Positions 1 to 64,000 of a stretch of DNA of 64,000 nucleotides are shown here, piece after piece. The notes beneath the pieces are model-generated. The model saw only the letters and a list, made by a program, of their open reading frames with translations, did no database searches and was not told where the DNA came from. Made by a program: the position numbers and the translations under genes. Each line of letters opens with the position of its first letter. The stretch's first letter is position 1. The stretch is taken from assembly GCF_014066305.1 (NCBI RefSeq), contig NW_023501045.1:307501-371500 (forward strand), read 5' to 3'. This stretch comes from Letharia columbiana (lineage: Eukaryota; Ascomycota; Lecanoromycetes; Lecanorales; Parmeliaceae).

Positions 1-384
1 TGGATATGGAGCGGGAGAGCGTGGTGTGCGTATGTGGCGCTGGAACTTGCGAGGTTAGGGTATGAGTGGGGGGAGCTGAAGGGGCAGGATCTCGGGAGAC
101 AGGGAAGGAAGGGTATGGAGTTGGAGAAGACCCAGTCAGCAGAGAATGAGAGGGAGGTGGTTGAGAAAGGAGAGCTAGAATTGAGGATGGACAAAGTGGA
201 GGACGAGGAGCTGGAGGAGAGATGGGGGAAGTGGTATAGGGAGGTTGGTGTCAATGTGGCCTATGCGCCTATGACTGTGCATTATAGTCTTGAGAATGGG
301 ATTCTAGGGGAGGGTGCTATTGGAGGATTAGGGGCTGTGGTTGGCGCGCTGAGTATTGGGCAGGCTTGGAAGGAGACGGCTTAA
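1..384 (+). CDS. Peroxisomal membrane protein of the Pex11 type, C-terminal end (partial)
   Basis: Open in frame 1 from the first base to TAA at 382-384, so the 5' part lies outside the window. The visible 127 residues have a lysine- and glutamate-rich middle part. They end in a conserved-looking stretch (VNVAYAPMTVHYSLENG, then a Gly-rich hydrophobic helix and GQAWKETA). That arrangement resembles the C-terminal membrane segment of fungal Pex11-family proteins, which promote peroxisome elongation and division. The call rests on recalled family resemblance of the last 45 residues only. No start, promoter or N-terminal amphipathic helix is visible. Confidence 0.5.
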   Translation, partial: WIWSGRAWCAYVALELARLGYEWGELKGQDLGRQGRKGMELEKTQSAENEREVVEKGELELRMDKVEDEELEERWGKWYREVGVNVAYAPMTVHYSLENGILGEGAIGGLGAVVGALSIGQAWKETA

Positions 385-973
385 GTGTGCGAATGACATT
401 GCAATAATGACAAGGACGTGGGCTATTTGTTCCTGTTTTTGGTGTTTATTTGAGTGCATTTCTCAGTGACAGCATCGAATGGTTGTCACAAGAGCTGCAT
501 GTGGGTAATGTTTCTGGTTTGATTTCTGTATAACAAGCTTTTGTTTCAATTGAAATGCTGGCTACTTGTCTTCTAGCCAAGCTAATCCATCCTACAACGC
601 TCACCATCTGCGCACACAAAACGCGGGTGACCCAAAAGACCAAGCGTGAACTCGAGCTTTAGACCGGTCAGCTTGCTCAACGAGCATTAATCATCAAAAG
701 AATCAACATGGGATTGCCTATGCCTCAAGAGCTGCGTGTAGTTGAAACATTGAATAGATTCCCACGTGTACTGAGCAGATATCGATTTATTATGATCCCG
801 CCTCGTGACATGCTTCTCAGAAAACAAACACCCTTTCTCATGCTGAAGAGCTGCCTGTACACCGCAAATTTTTAGATACCTATAGAAGAAGCTATTGCAG
901 ACTGAAACTGACCATTTGCAAAGTTTGGTGCCTCTCCACCAGCATTATTCTCTTCCGGTCCGCGGCTACTCAC
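385..973. other. Intergenic, no supported gene
   Basis: Sequence downstream of the Pex11-like gene. Open frames here are short, lack family signal and have no convincing splice structure. Nothing further is recognised. Confidence 0.5.
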
Positions 974-1401
974 CTTGCCGGCGTAATAAAGGCGTTCCAA
1001 AACATAGTCTGGTCCTGTTGCGTTGCCCTTCTTTGAAGAATGGCCCAAAGAAGGTTGGCTACTGCCGCGTCAATCTAGCCTCTCTCATAGCATTTGCGCC
1101 ACGCCAGTCCCAGGGCTTCCTCCCCACGTGCTATTACTCGGTCGTAGACTACTATGATGATATTTTTCAGGTCACCTGGAGGGGATTTGTCCTCGAAAAT
1201 GTCGAACTCGGTGCCTGCAGTGCGAGGCAAGCCCTCGTGCTTTGATGGCTGCAAGTGGAAGGGTTGGCGGAGTGGAGCGATTGGCGGATTGAGTATATGC
1301 AGGTTGGGGTCGTTGTTGGTTGGAGTAGCAGCGTATCGGAGTGTTGGTATTCCAGAGACACAGACCTGTACGACAGAAGTTGTGCCGGAGAATAAACCAG
1401 G
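974..1401 (-). pseudogene. Degenerate protein-coding fragment, unknown family
   Basis: Reading the minus strand from 1401 downward gives about 108 codons without a stop (including GLPRTAGTEFDIFEDKSP and GDLKNIIIVVYDRVIARG). A TAG follows at 1075-1077. The same frame then continues as IDAAVANLLWAILQRRATQQ to 974, where an AG|GTGAGT donor-like site occurs. The composition is protein-like (acidic turn, beta-strand-like IIIVVYD, amphipathic helices). There is no start codon in the open stretch, so an upstream exon would be needed. It is either a decayed gene or a multi-exon gene with one nonsense codon. I do not recognise the family. Confidence 0.35.
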
Positions 1402-2291
1402 CTACGACATCATAGTCTTCCTACAATCCTTTGTTTGATAGCGATAACACCGTCGCTGAGAACATCACCAAGGTTTGTTCACCCACAAAGCAGCATGTGA
1501 GCCATGATACTGAAGCAGGTTAGGAACATCATCCCCGATTGCTTGCCATCGGTTATGTGGAACTGTTGCTGTCACAGAGTGCGTCTATCCAATAGGACAT
1601 GCAAAAACGCCAAAAGTCACCACGAATAGAGAAGATGAGATGGCCTGTTTCTTAGTGCTTGTATGTATCTAAAATTTTCTGCCACTTGAAAAGCTTTTGC
1701 AAACATGAAATCAAGTAAAAAGCAGCACAATTGGAGACTAATATCAGAGTCTTGGTCCCCTCACAACAACAGACAAGACGAATGCTATATATGTCTTCAC
1801 ATTCATATCAAAAGACTAGCAAGCTATCTTCATCCCCATCTTTGTCTAACTTGGTTAAGGTCAACATCGTACTGACGTGTCCTTCATTACTATATGTATA
1901 GAGCTTCTTTGGATTGGCCGCCACCGAACAGACAATTCACATTGTCGACAATACACACGTGTTATAAAGAGAGTGAAGATCTGTCAGCTTCTAAACTGTT
2001 CGACCAGCTTCTTTGTGCCGTGGATAGCTCGGTGTTATATTTATCCGGCGCTAAAAATCGGAGGCCGAGTAGAGTAAATCATCATTCAACTTTCTGGTCC
2101 TGTCAACTCCTACGAGTATCACAATCAACTACAACACCTTTCATCCTCGACACCTCACCAACTCTACCTTCCTCATCTTCTGCATCGAACATCCAGGATT
2201 CCTACAACCCACTTCACATCCTCCAAGACCCGAGCCAACCAAAGCTACATCTACGTTGGTCTACAAGCTCCGTCACTAGGCCAGCTTCAAA
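1402..2291. other. Upstream region of CDC48, no separate gene seen
   Basis: AT-rich DNA passing into pyrimidine-rich sequence (CCTTCCTCATCTTC type) just before the CDC48 start, typical of a strongly expressed fungal gene's 5' leader. Open frames between 1877 and 2346 cover the leader and part of CDC48 exon 1 in another frame and are not credible genes. Confidence 0.5.
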
Positions 2292-5051
<2,760 letters not shown>

Positions 5052-5694
5052 ATGCTAAGCCCTGGTGTGCATTTGGGTTCGGAAACCTCGGTTCTTTACA
5101 ATATTGCATACACGGTGTTTGTGCGCTATCACTTGATGGCATCTCGGCGAGAAGGGCAGGGCACATAGTAGAATGGTCACTTCAACCGGTGCGATGTGCC
5201 TTAGATACTTGAACAGCAAGCAGATTTTAGATTCAGAAGCATTCTACATCCATTCACTTTCACCGAGGGCTTTTCGCTCCAACGAAGTAATTTTTTTGCA
5301 TACTCGTTTCAATCGTGTCTAAGCTCCATGTCTAAGCTCCTTCATTGCCTTGCAACCTTTCCTCTCCTTCCCTCTCATACTTAGACGCATGATCCACATT
5401 GCAGTCTCAATCTTCTTTCGATAGACATTTCATTGCTCTGGCTCTCTGCCCCAATCCTTATTCTTCATGACTCTGCCAGCCTAGTGACTCTTCCTGACGC
5501 CGGTCTCCACCTTGGCTGCAAGACCAAGCCCGAGTCTCAACCGTGAGTACCCGACATTCTTCACTAGCCGAAACCGTGACGGTATACTCTAATCATAGCC
5601 ATGACATCGCTCGCAAGTTCGAGGCGTGTAGGATCCCACACCGGAAGCATTCAGAGGCCGATTCTCCTCCTCCGGACACCAACGCGCCCCCTCT
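5052..5694. other. CDC48 3' region and convergent intergenic DNA
   Basis: Contains the probable CDC48 3' UTR and the space to the convergent minus-strand gene ending at 5695. Pyrimidine-rich stretches occur around 5340-5420. No gene is supported. Confidence 0.5.
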
Positions 5695-6162
5695 TCAATC
5701 CCAGAACCCCTTCCCCTCAGGCTCCAATTCCACCCTCTGATCCAGCACACCTCTCACCACCGTCGCCGCTTCCGCAATAGCTTTCTCCGGCATCCGTATA
5801 TCCACCTTCTCCTCGCCCTCGCCATTCCGTCCTCCATTCACCCCCTTCTCTTTATCTCCCTGCCCCTCATCATCCACCTCCTCCTCCTCCTCCTCCTCCT
5901 CAACACCCCTCGCCTCCCTCACAATCACCCCAACCAGATCTTCCCACTTCCAATACTCCCTACTCTCCAGCAACTGCAGCGTTCGCTGCTTCACCTTCTC
6001 CTGCCAGTCTGCGGCCTGCGTTTCCGTCTCCAGTGTTGTGCGGAGGGTTTTGATGGTTTTGGGGGTTAAGACTGCGTCTTGGAGGGATGTGCGGAGGCTC
6101 GGGTCGAGGGGGGAGGTGGGGGTGCGGGGGATGAGGATTGGGGGGGTGGAGTTGGATGCCAT
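5695..6162 (-). CDS. Small acidic conserved-type fungal protein, unknown function (155 aa)
   Basis: Single-exon ORF with an ATG at 6162 and TGA at 5695. The N-terminal half is predicted alpha-helical (QAADWQEKVKQRTLQLLES, then REYWKWEDLVGVIVREARG). A low-complexity acidic tract follows, with eight consecutive Glu residues from a GAG repeat, then DDEGQGDKEKG. A final helix ends in KGFWD. No signal peptide or membrane segment is seen. The W/Y-rich helix before the acidic tract looks like a protein-protein contact region. I do not recognise the family. It could be a chromatin- or complex-associated accessory protein, but that is a guess from composition only. Confidence 0.7.
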   Translation of the reverse strand: MASNSTPPILIPRTPTSPLDPSLRTSLQDAVLTPKTIKTLRTTLETETQAADWQEKVKQRTLQLLESREYWKWEDLVGVIVREARGVEEEEEEEEVDDEGQGDKEKGVNGGRNGEGEEKVDIRMPEKAIAEAATVVRGVLDQRVELEPEGKGFWD

Positions 6163-6572
6163 TGAGACGGGTGCGGGTAGCAGTTGAGGGTATGTGTCTT
6201 GTGGGCTGCTATCCCGGCCTGAGAGAAGATTACCGGGTCATGACCATGTGGTGTTGAGTCATGCTTCGTTCGATGTCTCAGTCATCACTTTTCCCGAGGC
6301 GGAGTGGCATTTGGCGCTAGGCCGGATGCGGCGCCCTTAATATCTTGCTGCGCATTTTCAGTCTTCCTGAACTCATAGTCGTGCACGCTTCAAACAACAT
6401 TACATCCGTAAGCACATAGGGACATTTGTACCTGATACACAGATGTGCATGGATATGTGCATCTTTGGCGTCATTCACCGCTCTTGGTCTACTTCAATTT
6501 TTAATCTCTTCAGGAACGTCATGTAACAGCTCTTCTACAACATAAACTGTAACATACATGTGCTGATGGTTC
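6163..6572. other. Intergenic, upstream of the small acidic gene
   Basis: Promoter-side sequence of the minus-strand gene ending at 6162. No gene recognised. Confidence 0.4.
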
Positions 6573-7004
6573 TCAAGGCGACGTTTCATCAAACAGGCAT
6601 CGAAAGAAAGTCATAGAGGGGCTGGTAGGTGTGTTTGAGCCGCTTGAGGCCGACGCCAGAGTAATCGCGTTGGAAATCGTATCTCTCAGCTCTGGTGATA
6701 CTCGTAGCAGTGGCGGTGGTAGCACTGGCAATTCCTTATCAATCCGATTTTGTACAGTTGTGGGACTGTTTGGGATTGTCTGCTCTGGTTGTTTTTTTCT
6801 TATGGCTAAGGCTGTGCTCGCTTTCCTCCGACGCCTTTGCATTAACGATTCGTGACACTCCATGCAAAAGAATCCCTGCGAAGTCCGAGCGTATTTCAGG
6901 TTCTCGATGTTCTTTTTGCAGCCTCGACACTTGAAGCATGTTGCACAAAAGGTCTGGCCGCCCGTGAAAATGACAAGGTCCTCTATCTTGTTGTTACCGA
7001 CGCT
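6573..7004 (-). pseudogene. In-frame continuation of the LIM gene beyond TGA (second LIM finger, degenerate)
   Basis: The same frame continues after the TGA for 143 codons to a stop at 6573. It encodes KIEDLVIFTGGQTFCATCFK, CRGCKKNIENLKYARTS and FFCMECHESLMQRRRRK, which is clearly the second LIM finger plus a basic, proline-rich tail. The first Cys-X2-Cys pair of this finger is gone: its first Cys position is the TGA and the second is absent. Conservation of the rest argues for a recent nonsense change, read-through or a base-call error rather than a natural C-terminus. A selenocysteine reading is not supported. Confidence 0.65.
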
Positions 7005-8543
7005 TCAGCTATTCGTACAGTCGTTGCAGATGAGTGACCCGTCGCCGAGGAGGCCGAGATTGGCAGCGGGGCCCCAAATGATACCGCAGGTGTTGCAACA
7101 GAAACAGTCAAGGTGCCAACGGCTGCCCCCTGCATTTGCATTAGCTTGACAGTATCTGATGAAGAATATGTATGGTTCACCAAGTTCAAACGCTCTCCAT
7201 TCTCCTATTATCTTCCCGCAACCTCGACACGGATAAGCTGGCTCGTCTTCCATTGGTTCGTAAGATTGTGAGGAGGTACTCTGGGGTTGTGAATATAGAA
7301 GTGGATCTGAGGGACCCGCCAGTGGTAGATTAGATTTCGGGGCTGGATCTTCAGTAATATTTGCACTGGTCTTGTCTCTATAGTGCTCCTCCAACTGGAA
7401 AGGACTGTAACGATCCTCAAATGGGTGAGATGGGGGTAGAGAATGAGCCCGGTGGAGACTTTGCTGCTGTGTCCGGGTGGACGCCGGCCGACGTCCCCGA
7501 GCAGCTGCAGAACTATTTGCTGGAATTGGTTCACGGACGTTATGTAGCTGAGTGTGTTGTCTATCTCTATAATCACTGTTGTAAGGGCCGGTAGACGCCC
7601 TCTCCTTTGCTTGGGCTGACCATGTCTGCGTGGATCGTTGAGGATTGTAAGTTTCTTCCTCGGTGATCGCCAGGTTTATCACCGAAATGTTTGACACTTC
7701 TGCCATACTCAAGTCTGAGAAGTACGACCATCCCAGCGAGTACACATTGTTCGTTAATGCGGAAATGACAGACTTGCGAAATGCCTGGGTCCTCCTATAA
7801 ACACGAGACCTTTGTAAATCGTCCGAGAAGTCGAAGCGTAATAATTCGCTCCCAATGGCTTCTTCATAGCTCAAATCAGGCGGGCGTGCATGGATGGTTG
7901 CAAGAGACTCCGTATCGTCTACCGACATCCAATCTGCACCGCCCCTCCTCTGCAGATCCAGAATCTCCAGTGCTTGTACTCTGGATGACATTTCCTTATA
8001 GCATTGCTCTACGATTCCGTGCAGTCGGCTCACCGAGTCTGTGGCTTCGGCAATCGTGTGTCTACGAAATATCAGCACCCACTCGGACGACAGCTCTTGG
8101 CGGATAGGGACAAACCCATTCACAATATTGAGCACCAAAGATAACGATGCCTTGTGGTTCTGCAGCCTGTCGATAAGACTCACGATCACTGGCTCCTTTC
8201 TCGCCCATTTCAAGCGATCCAACACGTTCAAATCTTCGGTCTTCAGTTCATCGAGCAGCCTTTCAAGCTCTGAGAACGTATGCACGCAGCCACCGACAAT
8301 GGTCACCACCTTTTCCACCTTGAGCAAGGAAGTCCTTGATCTGTTAGGTGAGTCTGGCCCGAGAAGAAATGTCTGCAGATGCGACAAGATTCCACCTATG
8401 TCGCTCACCTCGGTGAGTACGACCTGAGCCTGCTGTGGCGCTGCGATGGTGGATTTTGTGAAATTGGTCAAAAGTACAGATATCTGAGCTGCAGCCGTAA
8501 TGACACCCACTATGCCAGCTGCGATGCTCAGTGGGTCCGACAT
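7005..8543 (-). CDS. LIM-domain protein with fungal N-terminal (Helo-like) domain, open to an in-frame TGA
   Basis: Begins MSDPLSIAAGIVGVITAAAQ, the start typical of fungal N-terminal domains found on STAND and signalling proteins. A helical region (to about 230), a Ser/Gln-rich linker and a LIM zinc finger follow. Zinc ligands seen are CRGC, WHLDC, CNTC and ICNDC. Two short introns are divisible by three and stop-free: 8062-8115 (54 nt) and 7130-7180 (51 nt, GTGAAC donor, GCTAAT branch, GCAG end). Removing them restores the continuities NGHTIAEA and FELGGSRWHLDCF. Exons are 8116-8543, 7181-8061 and 7005-7129, giving 477 aa. The first LIM is complete, but the TGA at 7005-7007 falls where a second LIM finger should begin. 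LIM proteins act as adaptors, often in Rho/polarity pathways; the role here is unknown. Confidence 0.7.
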   Translation of the reverse strand: MSDPLSIAAGIVGVITAAAQISVLLTNFTKSTIAAPQQAQVVLTEVSDIGGILSHLQTFLLGPDSPNRSRTSLLKVEKVVTIVGGCVHTFSELERLLDELKTEDLNVLDRLKWARKEPVIVSLIDRLQNHKASLSLVLNIVNGFVPIRQELSSEWVLIFRRHTIAEATDSVSRLHGIVEQCYKEMSSRVQALEILDLQRRGGADWMSVDDTESLATIHARPPDLSYEEAIGSELLRFDFSDDLQRSRVYRRTQAFRKSVISALTNNVYSLGWSYFSDLSMAEVSNISVINLAITEEETYNPQRSTQTWSAQAKERASTGPYNSDYRDRQHTQLHNVREPIPANSSAAARGRRPASTRTQQQSLHRAHSLPPSHPFEDRYSPFQLEEHYRDKTSANITEDPAPKSNLPLAGPSDPLLYSQPQSTSSQSYEPMEDEPAYPCRGCGKIIGEWRAFELGEPYIFFIRYCQANANAGGSRWHLDCFCCNTCGIIWGPAANLGLLGDGSLICNDCTNS

Positions 8544-9322
8544 GACTAAAGAGTACGTTGATGTGGCTCTTACATCTCGAGTCGCAAGCCAAAACTTTTG
8601 GTCTCCGACTATGTTGCTGGAGAGGACAACACTTCTATCATAAAAAACTGCGTAGAATAAACTGATTGCGCACCCTTCTTCCAGAAGAAAAGGGGCTGTA
8701 GTGGCAATGATCAGGCTGAAAAAGGGCGAAGTAAGCAGCGGCGGTCAGCTTCGGTAAACCGCCATGGTGGTCTGAACAACTTCCTCATTCGTCTTTTCCA
8801 CACAGCCTTGCATACGTCCAAGGCGGCTGGGATCTGCGAGGTAGCCTATTGCACAATGCGCCCAGAAACAGTCCTCGGCGAGTAACAGTCCGGCGATTCT
8901 GGAACGCATGCTTCTTGGTCGTGCCACTCTCCAAGCCCCTTGCATTTGGCAAAGGAGAGAGCGGGTTATTTGGACCAGCTCATTCGCGTCTTCCACGCAT
9001 GAGATACCTCAGGTCTGCGCTTCGACTGCTAAGGCAAAACATCGCGCGGAGAAAAGGAATTGGCTCTACGTTTGAGCGATCAGAATGACTCGACATAGGA
9101 AGCGGTGATGTCTGACTGAGAGAAATTGCCATGACAGATTGCTGACAGGAACCCTCTGGTGAGCATCGAGACCTTTGAGATCACAAGCCGTCTGCTTCGA
9201 CACCTACTTGAATCCGCGCTCTGTTCTCATCCTCGATGAAGCAGCAACGTCGTAAGTCTCTAGCCACCATGGCCGAGCAGAGAGTTATACAGATGCCCAA
9301 TCCTGAGCGCGAGCAAAGACGC
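8544..9322. other. Intergenic, promoter side of the LIM gene
   Basis: About 780 bases between the LIM gene start and the carboxypeptidase stop, both on the minus strand. Short open frames here show no family signal. Confidence 0.4.
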
Positions 9323-11564
9323 CTACGTCCCCAAATCATGCAACCCTCTCCGACTAAATCCATCGTTTTCAACGCCCGTCACGTCATCTCGCATCAACCC
9401 GCCTCTTCGCATCTTCCCCCCTCTCTTCTTCACATGGATCGGATCCTTCTCCTCCCCAGTCTCCTTCAGCCCTTCCAGAACATTGCCATAAGCCGTAGCA
9501 TTCGCCATCGCAAGCTTTCCCTTCGCGACAGCCTCGAGCTCAGCGAGCAGTTGCCGCGAAGGAGCACTCTCCCCGTCCACCACATTCTCATAAGTCGTAG
9601 CATCAACAATCGTCTCCCCGCCACTCCCCTCCAGCGCGAACTTCACCGTCGCATTGCCCTCACGGTACGTACTCTCCGCGGGCCCGACGGTGACGAAGCC
9701 TGGGTTGACGAGGTTCTGTCCGGTGGCGATGTCGTAACGGTGGATGGTTCGCTCGAAGATGGCTAGTGCCGTCAGAGGCTGGTAGTAGGGCACTTCGTGA
9801 CCGGATTCGTAGATGCGGGCGAAGGCGAAGGCGCCGTTTTGCTTTGCTTGGCCGTGGACGACGAGGTCGGAGGTGGAGATGTCGACGTAGCCGGCGGTCG
9901 AGGAGCCCAGGACGGGGATGGAGTTGTAGACGGCTTCGCCGCCGAGCCAGTTGCCTGTTTTCTTTTGTTAGCTTGTTCGGTCGATATATTGCAGTGGAGA
10001 TGGGGAGTACACACTGTTGTAGTCCGCATCTCCGTATACCATGGTGACCTGTTCTGAAGTGAGCTGCAGCTGCTATACGATTCGGAGGTGTATTTACAGC
10101 AACGCCTTGTTCCACAAGCACCAAGACGTCTGTTGTAGTGCCGTCCAATCTACCATCATCGCCTGTGGTGTTGAACGCATTCGCCACTGCAACCGACTGC
10201 TCCGTATAATTTACATAGGCACCTATCGCTGCCTGCACCGTTGCGTCGTTCAAATAGCGGACGTAGGACTCTGGGGGATACCTAAAATGGCCAGTCATGC
10301 GCTGTTTGCCTTCGGATCGAACCCGACTCACGGATCAGGTTCGAGTTCTCTGATATCATCCTCATCGCGGCCGGTGACCTCGTCGTAGAAGTTCTCGACG
10401 TAGTTCAGACAGAAATTGTCGGCTGCCGCACAAACGGCATTCGTCCCGGTAGCTTTACAGTTTTGCAACTGGTCAACGCAGCCACCAGACCCGTAGACGG
10501 TGGAGTATAGCGACGACGCGGCGGAGTCGTTGTATGGCATATAGTCATACGTGTTTCCGGGAGATACCTGCTATTTTCAGTCCTTGCGAGATGGCACTCT
10601 CAAGAGGAGATAGCTACCGTAAAATTATAGTAAGCGGCATACTGGATTCGCCTCATTTAGCGACAAAAGTACTTCTCCGCATGGTTCACCACACCATACC
10701 TGTATCAGGGGATCGATCCATCCGTTTACAATAGTCACCGACTCAAGACTGATCTTCGTCGTATTTGGTATTTGTCTCGCATTTTGGGCCTCAATATACT
10801 CGGCAAAGACTGGGCCGTAGTGGCCCCCATAGCTCTCTTCCCACAAACGTGTCAGTATCTTGCGGTAACAGAAGGTTGCGCTACTGACCAGTTGCGAAAT
10901 GGAATCCCTCCCTCGCATACTGTGGGAAAGCTCCTATGAATCCCTGCAAAGTCGCATAAAACGCAGAGGCTACCGTGAAGGTCGAGACCGGAAGCCCAAT
11001 CAAGTCATTGGGATTCGAATATGTCCCGCACGTGCCTTTAGTGACTTCGTCGGAAGGACAGATGTCATCTTGCGCAAGGACGACGGATCCGTCTTCCGGA
11101 TTGATATACCCGGGTGTCGTTGTTGAGTATGAGAATCCAGTCTGCACGGGCTGATCGATGAACAGCAGATTGCTGGCATTTGTCCAGGAGTAAGGGTTGT
11201 TGACAACGTTCCCATTTGCATCGATTGCACAAGGCCCAATCTCTTGGAACAATCCTACCATCGAGCTGGTTCCAGGTCCGCCATTGATCCATGTGGTCAA
11301 GGGTGCCGTAGTCGGATCTGCATTCCTCGCCTCGAAGAACCAGAAGAACATGTGCTCCTCAGCTGACACGTCGACATATCCGCTTATGCTTTTAATGTCG
11401 TCTCTTTGCTCGCAGATGCCCGGCGGGACATCTTTGTAGCGTACTTGATAAGTTGCGGGATGACGAGATGCAGTTGTCAAGTTCGTAGGAGGAGAGAGAA
11501 ACTGCGAAAAGGCAGGTCCAGCTGCTAATAAAGACCACAAAAGAACGGCAAGTATGGAAAACAT
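9323..11564 (-). CDS. Secreted serine carboxypeptidase, peptidase family S10 (seven exons, 640 aa)
   Basis: Exons 11564-10889, 10836-10700, 10641-10618, 10567-10332, 10281-10098, 10048-10015 and 9954-9323 join in frame. The protein starts with a signal peptide (MFSILAVLLWSLLAAGPAFS). WINGGPGTSS forms the oxyanion region, ESYGGHYGP carries the catalytic Ser (about residue 228), the Asp lies in VYGDADYN (426-428) and His483 in ESGHEVPYYQP. S10 enzymes remove C-terminal residues at acidic pH in the vacuole or outside the cell. Several Asn-X-Ser/Thr sites suggest glycosylation. The usual Cys after GDADYN is Ser431, created across an intron. The C-terminal 110 residues extend beyond the catalytic core and end in a basic RRGLHDLGT tail. 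Exon 3 is only 24 nt (YAAYYNFT) and exon 6 only 34 nt. Confidence 0.92.
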
Positions 11565-12293
11565 CGAAAACGCAGAAATGCGTAGACTCGCAGACAGATG
11601 TAGTATGAGAATGGGCAGTTCAACTATGTTATACGTTCAGCATTTAGAAACGATGAATCGCTGGTGGAACGCAACACAAAGAATGCCCGGTTTGCGTTCG
11701 GTATGAGATTTCTCCAAAGGCGCATGTACAATATTAAAATTAATGGTTGCTAAGTCATTTATAGCCTTGATGCGATACCCGACAAGCATTTTTCTATTTT
11801 ACTGAATCCCGCGACACTCGAAACGTTGATATGCTGGCAAGGAGCATGGACCATAGTGGCCCACGTGCTGTAACGTTCTTCCTTGAATTCTCCGACAAAG
11901 CACGGAATGAGGCCCAGACGGCCAGAACGACACGCGCTTCCTCTTGTACAGCCGCGAAACTTCGCCGTATCCGGCGGGGTTTTCTTGTGCGTTTGGTAGT
12001 CACCTAGGTCAAAGCTTTTAGCGCGCAACTTGCATGGATCACATCATGATCTCAAGTCTGCAATTTAGATTCTCTTACCAATCTCGTTTACGCAAGCATC
12101 ATTTTCTCCTGAACTACAACATGGTGTAGCTCTTCTCCTTGAATTATAGCAGTAAATATGGGCCCTTGTCTCTCTTCGGCTCCGGATCTACATCCACGAC
12201 TTGACCGTGGACTGTGATCGGTTGGTGAGTTTGATGGCATCGCTTTGGAGTCTAGTGCCTATTGTCAAGCACCTCTCATCGAATCTCGCCGCC
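11565..12293. other. Intergenic, carboxypeptidase promoter side
   Basis: Upstream sequence of the carboxypeptidase gene and the 3' side of the next minus-strand gene. No supported coding region. Confidence 0.4.
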
Positions 12294-13854
12294 TTAGCTA
12301 TTCTCGTCTCCCAGGTCCTCCGAGACCCTCGCCAGACCTCTTGTCATACGTCGAGATGACGAGGCTTTTGGTGGAGGATCTTTTCGAGGTCCGATCGAAG
12401 TTCTGTGAATGGAGCTAGCAAGAGTGCCATTCAACGCAAGCTCATCCGTCGATGTGTCAGATTCTTGTTCGACAATCCCATTTGTAGAGGGTGATAGAAG
12501 GCTATGCGTGGACGAATCTAATTCTGAAGATTCCGTGTTTGGCGCCTTCCCATTCGCCGCAGCAATAAGCTCCTTCCGTTTCTCTTGTGCCCAGTCTCTA
12601 GCGTTTCTGAGGGCGCTAGCTCCTTGTCGGAACGTATCTGGGGTGTCCGTCATCATCCATCCTCTCAGCTGAGTCATGTGATACTCAATCGGATTTTGGG
12701 AGTCCTTGGACGGAACAGGATGCGTAGAGTATATCGTGAGGGCGCCACTGCCACCATCATAGGTGGAGCTAATTGTATAAGCATTGTAGTCATACGATGG
12801 CTCGCCAACGACATATGACCGGAGTTCTTGTATACCACGGGCACCCAAAGCACCGTCATACAAAGCTTGTCGCTTACATACGGCCGAACTCCCATCTGGC
12901 CCCTTTCCTTCGGTAAAAAAATTGGGCAAGCATGGGGCGGCAGTATTTGTTGACGGCACAATGTAGGGGCCTAGTTCAGCCCGGATCTGTTTGTGTAATT
13001 CGGCTGGGCCTGTCCCGTCGTAGAAGTCCGGCTTAGCTTTGGTGATAGAGCCATCGGTCAGATCTTTGAGGTTTCCGAACGGGAGGTTGTATTGCGAGGG
13101 GATCCGGGCGGTGCCAGCAATGACTGGGAACGCTTTGCTCATTACTTTGTTTTCGGTCAAAGCCTGCATATTAGCTTTTTCAAATTTCCGAAACTCTTCA
13201 CGAGGAAAGCGTGATGGCGAAAGGGAGGGCCGTGGCTTTGCTAGCCTCTCGTGTATCTCCTCCCAATTGTCTGGATATACGAAGCCGTCGTCATTATCAT
13301 CATACCCATCAGGATAAACGCCGTGATCGATGAGATGCTGCTGGAAGCTAGGGTCATAGGCAGAGGTTCTCCTGGTCTTCGACGATGTATCCGAGTCTCT
13401 TCCAGTTCTGGCTCGTTTCCTGGAGCCCAATTGACTTGAGTCCATGGTCTGATGGGAAAAATCTGCGGTTCCGGGTTCAGGATACTAGCAAGCGGTCAGA
13501 GAGCATCCTTAAAAATGGTTAAACGTGACTTACAGCTCGAAGTTTACCTAGGCTTGGTCCGCCGTGTCTCGCCAAGCGCTTGAGCTGTGTAAGGTCAATG
13601 TCTTTCTTGTCGGTCCGATCAGGCGGCACAGGAGCAGCAGGCCACACGGTTCTTCGATCAAACTCTTGGAGTGCGCGGGGAGTGAGCCACTGCCGTGACA
13701 AGTTATCCCAGAAGGAATTGGGCGTCCTGTGCCGTTGATTGTCGAGCTTTCGTCGTTTGGCGGTGGGCGGCGGCGAAGAGTCGGTCGTAGGCTCTACTTC
13801 AGTTGACAGCTGTCGCTTTTGATTTCGGGGCGCTGGAGCCTTTTGTGAAGGCAT
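12294..13854 (-). CDS. Uncharacterised nuclear-looking fungal family protein (two exons, 503 aa)
   Basis: Exon 1 (13534-13854) and exon 2 (12294-13484) join across a 49-nt GTAAGT...TAG intron, giving 503 aa. The N-terminus has basic motifs (TAKRRKLDNQRH; SRKRARTGR after the intron) that look like nuclear localisation signals. A conserved-looking core follows: SFWDNLSRQWLTPRALQEFD, then FRKFEKANMQALTENKVM and DLTDGSITKAKPDFYDGT. The C-terminal third is Ser/Thr-rich. I recall this FWDNLS...WLT..AL.E.DRR pattern as an expanded lineage-specific family in filamentous ascomycetes without known function. It is transcribed divergently from the CK1-like gene across about 455 bases. Confidence 0.8.
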
Positions 13855-14309
13855 TGATTCTCAATGCTCTTGAAACGACCTGCTCAAATGGATGATAGGT
13901 AGGGAACAATCAGATGCGGAGGTGTAGTTTGCGCGCGCCTCGCGCAACAACACTGCGTTTTGTGTTATTAGCATTGCGGAGCTGACAGCCAATCATCCAG
14001 GTAGCCATTCAACGGAGAACGGCTCCTGCCTAGAACTGCTATTAATATATATATATCAATAGATCATATTACCTAGAAGCATTGGACCTTGATCTCTATG
14101 AAACCGGCAATTGAGTTGAACGACATGGTGTACTCTAGATAAGCGCGCGCGTCGTGCAACCACCATCAACCAATCAGAAGAAAGGACCATTGCCAAGCAA
14201 TGCTAAGTGTATCTACGCGCTAAGGTACATGACTCAATTAGCATCTGCGACAACTTTCAAGTCGGTCTAATGATGGCGTGAGCACTTATCCTCTGTCAAT
14301 TCGATCGAT
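13855..14309. promoter_or_regulatory. Divergent intergenic promoter region
   Basis: Separates the start codons of the minus-strand nuclear-type gene and the plus-strand CK1-like gene. It contains an AT-rich tract (TAATATATATATATC near 14044) and CG-rich islands (GCGCGCGCC-like around 13930 and 14145). No specific factor site can be assigned. Confidence 0.4.
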
Positions 14310-15444
14310 ATGGCGAATTTGGTGAGTGACTTTGCCTTTTATCTTACCTCTTTTCCACCCCTACCCAATTGGCTGTCCCCATCCAGGGTTTGCACTACTA
14401 ACAAGGCTTATACTAACAACTCATCAACATCAGGACTTACGCGTCGCCGATAAGTATCGGCTGCGAGAGAAGATCGGTGGTGGCAGTTTCGGCGCTGTCT
14501 ACATAGGTAATCACGGATGCGTCTGGCCACAGTTGCTTCTTGAGACTCACTCACGGCGCTCAAGGAACCCATGTCGACTCCGGTGAGGAGGTTGCCATCA
14601 AACTTGAACACATCTCCGTCGATCCTTCCTTCCTCGAATGTGAAGCTGATATCTACCGATCGCTTTCTGGTGGTGCCGGTATTCCACGAGTGCACGCCTA
14701 TGTGACCGAGTGCGAATATAACGCCATGGTATTCGACCTCTTGGGTCCGAGTTTGGAAGACCTGTTCAATTTCTGCGGTCGCAAATTTTCTCTCAAGACA
14801 GTCTTGATGCTCGTCGACCAACTCCTTTGTCGTCTGGAGTATATCCATGCCCACGATGTCATCCATCGAGACATCAAGCCGGAGAACTGCTTGATGGGCG
14901 TGGGGAAGCAGGGAAACCAGGTTTATGTGACCGACTTGGGTCTCGCGACGGAACGACGTCCTGCCCAGGCGGACGCCAACACTGGTCGTTCTCTGCGTCC
15001 CAGCTTGGTTGGCACAGCACGTTTTGCCAGCGTCAACGGCCATTTAGGTGTTGGTAAGTGCAACATCCTGTCCTCTTGCCGTTCAAATAACTCATAATCA
15101 CCCAAGTACAACATCGCTGCGACGACTTAGAATCTCTCGGATATATGCTTCTCTACTTCATTCGGCCCTCTCTTCCCTGGCAAGGTCTCAAGGCCGCGAA
15201 TCATGAGCAAAGGGAGGAGCTTATTTTGGAGAAGAAGCAGACGATCAGTGTTGAAGAATTGTGTGAGGGCCTGCCTCGGGCGTTCGCGGCTTATTTTGAC
15301 TACATCCGCTCCCTGGGATTTGACGATAAACCTAAGTATTCCTATCTGCGCAAAATCTTCCGTGATCTCTTCGTACGCGAGGGTTTCAATCACGATAATG
15401 TGTTTGATTGGACTATCCTCAAATATCTGCAGACTACAGAATAA
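14310..15444 (+). CDS. Casein kinase 1-like protein kinase, catalytic domain only (four exons, 303 aa)
   Basis: Exons 14310-14321, 14434-14506, 14565-15053 and 15107-15444 join in frame. The glycine loop is GGGSFG (19-24), the catalytic Lys is in VAIKLE (Lys41), the catalytic loop is HRDIKPEN (129-136) and the metal loop is DLG (152-154) instead of DFG. CK1 family marks follow: [16 protein letters not shown] and [13 protein letters not shown] with the LPWQGLK segment. CK1 kinases are constitutively active Ser/Thr kinases with roles in trafficking, DNA repair and clock control. This one is shorter than Hrr25-type enzymes because it stops just after the kinase fold, so the usual C-terminal localisation tail is missing. 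HRDIKPEN replaces the common HRDIKPDN. It is probably a divergent paralogue rather than the essential CK1. Confidence 0.88.
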
Positions 15445-16157
15445 AGGATGGTCATGGGTCCCATACTAAACAGAGTGGCACATGGTTGCTTTTGACAAAA
15501 TAACGGGAACTCGCAAAGTTGCGCTCGGACGAAGGCCGTGTTTGGGAGGGAGGAAAGCTAGAGTTCCTACCCACAGTGGAGGAAGGTTGAATCCAGAAAC
15601 GAAATCAGATTTTCGAACTTCCCCCGTTGGCTCTTCCGATCTGTGCTGTCGTTCGCTGGCATTGATTTGCAGAAGGAGTTGTGTCAATGGGATAGCTTGC
15701 AGTTCAAGAACAACGCTTGCAGGGTTGCGACAGCTCAGATTCTCACTCTTGCGAGTATTGGAAATTGCAGAGGACCAGCACGGGTATGGAAGCGAAAGGA
15801 CTGCCTTGGGATCACGTCCAGCCATGAACGATTGATCTAGTTCAATTCATTGTTCTTGAGGCTACATTGAACTCTATTCTCGTTGTTTCTTCAGGTCCAA
15901 GACGGCTTGATGCGAATCGGCTTTATCACGTGAATACTTATGGAGTTGACATAGATGTCTTGAATTGACACGCTTGCAGCACGGCGCGCTCCCCTATTTC
16001 CAGCTTTGCCTTGATCCCCGATCACTCTATATCAGATTTCGAGTCCCTGTTCACTTGCTTCCGCCAAATGGCAATGATTATGAACAAATCCAAGATCGTT
16101 GCGGAAGGAGCATTTCGCATTCGTGACCCGATTAGAATAATGGAGGCCAAACACTTG
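15445..16157. other. Intergenic
   Basis: Sequence between the CK1-like stop and the dehydrogenase fragment. No gene is recognised on either strand. Confidence 0.4.
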
Positions 16158-16766
16158 ATGTCCAAAACCCAGACCTTGCCAAAAAAGCGATGCGGTATGT
16201 ATCCGTCAAAAATACCATCTCTTAGTTTTAGAAAGGCGACTGCTAGACTAGAGTTTATAGCGCTTATCTTTCTCCTACGGCTATTTTGAATCCACCAACG
16301 GCCTTGGGATCTTCGATACTGACACTTATTAGGAGTTTTAGGAGCGACTGGAGCAGTTGGAACACGGTTCGTCCTGTTGCTCACCCAGCATCCTCTACTA
16401 GATCTAGTGGCCGTAGGTGCTTCTGAGCGGTCTGCGGGTAAACGATACTCGGATGCAGTACGCTGGAAGCAGTCAGTACCAATGCCGGCAGGAATCGCTG
16501 AATTGGTCATGCGCCGTTGTGTGCCTTCCGAGTATCTGGATTGCGAAATTATCTTCTCGGGTCTGGACGCGGATGTGGCGGGTGAGGTGGAAATGGCCTT
16601 TCTCAAAGCCGACTTTGCTGTCTTTTCGAACGCCAAAAATTTCCGACTGGCACCTCTCATCCCTCTTGTCGTGCCCGTGGTCAACTTTGGACACACCCAG
16701 TTGATTCCAACCCAGCGTCGGCATTACAACCTGGGCAAAGGCTTCCTCGTGTGCAACTCTAATTAG
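16158..16766 (+). pseudogene. Aspartate-semialdehyde dehydrogenase, truncated N-terminal half (two exons, 156 aa)
   Basis: Exon 1 (16158-16194, MSKTQTLPKKRC) ends at a perfect GTATGT donor. Exon 2 (16333-16766) starts after TTATTAG. The join gives the NADP-binding motif [10 protein letters not shown], then [24 protein letters not shown] and [13 protein letters not shown], ending GFLVCNSN and TAG. In the family this is followed immediately by the catalytic Cys; full enzymes have about 360 residues and make aspartate semialdehyde for threonine, methionine and lysine synthesis. Here the next codon is the stop and downstream sequence has no convincing homology. Splice sites and codons look intact, so this appears to be a partial copy of a functional gene elsewhere rather than an old decayed locus. 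Confidence 0.8.
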
Positions 16767-18107
16767 CAATTCCATAGCAACATGGTCTTCAGTGACTGTC
16801 CATAGCTCCATGCATCAATCAAGCAGATTGACACTTGCTAGCTTTGCCTTGTAAGCAGCCTTCAATACTTGTTGAATCTCTTTCCTCATCTTCGCCTCCA
16901 AAGAACTGACTATCTAGTCCTCAGAACTGCGCAAGGCTCCTCGGCCTATAGACAGTTGAAAAGTTTTGATCGTTGAAGCGCTAGGCCTAGGCTAAAGGAG
17001 AAACCCGGGAAACAGTACACCAAAAACGACTACCCAGCGCAGCCTTTGACCCCCGGACACAAGCCCCTTGACCTGTCTCTCATCTGAGTCACATCAATAA
17101 CCCCGCTAAGACCGCCATATACGCACCACACGCCTCGCTTCCTCTCCAAACCCTGCCTCACACTGACCACCTAAGTCTTCGATTCCCTCCGACTTCGAAA
17201 TTGCCTTGGAAAGGCGGAGAGTATTTGTTGGAAATCATGCTGCAGCACCATAGTGTGTTGTAGCTACCCCGCAGGTGGCACTAGCGTGGCTTCACATGGT
17301 ATATGAGTAACCTACATACCACTCCATAGACAATCGATCCTTCAACCTCTCATCAATTTCAACAGTATTCCATTTGCATTCGATCAAGCCAGTTTCGGAT
17401 CGCCTGTCCTCTCTAATGCACAAGGTCCTCCCTCTACATGATCCTCCTGCAGACGCGCCGATGCATCCAGAGATTGACATCCGCATCGTGGAAGCTCACT
17501 AGCTGCATCGCTTCCCTGTGCAAACCCGTCACAGTGACCAGACCATTGAACATTCACTCCCGCTAACCCACTCAGCTTCCACAATTCAGTGGAAGCGTAA
17601 AGGATATATGGCGTCCATGACTTCGCAGCACCACTTCTCATCAGTGATCAATGCCTCGAAGGCATGATATCGACAGGCAGGGTTGACGTGACTTTCTGTT
17701 CTTCGTGGATGACTCGTAAACCAAGATCACGTTTGAATTCGAAACCGGATGCCGGATTTACTTCCTCTTGAGAGCCCAAGTCTTTGATAGCACCCAAGCA
17801 CACCATTTCCTACCGATTGTTCTCCACTCAAACCCGCTTGCGAATACCTTCTTCTCTTGAAGTACTTTCGGAGCCATTTTTACTGATACCCTTTCCTCTT
17901 TAGAAAGTTTCGGATCCATGCTCTACAGGAACACCTGGATTCACCATGAAAGATCGAGAAGTCGAACCAAGAAACCAATGATTTTATACTTGTGGAACAA
18001 CGAATAACCAATGGCTTGTAGCGATCGTGGAACGACAACGGGTAGGTGAGCACACTTCTCTTGTACGACATTGAATTCCGTACCAGGAAAAACCATCTGT
18101 TCTGTCA
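16767..18107. other. Gene-poor region with coding debris
   Basis: No intact gene is seen. On the minus strand below about 17,880 a short run reads MAPKVLQEKKVFASGFEWRT, and nearby another frame reads MVCLGAIKDLGSQEEVNPAS and continues to PVDIMPSRH. Both look protein-like but are broken by frame changes and cannot be assigned to a family. Confidence 0.35.
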
Positions 18108-18633
18108 CTAAGGAAGACTATTTACCAGACGATTTGTTAACAGCTTTCTTCGTATCCATTTCGTCAGCTTTGCGACCAGCAGTACAACCACGAGAATAAT
18201 CCATAGCGTATACAACGCCGTGTTAAAGCGCTGCACCGTAGTAGATGAAGACGGAAAAACAAGCATTATTGTATATAAGTTGTCGACGAGGACGATATTT
18301 GCCGGCTTTATATCCGTGTGTATGATCCCAAGATTATGCAAGACAGGAGTAAAACGTTAGTCAAAATCTAACCAAAGTAGGATCGATAACATACAAGCAA
18401 CGCTGGTGAAGAGATGCTTAGCAAATCTCTGAAGCTGACTTCCTGGGAAAGGCAAAGACTCGTTGTTCTTGGAAAAATCGTAGAGGCTCCGGGCATGAAG
18501 ATCTGTAACTATGTATGTCTTGTATCGGAGTAGTTCCTGATCTACTATCCCTTGCTGCATAACATAAATTCAGGTGACCCTTTCGATACTTTTCATATCC
18601 ATACTGCTTTGCAGTTCTTTCTCGACTGTCCAT
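18108..18633 (-). pseudogene. LAMMER (CLK)-type protein kinase fragment
   Basis: Minus-strand pieces encode YKTYIVTDLHARSLYDFSKN, LPFPGSQLQRFAKHLFTSVA and, after an intron-like gap, LHNLGIIHTDIKPANIVLVD followed by FPSSSTT. The order (hinge, PFP motif, HTDIKPAN catalytic loop) matches LAMMER dual-specificity kinases, where the catalytic loop is typically HTDLKPEN. The gap has a GTATGT donor and a TGACTAAC branch site but no AG before the catalytic-loop exon, so splicing appears lost. The N-terminal glycine loop and everything after the catalytic loop are missing or unrecognisable. Confidence 0.55.
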
Positions 18634-18829
18634 CGGTGCTGTTGACCTTTCGCCTCATGTATCATACGGCTCTTGTCGTCTGCTGGGGGTTCGGGTCGGT
18701 TGGTGCGCGAGCTGTCAGGCTAAATGATGACACCATCATTTTGCTTAGCGAATCAACCCTTTAGCACTTTCCTTCAGTAGATAGAACAACATAACAATAA
18801 CGACCACCCACCTGATGTTATGATAGTGA

Positions 18830-20290
18830 AAAGTAGTCATCTTCAGCGAAAGCCATGTCGGCGGGTACTCTATTTCGTCGTTTCACAAGCTGACCGTCAA
18901 CCCGGAGCGGAGAAACCGCATCTTGAAGTTTTGATGTGCGTAGGACGGAGGGTTGTAAGCGGTGGAGATTTCTGATGAAGTTGGGAGTAAGCCTCGTCCG
19001 CAGGCGCGACATTGTTGGCGATCGCAATGCGTTCCTCGTTCATGAAAGCCTCGAAGTCTTTCGGCTCTTTACTCTTTGCCTCGGCCGTTTGTTCCTCCTT
19101 GTCGAGAAAGGGCAACAGTTCGTGAGCCATTCTCATCAAGCTGTGCGCTTGAATAAATCTCCTCGTCACATATGACCTGATTCATATGGTCACTATCTGC
19201 TGTTGGCCTTGCGTCACTGAATAGCCGCTAGTAGATCTGATATCTTACCGATAACTTGTACATTCGGGCGAGCGATCGGAATAACAGCTTGCTCTATTTG
19301 TCATCAGTCAACTATATCGGTGAAAATCGGATCTGTCAAGTTACTAATCCATCCGACTCCGTTAAGCCATTTCAATGTTATCGAGCATTCAGGCAGCTGG
19401 TCAACTTGGGTTTCACCCTCCTGCGTTATTCATGTTAGCGAGTCGGATAAAAGGATTGGGTGTATTTACCTTGCCAAAGCCGGGCTCATCCGCATTGATA
19501 GCTCCTCCGTAGGTATCCACTTGAAGGCGTCGCCACATTAAATCGTAGAGTTGATGGGCCTTTGGAATGATAGGGATCGGCGTCCCTTGCGGACCTAAGA
19601 CGTGGCCTAAGCCTCTGAATGTTCGGGTATTGTCGGTGCTTGTGTCATCACGGTTGAGCTGCAAGACTTGCTCCATGATTTGCCAAGTCATCTCGGACCA
19701 CTGAGACCTCCCTTCCTCACCGAGCTTTGCCTTTCTATCACATCAATTAGCATGAAGAACAGATGACTGATAGTACTCGAATACATACTCTAATGCCAGG
19801 TCTCCATCGCCGGCCTCCATATCATCCTGCACCTTTCTTTGACTCATAATCTCACCGATCTCAATGTCGTAAGAGTCAGCTGATCGAAGGGCGTGATCTT
19901 GCTTGATTGAGAGCTCCACTGGTATAGTATCTCCTACTGTCAGACGCCTCCCCTCCCATGGCGGGAGCGCGTCATTGCTCTTGTAAGTTTCAAGCACGGC
20001 GGCGTTGCCTGTTGGATCATTGACGGACTTCTTTTGTGGGGAACGGCGACGGACTTGTGGCCGAGGGTCACCCTCGTCCGAGCTGATGCTGATGAGTCGG
20101 GAATCTGTCTCATTCCCTTCGTGGGTATTAAGTGGGTTGGGTGGTGAGATCGGAGGCGGAGCGATAGCAGAATGGGGAGAAAGCGGAGTTTCAGCAGGTT
20201 TGGGTTGAGGCGGGGCATCAGCAAGTCTGGGAGAGGTTGGGAACTTCGAGACTTTCTGAGAATCGTCTTATACGAAGCATAGTGAAAGAA
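18830..20290 (-). pseudogene. Degenerate SNF2/helicase-like N-terminal region
   Basis: Minus-strand open pieces in order: a Pro/Ser linker with ISISSDEGDPRPQVRRRSPQ, then WEGRRLTVGDTIPVELSI, then LGPQGTPIPIIPKAHQLYDL, MWRRLQVDTYGGAINADEPG and FGK. The last part resembles the Q-motif and Walker A region of SNF2-family ATPases (HQ...GG...AD..G.GKT), but the Walker A is GFGK without Thr and the frame soon breaks. A further 90-codon open stretch (18,897-19,169) may belong to it. No start codon or complete ATPase core can be assembled. Confidence 0.35.
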
Positions 20291-20312
20291 AGATGTAAAA
20301 AAGAAGGATATT

Positions 20313-20335
20313 GAGGGTTAGGGTTAGGGTCAGGG
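20313..20335 (+). repeat. Interstitial telomere-like TTAGGG tract
   Basis: Contains GGGTTAGGGTTAGGGTCAGGG, two exact TTAGGG units and one variant. TTAGGG is the telomere repeat of most filamentous fungi. The tract is short and lies next to decayed genes. Confidence 0.6.
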
Positions 20336-23300
20336 TGCTTTGGTAGGTGGCTTGACCTTCTTCGTGGCGGGTTCGCTCGGCAGGGGAAAAAGTTGGCGGG
20401 TGTTTGTCCTTCCCCCAGATGACCCATAGCATTGCTGCATCCTTTCCCCCGGATACTCGGGCCGGGTCAAATAATTCGGCACTTTGGGGGATCGGCTTCT
20501 AGCATATGCCTCATCTCCGTATCTTTACGGACGGTTGTTCAAACCTCTCGGGCAGGTCTGAATACGGTAATCAGGTGGCTGGAAACATGGTGGCTGGAAT
20601 GCGCGGAAAATTTGCGATAGATAAATTTGTGGGTGTTCCGCTGGCTACGTGCTGGACTATTTAATTTTTTCCCCCTGGGTGCTGGTTGCTGTTTCTTTCC
20701 CCGGCGGTGTTCTGATTACTCCCTCCACTTTTTCCCCCCTACCTCTTCGTAGGCAGGGATCCATTTGATGGTTTGCTTTAGTAGTAAATGGAGTTTGAAA
20801 GGAGAATGTAATATATCATTGATGACCCATTCAGAAAGAAAATTAGTCTCAGGAGCCGAGACGAAAGACTCACATTAGACAAAACTCAGTGTTGGAATTA
20901 AGAGCAGCTTTGATGGAGGGTTTGTTGAACATCGTCTGCAGTGTGGAGTTCACGAAGTAGAATGAGCAAAAGTTCTCGAGACTTATAGGACAACCCATGA
21001 TAAAGAGCTTCAACGTTTTGAAGTTGTAGATAGGGTTGTGTTCTCTTGAGTGGGGAATTGTGAAATTCCAGGAGATTGATTTGACACACCATTTGTGTCG
21101 TCAAATCTCTTCGCAGCTTGTGTTCAACGCTAGAAGCAGCAGCGCGTGATAACTTATGGCCAGAAGTGGGACACGATCTTGCCCGCATGATCCCCATCTT
21201 CTTCGCGAGCTTCAACGCCGATACAGTTGAAAACTTGAGATGGAGACGATCACTTTCGTTCTTGTCTTCAAAATCAAGTATAGCGAAGGTAGTAAGATCG
21301 AATCTGAGAGGGTTATGGCAGGTGGGCGTCTTGCGACGGCTGGAATGCGTTCTGTCGCATGCCAAAATCTGTGTATCCTCCGAGGAAGCTGGGTTGCTGC
21401 GTTTGGAAGGCCAGTGATTGCTTGCCAGAAGCTGTGGAGCGTGCGGCGAAGCTGGATCGCCGCTATTCCGATGTCAATGATTGCGAGTCAAAACCTGTTG
21501 ATGGTTGTGAGTGGGGAAGCTATGTGATTGACGAGATGCTTCTTGCTCTGTTCTGATTTGAAGCTGAGGCAGGAGCAGCGAGTCAGCACTCGCTGTACTG
21601 GTTGTCTTGCTTTCTGGCAGGATGAATGGCTTCAAAGTCGACTATTATGCGTTAATTCTGAAAAGCATCAACAATCATTCGGAATTTCTGAAGAAACATA
21701 CCTCGTGCCCTTTGCTACATGAATGACATTTTGGCGCATGTCCGGCCTTGCGAAAAAACTTGGCACTGAAAATCATTCAGAAAAAACGAACAAAAAAGAG
21801 AGGATTGCGATAATACCGCAGCTTCTCTGCTTAACGTGTAGAAAAGCAGTCGGCGAGGTCCCAAAGAGAATTCCAGCAAAGTTTCAGATACCCAAGTAGC
21901 TGGATGATGATTTGAGAAGCACTGTGGAGCTTTCTGGTCGCAGCGTCACCACTGATGAGGTAAGTGAGTTGATATTTCAGACTCATTCTCAGCGGACCAG
22001 TCGATCACAAGGTCTGCCAGTGTGACATACCGCGGTTACTGTGCCCTCGGCACTGATCTGATTCGGTGATGCTGCCTAGCTATGAGACAGTGGTCAGTAG
22101 GCTACGTTTGCAAGTCCTGACTGATTGGGGAAGTACCTGGAATACCGGAGAAACGAGCACCTTGTTCTCGAACAATGGAACCCATATTTAAAGGAGGACA
22201 AAAGCTGAATGTACAGTTTTGATTTAAGAAGTAGTTGCCATCGCTGTCAAGGCGAATCCGAGGATCACGTTGGGTACCAAAGGTCTCGTCAAGAACACTT
22301 CTGCCGCCTAAGATCATGCTTCCATTAGACATGGAGTAGGTCATGAGAGATAGCTTCTGCAAGTGCGACCGATTGGTGCAGCTATCATGACTGATGGTGT
22401 CCGAACTGGGAACTTTGCTAGTGATGGAAAGGGGGAAAGCCTTGGAAGCAAGGAGGAAATTATTAGGCTCTTATATATGTATGCATTACACTGAGAAGGG
22501 AGGCGACAGTTTGAGACCCTCACCCTCGTAGAGTGAAAGTTTTAGATCGAACCGGTTTTGGATTCCCGGAAAGTATGTGAACCATATCAGAGATGAGGTG
22601 ACGAGAACATCATTATCGATGTATAAAAACAATTTTTACGGACAACATTGAGCACCTCGTTTACAAGCCATACCGGCGGTAGAGACAAGATGAACCCTGC
22701 ATGAGATGTAGATATAGAAGATGTAATCGCAGAGAGAAGGACAGGAAGCGTGGGTGTCGAAATGCCTCAAAGGGCTAAAGTTAAATTCGCTTGGGTATGA
22801 GTCCCTTCATCTTAAGGATGAAGGCAAAAGATGAAGAAGCAGTCTTACGGATAAAGAATGTGTGAATGTATAAGCTAGATTGAACAAGTAGCTCAATATT
22901 TTGATTCAGGAGAGATAGTTGTAGAAGCAAGGACGGAAAGAACCGGGGATGAAATAACCCCAGAATGCCGAAGGTGAATTCTATCAGGTCGTGGATCCCC
23001 CGTCCTGAAACTGAATGCAACAGATGAAGTCTCGAGATTTGCGGATGAAGCATGGTTAAATGGATCTGCTTTCGGAATGAGCGGCTTGTTTTAACAACTT
23101 AGACGATGATCAATCTAAGACTGCTCCGAAGAGCGACGAGAGTAGCCTGTACGGGCGCAGTCTCCATAATATACTTCCCCGAGCATCGCGGAGGCTAGGA
23201 AGAGATTCTCAAGCCCAACTACGTTCGATGGGATATTATGTAGATAAAGGATAGCACTGTTGACCCAAGGAAAGCGACGCAGAAGTAAGCGAAAGGTTTG

Positions 23301-24019
23301 ACCGCTTAAATACTTGAGAATGCCGCAGACGAAGCTCTTTCCAGACAATGAATACGAAATTTGTGAGAGACTCAGAGCAGTGACTACCCAGTCTCGTGGC
23401 AATGGGATCGGCAACTTCTCAGACTGGAGGGAATGAGCGCTAGTGGGTGATGAGACTTGAAAAGCGAGACTGGTGAATGGTAGTCGGTGAATAGTTAGAC
23501 TCGTGTAATTACTCAAACTTGAAAGAAGGAACTCAATGAACAAGACCCAGTCACAGCTCAAGCTTTACGAGGTTGGACCTGAAGAGCAGCCAATTCCCCA
23601 AAATTGGGGAAAGAGGGCTAGGGCGATGTTCGAGAGGATTTGCGCTTGACGTGGACTAGACTGAGCGTGAATAGTGGCGGACGCACAGATGGATTGTGTC
23701 CTTGATATTGTTGAATCCACATCAGGAGCCTGTCTAGTTGTAACCTTTTCGCTACCGCGCAATTTAGTTTGGCTTTCTGCAGCAGAAGCTTTCGGGCGGG
23801 AAATAAGAAAAAAAGGAATACTGCCAGAATTACATGATGGGACAACTCAAAGATGAGGGTACTGGCTGGGGAGACAAGATCCCGAGACAGAGGATACCGA
23901 ACTCTGCGTCACACTTGGTGGCCGAGGCGCATAAATTTCGTATAACTTCCAGGAGGCACCTTCTCCAAAATTACAACTCATGTCATATCAGTGGATTGAC
24001 ATCAAGCAAGTGATAAGGA
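20336..24019. other. 3.7-kb gene-poor region, no gene assigned
   Basis: Only discontinuous protein-like stretches are seen. Minus 20,898-21,365 has 155 open codons from a TTG. Minus around 22,140-22,460 reads MILGGRSVLDETFGTQRDPR and NQNCTFSFCPPLNMGS with no start. Minus 23,115-23,561 has 148 open codons. None has a recognisable domain, consistent splice structure or start context. Decayed genes or chance frames are both possible. Confidence 0.4.
21352..21527. repeat. Imperfect tandem repeat of about 62 bp
   Basis: Three diverged units start near 21,358, 21,419 and 21,482. They share GCCAAAATCTG, GCCAGAAGCTG and GTCAAAACCTG cores followed by a GAAGCTGG-like element. Read on the plus strand the units give the similar peptides ACQNLCILRGSWVAAF, ACQKLWSVRRSWIAAI and ASQNLLMVV. 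Confidence 0.45.
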
Positions 24020-24400
24020 ACACTTGACAGCTGGACAGACCCCACGCGAAGCAGGTTCATTTCTAAGACTCAGCCTTGAGACCTCCACTTTCCAAATATT
24101 CATTGAACATTCATCTTCTAACTGCCGCCGGAAGCGCCGAGTGACCTCTGGCCGGAACTTTGAAACTTTGGAGCCTGACAAGTTTGGGACTAACAGCAAG
24201 CTCAGTCAGTACTAGCGCGCCTTTGGTGTTCTGACGGCTGAGCATTGTATCATCTGGGTGAAAATCGCAGTCTTTTTCGCGCAAGCAGCAATGCTCACCG
24301 GACAACTGTCCAATGCCCGAAGGTCTGAAGTGATTCATACTTCAAGCAGCAACAGAGAAAGGTATGGATCATCGCGACATTTTTGGAACAACGTTCCCAG
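24020..24400 (+). pseudogene. Relic of an amidoligase gene
   Basis: Bases 24,215-24,330 align by eye with exon 3 of amidoligase A (28,737 onward): GGTGTTCTGACGGCTGAGCA against GGTACTCTGACGCCTGAACA, then matching ATCTGGGTG and GCGCAAGCAGCA blocks. A CTAAC and AG-rich junction occurs upstream at the place of intron 2. Bases 24,040-24,110 resemble the duplicated leader element upstream of amidoligase A. Frames are broken and no exon 1 or 2 coding remains. Confidence 0.55.
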
Positions 24401-24426
24401 CCTATTCTGGACCTGGAAGTGGGCCG

Positions 24427-24458
24427 CCGATACCGATACCGATACCGATACCGATACC
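24427..24458 (+). repeat. (CCGATA) hexanucleotide microsatellite
   Basis: Five uninterrupted CCGATA units plus CC. It lies outside recognised genes, between the amidoligase relic and the AIG2-like gene. Confidence 0.9.
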
Positions 24459-24686
24459 TCCTAGGTCTGGAGGTAGGCGTGAGGGTGAGCCGGAGCCCCA
24501 CGGGGCGACATGACACGCAATGTCCTCACCGATGGGATGAAGGAAATCGGTAATTGACACCCCTCGAGTTGTCATCCACGCACTCATCTCCTTTCAACTT
24601 TAGAGCTAACTAGCTTTCCGTGTCCCCATCACTCCAACCCTTGCTCTATCAAGCCCTCCCGGCGTATTATCTATCAGCACGTCCGT

Positions 24687-25196
24687 TCAGGTAGGGACTT
24701 CCGCTTGCCATGCTCCAGTAATGTCTCCGTGGACCGCGTGTCCTCCATATTCCAAACTCTGCCAAGCTTTCAAATCGAATGACCCCTCCCTCAGCTCTCC
24801 CTCCTCACCGTCCCACATAAACGTCTCCCCCCTCGCCTCACTCCCATCTTCAAAACGTAGCGTACATGCCTGCACCCGGTAATTGCTCGTCTCATAATGT
24901 TGCAACCGCTCCACCTGCTTCTCGTCCTGCATTTCCAAGACCATGCCGTGCGTGACCGCATCCGGCGCATACACCAGCGCAGGATATGGCCCCCACAGCT
25001 TACAGCGGTAGCCTATGGTATGCGCCGATCGCAAGCTTGGGAGATGTTTGATGTCCGATCGTAGAATCTCGGAAAGTCGTTGTGGGTCCATCAGGCTGCC
25101 GTAGAAAAAGTATGGGCGTGGGAATGTGTCCGTGGAGTACTGGCGGTGGATTGGTTGCCCGTAGACTTCTTCGCCGGAGAGAAGATTCGGGGCCAT
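24687..25196 (-). CDS. AIG2-like / gamma-glutamylcyclotransferase-fold protein (169 aa)
   Basis: Single exon. The motif FFYGSLMDPQRLSEIL near residue 30 is the hallmark YGSL loop of the GGCT/AIG2 fold. The LWGPYPALVYAPDA strand and VERLQHYETSNYRVQ (with the usual acidic-Tyr segment) complete the domain. Members cyclise gamma-glutamyl or similar amine-linked peptides, or are uncharacterised AIG2-like proteins. The acidic catalytic residue cannot be placed with certainty. The first ATG is taken as start; the frame remains open upstream, so a longer N-terminus is possible. No membrane segment. Confidence 0.85.
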   Translation of the reverse strand: MAPNLLSGEEVYGQPIHRQYSTDTFPRPYFFYGSLMDPQRLSEILRSDIKHLPSLRSAHTIGYRCKLWGPYPALVYAPDAVTHGMVLEMQDEKQVERLQHYETSNYRVQACTLRFEDGSEARGETFMWDGEEGELREGSFDLKAWQSLEYGGHAVHGDITGAWQAEVPT

Positions 25197-27179
25197 GAGT
25201 GGAGGTTTTGGGGTGTGTTGTATCGAGTCTTTGATCCTTGGTGGTGGGGTGGGGAACTGTGTTGAGTCGTTGACGTCTTGGGTGGGACAAGCGCCGATGA
25301 AATATCCCTGAGTTTCGATTTAAGCTATGAGCACTTTTGAGGTAGGAATGACCTTGAAAGATTGAACACAATGGAGGACTAAAACGGTGCGTTTTGCAAA
25401 GATTCTCGTGTGGGAGAATGCAGCCGCGGATCAAGCCACAGACCTCTGGTCGAAACTTGTGGTAGTTCTCGGATATAGCACATGAGAGGGGACTTGATTG
25501 ATTTCATGTGTATACTGGGTAGGCTGCAGCTTCCACTACCCCTCTTTCACGACTTCATTCTGCCTCTCAGAGTTCTTTTGCATGAGTAGCACTGTGCACT
25601 TGGTCCCAGAAAACTCTGTAGATCAATTTGAATGCACACAATTAATTGTGTTTTACCTAAGAGCAGCAGGCTGCGCAACACAAGCCTGCCCTATAGGATA
25701 AGAAATTTACAATTTATGGCAGATATGCAAAGGCCTTGGTAACTCCGCCCACCATTGCTAGTGCCATACCCGCGGCAGCGTCTCGTTGCTAAGCGCCCAT
25801 CCCATCTAGCTTCCCATTTTATGTCATCGCCTCCTCGTGCAGTTGACCACACAACATAACAAACAAACTGTTAGTGTGGAGACAATAAACTTCGTATGAG
25901 AAGAAAGCATAGGTGATGAGTCATGCATAGAGCGAAGCCCGAAATCTCCAAGTATAGTACTGAGGCAAATTTGCCATTCGCCACGTGGGACTTGAAGATT
26001 ACCTTCAGAAAAAGGGCGTAGCTATGACGCTGTCAGGGTGTTGATAATTGAAGGGTTGCTGAGTGCGGGTGTTGACAGTGAGTATTTTAACACACGAGTT
26101 GACGCTAGTTTCTATTTGGCTTCCACACCCGGGATTTCGCTTTTGCACAGAATCCGACAAACTTGAAACCAGCAAGATCCTCTCACTTCCTTCTGGAAAA
26201 CATCCGCATTGGGAAGTATGGGTATTTGGACTGCATAGGTAGCGCTTGCCATACCAACAGTTTCGCCTTTTGTGGTTGGTCAATTTATCCAACCGCATTT
26301 GACCTTGCATCTTACCAATGGCTTTGTCGCATCGATGGACAAGTCTCCCCGGAGTGCAAGGACAGAGATAGTGCTGATCGAGCTTTGATGCTCGGCACGC
26401 TATCCTGTCAACGTAGTAGGTATCTATATACATACAGGGGGTTCCCCTTCTCTTGCAGCTAATTCTCCTTCTGGGTCCAGGCTACCGCTCCTTCGCCATC
26501 TTCTTGTCAACTTGTTAAGGTCGTCGTGTGATGCAGTTGAATTTCATAGCACGCCATTCCATACTTCATAACCGTTTTTGCCCCTTCACTGTCTCACTCT
26601 TTGTCCCCTGCACGGGCTACACTAGTCACACTTTCCACATCTTCACTATCTCTTCACTCTCGCTGCCTGCGGCTCAATTAGAGTAATGGAAGATTTCACA
26701 CGTTTTGCGCCAAGATCAGCACCGTAAGGCATCCCAACGGCTCCGTTGAGCAGTGACCTGTTTTGAAACAACGCGTTTCAAAGTGCCTCACACCCTTTCC
26801 ACCCTTGAAATTGACGGAGTCTCGCCGCTGCGATCTAGCATTGCTCCTGTAAAGAGGCGGGAGGGCCAGAATAGTCGTCATGTGGACCACACACACGACC
26901 ACTCAGGGTGCTGGCCAACGCCTTGGGTCGAGTCGCCCTACGCTGAATAGATGCTTACGGTACGCATGCCTTTGACCGAATACTCAGGATGTAGATCAAA
27001 CGCAATTACTCCTTGAGACCTCGACACACCAAGGGTCTCTGCTTTCGAGATCGGAGGACCGGTAGGATCGGCGTGATAGAAAGGCAGTAGCATGCGCACG
27101 CAAATGATGTCTGCCCAGCAGACAGCACGACATGATAGTCAATGCAATTACAGTAAGGTTTTTGGGTTAAACGTGCACC
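25197..27179. other. Intergenic, about 2 kb, no gene recognised
   Basis: Open frames on both strands (such as 26,005-26,433 minus) lack family signal and have unbalanced composition. Nothing is supported beyond promoter sequence for the flanking genes. Confidence 0.4.
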
Positions 27180-27520
27180 CCGCGAGGCAGGATTGCATGT
27201 GAGGCTCAGCCTCTTGACCTCTACATTTCAAAATCGTTTCGTTTCACGCATGTACCGTCACCTCTTCATTTGTATCCACCAATACTCTTCCGTCACACAA
27301 AGAAGTGACGGATGAATGCATAGCTGCCGCTTCCTTGAGTATGGTCCAGGGCAGACAGGCTTGCTTGTAAGGCTCAGCCTCGCTACCTCTACATCTCAAA
27401 CATGAATTCTTTCCACTGCTTTGACCTACGTGCTACCTTTTCTTTGGTTTCATCCACCGATACTCGCCCGTCCGACAAAGAATTGACAAATGAATGCACC
27501 GCTTTTGCCGCCGCCTTGAG
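27180..27520 (+). repeat. Direct tandem duplication, unit about 170 bp
   Basis: Two diverged copies lie head to tail. Copy 1 begins at the GCAGGATTGCATGTGAGGCTC block near 27,188 and copy 2 at GCTTGCTTGTAAGGCTC near 27,359. Both continue AGCCTC...ACCTCTACAT, then ATCCACC(A/G)ATACTC and a shared GAATGCA...TTGAG end. A third, weaker match occurs at 24,040-24,110 by the amidoligase relic. The unit therefore seems to be part of the amidoligase gene's upstream sequence. Confidence 0.6.
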
Positions 27521-27851
27521 CAATGAAGTGAAAAGGACGGATCTGAGACACCTTCAGGGAGGCTACGCCAATTTGACATGGCGGCTGTTGTGCTGTACAA
27601 CATGGAGTGAGTAGCTGACACCAATGATCTTTTCTCTTGTTCAAGCAGGGGATTGTCTGATGCTCCTACTGCCTGACTCTTTTCTCATGTAAAGAGTTGA
27701 AGCCTTCCTCTCATAACTACCAGAGCAGAATCTCGTTCAACCACTTCACGCATACATCTTTAGTTTCTTCCACTTGTGGATCCCATTCTCCCAGCCCCAC
27801 CTGATTGCAATTATCCTTAAGCTCGTCACGCCTTGATCTTCCAACATCGCC
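27521..27851. promoter_or_regulatory. Upstream region of amidoligase A
   Basis: Immediate 5' sequence of the amidoligase A gene, pyrimidine-rich close to the ATG. A 70-codon frame at 27,402-27,614 overlaps the tandem duplication and is not considered a gene. Confidence 0.35.
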
Positions 27852-29047
27852 ATGCCAGGCATCTCTTGCCGGATCGGTGTCGAGATCGAGGTGTACGCGA
27901 GGGAGAAAGAGTCTGGTCGTCCTGAGCCTCAACCTCTAGGGCCAGAGCGAATCAAAGCCTTTGCCGATAATCTTGTTCGGTTCTACAATGAAAAGAGTGG
28001 TAAGGCTCTGCTACGCGCGGACTTCGAGCATGAATCCCACCCTGGACACCACGACAGCCATACCAGCAGCGGCCACTGGACCGTTACCACGGACGACGCC
28101 ATCGGTTCCCCTGATCTATTAGCTGACGATGATTCGGTTTGGGGATGTACGTAATCATCACCTCTTCGTGGCTTTTCCGCTATTATGACCCTAACAACTG
28201 TACAGATCCTCTTGAATTTGTCTCTCCGATATTCAAATTTTACCCTGACAGCGCATGGAGAGAAGGTGTGGAGGATCACTGGAACACGATACTGCTGTAC
28301 GGAGAATTCCATATTGACGAAGATTGCGCCACACACGTTCACGTTTCCCCCGAAGCAGGCAAGGTCTGGAGCTCCGAGCAACTTAAGAGAGTCGCTCAGG
28401 CAGTGATTTATTTCGACAAGGCTTTCAAGGCCATCTGGGCGCCCAGCCGTCGCGAGCATGACCTCACAAGTAGCAACAAAGCCAACAACTATAAGCTCAA
28501 GGACCTTGGATTTGCAGAGTGCTGCAAGCTCATTCAAGAATGTGTCGACACCGATCATCTCGTTTCTTTGATGCAACCGCTCGAGAGGCCCGGTTCGGGC
28601 AACACTCCGCTTCGGAGTTATGCGTGGAACTTCATGAACACAATGAAAGCCACAAAAGAGGAGCAACAGAAAATCGGAACCATAGGTGCGTCACGTGGCT
28701 CGTAGCCAAAACGAATGCGATGCTAACACTTTCCAGAGTTCCGCTGCGCCCCTGGTACTCTGACGCCTGAACATTGTCTCATCTGGGTGGAATTCGGAGC
28801 CTCTTTTGTGCAAGCGGCAGCGCAGTACGGTACGCAAGACAGGCTCGAGAAGGAATACGTTCCCACCGCCGAAAGTTTGAAGAAATTCATACTCAAGGCA
28901 AGAGAAGAAGAAGAGGGGAAGGAGACCGACCGCTTGGACACCCTGTTCTATGGCCTTCCGGAATCCAGAGCGGAGGGGAAGGGTCTGGACAAGGACATCA
29001 AGATGAGACAAGTCTTTGATGCTAGGATAAAGGAACTCGGCGCCTGA
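27852..29047 (+). CDS. Amidoligase-family protein A (three exons, 361 aa)
   Basis: Exons 27852-28146, 28206-28685 and 28737-29047 join in frame across introns with CTAAC branch sites. Family marks seen are the first-strand acidic motif GVEIEV (9-14), W-V-T-x-DD (HWTVTTDDAIG), YPLEFVSPIF (99-108), the metal/substrate HVHV motif in CATHVHVSP (139-147), YAWNFMNT and the terminal EFRCAPGTL (259 onward). These match Amidoligase_2-type enzymes of the glutamine synthetase/glutamate-cysteine ligase fold, predicted to form peptide-like amide bonds using ATP. The C-terminus is a highly charged helix. Substrate unknown; there is no adjacent biosynthetic gene that would indicate one. It shares the layout of amidoligase B, including both intron positions. 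Confidence 0.85.
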
Positions 29048-29337
29048 AGCCAGAGAGCTCAGATGGGTAGACTCGCACTGGATGCCAACGGCTCAAGGAT
29101 GTGTCGCACTCTGATTGGCGTTTCGGTTGAACCCCATGTAGCTTGCCTTTTCGTTCTTGCCCTTTGATGGAGACTTTGACGCTGGGTCGGGCGGGCCCGT
29201 AACCCAGATAGCGCAGTCGCAATGCCACGTACTAGTACTCGTTCTCCTGAGCCAGAAACCTGGTTTGCACCGTTCTACTGACCATCTATATGATCGCATG
29301 GTTCAATCACGAGGAGCCATCAGTGACAGTGCGCGAC

Positions 29338-30403
29338 TTACGCGCCCTTCCCCATCCCTCGCAAGCCGAGCAACCCAACTGCCCAGAACCAACCCGCAAC
29401 GCCAACCTCCCCCCTCCCCCTCCCCAAGCACCACCCCAACCGTCCAACCAACCCCTCCCTCCACGTCAGATGCGGCGAATACCCCGCCGGACACCTAAAC
29501 ACCGTCACCCTAACCCCAGCTGTCCAGACTCTGCACCGCAAGCATCCTATCCCGGTAAGCCGGCGCCAAAACCCTATCGTCTTCCGTCACGAGATAGGCG
29601 CACGGAAGCATTGGTCAGCACGGACGTCAGGACGGGCGATGGCGTCGAGGTCGCCCCGTGGCGGTTTGCGGTGGCGGCGTCGAGGTCGCTGGAGGAGAAG
29701 TAACTGTTGGAAATGGTATGAAGGATTGATTGATTAGGTAGCTATGAGAGTGCTGAGTGGGCTACTTATACCTCCTATTTGCCACCATGTGGGGTAGCTT
29801 CAACACAGGTGCTGCAGCAAATCTCAACAGTAATTAGCACCGTCTTGGGTGGAGGCGAGGCGTGATTCTGGAATTTTGGTTATGTGACGAGTCATTTAGT
29901 CGTTGGTTTTGAAGGCGACGCGATCCAGATCTATCTTACTATACACAAGGTTGAGGGATCAGGGGCCGAGATGGCCCCCGTCGGGACAAGGGAGACGAAG
30001 GTGGAAACGGCGGTTAGGGCGGGATGACGGGCGCGCTGCCGTCTTTGGGCTGTCAGAGAAGCTGTGTACGGACTCGGCCATTGGGATCAAGGACCCGCAC
30101 TCGGAGGAGATAGGAATGTCCGACCAGAAGGACACGCTTGCCGGATCGGAGGATGAGCTGGCTCAGAAGCTCGTTGAGGACTGCTGCGTCGTCGGCGGGC
30201 TGCGGATATGGTGGATCGTTGTTGTAATGCGGGTTGGTAACGTCGCCGACATTTATTCTGCGGAAGTCGGACGAGGGCAGCGGTGGGCGGTAGGGTTCGA
30301 TGTTCTGCGCTTTTGGAGCGGTGAGGAAGGGTTGGTAGGGTTCAGGGGTGCGGTAGGAGTCATGGCAGATGACCACGATGAATGGGGTCTCCGGCGAAGA
30401 CAT
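29338..30403 (-). pseudogene. Alpha/beta-hydrolase pseudogene
   Basis: Starts at ATG 30403 with MSSPETPFIVVICHDSYRTP and runs to the nucleophile-elbow region RVLLVGHS. The middle of the protein is missing and the frame changes; pieces SLIPMAESVHSFSDSP, SSSDLDAATANRHGATSTPS, CAYLVTEDDRVLAPAYRDRM and VTVFRCPAGYSPHLTWREGL follow in different frames. Together they correspond in order to a fungal alpha/beta hydrolase, including the final His region (GYSPHL). At least three frame changes and one internal deletion make it non-functional. A CTGGGGTTAGGGTGACG junction near 29,527 shows one of the shifts. Confidence 0.75.
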
Positions 30404-31065
30404 CTTCGGATGATGGCTGTCTGTACAGGTTATTGGGCAGATCAACGACGATGGAGTATCAACGTAGATCTGCTTTAGTCTCCTTTACTTCTGGTAAGTT
30501 ACTAGCGTCAGACTCGAGCGCCACAGTCTTCGCTGATGTTTTGGGAGATTTGAGGAGGAGAAGCGGTGATTTCTCCCTTCGTCGGCTACACAAAAGGACA
30601 TCCAATCACGTCGAGCTTAGTAAAACAATGTTTTTTGAATGACGACTGGCGAATCAAGTCGAACGATGAAGCGGAGCTGCTATGGACAATTTCGCTGTTT
30701 CTGGCGCTAAGCGGAGACCCATACCAGTACTTCTCGGACAACATGAAAACTGAAAATCTAGCTTAGTGCTGTGAAACGGAATAAAGGCTCTTGCATTTGC
30801 CAGAAAGTGATACGAATTGATAGATGATCCATAGAATGCAATTTGAAACACAGTGAGATGCTGTACTTGGGTATGACAATACAACGTCAAAGATGCTATG
30901 TAGCCCAACTCCTGTACCTTCGAATGCATCTGGCCCTTAGCAAACTCAGCGAACGCCAGCCCATGCGATGCTCACCGAGCCTGCAAGAAAACGAATAATT
31001 AACGAATAATGCGAAGACCCTAAGAAAACGTGAAGACGCAAGGCAACTATCTCCTGAGATTCCGG
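30404..31065. other. Intergenic between two minus-strand genes
   Basis: Sequence upstream of the hydrolase relic and downstream of the PQ-loop gene. No gene recognised. Confidence 0.4.
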
Positions 31066-32364
31066 TTAAGCAGCGCCGTAGCTACTACCGCGACTCTCCC
31101 TTTGGCCAAGCAGCCGTCTTCCTTCGCCCTCATCCACATCTTCGCTAGCAGGAGGACTTGGACTAGGCACCCATCCTCTCATCCAACCACTTACCCTTCG
31201 CCATCGACTTCTGCCTTCGCGGTCTTGAGTCAGGACAGACTTCTCCAGACCGCCCTCGCCGAATATCAAGAATTGTATACCTATGGTCGCATCGAGTGCC
31301 AAAACGCCAGCGGCGCCAAGCCAGAAGGGTGCAGCCAGAGCTACCCATGTAGCCCTGTCACTACCTTCCGGACCGACCCAGCCGTGCAGGCCGTATGGCC
31401 GATACGACTCCCAAGCAAGAGGATTGGTGAGCAGAGAGGCGCTGTAGAAAAGATTCCCGAAAAAGGCAGCGATGAACAGGGTTGGCGAGAGGCCAGCGGT
31501 GGAGCGGCGAAGTGCGTTTTTGTAGATTTGGGGAAGGCGGGAGCCGAGGTAGAGGACGGTGGAGCACCATGAGAATATACGGCCTGCCAATTCTGGCGAG
31601 GAAACTGTAGATGATTCGTCCTTGATTTGTGCATGCAGCGGAGAAGCATTTGTCAAAACGACGCAGAGCATCGAAATCAGTAGCAGTGCTCTCGGTGAAG
31701 GACCAAAAGAAGGAGTGCCCTGACGCTTGATGGTTCGGTTGAAAGAGCCCATTGTATCCTTTTCTTTGGAGAAAGAAGAGCTGATGTCTCGCGGCGGACC
31801 TTGAATACCTTGGGGCTTAGCGGGTGTATCTAAGGCTTTTGTGTCAGGTTTTCTGTCTTCCGTGTGTGCGCTTTCCGTCGAACTTTCAACAGACGGCGAA
31901 ACACCGACTAGAACCTCTCCCGAGCCACCGTCCGGTCCGTGGGTCTCCGAACCATATCCCAAAAGTCTCCCTTTCCTCGACGACTTCAGATGGGTATACC
32001 AAAAGTATTGAGAGACCAGCCCAATATCCACGAAGACGTAGTAGCCTGCCACAACCACCTGCCAACCGGCTTGCCTTGTCAAAATGGCACCCAGCAAGTT
32101 CGCCAAGTCCCCCAGTAGCCATTCACCCAAAAAATATATAGACAGTCCCGAGGCAGATTGTAGTTGATAGTTCTTGTAGATCTGGGGCATCTGGGCGAAG
32201 AGCCATGATATGATGCTGAAGATGCCGAGGGCCGTGGATAGAAAGGCGGGGGATGTGGGTACGCAAGAGTGGAAAGCGGAGGAGAAGTTGACGAGGTATT
32301 GGCTGTTAGGCGTGCAGTGCTCTGGTAGGTTGGCCCAGGTTCCCAGAAGGGATGACAGAGACAT
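31066..32364 (-). CDS. PQ-loop repeat membrane protein, vacuolar cationic amino-acid transporter type (432 aa)
   Basis: Single exon. Two PQ-loop repeats are visible: FAQMPQIYKNYQ (about 58-69) and GSRLPQIYKNAL (about 272-283). Each lies in a hydrophobic helix and is followed by a further helix pair (GLSIYFLGEWLLGDL and GLSPTLFIAAFFGNL). About seven membrane segments surround a long hydrophilic Ser/Asp-rich loop (about 145-225). Family members such as yeast Ypq1-3/Rtc2 and animal PQLC2 export lysine, arginine or cystine from vacuoles or lysosomes. The C-terminal tail is hydrophilic and acidic with an RRLLGQR segment that may be a sorting signal. Substrate specificity cannot be read from sequence. 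Confidence 0.9.
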   Translation of the reverse strand: MSLSSLLGTWANLPEHCTPNSQYLVNFSSAFHSCVPTSPAFLSTALGIFSIISWLFAQMPQIYKNYQLQSASGLSIYFLGEWLLGDLANLLGAILTRQAGWQVVVAGYYVFVDIGLVSQYFWYTHLKSSRKGRLLGYGSETHGPDGGSGEVLVGVSPSVESSTESAHTEDRKPDTKALDTPAKPQGIQGPPRDISSSFSKEKDTMGSFNRTIKRQGTPSFGPSPRALLLISMLCVVLTNASPLHAQIKDESSTVSSPELAGRIFSWCSTVLYLGSRLPQIYKNALRRSTAGLSPTLFIAAFFGNLFYSASLLTNPLAWESYRPYGLHGWVGPEGSDRATWVALAAPFWLGAAGVLALDATIGIQFLIFGEGGLEKSVLTQDREGRSRWRRVSGWMRGWVPSPSPPASEDVDEGEGRRLLGQRESRGSSYGAA

Positions 32365-33436
32365 TGCAGCGTTCGGTGTGTTCAGGGCGGGAGCAACAGA
32401 CGAATGCGGTCCATGTGTCTGCTATTGCATCAGAGGGTATGAGGCGGTCGAGAGATGTCTGCCGGAATTGATGATGCGGTCTGACAGACGAGCTGCGGCT
32501 GAGCTGACCACAGTCTATGACTCCTTTGGAGAAAACAGTTGTTGCAGAGGATGATGAAGCTGTCAGGGTGAGTCATACCGCAGCTTATAAGTAATAGTAG
32601 CGCCTCAACAGGCTACTATGAAAAATGATCACGGACAGGAATGCTGTCAACCAGAACCCTGTACTGACTCGAATGCTGCAACAAGCAGGACAAAGAAAGG
32701 AGTGCGAGCCTTTGATGATCAGAGCCCAACGCCGTCAGTCAATGCATGAAGATAAAAGACAGAAGACAGAAGAAAGATAGAGCAAGAGAAGGCACGAGCG
32801 CTTCAGGTCATACTGAATGATCAGCCTTCAGAAGAGAAAGGGAAGCCTGGACAGGGGAAGAGGGTGTCCCGGATTTGCGTAGAGATGTCTTGATAGGGGA
32901 TGATGGATTAACGTAAGGTTGCACGATCTGGAGTCTGATAGGCACTCTATGAACTGACTGCATGACCTTTTGCGCCATGGTCGCCGTGTCTTCCGCTTCT
33001 GCTTCAGTAGTATTGAGTGGTCATGAGTTGATGGGGGGCGAACACTATGAGACTTTGATAAGAATAAGTCCGAGATAAGGCTATTTCCACATCCCCAAAC
33101 TGCCTGATCCCGACTAGATCCGGTGGCTTTACCTCAATAGCGACACATTTACATTCTTCTTCCATTCTAGAGCTCACAGGTCATGCATGGTCTTACTTCT
33201 CTCAGGTTGCTATCAAGCAGAGTGAGCGGAGAGAGTGCTAACAGTCCTTGCAAAAACTTCATGTGTGCGGGCTATCCCATAAATGCTTTTGCTACGAATC
33301 TAAATTCTCATCATACTCGGTCCTGAATGTCCTCTGTTGCTGTTTGCTTGTAGCCAGAATCCTCCCCATTGTACGGTGGTCTGCGTCATCGTGTGAGCGT
33401 TGATCCAGCCCAGGTTTCAGTAGACACGTCTCTTAC
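32365..33436. other. Intergenic, about 1.1 kb
   Basis: Promoter side of the PQ-loop gene and 3' side of the next minus-strand gene. Purine-rich patches around 32,755-32,790. No coding region supported. Confidence 0.45.
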
Positions 33437-34335
33437 CTACCTGGCCATGTTCTTCGCCCCAACGATGCCCGCAGCTCCCACTGCGTACAACGCCAGCAAA
33501 TTCCTCCAGCTTCCGCTTTGACCAGCGGCCAACGCCACTAAATCGTATACCATACATCCTCCAAAAATCCAATCGCTGGCAGCGCTGGCAATGCCGAATC
33601 CAAGCCCAGTCAAAACCTTGACGGTCATGGTTGCAGGAGCGTCCTTGAAGTAAGCAACGCTGCCGTTGTGAAGGAGGTCAAGCACCCCGATACCCGCGAA
33701 CGTCTTTGACACGATATTCGTAAGAATCGAGCTCGTGGACTTGGTGTTCATGGGAGGGAGTTTGGCGAAAACATAGTACAGCTGAGTCAGGCTGTTGACG
33801 ACGACGAAGATATTGGAAATTTTAAGCTGCTCCGTATTCCAGAATATCATCCAGGCTGAAGAGATAAGGAGATATCAGCCAGTGGTCAGGAGTTGGGAGG
33901 ATTGAAGAACGTACTGCCGATGCAGATATTGCCGAGGGAGTAATAGGGCACAAAGTCGACTGCGAACTTTCGTCAGCGTCGTGTCCAGGTTTGAAATGGA
34001 TTCTTACCGGGATCTTACCGATCTGATCCAATTCGCTGCGTTCGACTGGCTTCTTGGGGTCAAGCTTGTACAAGCGGTAGAGCCACGCGAGCTGGAACAG
34101 CTGCTGGGGGAAGAAGAAGCCACCAATAAAGTGGGGCATGGGGCTCCAGAAAGATAGGTTCGCGTTATGGACGTCCAGCATGTTGGGAGAGGAGAACAAG
34201 CCATACTGCTGGGCTGCAAAGTCGAAGAGGAAACATGTTGGCGCCTTTAAGCAAGTCAGTACAGCTCAAGCGAGTGGGCATAGCTTGATGACCTACCAGC
34301 CATTTGGCAGTGGAGTACGAGATGCCCATGCTCAT
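33437..34335 (-). CDS. Multi-pass membrane protein of unknown function (four exons, 242 aa)
   Basis: Exons 34297-34335, 34019-34244, 33915-33959 and 33437-33855 join in frame, including a 45-nt exon (VDFVPYYSLGNICIG). Four or more hydrophobic helices are visible: APTCFLFDFAAQQYGLFSS, PHFIGGFFFPQQLFQLAWLY, the ISNIFVVVNSLTQLYYVF segment, and two in the C-terminal third (VLTGLGFGIASAASDWIFGG and LLALYAVGAAGIVGA). I recall similar fungal proteins of unknown function but cannot name a family. Two ATGs six bases apart occur at the start; the first is used. At the exon 2/3 junction two GTAAG sites are present, and only the upstream one keeps the frame. Confidence 0.75.
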
Positions 34336-35171
34336 TTTTGATGAAGCGATAAAGTTGTGATGAAGCGATAAAGTTGTGATGAAAGTGGGACGCGGTCTTG
34401 CCTTTTAAGACTCACGAAGCCTCGTAAACACTGGCTGAAGCCGCATCATGTCGTCACCATGATTCCTGAAACTCGGAATATCTGTTGCGCCGATCGTATT
34501 CGTATATCTGTGACAATCCTGCGCCAAGATCTGGGTTAAAGCCCAGCCTGAAGGGTGACAGTGCGCTTGGATCCGCTTCGGAGTCCGCACAGTTTGGGGT
34601 CCGCCTCCAGATCGCCCAAGGAGTCCCTAAAGCTCTTAATTAATGCGCTCCCAGATCAAGTAGGTAATACTTCTAGGGTTCCCTGCTACAAGCCTGCCTT
34701 CGGAAAGTAGGGTTAGGGCTCCACTAGCGCTGCCCGGGACTTTCGGCCGCATAGATGAATTTTTGGCGAGTCTGGCATGTCAGATTTTGGTTCAGGAACG
34801 AAAAGAAGACTATAAGAGAACAATCAGCCTATGGGAGAATCATTGCTGTCCCACAGCAAATGACTGGGTTGGTAAGCAACTAGAGTACTCCTTGACAACG
34901 TCATGCACGATGGACTTACCTTATGTCCGCCGTTCCCCCCACCACCCCACTCAGGCTGCCGTTATTCAAGTAGGTAAGGTATACCCGTAGAGTACCGATC
35001 AATTATTTACTAAACACTCGAGGCAAGCACGCCCTATAATCAACACCAGCATATCCAACAGATCAGCGCTCTTGATTATAAAGCTCGGTTCTACGTCTCG
35101 GTGTCTATTACAAATCCTTTTCCAGCTATAAAATTCGTCGCCAGCACCCATTGAAACTAGAGCGACATTAT
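34336..35171. promoter_or_regulatory. Divergent intergenic region, membrane protein / alcohol dehydrogenase
   Basis: About 840 bases between divergent genes. It contains repeated GTAGGTAA-type blocks near 34,661 and 34,970 and a directly repeated GATGAAGCGATAAAGTTGTG pair at 34,340-34,380. No RNA or protein gene recognised. Confidence 0.4.
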
Positions 35172-36464
35172 ATGTCATTGGAAGCTCTCCGCAACAGCCT
35201 TCCCTCAGTCGAGACAGTTAAAACATCAATCGGGATGGCTCCTCAAATCCCCAATACCCATAAGGCCGCTATGTTCAAGGAAAAGGGTGGGCCCCTTATT
35301 GTTGAGGAGATCGAGACCAAGCAGCCTCAGGATGGCGAGATTCTTGTCAAGGTCCAGGCTTGCGGTGTTTGTCACTCCGAGGTTGTGGTTCAGCAAGCTA
35401 TGTTTGGAACTCCATTGTACGCATGGACTTTTGCAATGCTCTGCAGCAGTACTGATGAGTGGTAGCCCGAGGATCCCGGGTCACGAAATCATTGGTCATG
35501 TCGTGGCCGTCGGGCCACACGAGAAAGAGTGGAAGGTCGGCGATAGAGTTGGTGGAGCTTGGCACGGTGGACATGATGGTTGGAGCTCATATCTGTCTCC
35601 CACATCAACATCGGCCTAATACCATCCACTACAGGAACCTGCAAGCAATGCCAACGGGGCTTTAACCAGGGTTGCGTGAATGAGCAAATCAACGGCGTGA
35701 CCCGCGATGGTGGATGTATGTTCCACGGAATCACGAGAACGTTCAGATTGCTGATTTGAACAACAGTCGCCGAATACTGCACCCTCCGCTCTGAAGCCGC
35801 CGTCCACATCCCCACAGATGTCGACGCTGCAAGCTATGCTCCTCTCCTCTGCGCCGGTGTCACCGTTTTCAACTCAATGCGCCAGATGAAAATTACGAGC
35901 GGTGAAACCGTCGCCATCCAAGGTCTCGGTGGGCTCGGACATTTGGCCCTGCAGTATGCGAACAAAATGGGCTACAAAGTCATCGCGCTGTCCAGTACTG
36001 GTGCGAAAGAGAAGTTTGCGAAGGATCTTGGCGCTCATGTATATGTGGATGGCAGCAAGGAGAATCATGCCGAGGCCTTGACGAAGATGGGTGGTGCGGC
36101 GATGATCGTTAGCACGGCGCCCATTCCGGCAATCATGGGCGACCTGGTGAATGGGTTGGCGCCGGGAGGGAAGTTGGTGCTTTTGGCTCGTAAGTTGCAC
36201 CCCAGATTTCACACCGGCGGTCCACTGACCATGATAGCAATTGGTGAGATCACGGTCAACACCGGGCCCCTGATCGCGAAGGGCGCTTCAGTCCATGGCT
36301 GGCCTTCCGGCCAGGCCCTCGATTGCGAGGAAGCGATTGACTTTGCAGAGCTTCATGGCGTCAAGTGCATGATTGAGAAGTTCCCTCTTGCGAAAGCTAA
36401 CGAGGCGTATGATTATATGATGGCTGGGCACCCAAGGTTTAGGTGTGTGTTGGTGATGGAGTAG
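35172..36464 (+). CDS. Zinc-dependent alcohol dehydrogenase, medium-chain family (five exons, 362 aa)
   Basis: Exons 35172-35416, 35466-35578, 35635-35715, 35767-36189 and 36238-36464 join in frame. The catalytic-zinc motif CGVCHSE, the PGHEIIGHV stretch and the Rossmann motif GLGGLGHLALQYANKMG identify a medium-chain NAD(P)-dependent alcohol dehydrogenase, probably cytosolic. The structural-zinc lobe is reduced to GTCKQCQRGFNQGC, so that zinc may be weak or absent. The first ATG (35172) adds 21 residues before an internal ATG at 35235 in better context (GGGATGG); many relatives begin MxPQIPKTHKA, so 35235 may be the real start (341 aa). No gene cluster around it suggests a particular substrate. 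Confidence 0.88.
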
Positions 36465-38160
36465 ATCACCCATCATCGACGGCATGAGCCGTAGCACACG
36501 TAGGTAGGGCAGCGTACAAATCTGTCAAACATGCTTCGTGCAGGATTCACACCGATCGAGATAAAACGCGCAGATGCAACCATGTTTAAGCATCCCCGTC
36601 TTCAACTCTCCTCGACAGTCTTCATTCTCATCTACCATCCACTCCATTCGACCAACTCTATCGACTAAAACCATGGCGATTCACTGACCAACCTAATCCA
36701 CCTCTACCCTCCCAGCAGAATGCTACAATACCCGCACCAAGTGAAACAAAACCACCATCCCCAGCATCCCCCTCATCTCCACCAAAGGAAAAAAGAACCC
36801 ATCCATCTCCACCCCACCCCACCCCCTCCCTCGCACAACTCGACTCAAGCCCCACCGCGACCAAAACACCTCACCGCCCGCCCCCTCAAAACTCTCAAAC
36901 CCCATCCTCACCCCCAACCCACCCACCGCGCCATCCCATCGACCCCGTCCTCAGCCGCACAAAGCTCGCACCTCCCACGCTGCTCTTCCTCGTTCAAAAT
37001 CGCCCGATCCGTGCGTCCTGGACGGATGGTCGGGTGGGAGCATTTGGAGTACTTCCGTCTGCGTCACGATGGCGGATTCGCGGCCGCTGGGGGGGTTTGC
37101 GACATCGCGTGGGGTGGATGGGGAGGGAAAGGTGTGAGCATGTATGGTGGGGGGGGAGCGAGTGAGTGGAGGAAATGGCCTGTTGGCTTAGCTCGCTGGG
37201 AAGGGTTTCAGAGTTGGACACGGGTCAAAGAAGAGGGGTTGGGAAGCTGAAGCTGAGCCCGAGTGTTATGGACCCCAACGCCTTTCGGAAAAAGGAACTG
37301 TCTGGTGGAAACGGTCCTTGAGGAGGGAAGGGAGCGCGAGAAGAGATGGGATAAGCGCCGTTTAGGACATTAAATTTTGCTGTGGTTGGGGGAAGGATGA
37401 TGCTTTTGAACCCGGGGGTGCTTCGTCACAGAGGTATGAGATCCGTCGAAAAGCTCGACCAAGCACTCGGAGCGCGCCGTCTCGACTGCGGTCACTGCAA
37501 ATCCTGACTTCTCTGGCTATCGCACCCGTGCTTCTTCTTCTTCCAACAGCACGGTCCGCGGTAGTTCTCGACCGGGCGCCGTGAAGGGACGGAGAGAGAT
37601 TGAGATGGATCAGAAGCCAAAGTTCGAGTGCGGAATCATCCTCGAATGCATAGCACGAAGAAGAAGGCCTCTGGACGGCTCTAGATCGCGAATGGTGTCT
37701 GGATACCGTCGCGACCGGCGACGTTTCCGTAAGGTAGATCGTTTCGGTATGGCGACGCTGGGGGGGTTGGGTTTCTCTATAATACACTCTGTGTCGGGCG
37801 ATTCGCCCGCTACAGACAGGCGTTCAACATATTTCGTGTTGGAATGTTGTGTACTCTTTCCCACGCAGATAATAGCGTAACCACCTTTTCTTCGGCGGGA
37901 GAGAGTTGGATCTTTAGATCGTCAATATCTGTCTAGATTTCTGCGCACGATGTGTAATCCTCCTCAGGTTCTTCCTTCTCTATCCGAGGTGTCACCAATA
38001 GGATTCATTCCTGTCGCTTTCCTTACGGGCTGGCTGTTCCAGATTTTTTTGCGATTCTCCTTGGTGGTAGTATTTGTTCCGTCGGTGCGGACTTTCTTGG
38101 TTCCGCCCGCAGTCGTGGAGTGCAAAGGAGCCAAGCGTTAGAAAAAGTCCGAAGAGTGTA
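36465..38160. other. Intergenic, 1.7 kb, low-complexity patches
   Basis: Contains a C-rich low-complexity stretch at about 36,715-36,950 and G-rich stretches around 37,130-37,170. Open frames in these patches owe their length to composition. No gene supported. Confidence 0.45.
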
Positions 38161-38166
38161 AAATTT

Positions 38167-38178
38167 ATTATATATTAC
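38167..38178 (+). promoter_or_regulatory. TATA-like element upstream of the split tRNA
   Basis: ATTATATATTAC lies about 40 bases before the first tRNA base, a position where a TATA element can assist TFIIIB in fungi. The region is AT-rich, so this is only suggestive. Confidence 0.4.
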
Positions 38179-38216
38179 ATTGGGCAGACAACTAATATCC
38201 ACAGCTGTCGTAGCTC

Positions 38217-38444
38217 AGCAACAGTCAGTGAAAACCTTTCAGAAATTCGTGACCGTAATCTAACTATTTATAGTGGCGCAGCGGAAGCGTATGTTACTCC
38301 GGACTATCAAATGTCTACAAAGCTAACTTCATTTCAGGCGCCGGGCTCATAACCCGGGTATGTTCGATCCCACAAAAATGTCTGTGACCGTTCAGATTTC
38401 TAACTTCCGTTCAGAGGACCCTGGATCGAAACCAGGTGTTGCTA
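38217..38444 (+). tRNA. Initiator tRNA-Met(CAT) interrupted by three spliceosomal-type introns
   Basis: Four exons (38217-38223, 38274-38288, 38338-38357, 38415-38444; 7+15+20+30 = 72 nt) form a complete cloverleaf. The acceptor AGCAACA pairs with TGTTGCT over all seven positions. The D stem is GCGC/GCGC, and the anticodon arm CCGGG-CTCATAA-CCCGG has CAT at 38348-38350. The variable loop is AGGAC, the T arm is CCTGG-ATCGAAA-CCAGG, and the discriminator is A. A1-U72, the GGG/CCC run in the anticodon stem and the ATCGAAA T loop mark an initiator. Introns: 38224-38273 (GTCAGT...CTAACTATTTATAG), 38289-38337 (GTATGT...CTAACTTCATTTCAG) and 38358-38414 (GTATGT...CTAACTTCCGTTCAG). They follow nucleotides 7, 22 and 42, not position 37. 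A box 38274-38284 and B box 38423-38433 are intact. Confidence 0.85.
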
Positions 38445-38451
38445 CATCTTA

Positions 38452-38463
38452 TTTTTTCTTTTT
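38452..38463 (+). terminator. RNA polymerase III-type T-run terminator
   Basis: Six T then, after one C, five more T, beginning 8 bases after the discriminator base of the split tRNA. This is a normal place and strength for a fungal Pol III terminator and supports Pol III transcription of the interrupted gene. Confidence 0.65.
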
Positions 38464-38763
38464 GTCCTTTCTTTTTAGACTCTGTGCTCCGTGAGATCCA
38501 TCGACCAATCTGTGACTCGATTGATGCTTTCAGCTCACATACATCTTTGCGTGTAGTCGGAACTTCAACGCGCATTCGAATTTGGGCTATATAATTTTCC
38601 GAGCATCAAAACTTCGAAACTTGTGACTTCACACTTCCCGACCTACTAATTACCTTCTGGTATGGAATCTGTAATGCCTAATTCTCTCTACAATTTTATT
38701 TGCAACGACTTTTGATTATCGTCAATAAATCACTATACTGTAACGAGAAACATGCTCTGATTA

Positions 38764-38851
38764 GCGGGTCATGAGCCCGGCCAGAAATTGGTTGTGCTCC
38801 CACTAACTAAACCTAAGCCCAGGACCCTGGAGTGAATACCAGATGTTGCTA
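38764..38851 (+). pseudogene. Degenerate partial copy of the split initiator tRNA
   Basis: The T arm and acceptor end (AGGACCCTGG ... ACCAGATGTTGCTA, 38821-38851) match exon 4 with a changed, 8-base T loop. Forty bases upstream GCGGGTCATGAGCCCGG resembles the anticodon arm with a damaged loop. The gap between them contains CACTAACTAAACC, a branch-site-like element, followed by AAGCCCAG. The intron 3 donor is lost, and the acceptor and D arms are not recognisable. It appears to be a dead duplicate that was already intron-containing. Confidence 0.6.
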
Positions 38852-39998
38852 CGTTCATGAGTGTTCTTATTTTCACAGAATATCAATCACTACTTTTAAA
38901 CGATTGTCAGGACTGGTCCATTCCAAGCCATTGTGCCTTTTTACGCAAAAGTCATCGGTATCGACGGACTGGACGCGGCGAAAACAAGACTGCCGATGCA
39001 ATAGTCAAAGAAATACCTAGTGAGAACATGTCCACGTCTGCTAACCCCTCAGTGTCCTAACCAACAACAACAGTGTTAAGATCGTACAAGGTAAGCATCG
39101 AATAACTCAGCCTAACCCACGCCCTTTTCAAGATCGAAAAGATGAGTATCCTACTCATGAAAATCAACCTAAGCCGACGTACGTATTTGCCCTGGCAATC
39201 CGCAACCAAACGTCCGACAAGCCCATAGCTAGCGTTCCCCCTAAATCTCCCAACACGATCCCCCATCCGAACGTCAACGACCGATACCCACTCCCTCCAG
39301 CGGACATCCTCCGACCCGCGAAACGAGCCCGGATCTCGACCCGACAAGACGTGGGGACCAAGACAAGAAAACGACACTAGGGCCGCAATCGGAGACTCTG
39401 TGCGCCAGACGGACCGGGGCATACGATGGGGCGATAGCGATAGCGACGAGCGGAAAGTCGTGCTCACGAGGCCGGCGGCTCTACGATCTTCCGACCGCGG
39501 CTTACAAGGGTACGCGAGAGGAGTCGAGCCAGTGGTATGGATGGATGGTATTGTGGATATTTTCATCCGATGGACAACCAGCCCCCGGCTACGATACGAA
39601 ACCCCTGCGCCGCCCCCAGAGGCAACCACGCCGTGCGTTATCTCAAAGGAGCGGCCCTGTGCGTTGCCATTCCGGGGCCTGGTTTCGATCGATCCTGTCC
39701 GGGTCGCTTTTGGGTGGTCGGAGGTGGGTCAGATGAGCACGGTTCGCCGACGATGGGGGCCCTGCCATCGACTGACAGGGCCGATCACAAACACACCGCT
39801 GCGAACTTTTTTTTGGGGGGGGGGCTCCGTGCCCTGTGAATTAAATCAATCGATCAATCAATCAATTGGGAAGCGGTGACTTGATTTTCATGTTACTATT
39901 TACATAACCAACCCCTTCATAGTCTCAGAATACCGTACACACTTCCGGCCCGGCCGACAAGAGCAAGGGTAGGGTCTTCTCCCCACCGTAGCATTGCC
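38852..39998. other. Intergenic with unusual composition
   Basis: GC-rich DNA with a T8-G10 run at 39,807-39,824 followed by AATCAATCGATCAATCAATC repeats. Long frames on both strands (such as 39,057-39,629 minus) reflect composition and show no family signal. Confidence 0.4.
39807..39824 (+). repeat. T8-G10 homopolymer junction
   Basis: Eight T followed by ten G, then a short ATCA-type repeat at about 39,845-39,868. Likely slippage-prone; length may be uncertain in the assembly. Confidence 0.8.
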
Positions 39999-40432
39999 TC
40001 AACCAGCCAACCCTTCGCAAGTTCCGGCACAGTACCGTAAGCCGACATTGCTCCCGTTCGATTCCATCCCAAAAGCCTCCGCGATCTTCGAGATGTCCCA
40101 CTCGTCAATACACACGACTCTGATCCCCTCTACCATCACGCCGTAGTTGCCACCCGACACATTTAGGCATCGCAGGATCCCATCTACGGGCCCCGTCACG
40201 AAAGAGCATGGTATGGGCACCTCCACGCAATGATGTGCAAACCGGACCGGATCTAGAACCCGTACACGCTTTGGCTTTGGAATCCCGACAGTCTTCTGGA
40301 CCGGTCCGGGATCAGCTGCAAGATCTGGCTCAGTGATCGCGTGCTCTGCCCAGGGTTTCCGCGCCGGACTTTCTGTGTCGGTGGTAGGAGGCGAGGGCGT
40401 CGTGCGTTTCGATGCCGACGTATCGACTTCAG
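39999..40432 (-). CDS. Hypothetical protein, C-terminal exon (partial model)
   Basis: An open minus-strand exon of about 144 codons ends at TGA 39999. It carries a Pro/Thr-rich linker (SASKRTTPSPPTTDTESPAR), then an ordered-looking domain (KPKRVRVLDPVRFAHHCVEV, CSFVTGPVDGILRCLNVSGG, VMVEGIRVVCIDEWDISKIA). There is no ATG early in the exon. A plausible intron (40433-40554, GTGAGT donor, CTAAC branch, CGCAG acceptor) would connect it to an upstream exon in the 40,555-40,800 region, but the upstream frame is not certain. Family not recognised. Confidence 0.5.
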
Positions 40433-41071
40433 CTGCGAGAGGTCTTGTGCGATGCAGTCCGTGGGATGGTTAGCTGCTCATCGTCTTGTTTCGGCCACCA
40501 GCCACCAACGACCCCGTTTCCACAACGCTTGGCGATCACCCGAAAATGACTCACCCTCCTCATTTTGCTCTTCTTCCCGTGGTTTCTGTATCCGCGGGCT
40601 TCGGGCAGCTCGGTTGTATCCAGTTGTAGAGTTTCTGCATCAGCTTGTCTTCGTTCGTTTTCCCTTCGTTAACCTCGGCGGCACAAAGGAGCCTCTGAAG
40701 TCGTTCGACGGAGGGATATGAAAGGAAGGAAGCATGGCGGACTGAGAAAACATCAAGTGCTACATGTTGAGAGTCAATGGAAGCCTCATGCATGAACATG
40801 TTGAAAAAAATATGTACGCGGTAGAAGAAGATGTCGAATTGGGTTTGGTATGGAAGTAAACGAAAGATGGAGAAGGGAAGGTGAAGTAGGAGGTACCCTT
40901 CACGCTAGGCGGAGGCTTGTTATGTAAGCGAAGGATTGGGATGAGGACCACTCCAATCAAGCAGAGAAAGAATACTAGTCATGACTTCTCATCCGGATCA
41001 AGCAAGGTCATTATTGCGAGAATGATAAAGACTGACTGATTTCCAGAATTCCGCATCTATTAGTGCAACAT
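40433..41071. other. Region holding probable 5' part of the hypothetical gene
   Basis: Minus-strand frames at 40,560-40,799 (LQRLLCAAEVNEGKTNEDKL) or the adjacent frame (ADAETLQLDTTELPEARGYR) could be the missing upstream exon of the hypothetical gene. I could not decide which. Confidence 0.3.
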
Positions 41072-44000
41072 TCAGTCCTTCTTGCCTTTCTCGCCCTCTT
41101 TACCCGAAAGAGTTTCCTCAGAAGGGTCTGCTGTAGAGATGACATGGAACGAAAAGTCAACTTCACCAACCAAGGCTTTGACATTGCTATGATCACCATA
41201 TCAGCAACTGCAACAGTCGATCAACATCAGGAAGCAGACTTACTCAATCAGCTTCCCCAAATTATCACTGACGAGACTACTCGCGATCTGCATCACCGCA
41301 AACGCACTGTATCCTGGCTCAGCAATATGGCTGATGCTCAGAATATCTGCATCCAACTCTTCGAGTCTTTGACTCAGCTTGTAAGTTGGTGGAGCCTTGA
41401 GGTATGGTGGAAGTGGATTGCCGTTGGTCACAGATGAGGAAAGAAGGGCGAGAAGGGAGGTGACGTCTTGCGATGTAGCATTCAATGTCCCAACGAGACG
41501 GGTAAAGTCCTGAAGCCAGGATGCTTTGTCTGGTGAGGCTGCAGGATCTTGAGAGAAGTGGTGGGAGGAGTAAGATATGAGTGCTAGGTAGTTGAGGATG
41601 CTGTAAGTTCCAGTTAATTGGGTATTCTCATAAATCAGGACTGCAAAACCTTACTTGTGCACTTCTTGAATGATCGTATCATACTGCTGTCTCGGAAATT
41701 TCCCACCAAAAGTGGGCTCCCAAGCCGTGAACGCTGAATGTTGACGCAGGCCAGCAAGTAATGCAAGCTCCTTGACATACACCTTGCCACGAGCCTTCTG
41801 CAGCTTTCGGCCAGGGCTCATTTTTGACTCCATGTCGCCTTCAGTTCCCTTGACACGTAGATCGATAGTCGTGTGCACAATTGAGTAGAAGTTCGCGAGC
41901 AAATACAATGACACCCCAAGGTCTTGCCGCAATTGAGATCGAGCTGTGAGTGGATACGGAAAAAACGTCCAAATGAAGGCTACAAGCATACCTCCAGCCA
42001 CGCAAGCTAGTCTGTAAGGCGCAAGTAGGTAGATCGGATAGTATGGTTGTCCACTGCTTGTGGCCGCCTGAAACTATGAGGACCCATCCAAGTCTGGACT
42101 AGGAAAACACTCACTTTCCTACCAAGCTTCTTCACTTCCAATTCGTATCCAACGATCAAGACTTGGCGAATGTGAGCTATGTGCAGTAGGATTTGGTGGG
42201 GCGAACTCACCTTGCGTGACGACAGAGATAATAGCCACGACCGTAAAGCGGGGGTATTTCATGAGGAAGTAAAACTCAAAGAAGACGAAGACAAACACAA
42301 AAACAATCACTCCAGCAGGATGACCATCCACGATATACCAGATCACAAGACTGGTACACATAGCAATTGCTGATAGCTGGTAAGCTTGACTTCAAACCAG
42401 CATGTCGAAGCTAGCTTACTTGTTCCCACAGTGCGGCCGAAAAAACCGAAGACGCCGGATCCTGCTGTAGTGGTCATTCCAATTGCCACCATGATCATCG
42501 CCCAGACAAGTCTTTGTTCATTGAAGAACATTTGTGTTTCCTTAAGGTAAGCAACTATTCCGATACTTAATGTCGCGCACGCAACTCGGAATCCAAAAGC
42601 CGACTCTGGACTACCCAAGAGTCGAGAGAATTGCCTCAAAACATTGGTCGACCGTTGCCAAGCATTCGAAGGTGGAAGGTGCTCAGGATCTTTGGCAGCC
42701 CGGAAGGAGTCTCCTGTGTATATGCTACCACCACCAGCCTCGGTAGAGTCAGGTGTGTGCTCCATCCCGGCATCCTCGACTTTCAACGAACTTGTCACCC
42801 ACTTTTTAAGTCGATTCAGGCCTGGAGAGATGAGCCGTTTCTTTTTCATGGTCCCATCCTCAACTTTCTTATCAGCGAATTGAACAAGCGCTAAAACTGC
42901 TCGACCAGTCGACCAAAGCAAAAACTCCATCTGTACATTCATCAGTCTAACCGTTAATGTTGGTACGCATTTGTGAAAAACACAAAAAGAAAAAAGTGCA
43001 GGCAGAGGCACCAACGGATACTGACTTACATATAAAACAAGATATAATTGCCGCTGATTCTTCGCATGCTCTCCTGGATCATCTGTCCGGCTCGGTATCT
43101 CAGTGCTGATATCTAAAGCCGTCTGCGAGGGATTCTCAAAGGGATTGGCATCCATCCGGATCCCTCTCTGCTGGCACCAAACTGCGAGCGCCGTCTTTCG
43201 TTGCTCATAGAACCCATCGATCTTTTTGGCTAGGTAGATGGCATACTCAGGATCTCCAGGCTTCATAACACCAGCGTCGGCTTCTACATCCTTCGATGCT
43301 GCATCATCACCACTGCTTCGCTTGCTGGCTTTCTGATTCTTGTTCTTTGGAGGCTTGGCCAGCTCCAGCGTATAGAGAGCGTGCTGGAGGCCATCATGCA
43401 TGGTCTCTGTCACTGTTTGGAATGGATCATGCAGCGTCCGCATGATTTCGTTCCATTGGTTTTTGCGTTTTTCATTTTCTGGGGATGAAGCGGTCTCTCG
43501 TTGTGTCCAGCCACTTTTTTCCGCAATACGTTGGAAGATATCGGCAGCGCTACTCATACCAATCATCGGAAGGATGATTCCTTGGAAGAGCTTTAGCAGC
43601 TCGTCGATATCAGAAGCATCGAGTTTTCCCCAAGCCATCTCTCGCTTTGCAAAAGTAACATCGGTATGCATCTTTCCGTAGAGCTCCCCAAGAGCCTCGT
43701 TCGTTGCTTTCAATCGTTGAGCTTCTGCACTTCCGTTTGGCTTGGCCGTATCGCCCTTCTTGTGGCTATTCGATTTCTTATACTTCTCATCCTCGTCGGA
43801 TTCCGTAGGGATACGGAACATATCCTTCTTCTCCAAGGTCTGCAGATAGGACATCTGAGCTTTCAGTGTGCCCTGAACAGCTGCAATGAACCCAGCCGAT
43901 TGTTTGAAGAATGTCATCCGTACCGATACGGGGAATATAAACAGTGACACCCCTGTAGCAATAGCAAACCCAGTGAGGAAGGCTTCCAACAGGCGCTTGG

Positions 44001-44643
44001 CAAAAGCGATACCAGCGACCATGGTTGGAAAAGTTGGCGCGTAGACGGACGCTACGTTTGCAAAGATCGAGTATATAATGACAGGAAATTGCAGCTGCGG
44101 CCTTGACGCACGCAGAGTATTGACGAGGTAAATGTTGAAGAACAGCCAAATCGCACTCACGGCGGAAGCCGAGGAATTGTAGTTAGACACCGCGGTTCCA
44201 GGGCTGGGACCGTTGCCAGTCGCTTTGACGGATGGGCTTGTGTGAGCTCGTGCTTGGACGCTACAGTAAATTTCAAGCAGCGCGACCGCAGCGCCTATAC
44301 ATAAACCAATGATGTTGAACAGCATTGTCTGAATGTACTTGCTTCTCGGTAAAATGGCGAAGCTGAGGACAGACATGATAGCCACGAGATAGCCAAGGGT
44401 TGAGTAGACTTGGGCAAAATCCGTACTCTGATAGACGGCGAGTGAAATTGTTGGAGGTAAGGCACCTTTGATCATCATCATCAGCATTCCCGGATTGAGA
44501 CCAGATCCATCCCACATTCTCTTGATCAGCGATGGCTTTTTGGCAGGAGTTTCCTTGTCAATGTCAGTGGTGCTGTCCTCTGAGGGGCTATTCCGGCTTT
44601 GTGTCTGGGGAGGCATGTCGTTCTGATCGCTTGCCTCTGCCAT
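41072..44643 (-). CDS. DUF2421/FUSC-type (ArAE_2-like) membrane transporter, seven exons, 1071 aa
   Basis: Exons 44643-43030, 42930-42420, 42369-42211, 42161-42115, 42067-41655, 41600-41244 and 41186-41072 join in frame. Layout: hydrophilic N-terminus, a first membrane block (about 60-240: ALPPTISLAVYQSTDF, TMLFNIIGLCIGAAVALLEI, FAIATGVSLFIFPVSVRMTF), a long cytosolic domain with a charged linker, and a second membrane block (ACATLSIGIVAYLKETQMFF, LVWAMIMVAIGMTTTAGSGV, VIVFVFVFVFFEFYFL). A helical C-terminal domain ends in a Lys/Glu-rich tail. The duplicated 6-TM arrangement is that of fungal aromatic-acid-exporter-like (FUSC superfamily) proteins. Substrate unknown. Intron 1 (99 nt) is divisible by three and stop-free, so retention would insert 33 residues. 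Confidence 0.9.
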
Positions 44644-45453
44644 AGTCGAGAGCCTATGTTTGCATGTAGGCGTTTGAGCTTCTTTAATGAGCTTTCAGAG
44701 GGAATTCTGTTTTGTCCACGGGACTGTTGTCGTTATCTCGCGATGGATCGCGAAAATATGCACACTTTCACATCTGAGCCTCAATCCGACAACAAGCAGG
44801 GCAGTACTGCGGTTTTACGGACAAGAGAAGGAATCAATCAATGATATACGCGTGCGGAATTCGTGATCATAGCCCGACAACACTGCCGGCGTGAGCCGAT
44901 TATTGTTGTATAATTGCGTGGCCTAGTAGATCCGCCAGTTCAGCTGCACAATTTTATGCGGCGGGAGGGGAATGAAGTACGAGTACGGCCGCCAAGCTTC
45001 TAGCGTGTTCTAGTAGAATTGGGCAACCTACTCTACGTGGCATTTTAGAAGTGCTGTGGGTAATGACAAACACTCAGACATGTATGTCAAAAGCTATTTA
45101 GCCGTCAAAAAAATATCTTCGGCTGGTGCTCAAACATGTCACTCCATGCGAGAGTACCTATCTCTTGTCCACAGAGCGCATCTGCTACGTCTATGAACGT
45201 TCATTGAAAGTGTATTTATTTCGATGGTATGATATCGGTCAGGGTTGCATCGAGGACGGAGCGTGGTGGCCGATTTATGTAATTATAGATTGTGCTTCTC
45301 TCTCTGTCTCTCACCCTACATATATTATATATATGTATTGCGCCATGGTAATGAATAGTCTGGTCATCTCTACACATGGCTTGTGTCATGATATGAACAT
45401 GCTGGTCTCCTCGCTGCATCAACATCCGGTTAGTTCCAGCTCCAATGCAGCGT
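44644..45453. other. Intergenic, transporter promoter side
   Basis: AT-rich sequence upstream of the transporter and downstream of the flavoprotein relic. No gene recognised. Confidence 0.4.
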
Positions 45454-46935
45454 TCAAGCCTCAGTGCTTGACGGATTGATCCTTTCGGATTGATCGAAAC
45501 TGAACGGTTTCTTTCGCTTCCCCGCATCTCCCAACTTCCATCCGCTGGGAACGAGCGTCTGGAATGTCTGTCTGGGATCATACTTGAGACTGATAATCTT
45601 CAGGGACTTGACATTGTCATCGCAATAACTCCCTATCGAATCCTCGTCTTCGTATGCATAACTCACATATTGCCAAGGTCTGTACGCCCCAACGCTCTGT
45701 GCGTAATTGGTAACGTTGCCCATAGTCGCGTCCATCAGCTCACGCACCCTCGTGTCTTGGATAGGGTCATTCCCAAGGGCGACGAGCATGAGGACGATGA
45801 CGTTGCCCTTGACTCTATCGAGACCGAGAACGTTACCACCATTGTTGATACTGTGTTGGGTAGCGATGTAGGGGATGGGCTGATATTCCGCCAGCAGGAA
45901 AGTGTAAGGCGGGTCCTTATAGATGGGTTCCTAAACGTCTCGAATGACTTCGTTGACGTGAGTCAAAACAGGCGTCGTGGCTTCGAAAACTACGCCGGCG
46001 TAGATGTTGCGGAGGCCACTGGGAAGGTTGAGCCGGCTCGTGAGATTGTATAACTATGCGACACCGAGAGAAGCTCCATCTGGAAGAGTTTTACCGATGT
46101 TATTAAAGGTGACGTTGGCAAAGGGCGCGGAAAAGACATTCGGTTCAGCCGTATTATCGAAGGAATCATAGTAGCGTTTTCCGGTTGCGTTGCTGGTATA
46201 CTCATATAGGTTGGAGGCTAGCGTTTGGTTGCTGGTTGCGTTGTGACCCCAGAATGTGATGACTGATTCATATAGGTCGAAGGCGGCTTGATCGACCCAG
46301 TCAACCATTGGCCGGAATGACTTCTGGAGATCAGCGTAGTTGTAAGTTACCCTGCCACCCCACAGATCACCACCAGGGAAAGCGACAAAGTCAAAGCAGG
46401 TGACGAGGCCGAGATCTCCAGATCCGCCTTTGAGGGCGTTGAACAGATCAGGCCTATGTGTAGCATTGGCATTGGTGACAGTGCCGTTGCCGAGTACAAT
46501 CTCAAAACTCTTGACATTGTCGCACACAAAGCCATAACGAGCAGCGAAGTGGGGAATTCCACTACCGAGTGTTAGACCTGCGACACCCACATCCGAGGCC
46601 TCAGCCCCTGGGACAAAGTACCCCTGGGCTTCCAGCGTCGTGTACACTTCTCCCCACTTCGCACCTGCTTCAACGGAGGCCGTCTGGGTCTTTACATTGA
46701 GTGTAGTCCGGTTCAATTATCACAGATCTATCGTTACTCCATCGTGGATTGCGTTCGACCCGACGCAAAGCATGTGTCCGCCGGCTTTGACCGCAAATTT
46801 GCATTGTGCTTGGGAAAAGAAAGCGATGATTTGGGATGTTTGCATTGTGTTTGTGGGTTGAAAGAAGCAAGTTGGTGACAGCGCGGCAGGGAGATTGTAG
46901 TAAGTATCCAGAATGGCATCAACCTTTGTCGACAT
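45454..46935 (-). pseudogene. FAD-binding (berberine-bridge-enzyme-like) oxidoreductase pseudogene
   Basis: One continuous minus-strand frame carries SPTCFFQPTNTMQTSQIIAF, KFAVKAGGHM, then VEAGAKWGEVYTTLEAQGYF, GLTLGSGIPHFAARYGFVCD and the BBE C-terminal signature SYCDDNVKSLKIISLKYDP. These are the FAD-binding fold (GGH loop, GG/S-G-I segment) and BBE region of secreted-type flavin oxidases. Four stop codons interrupt it: two in tandem (TGA TAA, near 46,717-46,722), TAG near 46,054 and TAG near 45,930. The frame never shifts. The first about 60 residues, including any signal peptide, are missing. Confidence 0.8.
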
Positions 46936-48196
46936 CCATAATGTGTGGAAATGTCACCTCTAATTGAGAACACTACAGTTCGGATTAGTGACATGATTAC
47001 TCTACGTGCCCATGATTGTGCTTGTCTTTACACATGACGAGAGTTGCTTTGCGAACGAGGATAAGCAGCCGATATCGGTGCGGAATTGAGCTGCGAAGAA
47101 GGAGAAGCAGCTTATGCTGGTGCGAGGAATGCCGAGAAAAGCCAGAGCAATGACCGCGAACCTTGCCATGGTAATAAAAATTACCTATGTTATGTCGAAC
47201 ACCAATGCGACATCGACGAATCTATGGGAATGAATGGCATCATAGATAATGTTTTGTCGGCAAGTGGGAGCCGTGCACTAGCTGGCTAGGACGCCAGCAG
47301 GGAGCGTTTCGAGTGCTGGTGGTGCTGGCTCCTCGCTTCAATCGTACCTTATGCAGGCATGATGGTAGCTTGCTTTCCTCGATTCCTACACACGAGCTAG
47401 GCATTTCCGCCTATTGCAACTCTGCGGAGCATATAAGAATGTATGATCTGAGGAAATCTCTGCACCTGTTCAGCTCAGTATGCTAACGGTGCCTAGATAC
47501 AATCCGGATCTTCATTTGATAGAGGCCCGGAAAAAAGGAGGAAAAGGAACCATCACCAAGAAAATGTTTCGGCCCAAGTTCTACGAAGAATCCTACGATA
47601 ACCATCTTACTTATCCTAAGATTTGCTTGGCTGCGGTCAAAAACTATCGCTATCAACAAGTCACCAATGCGTATTGATCCGCTGGGAATATGGTCGATTC
47701 TCATCAGCGAACTATACTGTGGACATGGGCGATTAAGTTACAATGCTTACCAACGATGTAAGGAATGTAGCGATTATGGAAGTCGAAGATCTGACAATCT
47801 TGAGCATTTGGGACTGTGTCCTCGCTACTTGATCTCAGGGTCAACAGAACATCAAAGTCCTGGTTTTCGCCAATTGAGTGTCCTGGCCGATTCTATACTC
47901 CCTGGCAAGCGAGTCGGGGGGGGATCTTTTTTACGAGCAAAAGTATCAACACTGAGCGACGTGTACAGAGGAAGTTTTCAAAGTCTAAGAGCCCGCCATC
48001 TGGTGTGTGTGGGGTTGAGAAGTACATTGGGAAGCGTAAGTGCCAAGATACAAGCCAATTATCAGGGGATCGCGTTATGCATAGTACAAAGTTTTCTCGA
48101 TTTGAACAAAAAACCTTCCTTCATTGAGGCTTGATGACCAAATAAGTACTTTCGCATCTGTTGTCAGTACCCGAGTGTATGTTCACGAGCATTGCA
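46936..48196. other. Intergenic, 1.3 kb
   Basis: No convincing gene. Plus-strand frames at 47,480-47,677 and 47,667-48,134 have no recognisable motif or support. Confidence 0.4.
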
Positions 48197-49111
48197 TCAC
48201 CAATCCAACCCTCCATCCGTCCTACCCAGTTCGCCCCCCACAGCCATCGACACTCCCCGAAATTCTTTACAATCTTCATTCAATTCCGCCCAGTAATCAG
48301 ACTCCCAAGGACACTCCCGCTGCTGCTCCGCCAACTCCGCGGTCGAGATCGGGCAATGATCCGGCATCTGTACCACAATGTCCGGGTTCGCACGCCGCAC
48401 CAGTTTCAGCGGCCTCAACAGGACCGGGATGCGGAACTTCGCCGGGGCACGCGGCCTCAAAGAACCCGATGAATCCTCCGCGAGGAACGTGATCTCAATG
48501 GTCCGCAAATTCGGCAGTTTCGCCAACGAGGCACACACCGTTTTGATATTTGTCTTCAGCGCCGTGATGGAGCGGCCACGTCCCTCGTCTTTTCCCGACC
48601 GGCCATGCCGGCCGGAAGCAGGCCATTGGATCTCCAAGTGTATGGTGGGCACATGTTTGACGACGTGCGGAGTTGCGCGCGTGACACCAGCAAAAGGTCT
48701 CCTATCGCCGTGTACGTTCGCCGTACCGGTAGTTCTGATGACAACAACGACTTCGGAGTACAGCGCGTGGAAGGCCTCTTCATAGACCTGCCTGTTGACG
48801 TTGAGGATGGCATCTGGAAGCATTGGCGTCTCTCGGAGTTTCCTATGGTACCACGATGTCCGGTACAAAGTGAAATGGTGATGGTAGACGAGTTTGCGTA
48901 TCTCGGGTGGGAGGTCAAGGAACCGGAAAGATGGCCTTTCAAGGAGATGCATAATGTATACATGGAGACGAGTGAGCGCTTGGATGGCGGCCGGTACTCG
49001 CACTCCCTTCCACAACCCGAAAACAACGATAGCCAAGACCGCGATGTAAATCAACTCATGAAGGAATCCGCAATTGGTAGATCGCGTCTCGTGGGATTCT
49101 GTGGAGACCAT
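48197..49111 (-). CDS. 2EXR domain protein with an N-terminal membrane helix (304 aa)
   Basis: The frame is open upstream, but the first ATG is at 49111. A hydrophobic helix follows (LIYIAVLAIVVFGLWKGV, about 19-36). The 2EXR core follows: FRFLDLPPEIRKLVYHH, with the LPPEIR motif, and ILNVNRQVYEEAFHALYS. A second half has LRTIEITFLAED and a basic IPVLLRPLKLVRR segment. 2EXR proteins are a large fungal family with an F-box-like start and unknown biochemical role. It lies 454 bases downstream of a related gene in the same direction, so the two are probably a tandem duplicate pair. Only this copy has the membrane helix. Confidence 0.8.
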   Translation of the reverse strand: MVSTESHETRSTNCGFLHELIYIAVLAIVVFGLWKGVRVPAAIQALTRLHVYIMHLLERPSFRFLDLPPEIRKLVYHHHFTLYRTSWYHRKLRETPMLPDAILNVNRQVYEEAFHALYSEVVVVIRTTGTANVHGDRRPFAGVTRATPHVVKHVPTIHLEIQWPASGRHGRSGKDEGRGRSITALKTNIKTVCASLAKLPNLRTIEITFLAEDSSGSLRPRAPAKFRIPVLLRPLKLVRRANPDIVVQMPDHCPISTAELAEQQRECPWESDYWAELNEDCKEFRGVSMAVGGELGRTDGGLDW

Positions 49112-49565
49112 GACTTCTTCACAGCCTGAACTCTTCGATAAGACAACTATAGACTTCTGCTTGATGACGAGCGAAACCAGGAGAGAAGACAATTGACAAA
49201 AAAGCGAAAGTGAAATCGGCACAGAAATGAATTTAGCGGCAAAGTGAATAATCCATTATTTCTGAAAAAATCACAAACGGCTGTAAAAAATGGATTATTT
49301 TTGGACGCTAGTCTAAAGCTGCAAAGGAGTCCGATTCTCATGCTGCTTCAAAGGCCAAAAGGCTCTCTAAACCTGAGGCACTCTTCGTAAGGAACCGGAA
49401 ATATCACCTTACAGAGCGTCCAAGCCCACGACTCCGCCTCACCAACAGATTTCGAAACGCTTTCTCCAACGTAGACCTCGCCTGCAAGCTCAAACCGCCC
49501 AGGAGCAACTCCACCAACCACGTAGACGGAGAGCCCGCGCCTCTACGTCAACCACAGCGCGTTCT
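49112..49565. other. Short intergenic region between the two 2EXR genes
   Basis: Holds the inverted repeat listed separately and AT-rich promoter-like sequence. No gene. Confidence 0.5.
49247..49299. repeat. Perfect 11-bp inverted repeat between the 2EXR genes
   Basis: AATAATCCATT (49247-49257) and its reverse complement AATGGATTATT (49289-49299) are separated by 31 bases. It could form a hairpin, mark a terminator or be a small insertion remnant. Confidence 0.7.
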
Positions 49566-50348
49566 TCAGTGGAGCCGTTCCTGCAGACACCCCTTCAGCT
49601 CCTGAAGATCCTCCCTGACCTCCTTCAAAAGATTCGCCAACTCGTCCCTATCTCCCTGCCCCTGCGCAAGCTCTTCCGTCGATACCGGACCCGTCGACGG
49701 CATCCTGATGAGCACCTTCTCATTCTCCCGCCGAACCTGTTTGAGTCCCCGCAACCAAACCGGAATCTTGTAGTCCGGGGGTGCGACTTTTGCCAACTCC
49801 CACGGGCACACGGTCATGTGATACCACGATACGTCGATGGTACGTAGCGCGGGAAGTTCCGAAAGCATGGCTCCCGTTGTGCGTATTGTTCGTTTGAGCA
49901 TATTTTCTGTTGTCGGTGCACGCCTACTAAGTTTGCGGTCCATGAGCGTAGAATACTGGACGGACGGCCAGTGGATTTTCAGACCGATGTGCCTGATGAG
50001 ATCCAGGATCTTTTCGCTCTTGAAGAACAGTTCAAGACCGACGCTCGCACTGATGTCGTTCGTCGCCCAACATGAAGCTAGGGCGAAGAGACTTTCAGGT
50101 CTGATCACTAAGACGAACTCTCCCTTGGTGTAGAGATGAAAGAAGGCTTCGTTGTAGATTGTTCGATTGACGTAGAGAAGATCGATCGGTGTCCATCTTT
50201 TGGTCCAAGCGCTGTATCGGGGTACGATCGTTTCAGAGGTAAGACAGTGATGGTAGATCATGTCACGGACTTCGGCGGGTAATTGGAGAAAAGAGAATGT
50301 CCCTTTGCCAGCGCAACTATGACTGTTCTCTCGGTCTGTGTGCGACAT
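49566..50348 (-). CDS. 2EXR domain protein (260 aa)
   Basis: Single exon from ATG 50348. The core is FSFLQLPAEVRDMIYHHCL, then LLYVNRTIYNEAFFHLYT, followed by LRTIDVSWYHM and a basic IPVWLRGLKQVRRENEKVLI segment. It aligns by eye along its length with the neighbouring 2EXR gene (LPPEIR against LPAEVR; both IPVxLRxLKxVRR and the PxSTxELA end). No membrane helix or signal peptide. The C-terminus is a Glu/Leu-rich helix. Function unknown. Confidence 0.85.
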   Translation of the reverse strand: MSHTDRENSHSCAGKGTFSFLQLPAEVRDMIYHHCLTSETIVPRYSAWTKRWTPIDLLYVNRTIYNEAFFHLYTKGEFVLVIRPESLFALASCWATNDISASVGLELFFKSEKILDLIRHIGLKIHWPSVQYSTLMDRKLSRRAPTTENMLKRTIRTTGAMLSELPALRTIDVSWYHMTVCPWELAKVAPPDYKIPVWLRGLKQVRRENEKVLIRMPSTGPVSTEELAQGQGDRDELANLLKEVREDLQELKGCLQERLH

Positions 50349-50514
50349 TCTGTCTCCGTCTTGGTCGATGACCTGTTCTCGGGCTTGTTGTCGTGGTCAA
50401 AAGTAATGGTCTTTTATCTCTCGTTGAGGGTGGTTATATAAGGGTGCAAAAAGTCGGAAAATAATGCATTATCTCGTGACAAGGAATTTATTGGAATGAA
50501 AAACCGCGAATAAA

Positions 50515-50584
50515 ACCTCAATGGATAAGAAGCTGCGGTTGGACCCTCAATGGGTAAAAAATGGCAAATGACACCTCAATGGGG
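50515..50584. repeat. Three spaced CCTCAATGG repeats in the 2EXR upstream region
   Basis: ACCTCAATGG, ACCCTCAATGGG and ACCTCAATGGGG occur about 29 bases apart at 50515, 50543 and 50573. Regular spacing in a promoter suggests a binding-site array or a minisatellite. It lies between the 2EXR gene start (50348) and the GCV3 stop (50661). Confidence 0.5.
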
Positions 50585-50660
50585 ATTGACATTGTCATTT
50601 GAATCATAAAATAAGTGACAATAGAATGCGTGCATGTTGAATGAACCTTTTGTCTTCCCT

Positions 50661-51328
50661 CTACTCCGCAGTGAATTTCGCATACTCATCCATACTCATC
50701 AACTTCTCCACCTCCCCTCCATCCTTCACTTGTATCCTCGCAATCCACCCCTCTCCTTCCGGACTTTTATTTATAGTGCCTGGCTTCTCTTGCAGTACAT
50801 CGTTCGCTTCTATGATCTTTCCCGACACAGGCGACAAGATATCCGATGCCGACTTGACCGATTCAACAGCCCCCATGGAGTCGCCGGCTTTGATCTCAAG
50901 GTCGAGGGCGGGGAGTTCCACAAAGACAACATCACCAAGGTTTTTGGCGGCGTAGACTGAGACGCCGATGGTGCCTAAGACATTGGTTGTATTAGAAGAG
51001 GCTGAATGTGTAGAGGATGAACAGCTTATCGGAGAGGGGCAGGGTGGGGGTACCTGTCTTGCCGTCTTCGCTGAGCTCAATCCATTCGTGCTCTTCTGTG
51101 TATTTCTTTTCTTGTACTATGTATACCTGGATCAGTAGCGATCATTCTATCAGGGTTCGAGGGGCTCAACTTGCAAGCTATGGACGTTGTGAAAGCCCTT
51201 CGGCCTGGGCCTGTTCTAGAAAGTCGTCCCTGCAATTGAGGAGCCAATCTTGAGCGATGACATGTTGATATGGAGCATAGTCTTTGAGAAGAAGCCAACG
51301 GTACTCTAAACCTCGAGACCGCTGCCAT
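50661..51328 (-). CDS. GCV3: Glycine cleavage system H protein, mitochondrial (three exons, 176 aa)
   Basis: Exons 51328-51175, 51116-51054 and 50974-50661. The H protein carries the lipoyl arm that shuttles the aminomethyl group between P, T and L proteins in mitochondrial glycine breakdown. The N-terminus is an arginine- and serine-rich targeting sequence. KYTEEHEWIELSEDG opens the H domain, and the lipoyl site is Lys113 in GAVESVKSASD. The length suits the family. Intron 1 only works as a GC-AG intron (GCAAGT donor at 51174, CATAG acceptor). GT alternatives either break the frame or remove KYTEEHEW. It shares a 175-bp divergent promoter with the mitochondrial ribosomal S6 gene. Confidence 0.9.
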
Positions 51329-51503
51329 AATTGCGGTATAGTAGTGTTGAGAGGAGGGAACGAGCTTTGCGGCAAGTCGCAAATAGCTGATCGAAGACGC
51401 TAGTTCAGCCTTACGAGGCGAAAGCGTTCAGAGAGATTTAAAGAATTGACCCTCTTCAAGCTCAGTTGAAGCTCATGAGCGATGAGGATAAGAAGACAGC
51501 GCC
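51329..51503. promoter_or_regulatory. Compact bidirectional promoter of two mitochondrial genes
   Basis: Only 175 bases separate the start codons of GCV3 (minus) and the bS6m gene (plus). Such short divergent spacing usually means shared regulatory DNA. No specific site is identified. Confidence 0.5.
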
Positions 51504-52012
51504 ATGTTATATGAGATGATAGCCATTGTACGTGTTCCCTCTACTTTCCAAGATAGCAATGCTGATCGGATCAGGTCCGCGTGGGCAGACCGCACACCAC
51601 CAACGAAGTCAAAGAGTACCTTCCCCAAACCCAGCCCTTTACCCAGCTGCCTCTCCTTTCCCACTGACCCTACTTCTTTTCCAGCATTGCACGCACAGCC
51701 GGTGCTCTCATCCTCGCCCACGGCGGCGTAGTCCGCGGTCTGACCAATTGGGGACCGTTCCTCCTCATCAAACCCATCAGGAAAAACCAAGCGCGGCACG
51801 ACTCTGGCCACCACTTCATACTACGCTTTGACGCCTCGCCTTCCGTACAAGAGCTGGTCAAGAAAACAGTGTCGGTAGATCCGCGGATGGTCAGGTGCGG
51901 AATTGTGAAGATGGGTGGGAGACTGAAGGATATTGTTAATGCGAAAGGGGTGGTGGAGTGGCAGCGGAAGAGGAGGGAGAGGGATTTAGGGAATTATATG
52001 GAGAATAGGTGA
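51504..52012 (+). CDS. Mitochondrial small-subunit ribosomal protein bS6m (three exons, 130 aa)
   Basis: Exons 51504-51527, 51575-51615 and 51685-52012 join in frame, beginning MLYEMIAIVRV, the usual S6 start. GGVVRGLTNWGPFLL and GHHFILRFDASPSV follow, then the RMVRCGIVKMGGRL strand and a basic C-terminal extension. bS6m (Mrp17 in yeast) sits on the platform of the mitochondrial small subunit beside bS18m. The short length and lack of a long presequence are typical of fungal bS6m. Confidence 0.9.
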
Positions 52013-52280
52013 TCTGCTTTGAGTGGCTGAGTGGGTGAGGGAGGGGAAAGAGGATGAAAGAGCGGATGCATTCATGGAGTCTGTGGGTTGTATATTTGCA
52101 TAAGAGAGATTGGGTCTGATCTCATTGAGTGCTATCGGCCATGCTATCCTGTTCGTCTTGCTTGAAGAGTAATCTCCGTAACTCCACAGAAAAGACACTA
52201 TACAAGTCTCCGACTCTTCGACGACGCCTCACTATCGGACAGCTCTAGCTTGACATACGCGTGCTTAGAAGCAGCCTCTC

Positions 52281-54060
52281 CTACAATGCCATTTCGGTGT
52301 CCACGGGCTCGTTCTTTATCTTCACACTCGGCTCCTCTTCTTTGATGGTTGTAACGACCTCTTCTGAAGTGCTCAATACTGATATCAGTGCTCTCCTTCT
52401 AGCAGGGGGCCAGTCTGTCAGCTCTGGAGCGTCCTCTGCGTCGAGCTTTCGTTTGCGTGTTCCATCGTAGGCTCTCGTGCTTGCTGTTTTGGTAACCCCT
52501 CCGTCTTCAATAGGTACAGTGACTTCTCCAGGAGTGCGGGAAATTGAATTCAATGCCGTTCTTCTTGCAGGAGGCGAGCCTGTCAATTCGGGAGCATGCT
52601 CAGTACCAGATTTTCGCTTCCGTGTCCCATCTTGGCCGGCAACCTCCTCTTGCTTCATCGGCACATCCACTGCCTCATTCTTGATTGGTAGAAATAGAGA
52701 TCGCATATCCTTAGGCAGCGCCGGTACTTCATCCTCTTCAGCTCTGGATACCTTGAGTGATGCCCCTTCGCTTTTATCGGAGCTCACAATGCAAGATCCT
52801 CCGAGCTCTTTAGCTGCCTCTATGACTTGTCTCAAAACATGCCCCAAAGCGCGCAGCTTCTCTGCATTAGTCTTTTCCCAGTCTAATAACAAATCGCCCA
52901 TGGGGATGAGTCTTATGCGATGGAAAATGGTCGAGTGGCTTGCTTTCTCCTTTGTTTCACGATGGAGGCACAAATGGTAGTTCAGAGTTTGCGAGATCCA
53001 AAAGTCTGGCAGCTTCTGCTCGATGCTGTCAGGGGCTTGACTGTGCTTTGTTCTCGTCGTAAGTTCTAAAGTGGCCGCATGAGGAATGTGACGACCGCCA
53101 TCAATGACTGTTACTGGTGTGTTGCTTGATAGGGTCTTAGATGGAGGGTTTCCCTCGATGTTCATGTTCTCACGTTGTTTAACCAGAGGCCCCGGATCGG
53201 CGTTTTCAATGCCATCGGCGTGCATGAGCGCTTTTGCGAGATCTCCCAGATACGCATCAACCGCATAACGAACGAGGATTGTCTGGTCTGCGAAGTCATA
53301 TTTCACCACACGATGATGGGAGGTGCTGCGAGCTGCGGAAGCGGAAATCCTAGTATACTGTTGTTCGAAAGCGTCTCGATATCCATTGTAGCGCCTGGAA
53401 GGTTGGTCCCGAGTTCTCTCCTCCATGCGGGTGAACAATGCAGTGTTGCCAACGACAGTGATACCAAACTTGAACGCGACAGGCTCGGCATTCACAAAGC
53501 CTAGGAGACAGCGTACAGGCTTTCTATCGGTGACGATGTCGACGTTCGTAAAGTCAAAGTCTGGCTGACAGGTTTGAACAGCATGGATCAAGGCTTGCAA
53601 TGGCGATCCTACGCAGATTTTGGAGTCAGCATTGTTTATTCGAGGTAGAAAATGGAGCTGCAAGATAGGTCTGGGGAGTAGAAAGTTCTTTTTGCTCCCG
53701 AAACATGTCTTGCGACTCAACTTCATTACCAAATAGGAAGAATCAGCTCCGAAATGTACGTACCAGGAGTGCGGTCGGCATTCTGATCAATATAACGGCC
53801 TCCGATGTCTGGTTTCAGCGCTGGGCTTATCTGAGGTGGAACCCAGATTGGCGGAGTGCCTGCCGTAACGAGTGTCAGTCTTTAGATAAATGATTGTGTC
53901 AAACAATTGTCCACAACTGACCTGGCACAAGGATGGTTGGCGTTGGTTCATCCAGCCAATTGTAGGAAGCGACCGTCTCGAAGTTGAGGATCTTGGGAGG
54001 GTCCTGGCCGTCATTGGTAGGCTCTGGCTTGACAACATTGATAGTGGTCGCCATTTTCAT
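52281..54060 (-). CDS. Conserved fungal protein of unknown function (three exons, 520 aa)
   Basis: Exons 54060-53922, 53859-53764 and 53608-52281 join in frame. The N-terminus holds PPIWVPPQISPALKPDIGG, then a core with VRCLLGFVNAEPVAFKFGIT, VVGNTALFTRME, YRDAFEQQYTR and HHRVVKYDFADQTILVRYAV. This order resembles a fungal family sometimes mislabelled geranylgeranyl pyrophosphate synthetase in databases; nothing here indicates prenyltransferase activity. The C-terminal 130 residues are disordered, with two diverged repeats (GTRKRKSGTEHAPELTGSPP and GTRKRKLDAEDAPELTDWPP) carrying nuclear-signal-like KRK motifs. Two ATGs lie six bases apart; the second (ATGGCG) has the better context. Confidence 0.75.
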
Positions 54061-54988
54061 GCGTGAAGAGTTGAAAGCGAGACTGACAGAACTTGTTACA
54101 TTGTCGTGTTAGCTTACTTCGAGATGCGGACGGCCTTACTAAGAGTATGAAGTGTTGTTAAAAACATCACTTCAACTTTCAACACCGCTTTGTTCCCTCG
54201 GATTACATTTTTCACCTTCCCCATCCGAACAAGACAACGTCACCGAAAACAGCAAGCATGGCGCAGAATACTCACAAGACATCTGTTTCATCTGTCGAGG
54301 AGAACAAGAATTCTATGTTACGGAAAGACCAAATTGAAAACGGGGCATTGGCAATTTCATAGTACTCAGTGCTTTCCTCTACCGAGCATTCACCAAATGA
54401 TAGTCATTTAGGAAGCAAAAAGCATGCGCATTGATTCCAATGAGGAGGACCCGCTTCTCATAGATCAAATATCAATAGGGGTTTTCAGAGTAACTCCGTG
54501 GGAATATTCAAAGTGTGGAATTTTCAGGTTTCTTACTGTGGAATAATTCATAGGCCTGATTTCTATGGAATTTTTAGAAATTCGCTTATTAGCCCTAGCC
54601 CTAAGTTTAATTACATAGTTGTATGGCTTACCCTCCTCGTCTCGTGCATAGAATCAATTGATAATAAGATCTATATCTTATTACAACCATTTGATCTTAG
54701 GGTTACGAGGTTTTTGGGTTGAACATTGAAATTTATTGTTTTAATTTTTTGTTAGAGGGAGTGACGATGGGAGTGACGGTGGGCTTTCTCTTTCTTATTG
54801 TGGCGTGTTAAAAGGATGTAGGCGTGTAGAAGGTAGATAGAAAGGATAGAGGGATGTAGAAGGTGTTAAGGAGAGTATAGACCGGGCGTATAAGAGGTAT
54901 ACGGCGAGTGATAGAAGTAAGAAGGATAGAAAGGATAGGAAGGCCTAAATAATATACTCGAAATTTACCTGAAATAGTCACGTTTTGA
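54061..54988. other. AT-rich intergenic region
   Basis: AT-rich DNA with GTAGAAGG and GGATAGAAAGGATAG-type repeated words at about 54,810-54,950. Possibly mutated repeat DNA. No gene. Confidence 0.45.
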
Positions 54989-55360
54989 ATGTTTCCGGCA
55001 AGAGCGAGGGACAATGGCTTGAATGGCTTGACACCATCGTCAAGATGTACGCTCTCGGGGATAAGTTCGACCTTCGCCGGTCGAAACAAGAAGCTGGAGA
55101 CAAGGTTCACGGCACATCTTGATGAGCCTCCCACAGGATTCCTGCAGCCCCTCTCGGGACACCTCCAGCCGATTGAAGAATTCACCGCTGCTATCCCCTT
55201 CATCTATGCCACCACCCCGGAAACCGACCGCGGGCTCCGAGGCCGAGCTGTGGAGTACGGTAGCAACAAGTGGGAGACACTTTGGGCTCAACCAGCTTTC
55301 AAGCATGGGCTGACAGAGATTGGCGACTTCATCAACAATGTTGTCACTGAAGGGTGGTGA
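54989..55360 (+). pseudogene. BTB/POZ-domain protein fragment
   Basis: In one frame TIVKMYALGDKFDLRRSK corresponds to the end of a BTB domain. After a one-base frame change the other frame reads EEFTAAIPFIYATTPETDRG and GLTEIGDFINNVVTEGW to a stop, matching the segment after BTB in fungal proteins (YTTTPxSDRGLR). No start or BTB core is present. It is a frame-shifted 3' remnant. Confidence 0.55.
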
Positions 55361-55821
55361 TCGGGCTTCCCCCAAGATCAACATTAAACATCGGGGTGAC
55401 GCATTCGAAAGTCAAACTCTCTCCAACTGGTGATTGAAACGACTTTCTTTGGATCCATGAGAAGATATGGGAGAATGAGGGAGAGTCTGCTAGGTCAGCG
55501 TTGGCTTGACGGGGCTTCTGCTGCTATCACATAGTTACTTGACATGAGTCTGCGGCCAATCTTTGCTAACTGCAGTGACCAGAAATCAACCAAGGGCATA
55601 TTGTGGATTTCCAATTTGCCTTATGAATGTCCGCACATATTATTTGTATGGACCACTAGACCAAGACGAATAGGTACAAGACCCGTCACCCTGGCGAGCT
55701 TTTTCAATGCCCAAAATGCCTCCACTCCACCAATCCTTGCTCCATCCAGTACCCTGCGGACCTAAGACGTAGTCATTGAAAGGGTAGCAGTCCCTTGTAT
55801 CTGGCCGCTAATCTGTCATAT
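55361..55821. other. Intergenic
   Basis: Between the BTB relic and the amidoligase B stop. Nothing recognised. Confidence 0.4.
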
Positions 55822-56984
55822 TCAATAATAATGATGGTATTTCAGCGCCCCAACTGGCAAGCAACCGGACCCTCTGGCAAACATCTTTTCCAAAATCGCT
55901 CGATCATTCATGCCTGGTATGGCAGCTTGACCGATAAACGCGGCCAGACCAGCCACATCTGGCCCATACGTCCGCAAATGATCCGGGCTGGTACCGTACT
56001 GCATGGCTGCTTGCATGAAAGAAGCCCCGAATTCTGCCCACATAACACAGTCCTGATAGTTGGTAACGCAAGGAGGACGTCGGAACTCTGTCTCAGGTGG
56101 TGAGCACTCTGTGTACATTCAGTGGGGATTTTCCCGCAAATAGGGTGCATACCAATAGTCCCAATCTTGCCCTCCATGAGATTTTCGAAGTTGAACCCGT
56201 AGCGACGCTCCGTCATGGCTTTCTCCCCATTCGAATCCTCAGAGACATTGGAGGGGTCCTCTTCTTTAGCATTCATCAGATGTATCAGAGACTCGATCGC
56301 AGTGCACTCTTGGATCCTTTGAAAACAAGATTCCAAATCGGGCAGGTGCTTGAGCTTTGGATTATCAATCCGATTGCTCCTGCACTCGCGATTTCCACGG
56401 CGTCCTGGAGGCAGCAAGACTTCGAACGCTTCTTCGAAATAGAGGATGCTTCTTGAGACATTCTTGACTTGTTCCAGAGTCCAGTTGCTGTATCCTGGGG
56501 ATACGTGGACGTGGGTACCGCATGTGACGTCACTCATGATCTCAGCGTAGCTCTCGATTATTTGGAAATGCAAATGCAGCTTCTGGCGCCATGAGCTTCC
56601 AGCTTCGTAGCGTATGATAGGTGATGCTAACTCGAGACCCCCTTGACCAATATAGATTAGCACGGCAGGGGGAAGAAGCCATGACTGCTCACATGGTCGC
56701 ATAGATGAGCAGCTCAAACGCTTACAATGATCTTCATCCGGGTCAATAGAAATCTCCTCCGCCACAGACCAGTATCGGGAGTTTGTAGGGTCTTCGCTCG
56801 CATGCCACGTATCAAATGCCATACGCATCTCGGGTTGGCCGGGTCTTTCCCTGACTTTGGTGTTGTAATGTCCGACCAGACCCTTGGCAAACTCTTCAAG
56901 AGAACCTTTGCACTGGTCTTGCATGTCAATTGCACAGAGTAGGACCTCAGTCTCTAGACCAATAAGCAGGGAGAGGACCGCCAT
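55822..56984 (-). CDS. Amidoligase-family protein B (three exons, 337 aa)
   Basis: Exons 56984-56726, 56641-56153 and 56087-55822 join in frame. The start is MAVLSLLIGLETEVLL, aligning with the GVEIEV strand of protein A, though here the motif is GLETEV. YWSVAEEISIDPDEDHWG, LELASPIIRYE (89-99), the HVHV motif in CGTHVHVSP (127-135), YGFNFENL and EFRRPPC (250 onward) follow in the same order as in protein A. Both intron positions are shared with protein A, so they are paralogues. An upstream frame extends the ORF, but without ATG. The C-terminus is shorter and less charged than in A. Likely ATP-dependent amide-bond formation; substrate unknown. Confidence 0.85.
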
Positions 56985-57418
56985 TGCGGGGCCAAGGAAT
57001 GGGAAATGACTGGAGAGACTGATGCCAATGAGTCTATCTTGGGGGAAGAAACCAAGAATTAGTGGCACGCTGAACTTTCATTGATGGCAATTGATCAAAT
57101 GTTCTGGTCGAAAATGGGGAACAATGTCATGATGAAATGTGATTTTGCGAGAAAGACCACAAAAATAATACAAACCACATACTCTCGTTGACGGAGACTG
57201 GTAGCACAATCTGGTTGAAAGTCCAGAAACCAGTGAACCTTAGGGAAAGTAGACGATGGAGTGTCGCAAATTAAGCTTTCATGGATAGAGATTGATTGCA
57301 TACAAAAACGCAGAATCCACCCTTTTAGAAGAAGGTGCGACCCTGTATACGGTAGGTTCACCATTGTAATTGGGTATTTAGCAAAGCATTGGCGGGTGAT
57401 TGAATTCATACCCGTAAT
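56985..57418. promoter_or_regulatory. Upstream region of amidoligase B
   Basis: 434 bases between the amidoligase B start and the stop of the next minus-strand gene. It lacks the duplicated leader element seen before amidoligase A. No gene. Confidence 0.4.
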
Positions 57419-58663
57419 TCACGTGTGCTCCTTTAACCGAAAAATCACTTCATCATCGGATGCCAGAATCAACGGCGGCTTTGGACCACCAGGCAACCTC
57501 TTTGTTCCTGGCTTGCCTTCAAGGATCTCCTCCTTCGTGCCCCAGTGCCACCATACGTCCCTCGCCCGTAGCCTTAGTTTATACTCGCCAGCGTCCATTC
57601 CCGCTCGAATTGCAATCGCATTCTTCAAGAAGTCAATCTCTTGCACTAGCGGGACACCTGGCTCCAGTGTCGTAAATTGCCGGCGCTGCCAGCCAACCTG
57701 CAAAACACATGTATAGCTTTCCTGTACCATCTCCTTTCCACAGGTCATGTGAGTAATGGAAAAGTTCTCAAGCGAGATCTTGGCACCGGTGCTGATGACA
57801 CGTGCATGGTTGTTTGACTGAGTGTGAGTAGGTGATATGTGGGGTTGGGATCCAAAAGAGATCATTGTCACTGGCTGATCTGCTGTGTTCGTGATTGAGA
57901 TTTCCAAGGTGGGTGTTGGGTCGCCTGACCTGTAGACGACAGGAGGAGAGAGGGCAAGGGAGATGTACACGGATGGCGGTACGGGTAGTGATTCCACGAC
58001 GGAGAAATCCCGGTGGCAGACTTGAGTCGCCACCATGGTTGCTGGCTCCGATGGAGGAAGTAGTTCCATGGGCACATCTTTGATAGCCAGCTCTCCCTGA
58101 GAGCCATATCGCCACCATGTCACGCCTAAATCGATGCTGGTGGTCTGAAGGCGATACCTGCAGCCTGGCTTGAGCAAGTGTTTGATGGTTTCCGAGATAC
58201 GCAGTGGAATAATCTTCTGCGCTTTCCTTCTTCCGCCAGATTCCCTGGTCAGCAAGGTCAAAACCCGATTCTTTGGCTGCGCTGACGGCGCGGATGTAGT
58301 AAGATTGTCATCTTCGGGCCTTAAGGTGACAAGGCTATCCTCATCTAGGTAGACAATATCGAAAGAATCACTGGGCTGCGTTGACAGAGTAGGCCTAGCA
58401 ATGCCTTCATCCTTAGATTTGAAGACAAATTTGCAGTCTGCATCCAGGTCGATCAATTCCAATAATCCATTGGTCAAAGCATGAGGAACATCCAGCAGTG
58501 ATCCGTTCAACAGTAGTGTTATAGATCGCCAACCACCGCCGTCCCCTCGAAACCTGTCCACTTCGAGTAACAGATCGAAAGGATTCGTGCCTGATAGATC
58601 GAATACCAGTGAGTGGCTAGGTTGTAAGTTGATCCTCAGCTTGACACATGGTGTCCCTTCCAT
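57419..58663 (-). CDS. Uncharacterised fungal protein (414 aa)
   Basis: Single exon from ATG 58663. It is rich in beta-strand-like segments: LRINLQPSHSLVFDLSGTNP, a central DVPMELLPPSEP region, and PTLEISITNTADQPVTMISF, which resembles an immunoglobulin-like or CARDB-like fold. It ends with a hydrophilic GTKRLPGGPKPPLILASDDE segment. A tryptophan-rich spot (VTWWRYGSQG; VWWHWGTKEE) may be a binding surface. No signal peptide, membrane segment or catalytic motif seen. Fungal relatives are probable, but I cannot name a family. Confidence 0.75.
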   Translation of the reverse strand: MEGTPCVKLRINLQPSHSLVFDLSGTNPFDLLLEVDRFRGDGGGWRSITLLLNGSLLDVPHALTNGLLELIDLDADCKFVFKSKDEGIARPTLSTQPSDSFDIVYLDEDSLVTLRPEDDNLTTSAPSAQPKNRVLTLLTRESGGRRKAQKIIPLRISETIKHLLKPGCRYRLQTTSIDLGVTWWRYGSQGELAIKDVPMELLPPSEPATMVATQVCHRDFSVVESLPVPPSVYISLALSPPVVYRSGDPTPTLEISITNTADQPVTMISFGSQPHISPTHTQSNNHARVISTGAKISLENFSITHMTCGKEMVQESYTCVLQVGWQRRQFTTLEPGVPLVQEIDFLKNAIAIRAGMDAGEYKLRLRARDVWWHWGTKEEILEGKPGTKRLPGGPKPPLILASDDEVIFRLKEHT

Positions 58664-58912
58664 ATACTATCTTGAAGTCACATAGCCCATGATGGTGTAG
58701 GTATACAAGTACACTAGGTATTCTGTCTGCGGCGCTTCACAAAACGGAGATGAGTCAAAGCAAGTGGCAAAACTCGATAAGTGAACCCTAACTTTTAGTG
58801 TCACGCTAATTCCTACCCCAATCATCCTGGCGCTTATCGGTCGGCAACATCAAGAGATCTTCGTGCCACCAATCTTTAAACAAAATCATCTGAAAAACGC
58901 AGAGTGCTCTTC

Positions 58913-58920
58913 TATATAAG
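58913..58920 (+). promoter_or_regulatory. TATA-like element before the MFS gene
   Basis: The TATATAAG-type box lies only 5-12 bases before the ATG. That is too close for a normal TATA-to-start spacing, so it may be coincidental or the start site may lie further downstream. Confidence 0.3.
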
Positions 58921-58924
58921 TGAG

Positions 58925-60493
58925 ATGACGAACGGATCAGATGAACGGTCGTCGCTGCTTCAAAATGGCCACGCCGAAGACCAACAGAATGAACCGGAGG
59001 TACGCTCCTAGCAACAATCTCTCACAACTCTGTATCTAATCAAGCCCAGATCATCGACTTCTCCAAAGAGGACGACGAAAACCCAAGGAATTGGCCTCGT
59101 CGGCGTAAATTCGTCAACGTAGCCATCATAGCTTTCATGGCCAGTAAGTAGCTGTCATCTGTAGCATCGCCAGCAGCGTCATGCTTATCAACGAAATCAA
59201 GTCCTATCACCTCTAGCCTCCAGTATGTTCACACCAGGGATATCGGAGATCGCGGTTGATCTCAACACGAGTGATGACACCGTTGTGGGAGCTACCACCG
59301 GCTTTGTTGTCTTTCTCGGCATTGGCCCTCTCATCCTAGCTCCACTCTCGGAGACGTTTGGGAGGCGGAAGCTGTACCTGGTCTGCTTCTCGATCTTTGC
59401 CTTACTTCAGATCCCGACTGCGTTGAGTCCGAATGTGGAAGCATTGATTGGGGTGAGGACGATCAGCGGTTTCTTTGGGAGCGTGGGCATTGCGAACGGG
59501 GGAGGCACCATCAGCGATATGTTCCATCCAAGCCAGAGAGCTGGAGTCTTCGGCTGGTACTTACTCGGTCCTCTGCTTGGCCCAACCCTTGGCCCTCTCT
59601 TCGGCGGTATCATAGTCCAGTACCTCGGCTGGCGTTGGATCTTCTGGATCCTGACTATTGTATGCAGCTTCAACACCGTAGTCGGGTTCTTTTTCCTTAA
59701 GGAAAGTTACGCTCCTGTCATTCTGGAAGCTCGCAAAAAGACCTATGAAGACTCGTCCGAGAGTGGAAGCAAGTCATACCGCATGGCCGGCCAAGACGAC
59801 CGACCCCTCCGGTCCAAACTGGCAAACTCAATGGCACGGCCGCTGCGCATCTTGTTTATGCAGCCGGTTGTATTTACTATGGCAGTGTATCAGGCTATCC
59901 TTTTCGGCACGACATACTCTCTGTATACGAACTTCCAAGCCATTTACGGCGAGCTCTATGGCTTCGACACAACTACCGTAGGGCTCATGTACCTGGGTCC
60001 TGGTCTTGGCTTTCTGACCGCCGTCTGGTTCATCGTCCCGAAGATTGATACCATCTACAACTACCTGGCCCGCAAAAACAACGTAGAAGCGAAACCAGAG
60101 TATCGACTGCCGCTGGCGAACATTGGCGCCGTGTTCATTCCGACGTCTCTGTTCGTATTCGCATGGACGGTCCAATACAAAGTGCATTTCGTGGTCCCCC
60201 TCATCTCGACCGTCTTTTTTGGGCTGGGCCAAATTACCATTTTGAATACATGCCAGAACTACTACATTGATTCGTTTCAACAGTATGCCGCGTCTGCTAT
60301 TGCTGCAGGTGCAGTATTCAGAAGCATTGTGGGTGGTATACTGCCGCTTGGAGCCTCTAAGCTCTTCGAGTCCTTGGGGTATGGCTGGGGGATCAGTATC
60401 TTTGCCTTCTTGAGCTTAGCGCTGAGTCCGGCACCATTGTTGTTCTTCTACTACGGCGAAGGCGTGAGAGAAAGGTTTGCTATAGAGTTGTGA
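58925..60493 (+). CDS. MFS transporter, DHA1-type (12-TM) drug:H+ antiporter (three exons, 481 aa)
   Basis: Exons 58925-58999, 59050-59143 and 59217-60493 join in frame. A hydrophilic start with NPRNWPRRRKFVNVAIIAFM leads into the first helix. Motif A is present as APLSETFGRRKLYL and motif C as GWYLLGPLLGPTLGPLFGG, both marks of 12-TM drug:H+ antiporters. A central loop (about 200-240) separates two six-helix halves. The last helix is ISIFAFLSLALSPAPLLFFY. Members export fungicides, toxins or polyamines across the plasma membrane. No biosynthetic cluster adjoins it. The start is the first ATG in frame. Confidence 0.9.
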
Positions 60494-61277
60494 GGCTGGT
60501 ATATCGAGCGGCTCACGAGAATGGAAATGGGAAACGGCGCGATTCTGATAAGTTTGCACTGGCAGGGGCATTTCGGTGCCTGGAGCATAGATGGAAGGCG
60601 GACATAGTGCTCTCATCCTATATATTTGATGTATAAAAACATCACTCGAAGCTGCACTAGTGTTATATGTCTACGCTGAGCCACTAATCAAGCCTCCCGA
60701 ATACGAGTCGACTTTTGTAGTGGGCAGAAAGGATTTGCGCCTCTGGGGGTTGTTGTGATCCGCGTACGCGGACGCCAGTGGGTATCCAGACTAGGATTAC
60801 AGGGGGGCTCAAAGAAAGGGCAGCAGCTGCGCTAGGGTCATTGAGGAGGTAAATGGCACTGGAATATTCGGGGCCTCAGCGATGACGGAAGGAAAGGAGG
60901 AAATTTGCATTGGCGGTATGGTGTATCCAACAATGCAAGTAGGGAACGGCGCGAGTAGTCTACACACTGCCTCGTATTGCTCTGAGACGTCATGGGACTT
61001 GATTGTTAGAGATACTCATTACTCGTACGCGTCGCACAGATCATAATGTTTCAGTATTATTTTGCTGCTGGGAAGGTGAATACAAATACGAGAGGGGAGA
61101 CGTGCTGCTAAGCCCTTGTTATCACACAACCATCGTCTCCAGTCAAGCTTCCTACCCTATCAAACAAAGCTTCCCTTCCTACAGTAAGCAATTTCACCTA
61201 CGAACGCACGAGCTACCAAAGTAAGTTGATCAAAGGTGAATACCGCTCGAGACAAGACGGCTAACACACCCCACCAG
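60494..61277. other. Intergenic and probable 5' UTR intron of the secreted-protein relic
   Basis: An intron-like element at about 61,219-61,277 (GTAAGT donor, GGCTAACAC branch, CACCAG end) lies directly before the secreted-protein ATG. Such leader introns are common in fungal genes. No other gene seen. Confidence 0.45.
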
Positions 61278-61682
61278 ATGCAATTCAAATAAATCATCCT
61301 CTCCGCACTCGTAGCCAGCTTATCCGCCGTCTCCGCCGCACCTGACGGTGTGACCTGCGACACGAGCGCCGCCAGCCCCAGCTACAGCAACTCTTCCGAC
61401 GCCATCATGCAGCTCATAGGCTGGGGTCCGGACGGAGATTGCACACAAGGCAACGACTCCGGCAGTTTTTGCAGCACCCTAGTCAACAGCGGCACGGCGG
61501 CGATCGCCATCTGCGGCAGGTCGTGTCTGGGGTGCAGCATACCGTGCAACCTGGTCGTCGTCTACGCCTGTGATATCCAGAATGTGTGCGTTCCGCCCCC
61601 GGCACCGGCGGGGGCTCTGCTCGGCGGGTCGTATTGGTCGAACGAGTATGGGTTGACGGTTGGGGTGATTCATTCCGAATAG
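61278..61682 (+). pseudogene. Small cysteine-rich secreted protein with a nonsense codon in the signal peptide
   Basis: From ATG 61278 the frame reads four codons (MQFK), then TAA (61290-61292), then IILSALVASLSAVSAAP, the rest of a clear signal peptide with an ASA-type cleavage site. The mature part of about 114 residues has nine or ten Cys (such as CTQGNDSGSFC, CGRSCLGCSIPC). That resembles small secreted cysteine-rich fungal proteins of unknown function. It ends at TAG 61682. The single stop would prevent secretion or expression. A sequencing error or use of a downstream start without a signal peptide cannot be excluded. Confidence 0.7.
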
Positions 61683-62958
61683 GGATTTTTGTATGTAACC
61701 CATGGCACTCTGCCAAGATGCGCACCTTTTGGTGGGCACATATCGACCAGAATACGAATGAGTCGGGCGGACAAAGGATGTTCAACGCATTATTAAAACA
61801 ACTTGCCTTGCAAAGTCTTGGCCGAACGCCAGTAGCAATCCTAGCCCTGCTCTCGGAAGACGGTTCTGTAGCATGGGACCCTAGAAGTACGCTTGGTCGG
61901 AGCATTTCTGGGGAGCGCATCGATTGAACTTGGGGAATACTATTGGGTCCTAGCAGGGGCAATGGGCCCCAAATTGGCTTCAGATCAGGCGCTGTTGGAA
62001 GCAGTATGTACCGTCCAGGCAGGCAACCGGGGGCAACCCTTCGGAGTCTTGCGTGCAGACCTCCGATGATTATGGCGATCGTTTCCGATTTCAGTGAATG
62101 CTGACCCCAGCCACCAAGAAGGAGCGCGCACATAATGGGTCTTGTACCGTCTGGTGGTCTACTTCTCCTGATTAGTTGTTGGTATGTTCTCGTCGGTTTC
62201 AGAGCGCTTAAGGTACTGTCGAAAGTTTGAGTTTGGTTGATGTTACACCAACTCCAAAGCTACCTTAATCACGGTTCTTTTAGGTACCTACCTCGCTTTC
62301 TCCTAGCATTAGTATCGAGAGGTCGTTGAAAGGACTCGCGTTCGTCAACAAGTCAGCTGCTGCGTACACCAGAGGCACCATCGCAACCCTTCTACCTCCA
62401 ATTCGAATCGTCCAAAGACCGACGACGAATGGAAATGGAAAGGCTTCAAAGCTTACCCATTCACCTGCCCCGCCAACTCCCAATCATTCCCTTTCCTCAC
62501 GACAACACGCCTTACTTCCCATCCATCCACCTCAAAACCCCCAAGCCTGATGAGCCGTCCACCCATTTGTCAACGCTCTCCGCCCAAGCCTGCCCACGAT
62601 CCCACATCTGATCCGTAAAATCTACTGTCAGGTCTCTCCGAACAAGTCGTCCCCGCTAGACCTTGCGAACATCCATCGTTGAAAAGCAGGAACCTGGTTT
62701 CATGTAAAACCGCGGGCACGGGCACAGATGAAACCGGAAGACGACTCGAAAGTGTGGTGTCACACTGCGACGCCTAAGATCTCTATATCATCTTCCATCA
62801 TGCTAGGCTTAAACTCGAATTTCAACCAAGAGTCTCAGAACTTGGGTAGGGTCGACAGAGGACGATATTCTCGACTCACACCATCTCTCTTCCATCCACG
62901 CCCATCAATCACCAAGCATGTTCATGACTAGCAGACATTTCTCCGCCCACACCTGCCT
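61683..62958. other. Intergenic, 1.3 kb
   Basis: No gene supported. C- and CCTCC-rich words occur near 62,500-62,560. Confidence 0.4.
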
Positions 62959-63886
62959 CTACCTCCCCCTCCGTCTCTCCCGCTCCGCCGCCTCCTCTGC
63001 CGTCTCATCCTCATCGCTAACATCGCTCTCCTCCCCGCCATCCCCACCCACCCCAACACCACCACCACTGCCTCCACTGCTGCCCTCATCCTCATCCTCA
63101 TCCTCATCCTCATCCTCATCCTCATCCTCATCCTCATCCTCATCGCTCCCCACCGCCCCGACGGCGCCGCCGAGCTCCCCGTAACACTGCGACCCCGGCT
63201 TCGCGTACAGCATCAGGGCGGAGGACTCGTCGAAGTGGTTGCCCTTGACGGTGGTGGCGTCGTCGAAGAGCAGGAGCAGCTCGGAGGCCTTCCAGCCCTT
63301 GGCGCGCTGGATGGTCTCCTTGACGGCCTCCATGGTGTCGCGGGGCTTGACTTCGATCATGAAGTAGGCGGGGCGGGTGCGGACTTCTGCGGAGAGGTTC
63401 GGAAGAGAGTGAGAAGGAGAGGAAGAAGAAGGGGTGGATGTACGTGTTCATGATCATCGTGCAGCAAGCGAGCATACTTCAAGGCATTATATAAGAAAAG
63501 AACCCGATGACTCCAAGTAAACGATGAACCTACCGAGCTGAAACGGGATCCAATCCGGAGGCGGGTACGTCCGGAGCAGGCCTATCTTGTGAACCTTGCC
63601 GTCCCCGGCGTCGCGCATGCCGTAGCTTTCCAGGTTCGCGCCGAGGTCTTGGAGCTGCTTGCCGCCCCAGCAGAGCTTCTGCTGGTAATGGAGGACGCCG
63701 TCCGCCGCCTCGACCTGCGCTTTGAGACTGGCGACCGTGTCCTGGGGCGAGATGTCGAGCTCGAGTTTGAGCGGGCGACCGCCGACTAGGGATTCGAGGG
63801 AGTTCAGTCAGTGAATCGGGGGAGGGGTGGGGGCAGGAAGGGTTTGGGTGGCAGGGTGATGTACGGTTCTTGACTAAGACTTTCAT
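62959..63886 (-). CDS. Protein with two ubiquitin-like domains and an acidic tail (three exons, 233 aa)
   Basis: Exons 63886-63865, 63785-63534 and 63386-62959 join in frame. The first ubiquitin-like fold (MKVLVKNLVGGRPLKLELDI, then DTVASLKAQVEAADGVLHYQ, LCWGGKQLQDLGANL) is followed by a linker. A second fold follows (FMIEVKPRDTMEAVKETIQR, AKGWKASELLLLFDDATTV, SSALMLYAKPG). Both show the beta-beta-alpha-beta order of ubiquitin-like domains. Neither ends in the Gly-Gly needed for conjugation, so it is probably an adaptor rather than a modifier. The tail contains a ten-fold Asp-Glu repeat from a (CTCATC) microsatellite, then a Gly-rich and a charged segment. Confidence 0.75.
63085..63144 (-). 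repeat. (CTCATC)10 coding microsatellite
   Basis: Ten perfect units encode ten Asp-Glu pairs in the tail of the ubiquitin-like protein on the minus strand. Copy number is probably variable between strains. Confidence 0.9.
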
Positions 63887-64000
63887 CTTTGTTGGGTTTT
63901 GTTCGTGGTTTTGTTCTTAGAGATGTTTCCGTTCCAGATTTTGGATTGAGGATGTGAAGGGCATAGTAATATATATAGTAGGGGGTCATACTCGTTGAAA

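Follow-up and report, generated by a model that had tools for sequence, protein, structure and literature searches.

Can a nuclear tRNA gene be divided by introns of the kind found in protein genes and still supply the tRNA that starts translation? To our knowledge, tRNA introns are held to leave through the endonuclease-ligase pathway, or by self-splicing in organelles and bacteria. The question arises from a locus at positions 38217-38444 of the window, the whole 64-kb stretch of DNA analyzed here from Letharia columbiana, a lichen-forming ascomycete (a wolf lichen fungus), where an earlier note had proposed that cutting out three GT..CTAAC..AG segments leaves a 72-nt initiator tRNA-Met (iMet). 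Whether such a gene functions was left open there; the sequence evidence assembled below leans strongly toward yes.

An initiator tRNA gene in four pieces

The gene lies on the plus strand and consists of four exons (7, 15, 20 and 30 nt) and three spliceosomal-type introns (50, 49 and 57 nt). Exon 1 (38217..38223) provides tRNA nucleotides 1-7, the 5′ acceptor strand, all seven of which pair with the 3′ acceptor strand. It is followed by intron 1 (38224..38273, 50 nt), which begins with GTCAGT, carries CTAAC at 38260-38264 and ends in TAG. Exon 2 (38274..38288; nucleotides 8-22) holds a box A, TGGCGCAGCGG, recognized by eye at 38274-38284, and gives way to intron 2 (38289..38337, 49 nt), with a GTATGT start, CTAAC at 38323-38327 and a CAG end. 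Exon 3 (38338..38357; nucleotides 23-42), which was recovered as an exact 20-nt match in the genome search, forms the anticodon arm with CAT. Intron 3 (38358..38414, 57 nt) again runs from GTATGT through CTAAC (38400-38404) to CAG, and exon 4 (38415..38444; nucleotides 43-72) completes the T arm and the 3′ acceptor strand, with a box B, GGATCGAAACC, at 38423-38433, likewise read by eye. The gene is flanked by a TATATA element (38169..38174, plus strand), 48 nt ahead of the first tRNA nucleotide, and by a T6 run (38452..38457, plus strand), a terminator of the RNA polymerase III (Pol III) type, that starts 8 nt downstream.

Once joined, the 72 nt are named tRNA-Met(cat) by ARAGORN, which reports nothing in the same DNA unspliced, and the acceptor and T stems are fully paired (7/7 and 5/5). 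A1:U72 and a GGG/CCC anticodon stem are marks of eukaryotic initiator tRNA-Met. Both are found by eye in the joined sequence, so that a cloverleaf with CAT, as identified by ARAGORN, is combined with A1:U72, the GGG/CCC stem and A54 within the loop AUCGAAA. The last of these is described as an initiator tRNA feature in a section of PMC3978253. The picture drawn in the earlier note is therefore borne out in its particulars: the exon coordinates place introns of 50, 49 and 57 nt after nucleotides 7, 22 and 42, the 7-bp acceptor stem and the T arm are intact, CAT sits on its GGG/CCC stem, and the Pol III signals are kept, with box A whole in exon 2, box B in exon 4 and the T-run downstream.

Conventional annotation passes over this gene. 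In the raw window, ARAGORN finds no tRNA and Rfam none at gathering cut-offs; with a lax cut-off, RF00005 scores the iMet locus at 16.9 bits (cut-off 29). The window was therefore scanned on both strands by splicing out all combinations of up to three candidate introns, defined by a GTNNGN start, a branch-like motif, a YAG end and a length of 40-110 nt, and passing the joined DNA to ARAGORN. The 858 combinations produced five matches, with iMet the only locus, and a scan limited to 38101-38600 likewise gave five. Two of them have full acceptor and T stems, namely the iMet gene and a variant in which intron 3 starts 4 nt later. A chance origin of the spliced iMet is ruled out within the window: five dinucleotide shuffles and the reversed window, with 703-1128 combinations each, yielded no ARAGORN match.

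Split tRNA and U6 genes across the genome

The pattern seen at iMet extends well beyond one gene: 14 other tRNA genes and U6 are built alike, which supports the spliceosomal interpretation advanced in the earlier note. The curated set comprises 22 spliceosomal-type introns in 15 tRNA genes, iMet included, plus two in U6; the 15 genes sit on 14 contigs, cover 10 amino-acid types and contain up to four such introns each. Six of the 15 were located by RF00005 alone, with no assumption about splicing. Thr-AGT, Ser-AGA and Arg-TCG score above its cut-off and Leu-TAA, Trp-CCA and Arg-TCT below it, and all six carry GT..AG inserts away from position 37/38. A fixed B-box pattern gave 79 genomic matches versus 36 for its reversed-pattern control, while an A-box pattern was barely enriched (14 versus 10, Tyr-GTA among the 14). 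Splicing was then applied around 75 of these positions, consisting of 65 of the 79 B-box matches (10 lie on contigs C94 and C110 and four were already known) and 10 of the 14 A-box matches. It uncovered Thr-CGT, Leu-AAG, Ala-TGC, Tyr-GTA, Arg-CCT, Lys-CTT and Gln-CTG, and Arg-TCT once more, versus no tRNA match around 75 reversed controls. The Lys-TTT gene was read by eye.

Several of these structures involve a choice. Arg-TCG, Lys-CTT, Gln-CTG and Lys-TTT were parsed wholly or partly by eye, and for several genes, Tyr-GTA and Leu-AAG for example, the scanner offered rival parses among which tRNA sense decided. By hand, Lys-CTT has four introns (the scanner's parses differed), and Gln-CTG has a GC-AG intron and an internal exon as short as 5 nt; an Arg-TCG intron ends, by eye, in AAG. 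Eight of the 15 genes carry a canonical anticodon-loop intron alongside, according to ARAGORN, which names Leu-AAG differently, and Arg-TCT probably has a short canonical intron as well. Three further candidates (L063, L066 and L115) were rejected as split genes, since their reading, done partly by eye, showed tRNAs whose sole intron is of the canonical kind. The pattern WGGTTCGANYCCW had 154 matches versus 48 for its reversed control and was swamped by a repeat among the matches listed. This repeat, AGGTTCGATTCCT, occurs for instance at C2:1048312/1048528, C3:384987/385198 and C25:728670/728894, in several places paired some 210-225 bp apart, and may be a small repetitive element that contains a word resembling a B box.

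U6 is itself a Pol III gene, and spliceosomal introns are present in the U6 genes of other fungi. The U6 gene of this genome (L134, C17:919060-919420) has two spliceosomal-type introns, the first after ACGATACAG, within the ACAGAGA box (ACAG|AGA), and the second after GACACGCT, the second intron and the 3′ end having been read by eye. Rfam detects it as two U6 halves, scoring 41.2 and 23.3 bits where the cut-off is 44. The 5S rRNA has five full-length matches, all free of inserts.

Which polymerase transcribes the split genes

Splicing is as a rule coupled to RNA polymerase II (Pol II), and this lends some appeal to the proposal that the introns are indeed removed by the spliceosome while the genes are transcribed by Pol II as mRNA-like precursors. 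The T-runs after the genes argue against it. A run of five or more Ts occurs within 40 nt downstream of all 16 genes (15 tRNA plus U6), versus a window background of 0.027, and a TATA element in the interval -65..-10 in 13 of the 16, versus a background of 0.113. Such a T-run is found inside none of the 16 genes, which taken alone is not significant, since sets free of T-runs also turn up in 5% of trials with shuffled introns and in 13% of those with length-matched stretches of the window. Avoidance of T-runs was accordingly set aside as proof of Pol III, being weak on its own in view of these shuffles and of the 2 of 26 protein-type introns (described below) that contain one.

The internal promoters divide the evidence. 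In Lys-CTT and Gln-CTG, box A is split by introns and no box A-like string is left near the 5′ end, and in Leu-TAA and Arg-TCG an intron interrupts box B close to its 3′ end; these cases count for Pol II. A loose box A-like string is kept in the unspliced form of 12 of the 13 other tRNA genes; that of iMet is in exon 2, beyond the segment searched for such strings. Against Pol II, box B is uncut in most genes, a count biased by the seven that were found through an intact B box, and in iMet both boxes are uncut. U6, moreover, offers a precedent for a Pol III gene with spliceosomal introns. Transcription of the split genes by Pol III is thus likely, and the Pol II alternative, though it deserves to be kept in mind, is improbable.

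Is there an intact initiator gene?

If the split genes were spare, unused copies into which introns or intron-like segments had been inserted, intact copies elsewhere would do the work. RF00005 returns 62 matches across the 52-Mb assembly. Contigs C94 and C110 account for 40 of them, and of the other 22 matches 19 score above the cut-off. C94 and C110 were taken as mitochondrial on their dense tRNA clusters, and their matches were counted as a group. Many tRNA matches on C94 are doubled some 90.5 kb apart, some recurring on C110, perhaps reflecting an overlapping circular mitochondrial assembly. The 22 remaining matches are few for a eukaryote. Three AT-rich tRNA-like matches lie within 1.2 kb (L042, C2:407100-408300), perhaps mutated copies of a repeat. 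The inventory is a lower bound, as RF00005 missed two genes that reading by eye brought out, Glu-TTC and Ala-AGC, each interrupted by a canonical intron, and it holds no gene, in any form, for Asn, Asp, Cys and Phe, among others.

The whole-genome search for uninterrupted initiator tRNA genes, suggested in the earlier note as a check, found none in the 52-Mb assembly, which may be incomplete. None of the 22 inspected matches outside C94 and C110 is an intact iMet, and the sole Met(cat) among them (L041) carries an ordinary anticodon-loop intron. Used as a genome query, the 72-nt mature iMet matches only two of its own exons; GGGCTCATAACCC has a single other exact occurrence, at C8:908129, which is not a tRNA. 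When all 15 joined tRNAs served as queries, the only other iMet-like match was a decayed copy in the window. Overall, 24 of the 28 matches of the joined tRNAs are their own exons, and the remaining four are two paralogous Leu matches from C4 (82-83%), the decayed copy of iMet and a Thr fragment on C50.

Some of these four speak for disuse. The stretch 38765..38850 (plus strand), 0.3 kb downstream of iMet, is a probable decayed tandem copy, with an anticodon-arm-like segment (38765-38780), a remnant with CTAAC and an exon-4-like segment (38821-38850). Its genome-search match is weak (39 nt at 38821-38859, 85%, E 0.093), and its local alignment score of 77.8 compares with a mean of 50.3 and a maximum of 75.5 in 200 shuffles. 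One Leu paralogue on C4, at C4:545024 and itself weak at 32.6 bits, reads AAG by eye, so that Leu-AAG may have a second copy that lacks the spliceosomal-type intron. Together with the degenerate AT-rich tRNA-like stretches on C2, these copies are what a pseudogene reading can draw upon. The split genes themselves do not look decayed, with 7/7 acceptor pairs in 14 of the 15 (6/7 in Ala-TGC) and 5/5 T-stem pairs in all 15, and nearly all their genomic matches are their own exons; that they are mere relics is quite unlikely.

The Thr fragment may even preserve a product of splicing. C50:171900-171938 copies nucleotides 34-72 of tRNA-Thr at 95% identity, running across junction 42|43 without an intron. 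It is directly followed by CCA (L135, C50:171620-172000, 281-322), where the Thr gene itself has TGT. Since CCA is added to tRNAs post-transcriptionally, the fragment is best explained as a retrocopy of a spliced, mature tRNA, although in this one case CCA could also follow an old intronless fragment by chance.

Intron signals and the tRNA splicing endonuclease

The 24 introns (22 in tRNA genes, two in U6) span a narrow range of 49-58 nt, with a mean of 52.9. Twenty-three start with GT and one with GC (GCAAGT), GTATGT (4) and GTAAGA (3) being among the variants. All 24 end in AG (TAG in 14, CAG in 6, AAG in 4), a tally that is partly circular, in that such ends were used to find most genes, iMet and the six covariance-located genes excepted. 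A branch site is apparent in 18 of the 24 (CTAAC 11, CTAAT 4, CTGAC 3) and weaker in six, with its A 9-18 nt before the intron end and precisely 11 nt in 12 of them. The three iMet introns, all with CTAAC, carry U2-type spliceosomal signals. A set of 26 protein-type introns from the window and the other loci examined looks alike, with a median of 56.5 nt; not all of these are real, as the reversed control gave nine, and two of them are iMet introns. The earlier note had pointed out a match in length between the iMet introns and protein-gene introns of the window. At 49-58 nt, the introns are too short for group I or II self-splicing, which rules these out. A mobile family of introners was likewise rejected, as what the introns have in common amounts to no more than short words, the best of 15 nt and 11 nt (E 0.01 within the set). 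A scan of IMG/VR with part of exon 2 and the start of intron 2 returned no match.

A further reading to weigh against these signals is that the introns are ectopic tRNA introns like those of Cyanidioschyzon merolae and archaea, which the tRNA splicing endonuclease removes. Ectopic and multiple tRNA introns exist there, according to excerpts of PMC4090602 and PMC3978253, and in the latter many introns of the Guillardia nucleomorph are described as having no defined bulge-helix-bulge (BHB), a point in favor of the enzyme. In L. columbiana, the 4-bp central helix of a BHB can form at the boundaries of 0/24 introns. The test was a simple one with no canonical introns as positive control, and with 0.47 expected by chance it indicates lack, not depletion. 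None of the 22 tRNA introns lies at position 37/38; they are at many other positions. Both results agree with the earlier expectation that this endonuclease would not remove them. As GT or GC..AG ends throughout, branch-like motifs in three quarters of the introns, a narrow length range and signals shared with the protein-type introns of the same genome all speak against such a pathway, its involvement here is very unlikely. An assembly or contamination artefact is hardly credible: a window ORF is 95% identical over 97% to HO173_003557 [Letharia columbiana], and the same misjoin would have to recur in 15 genes on 14 contigs.

How the initiator tRNA may be made, and what would follow

The spliceosomal reading is supported because the introns carry U2-type signals, BHB structures fail to appear, no intact iMet was found, and 14 other tRNA genes and U6 are alike. 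The locus is very probably a working iMet gene of L. columbiana with three U2-type introns, transcribed by Pol III, spliced by the spliceosome, and one of many such genes. Given the upstream TATA, boxes A and B and T6, Pol III most likely produces a precursor in which leader and trailer flank some 230 nt of pre-tRNA. The spliceosome, working by intron definition, would then take out the three introns, each some 50 nt long. The joined 72-nt RNA would fold, and RNase P, RNase Z and the addition of CCA would complete it as they do any tRNA. Introns of this type would have made their way into genes of the Pol III type, both tRNA and U6, genome-wide, beside the 37/38 introns that the tRNA endonuclease removes. 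That the spliceosome does the splicing, that Pol III transcribes the gene and that translation initiation needs it are what we infer from sequence.

By extension, the spliceosome is probably an obligatory tRNA-processing machine in this fungus, where a large share of the tRNAs, the only initiator among them, and also U6 would have no source other than spliced Pol III transcripts. If so, translation start, elongation and splicing itself would hang on one machine, conceivably a throttle on growth, for example on drying. Spliceosomal introns in nuclear tRNA genes would add a second tRNA-splicing route beside the endonuclease-ligase pathway, and would show the spliceosome at work on a wide range of transcripts of the Pol III type, in which internal exons can be as short as the 5 nt of Gln-CTG. 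Such genomes would provide an open test of intron spread into non-coding genes, and standard software would undercount their tRNAs.

Comparison with known systems

The earlier note knew of no established spliceosomal intron in a nuclear tRNA gene, and no report of one appears among the PMC papers listed in the searches, which covered those under CC0, CC BY and CC BY-SA licenses. Four systems come close. Ectopic tRNA introns of red algae, nucleomorphs and archaea, as portrayed in excerpts of PMC4090602 and PMC3978253, resemble those described here in their many positions, in their number per tRNA gene, and in that standard tools find too few tRNAs. They differ in being tied there to the tRNA endonuclease and the BHB, and the string "spliceosom" is absent from the main-text portion of PMC4090602; here, GT..AG ends and a branch site occur with no BHB. 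In lichen fungi, spliceosomal introns reside in rDNA (Bhattacharya et al. 2000, as cited in PMC6652019), and a passage of PMC6652019 offers the speculation that, by slowing the assembly of ribosomes, they protect against desiccation. The likeness lies in the same kind of fungi and a non-coding RNA gene as host. Unlike the rDNA, which is transcribed by Pol I and present in many copies, the hosts in L. columbiana are dispersed Pol III-type genes, and no intact iMet was found. The canonical 37/38 tRNA introns, with which the present ones coexist in the same genome and often in the same gene, differ from them in position, length and removal enzyme. Fungal U6 genes, too, are Pol III genes with U2-type introns removed by the spliceosome, and L. 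columbiana has such introns in its own U6. Yet U6 is a part of the spliceosome, whereas the introns here sit in tRNA genes for 10 amino-acid types, as many as four in one gene.
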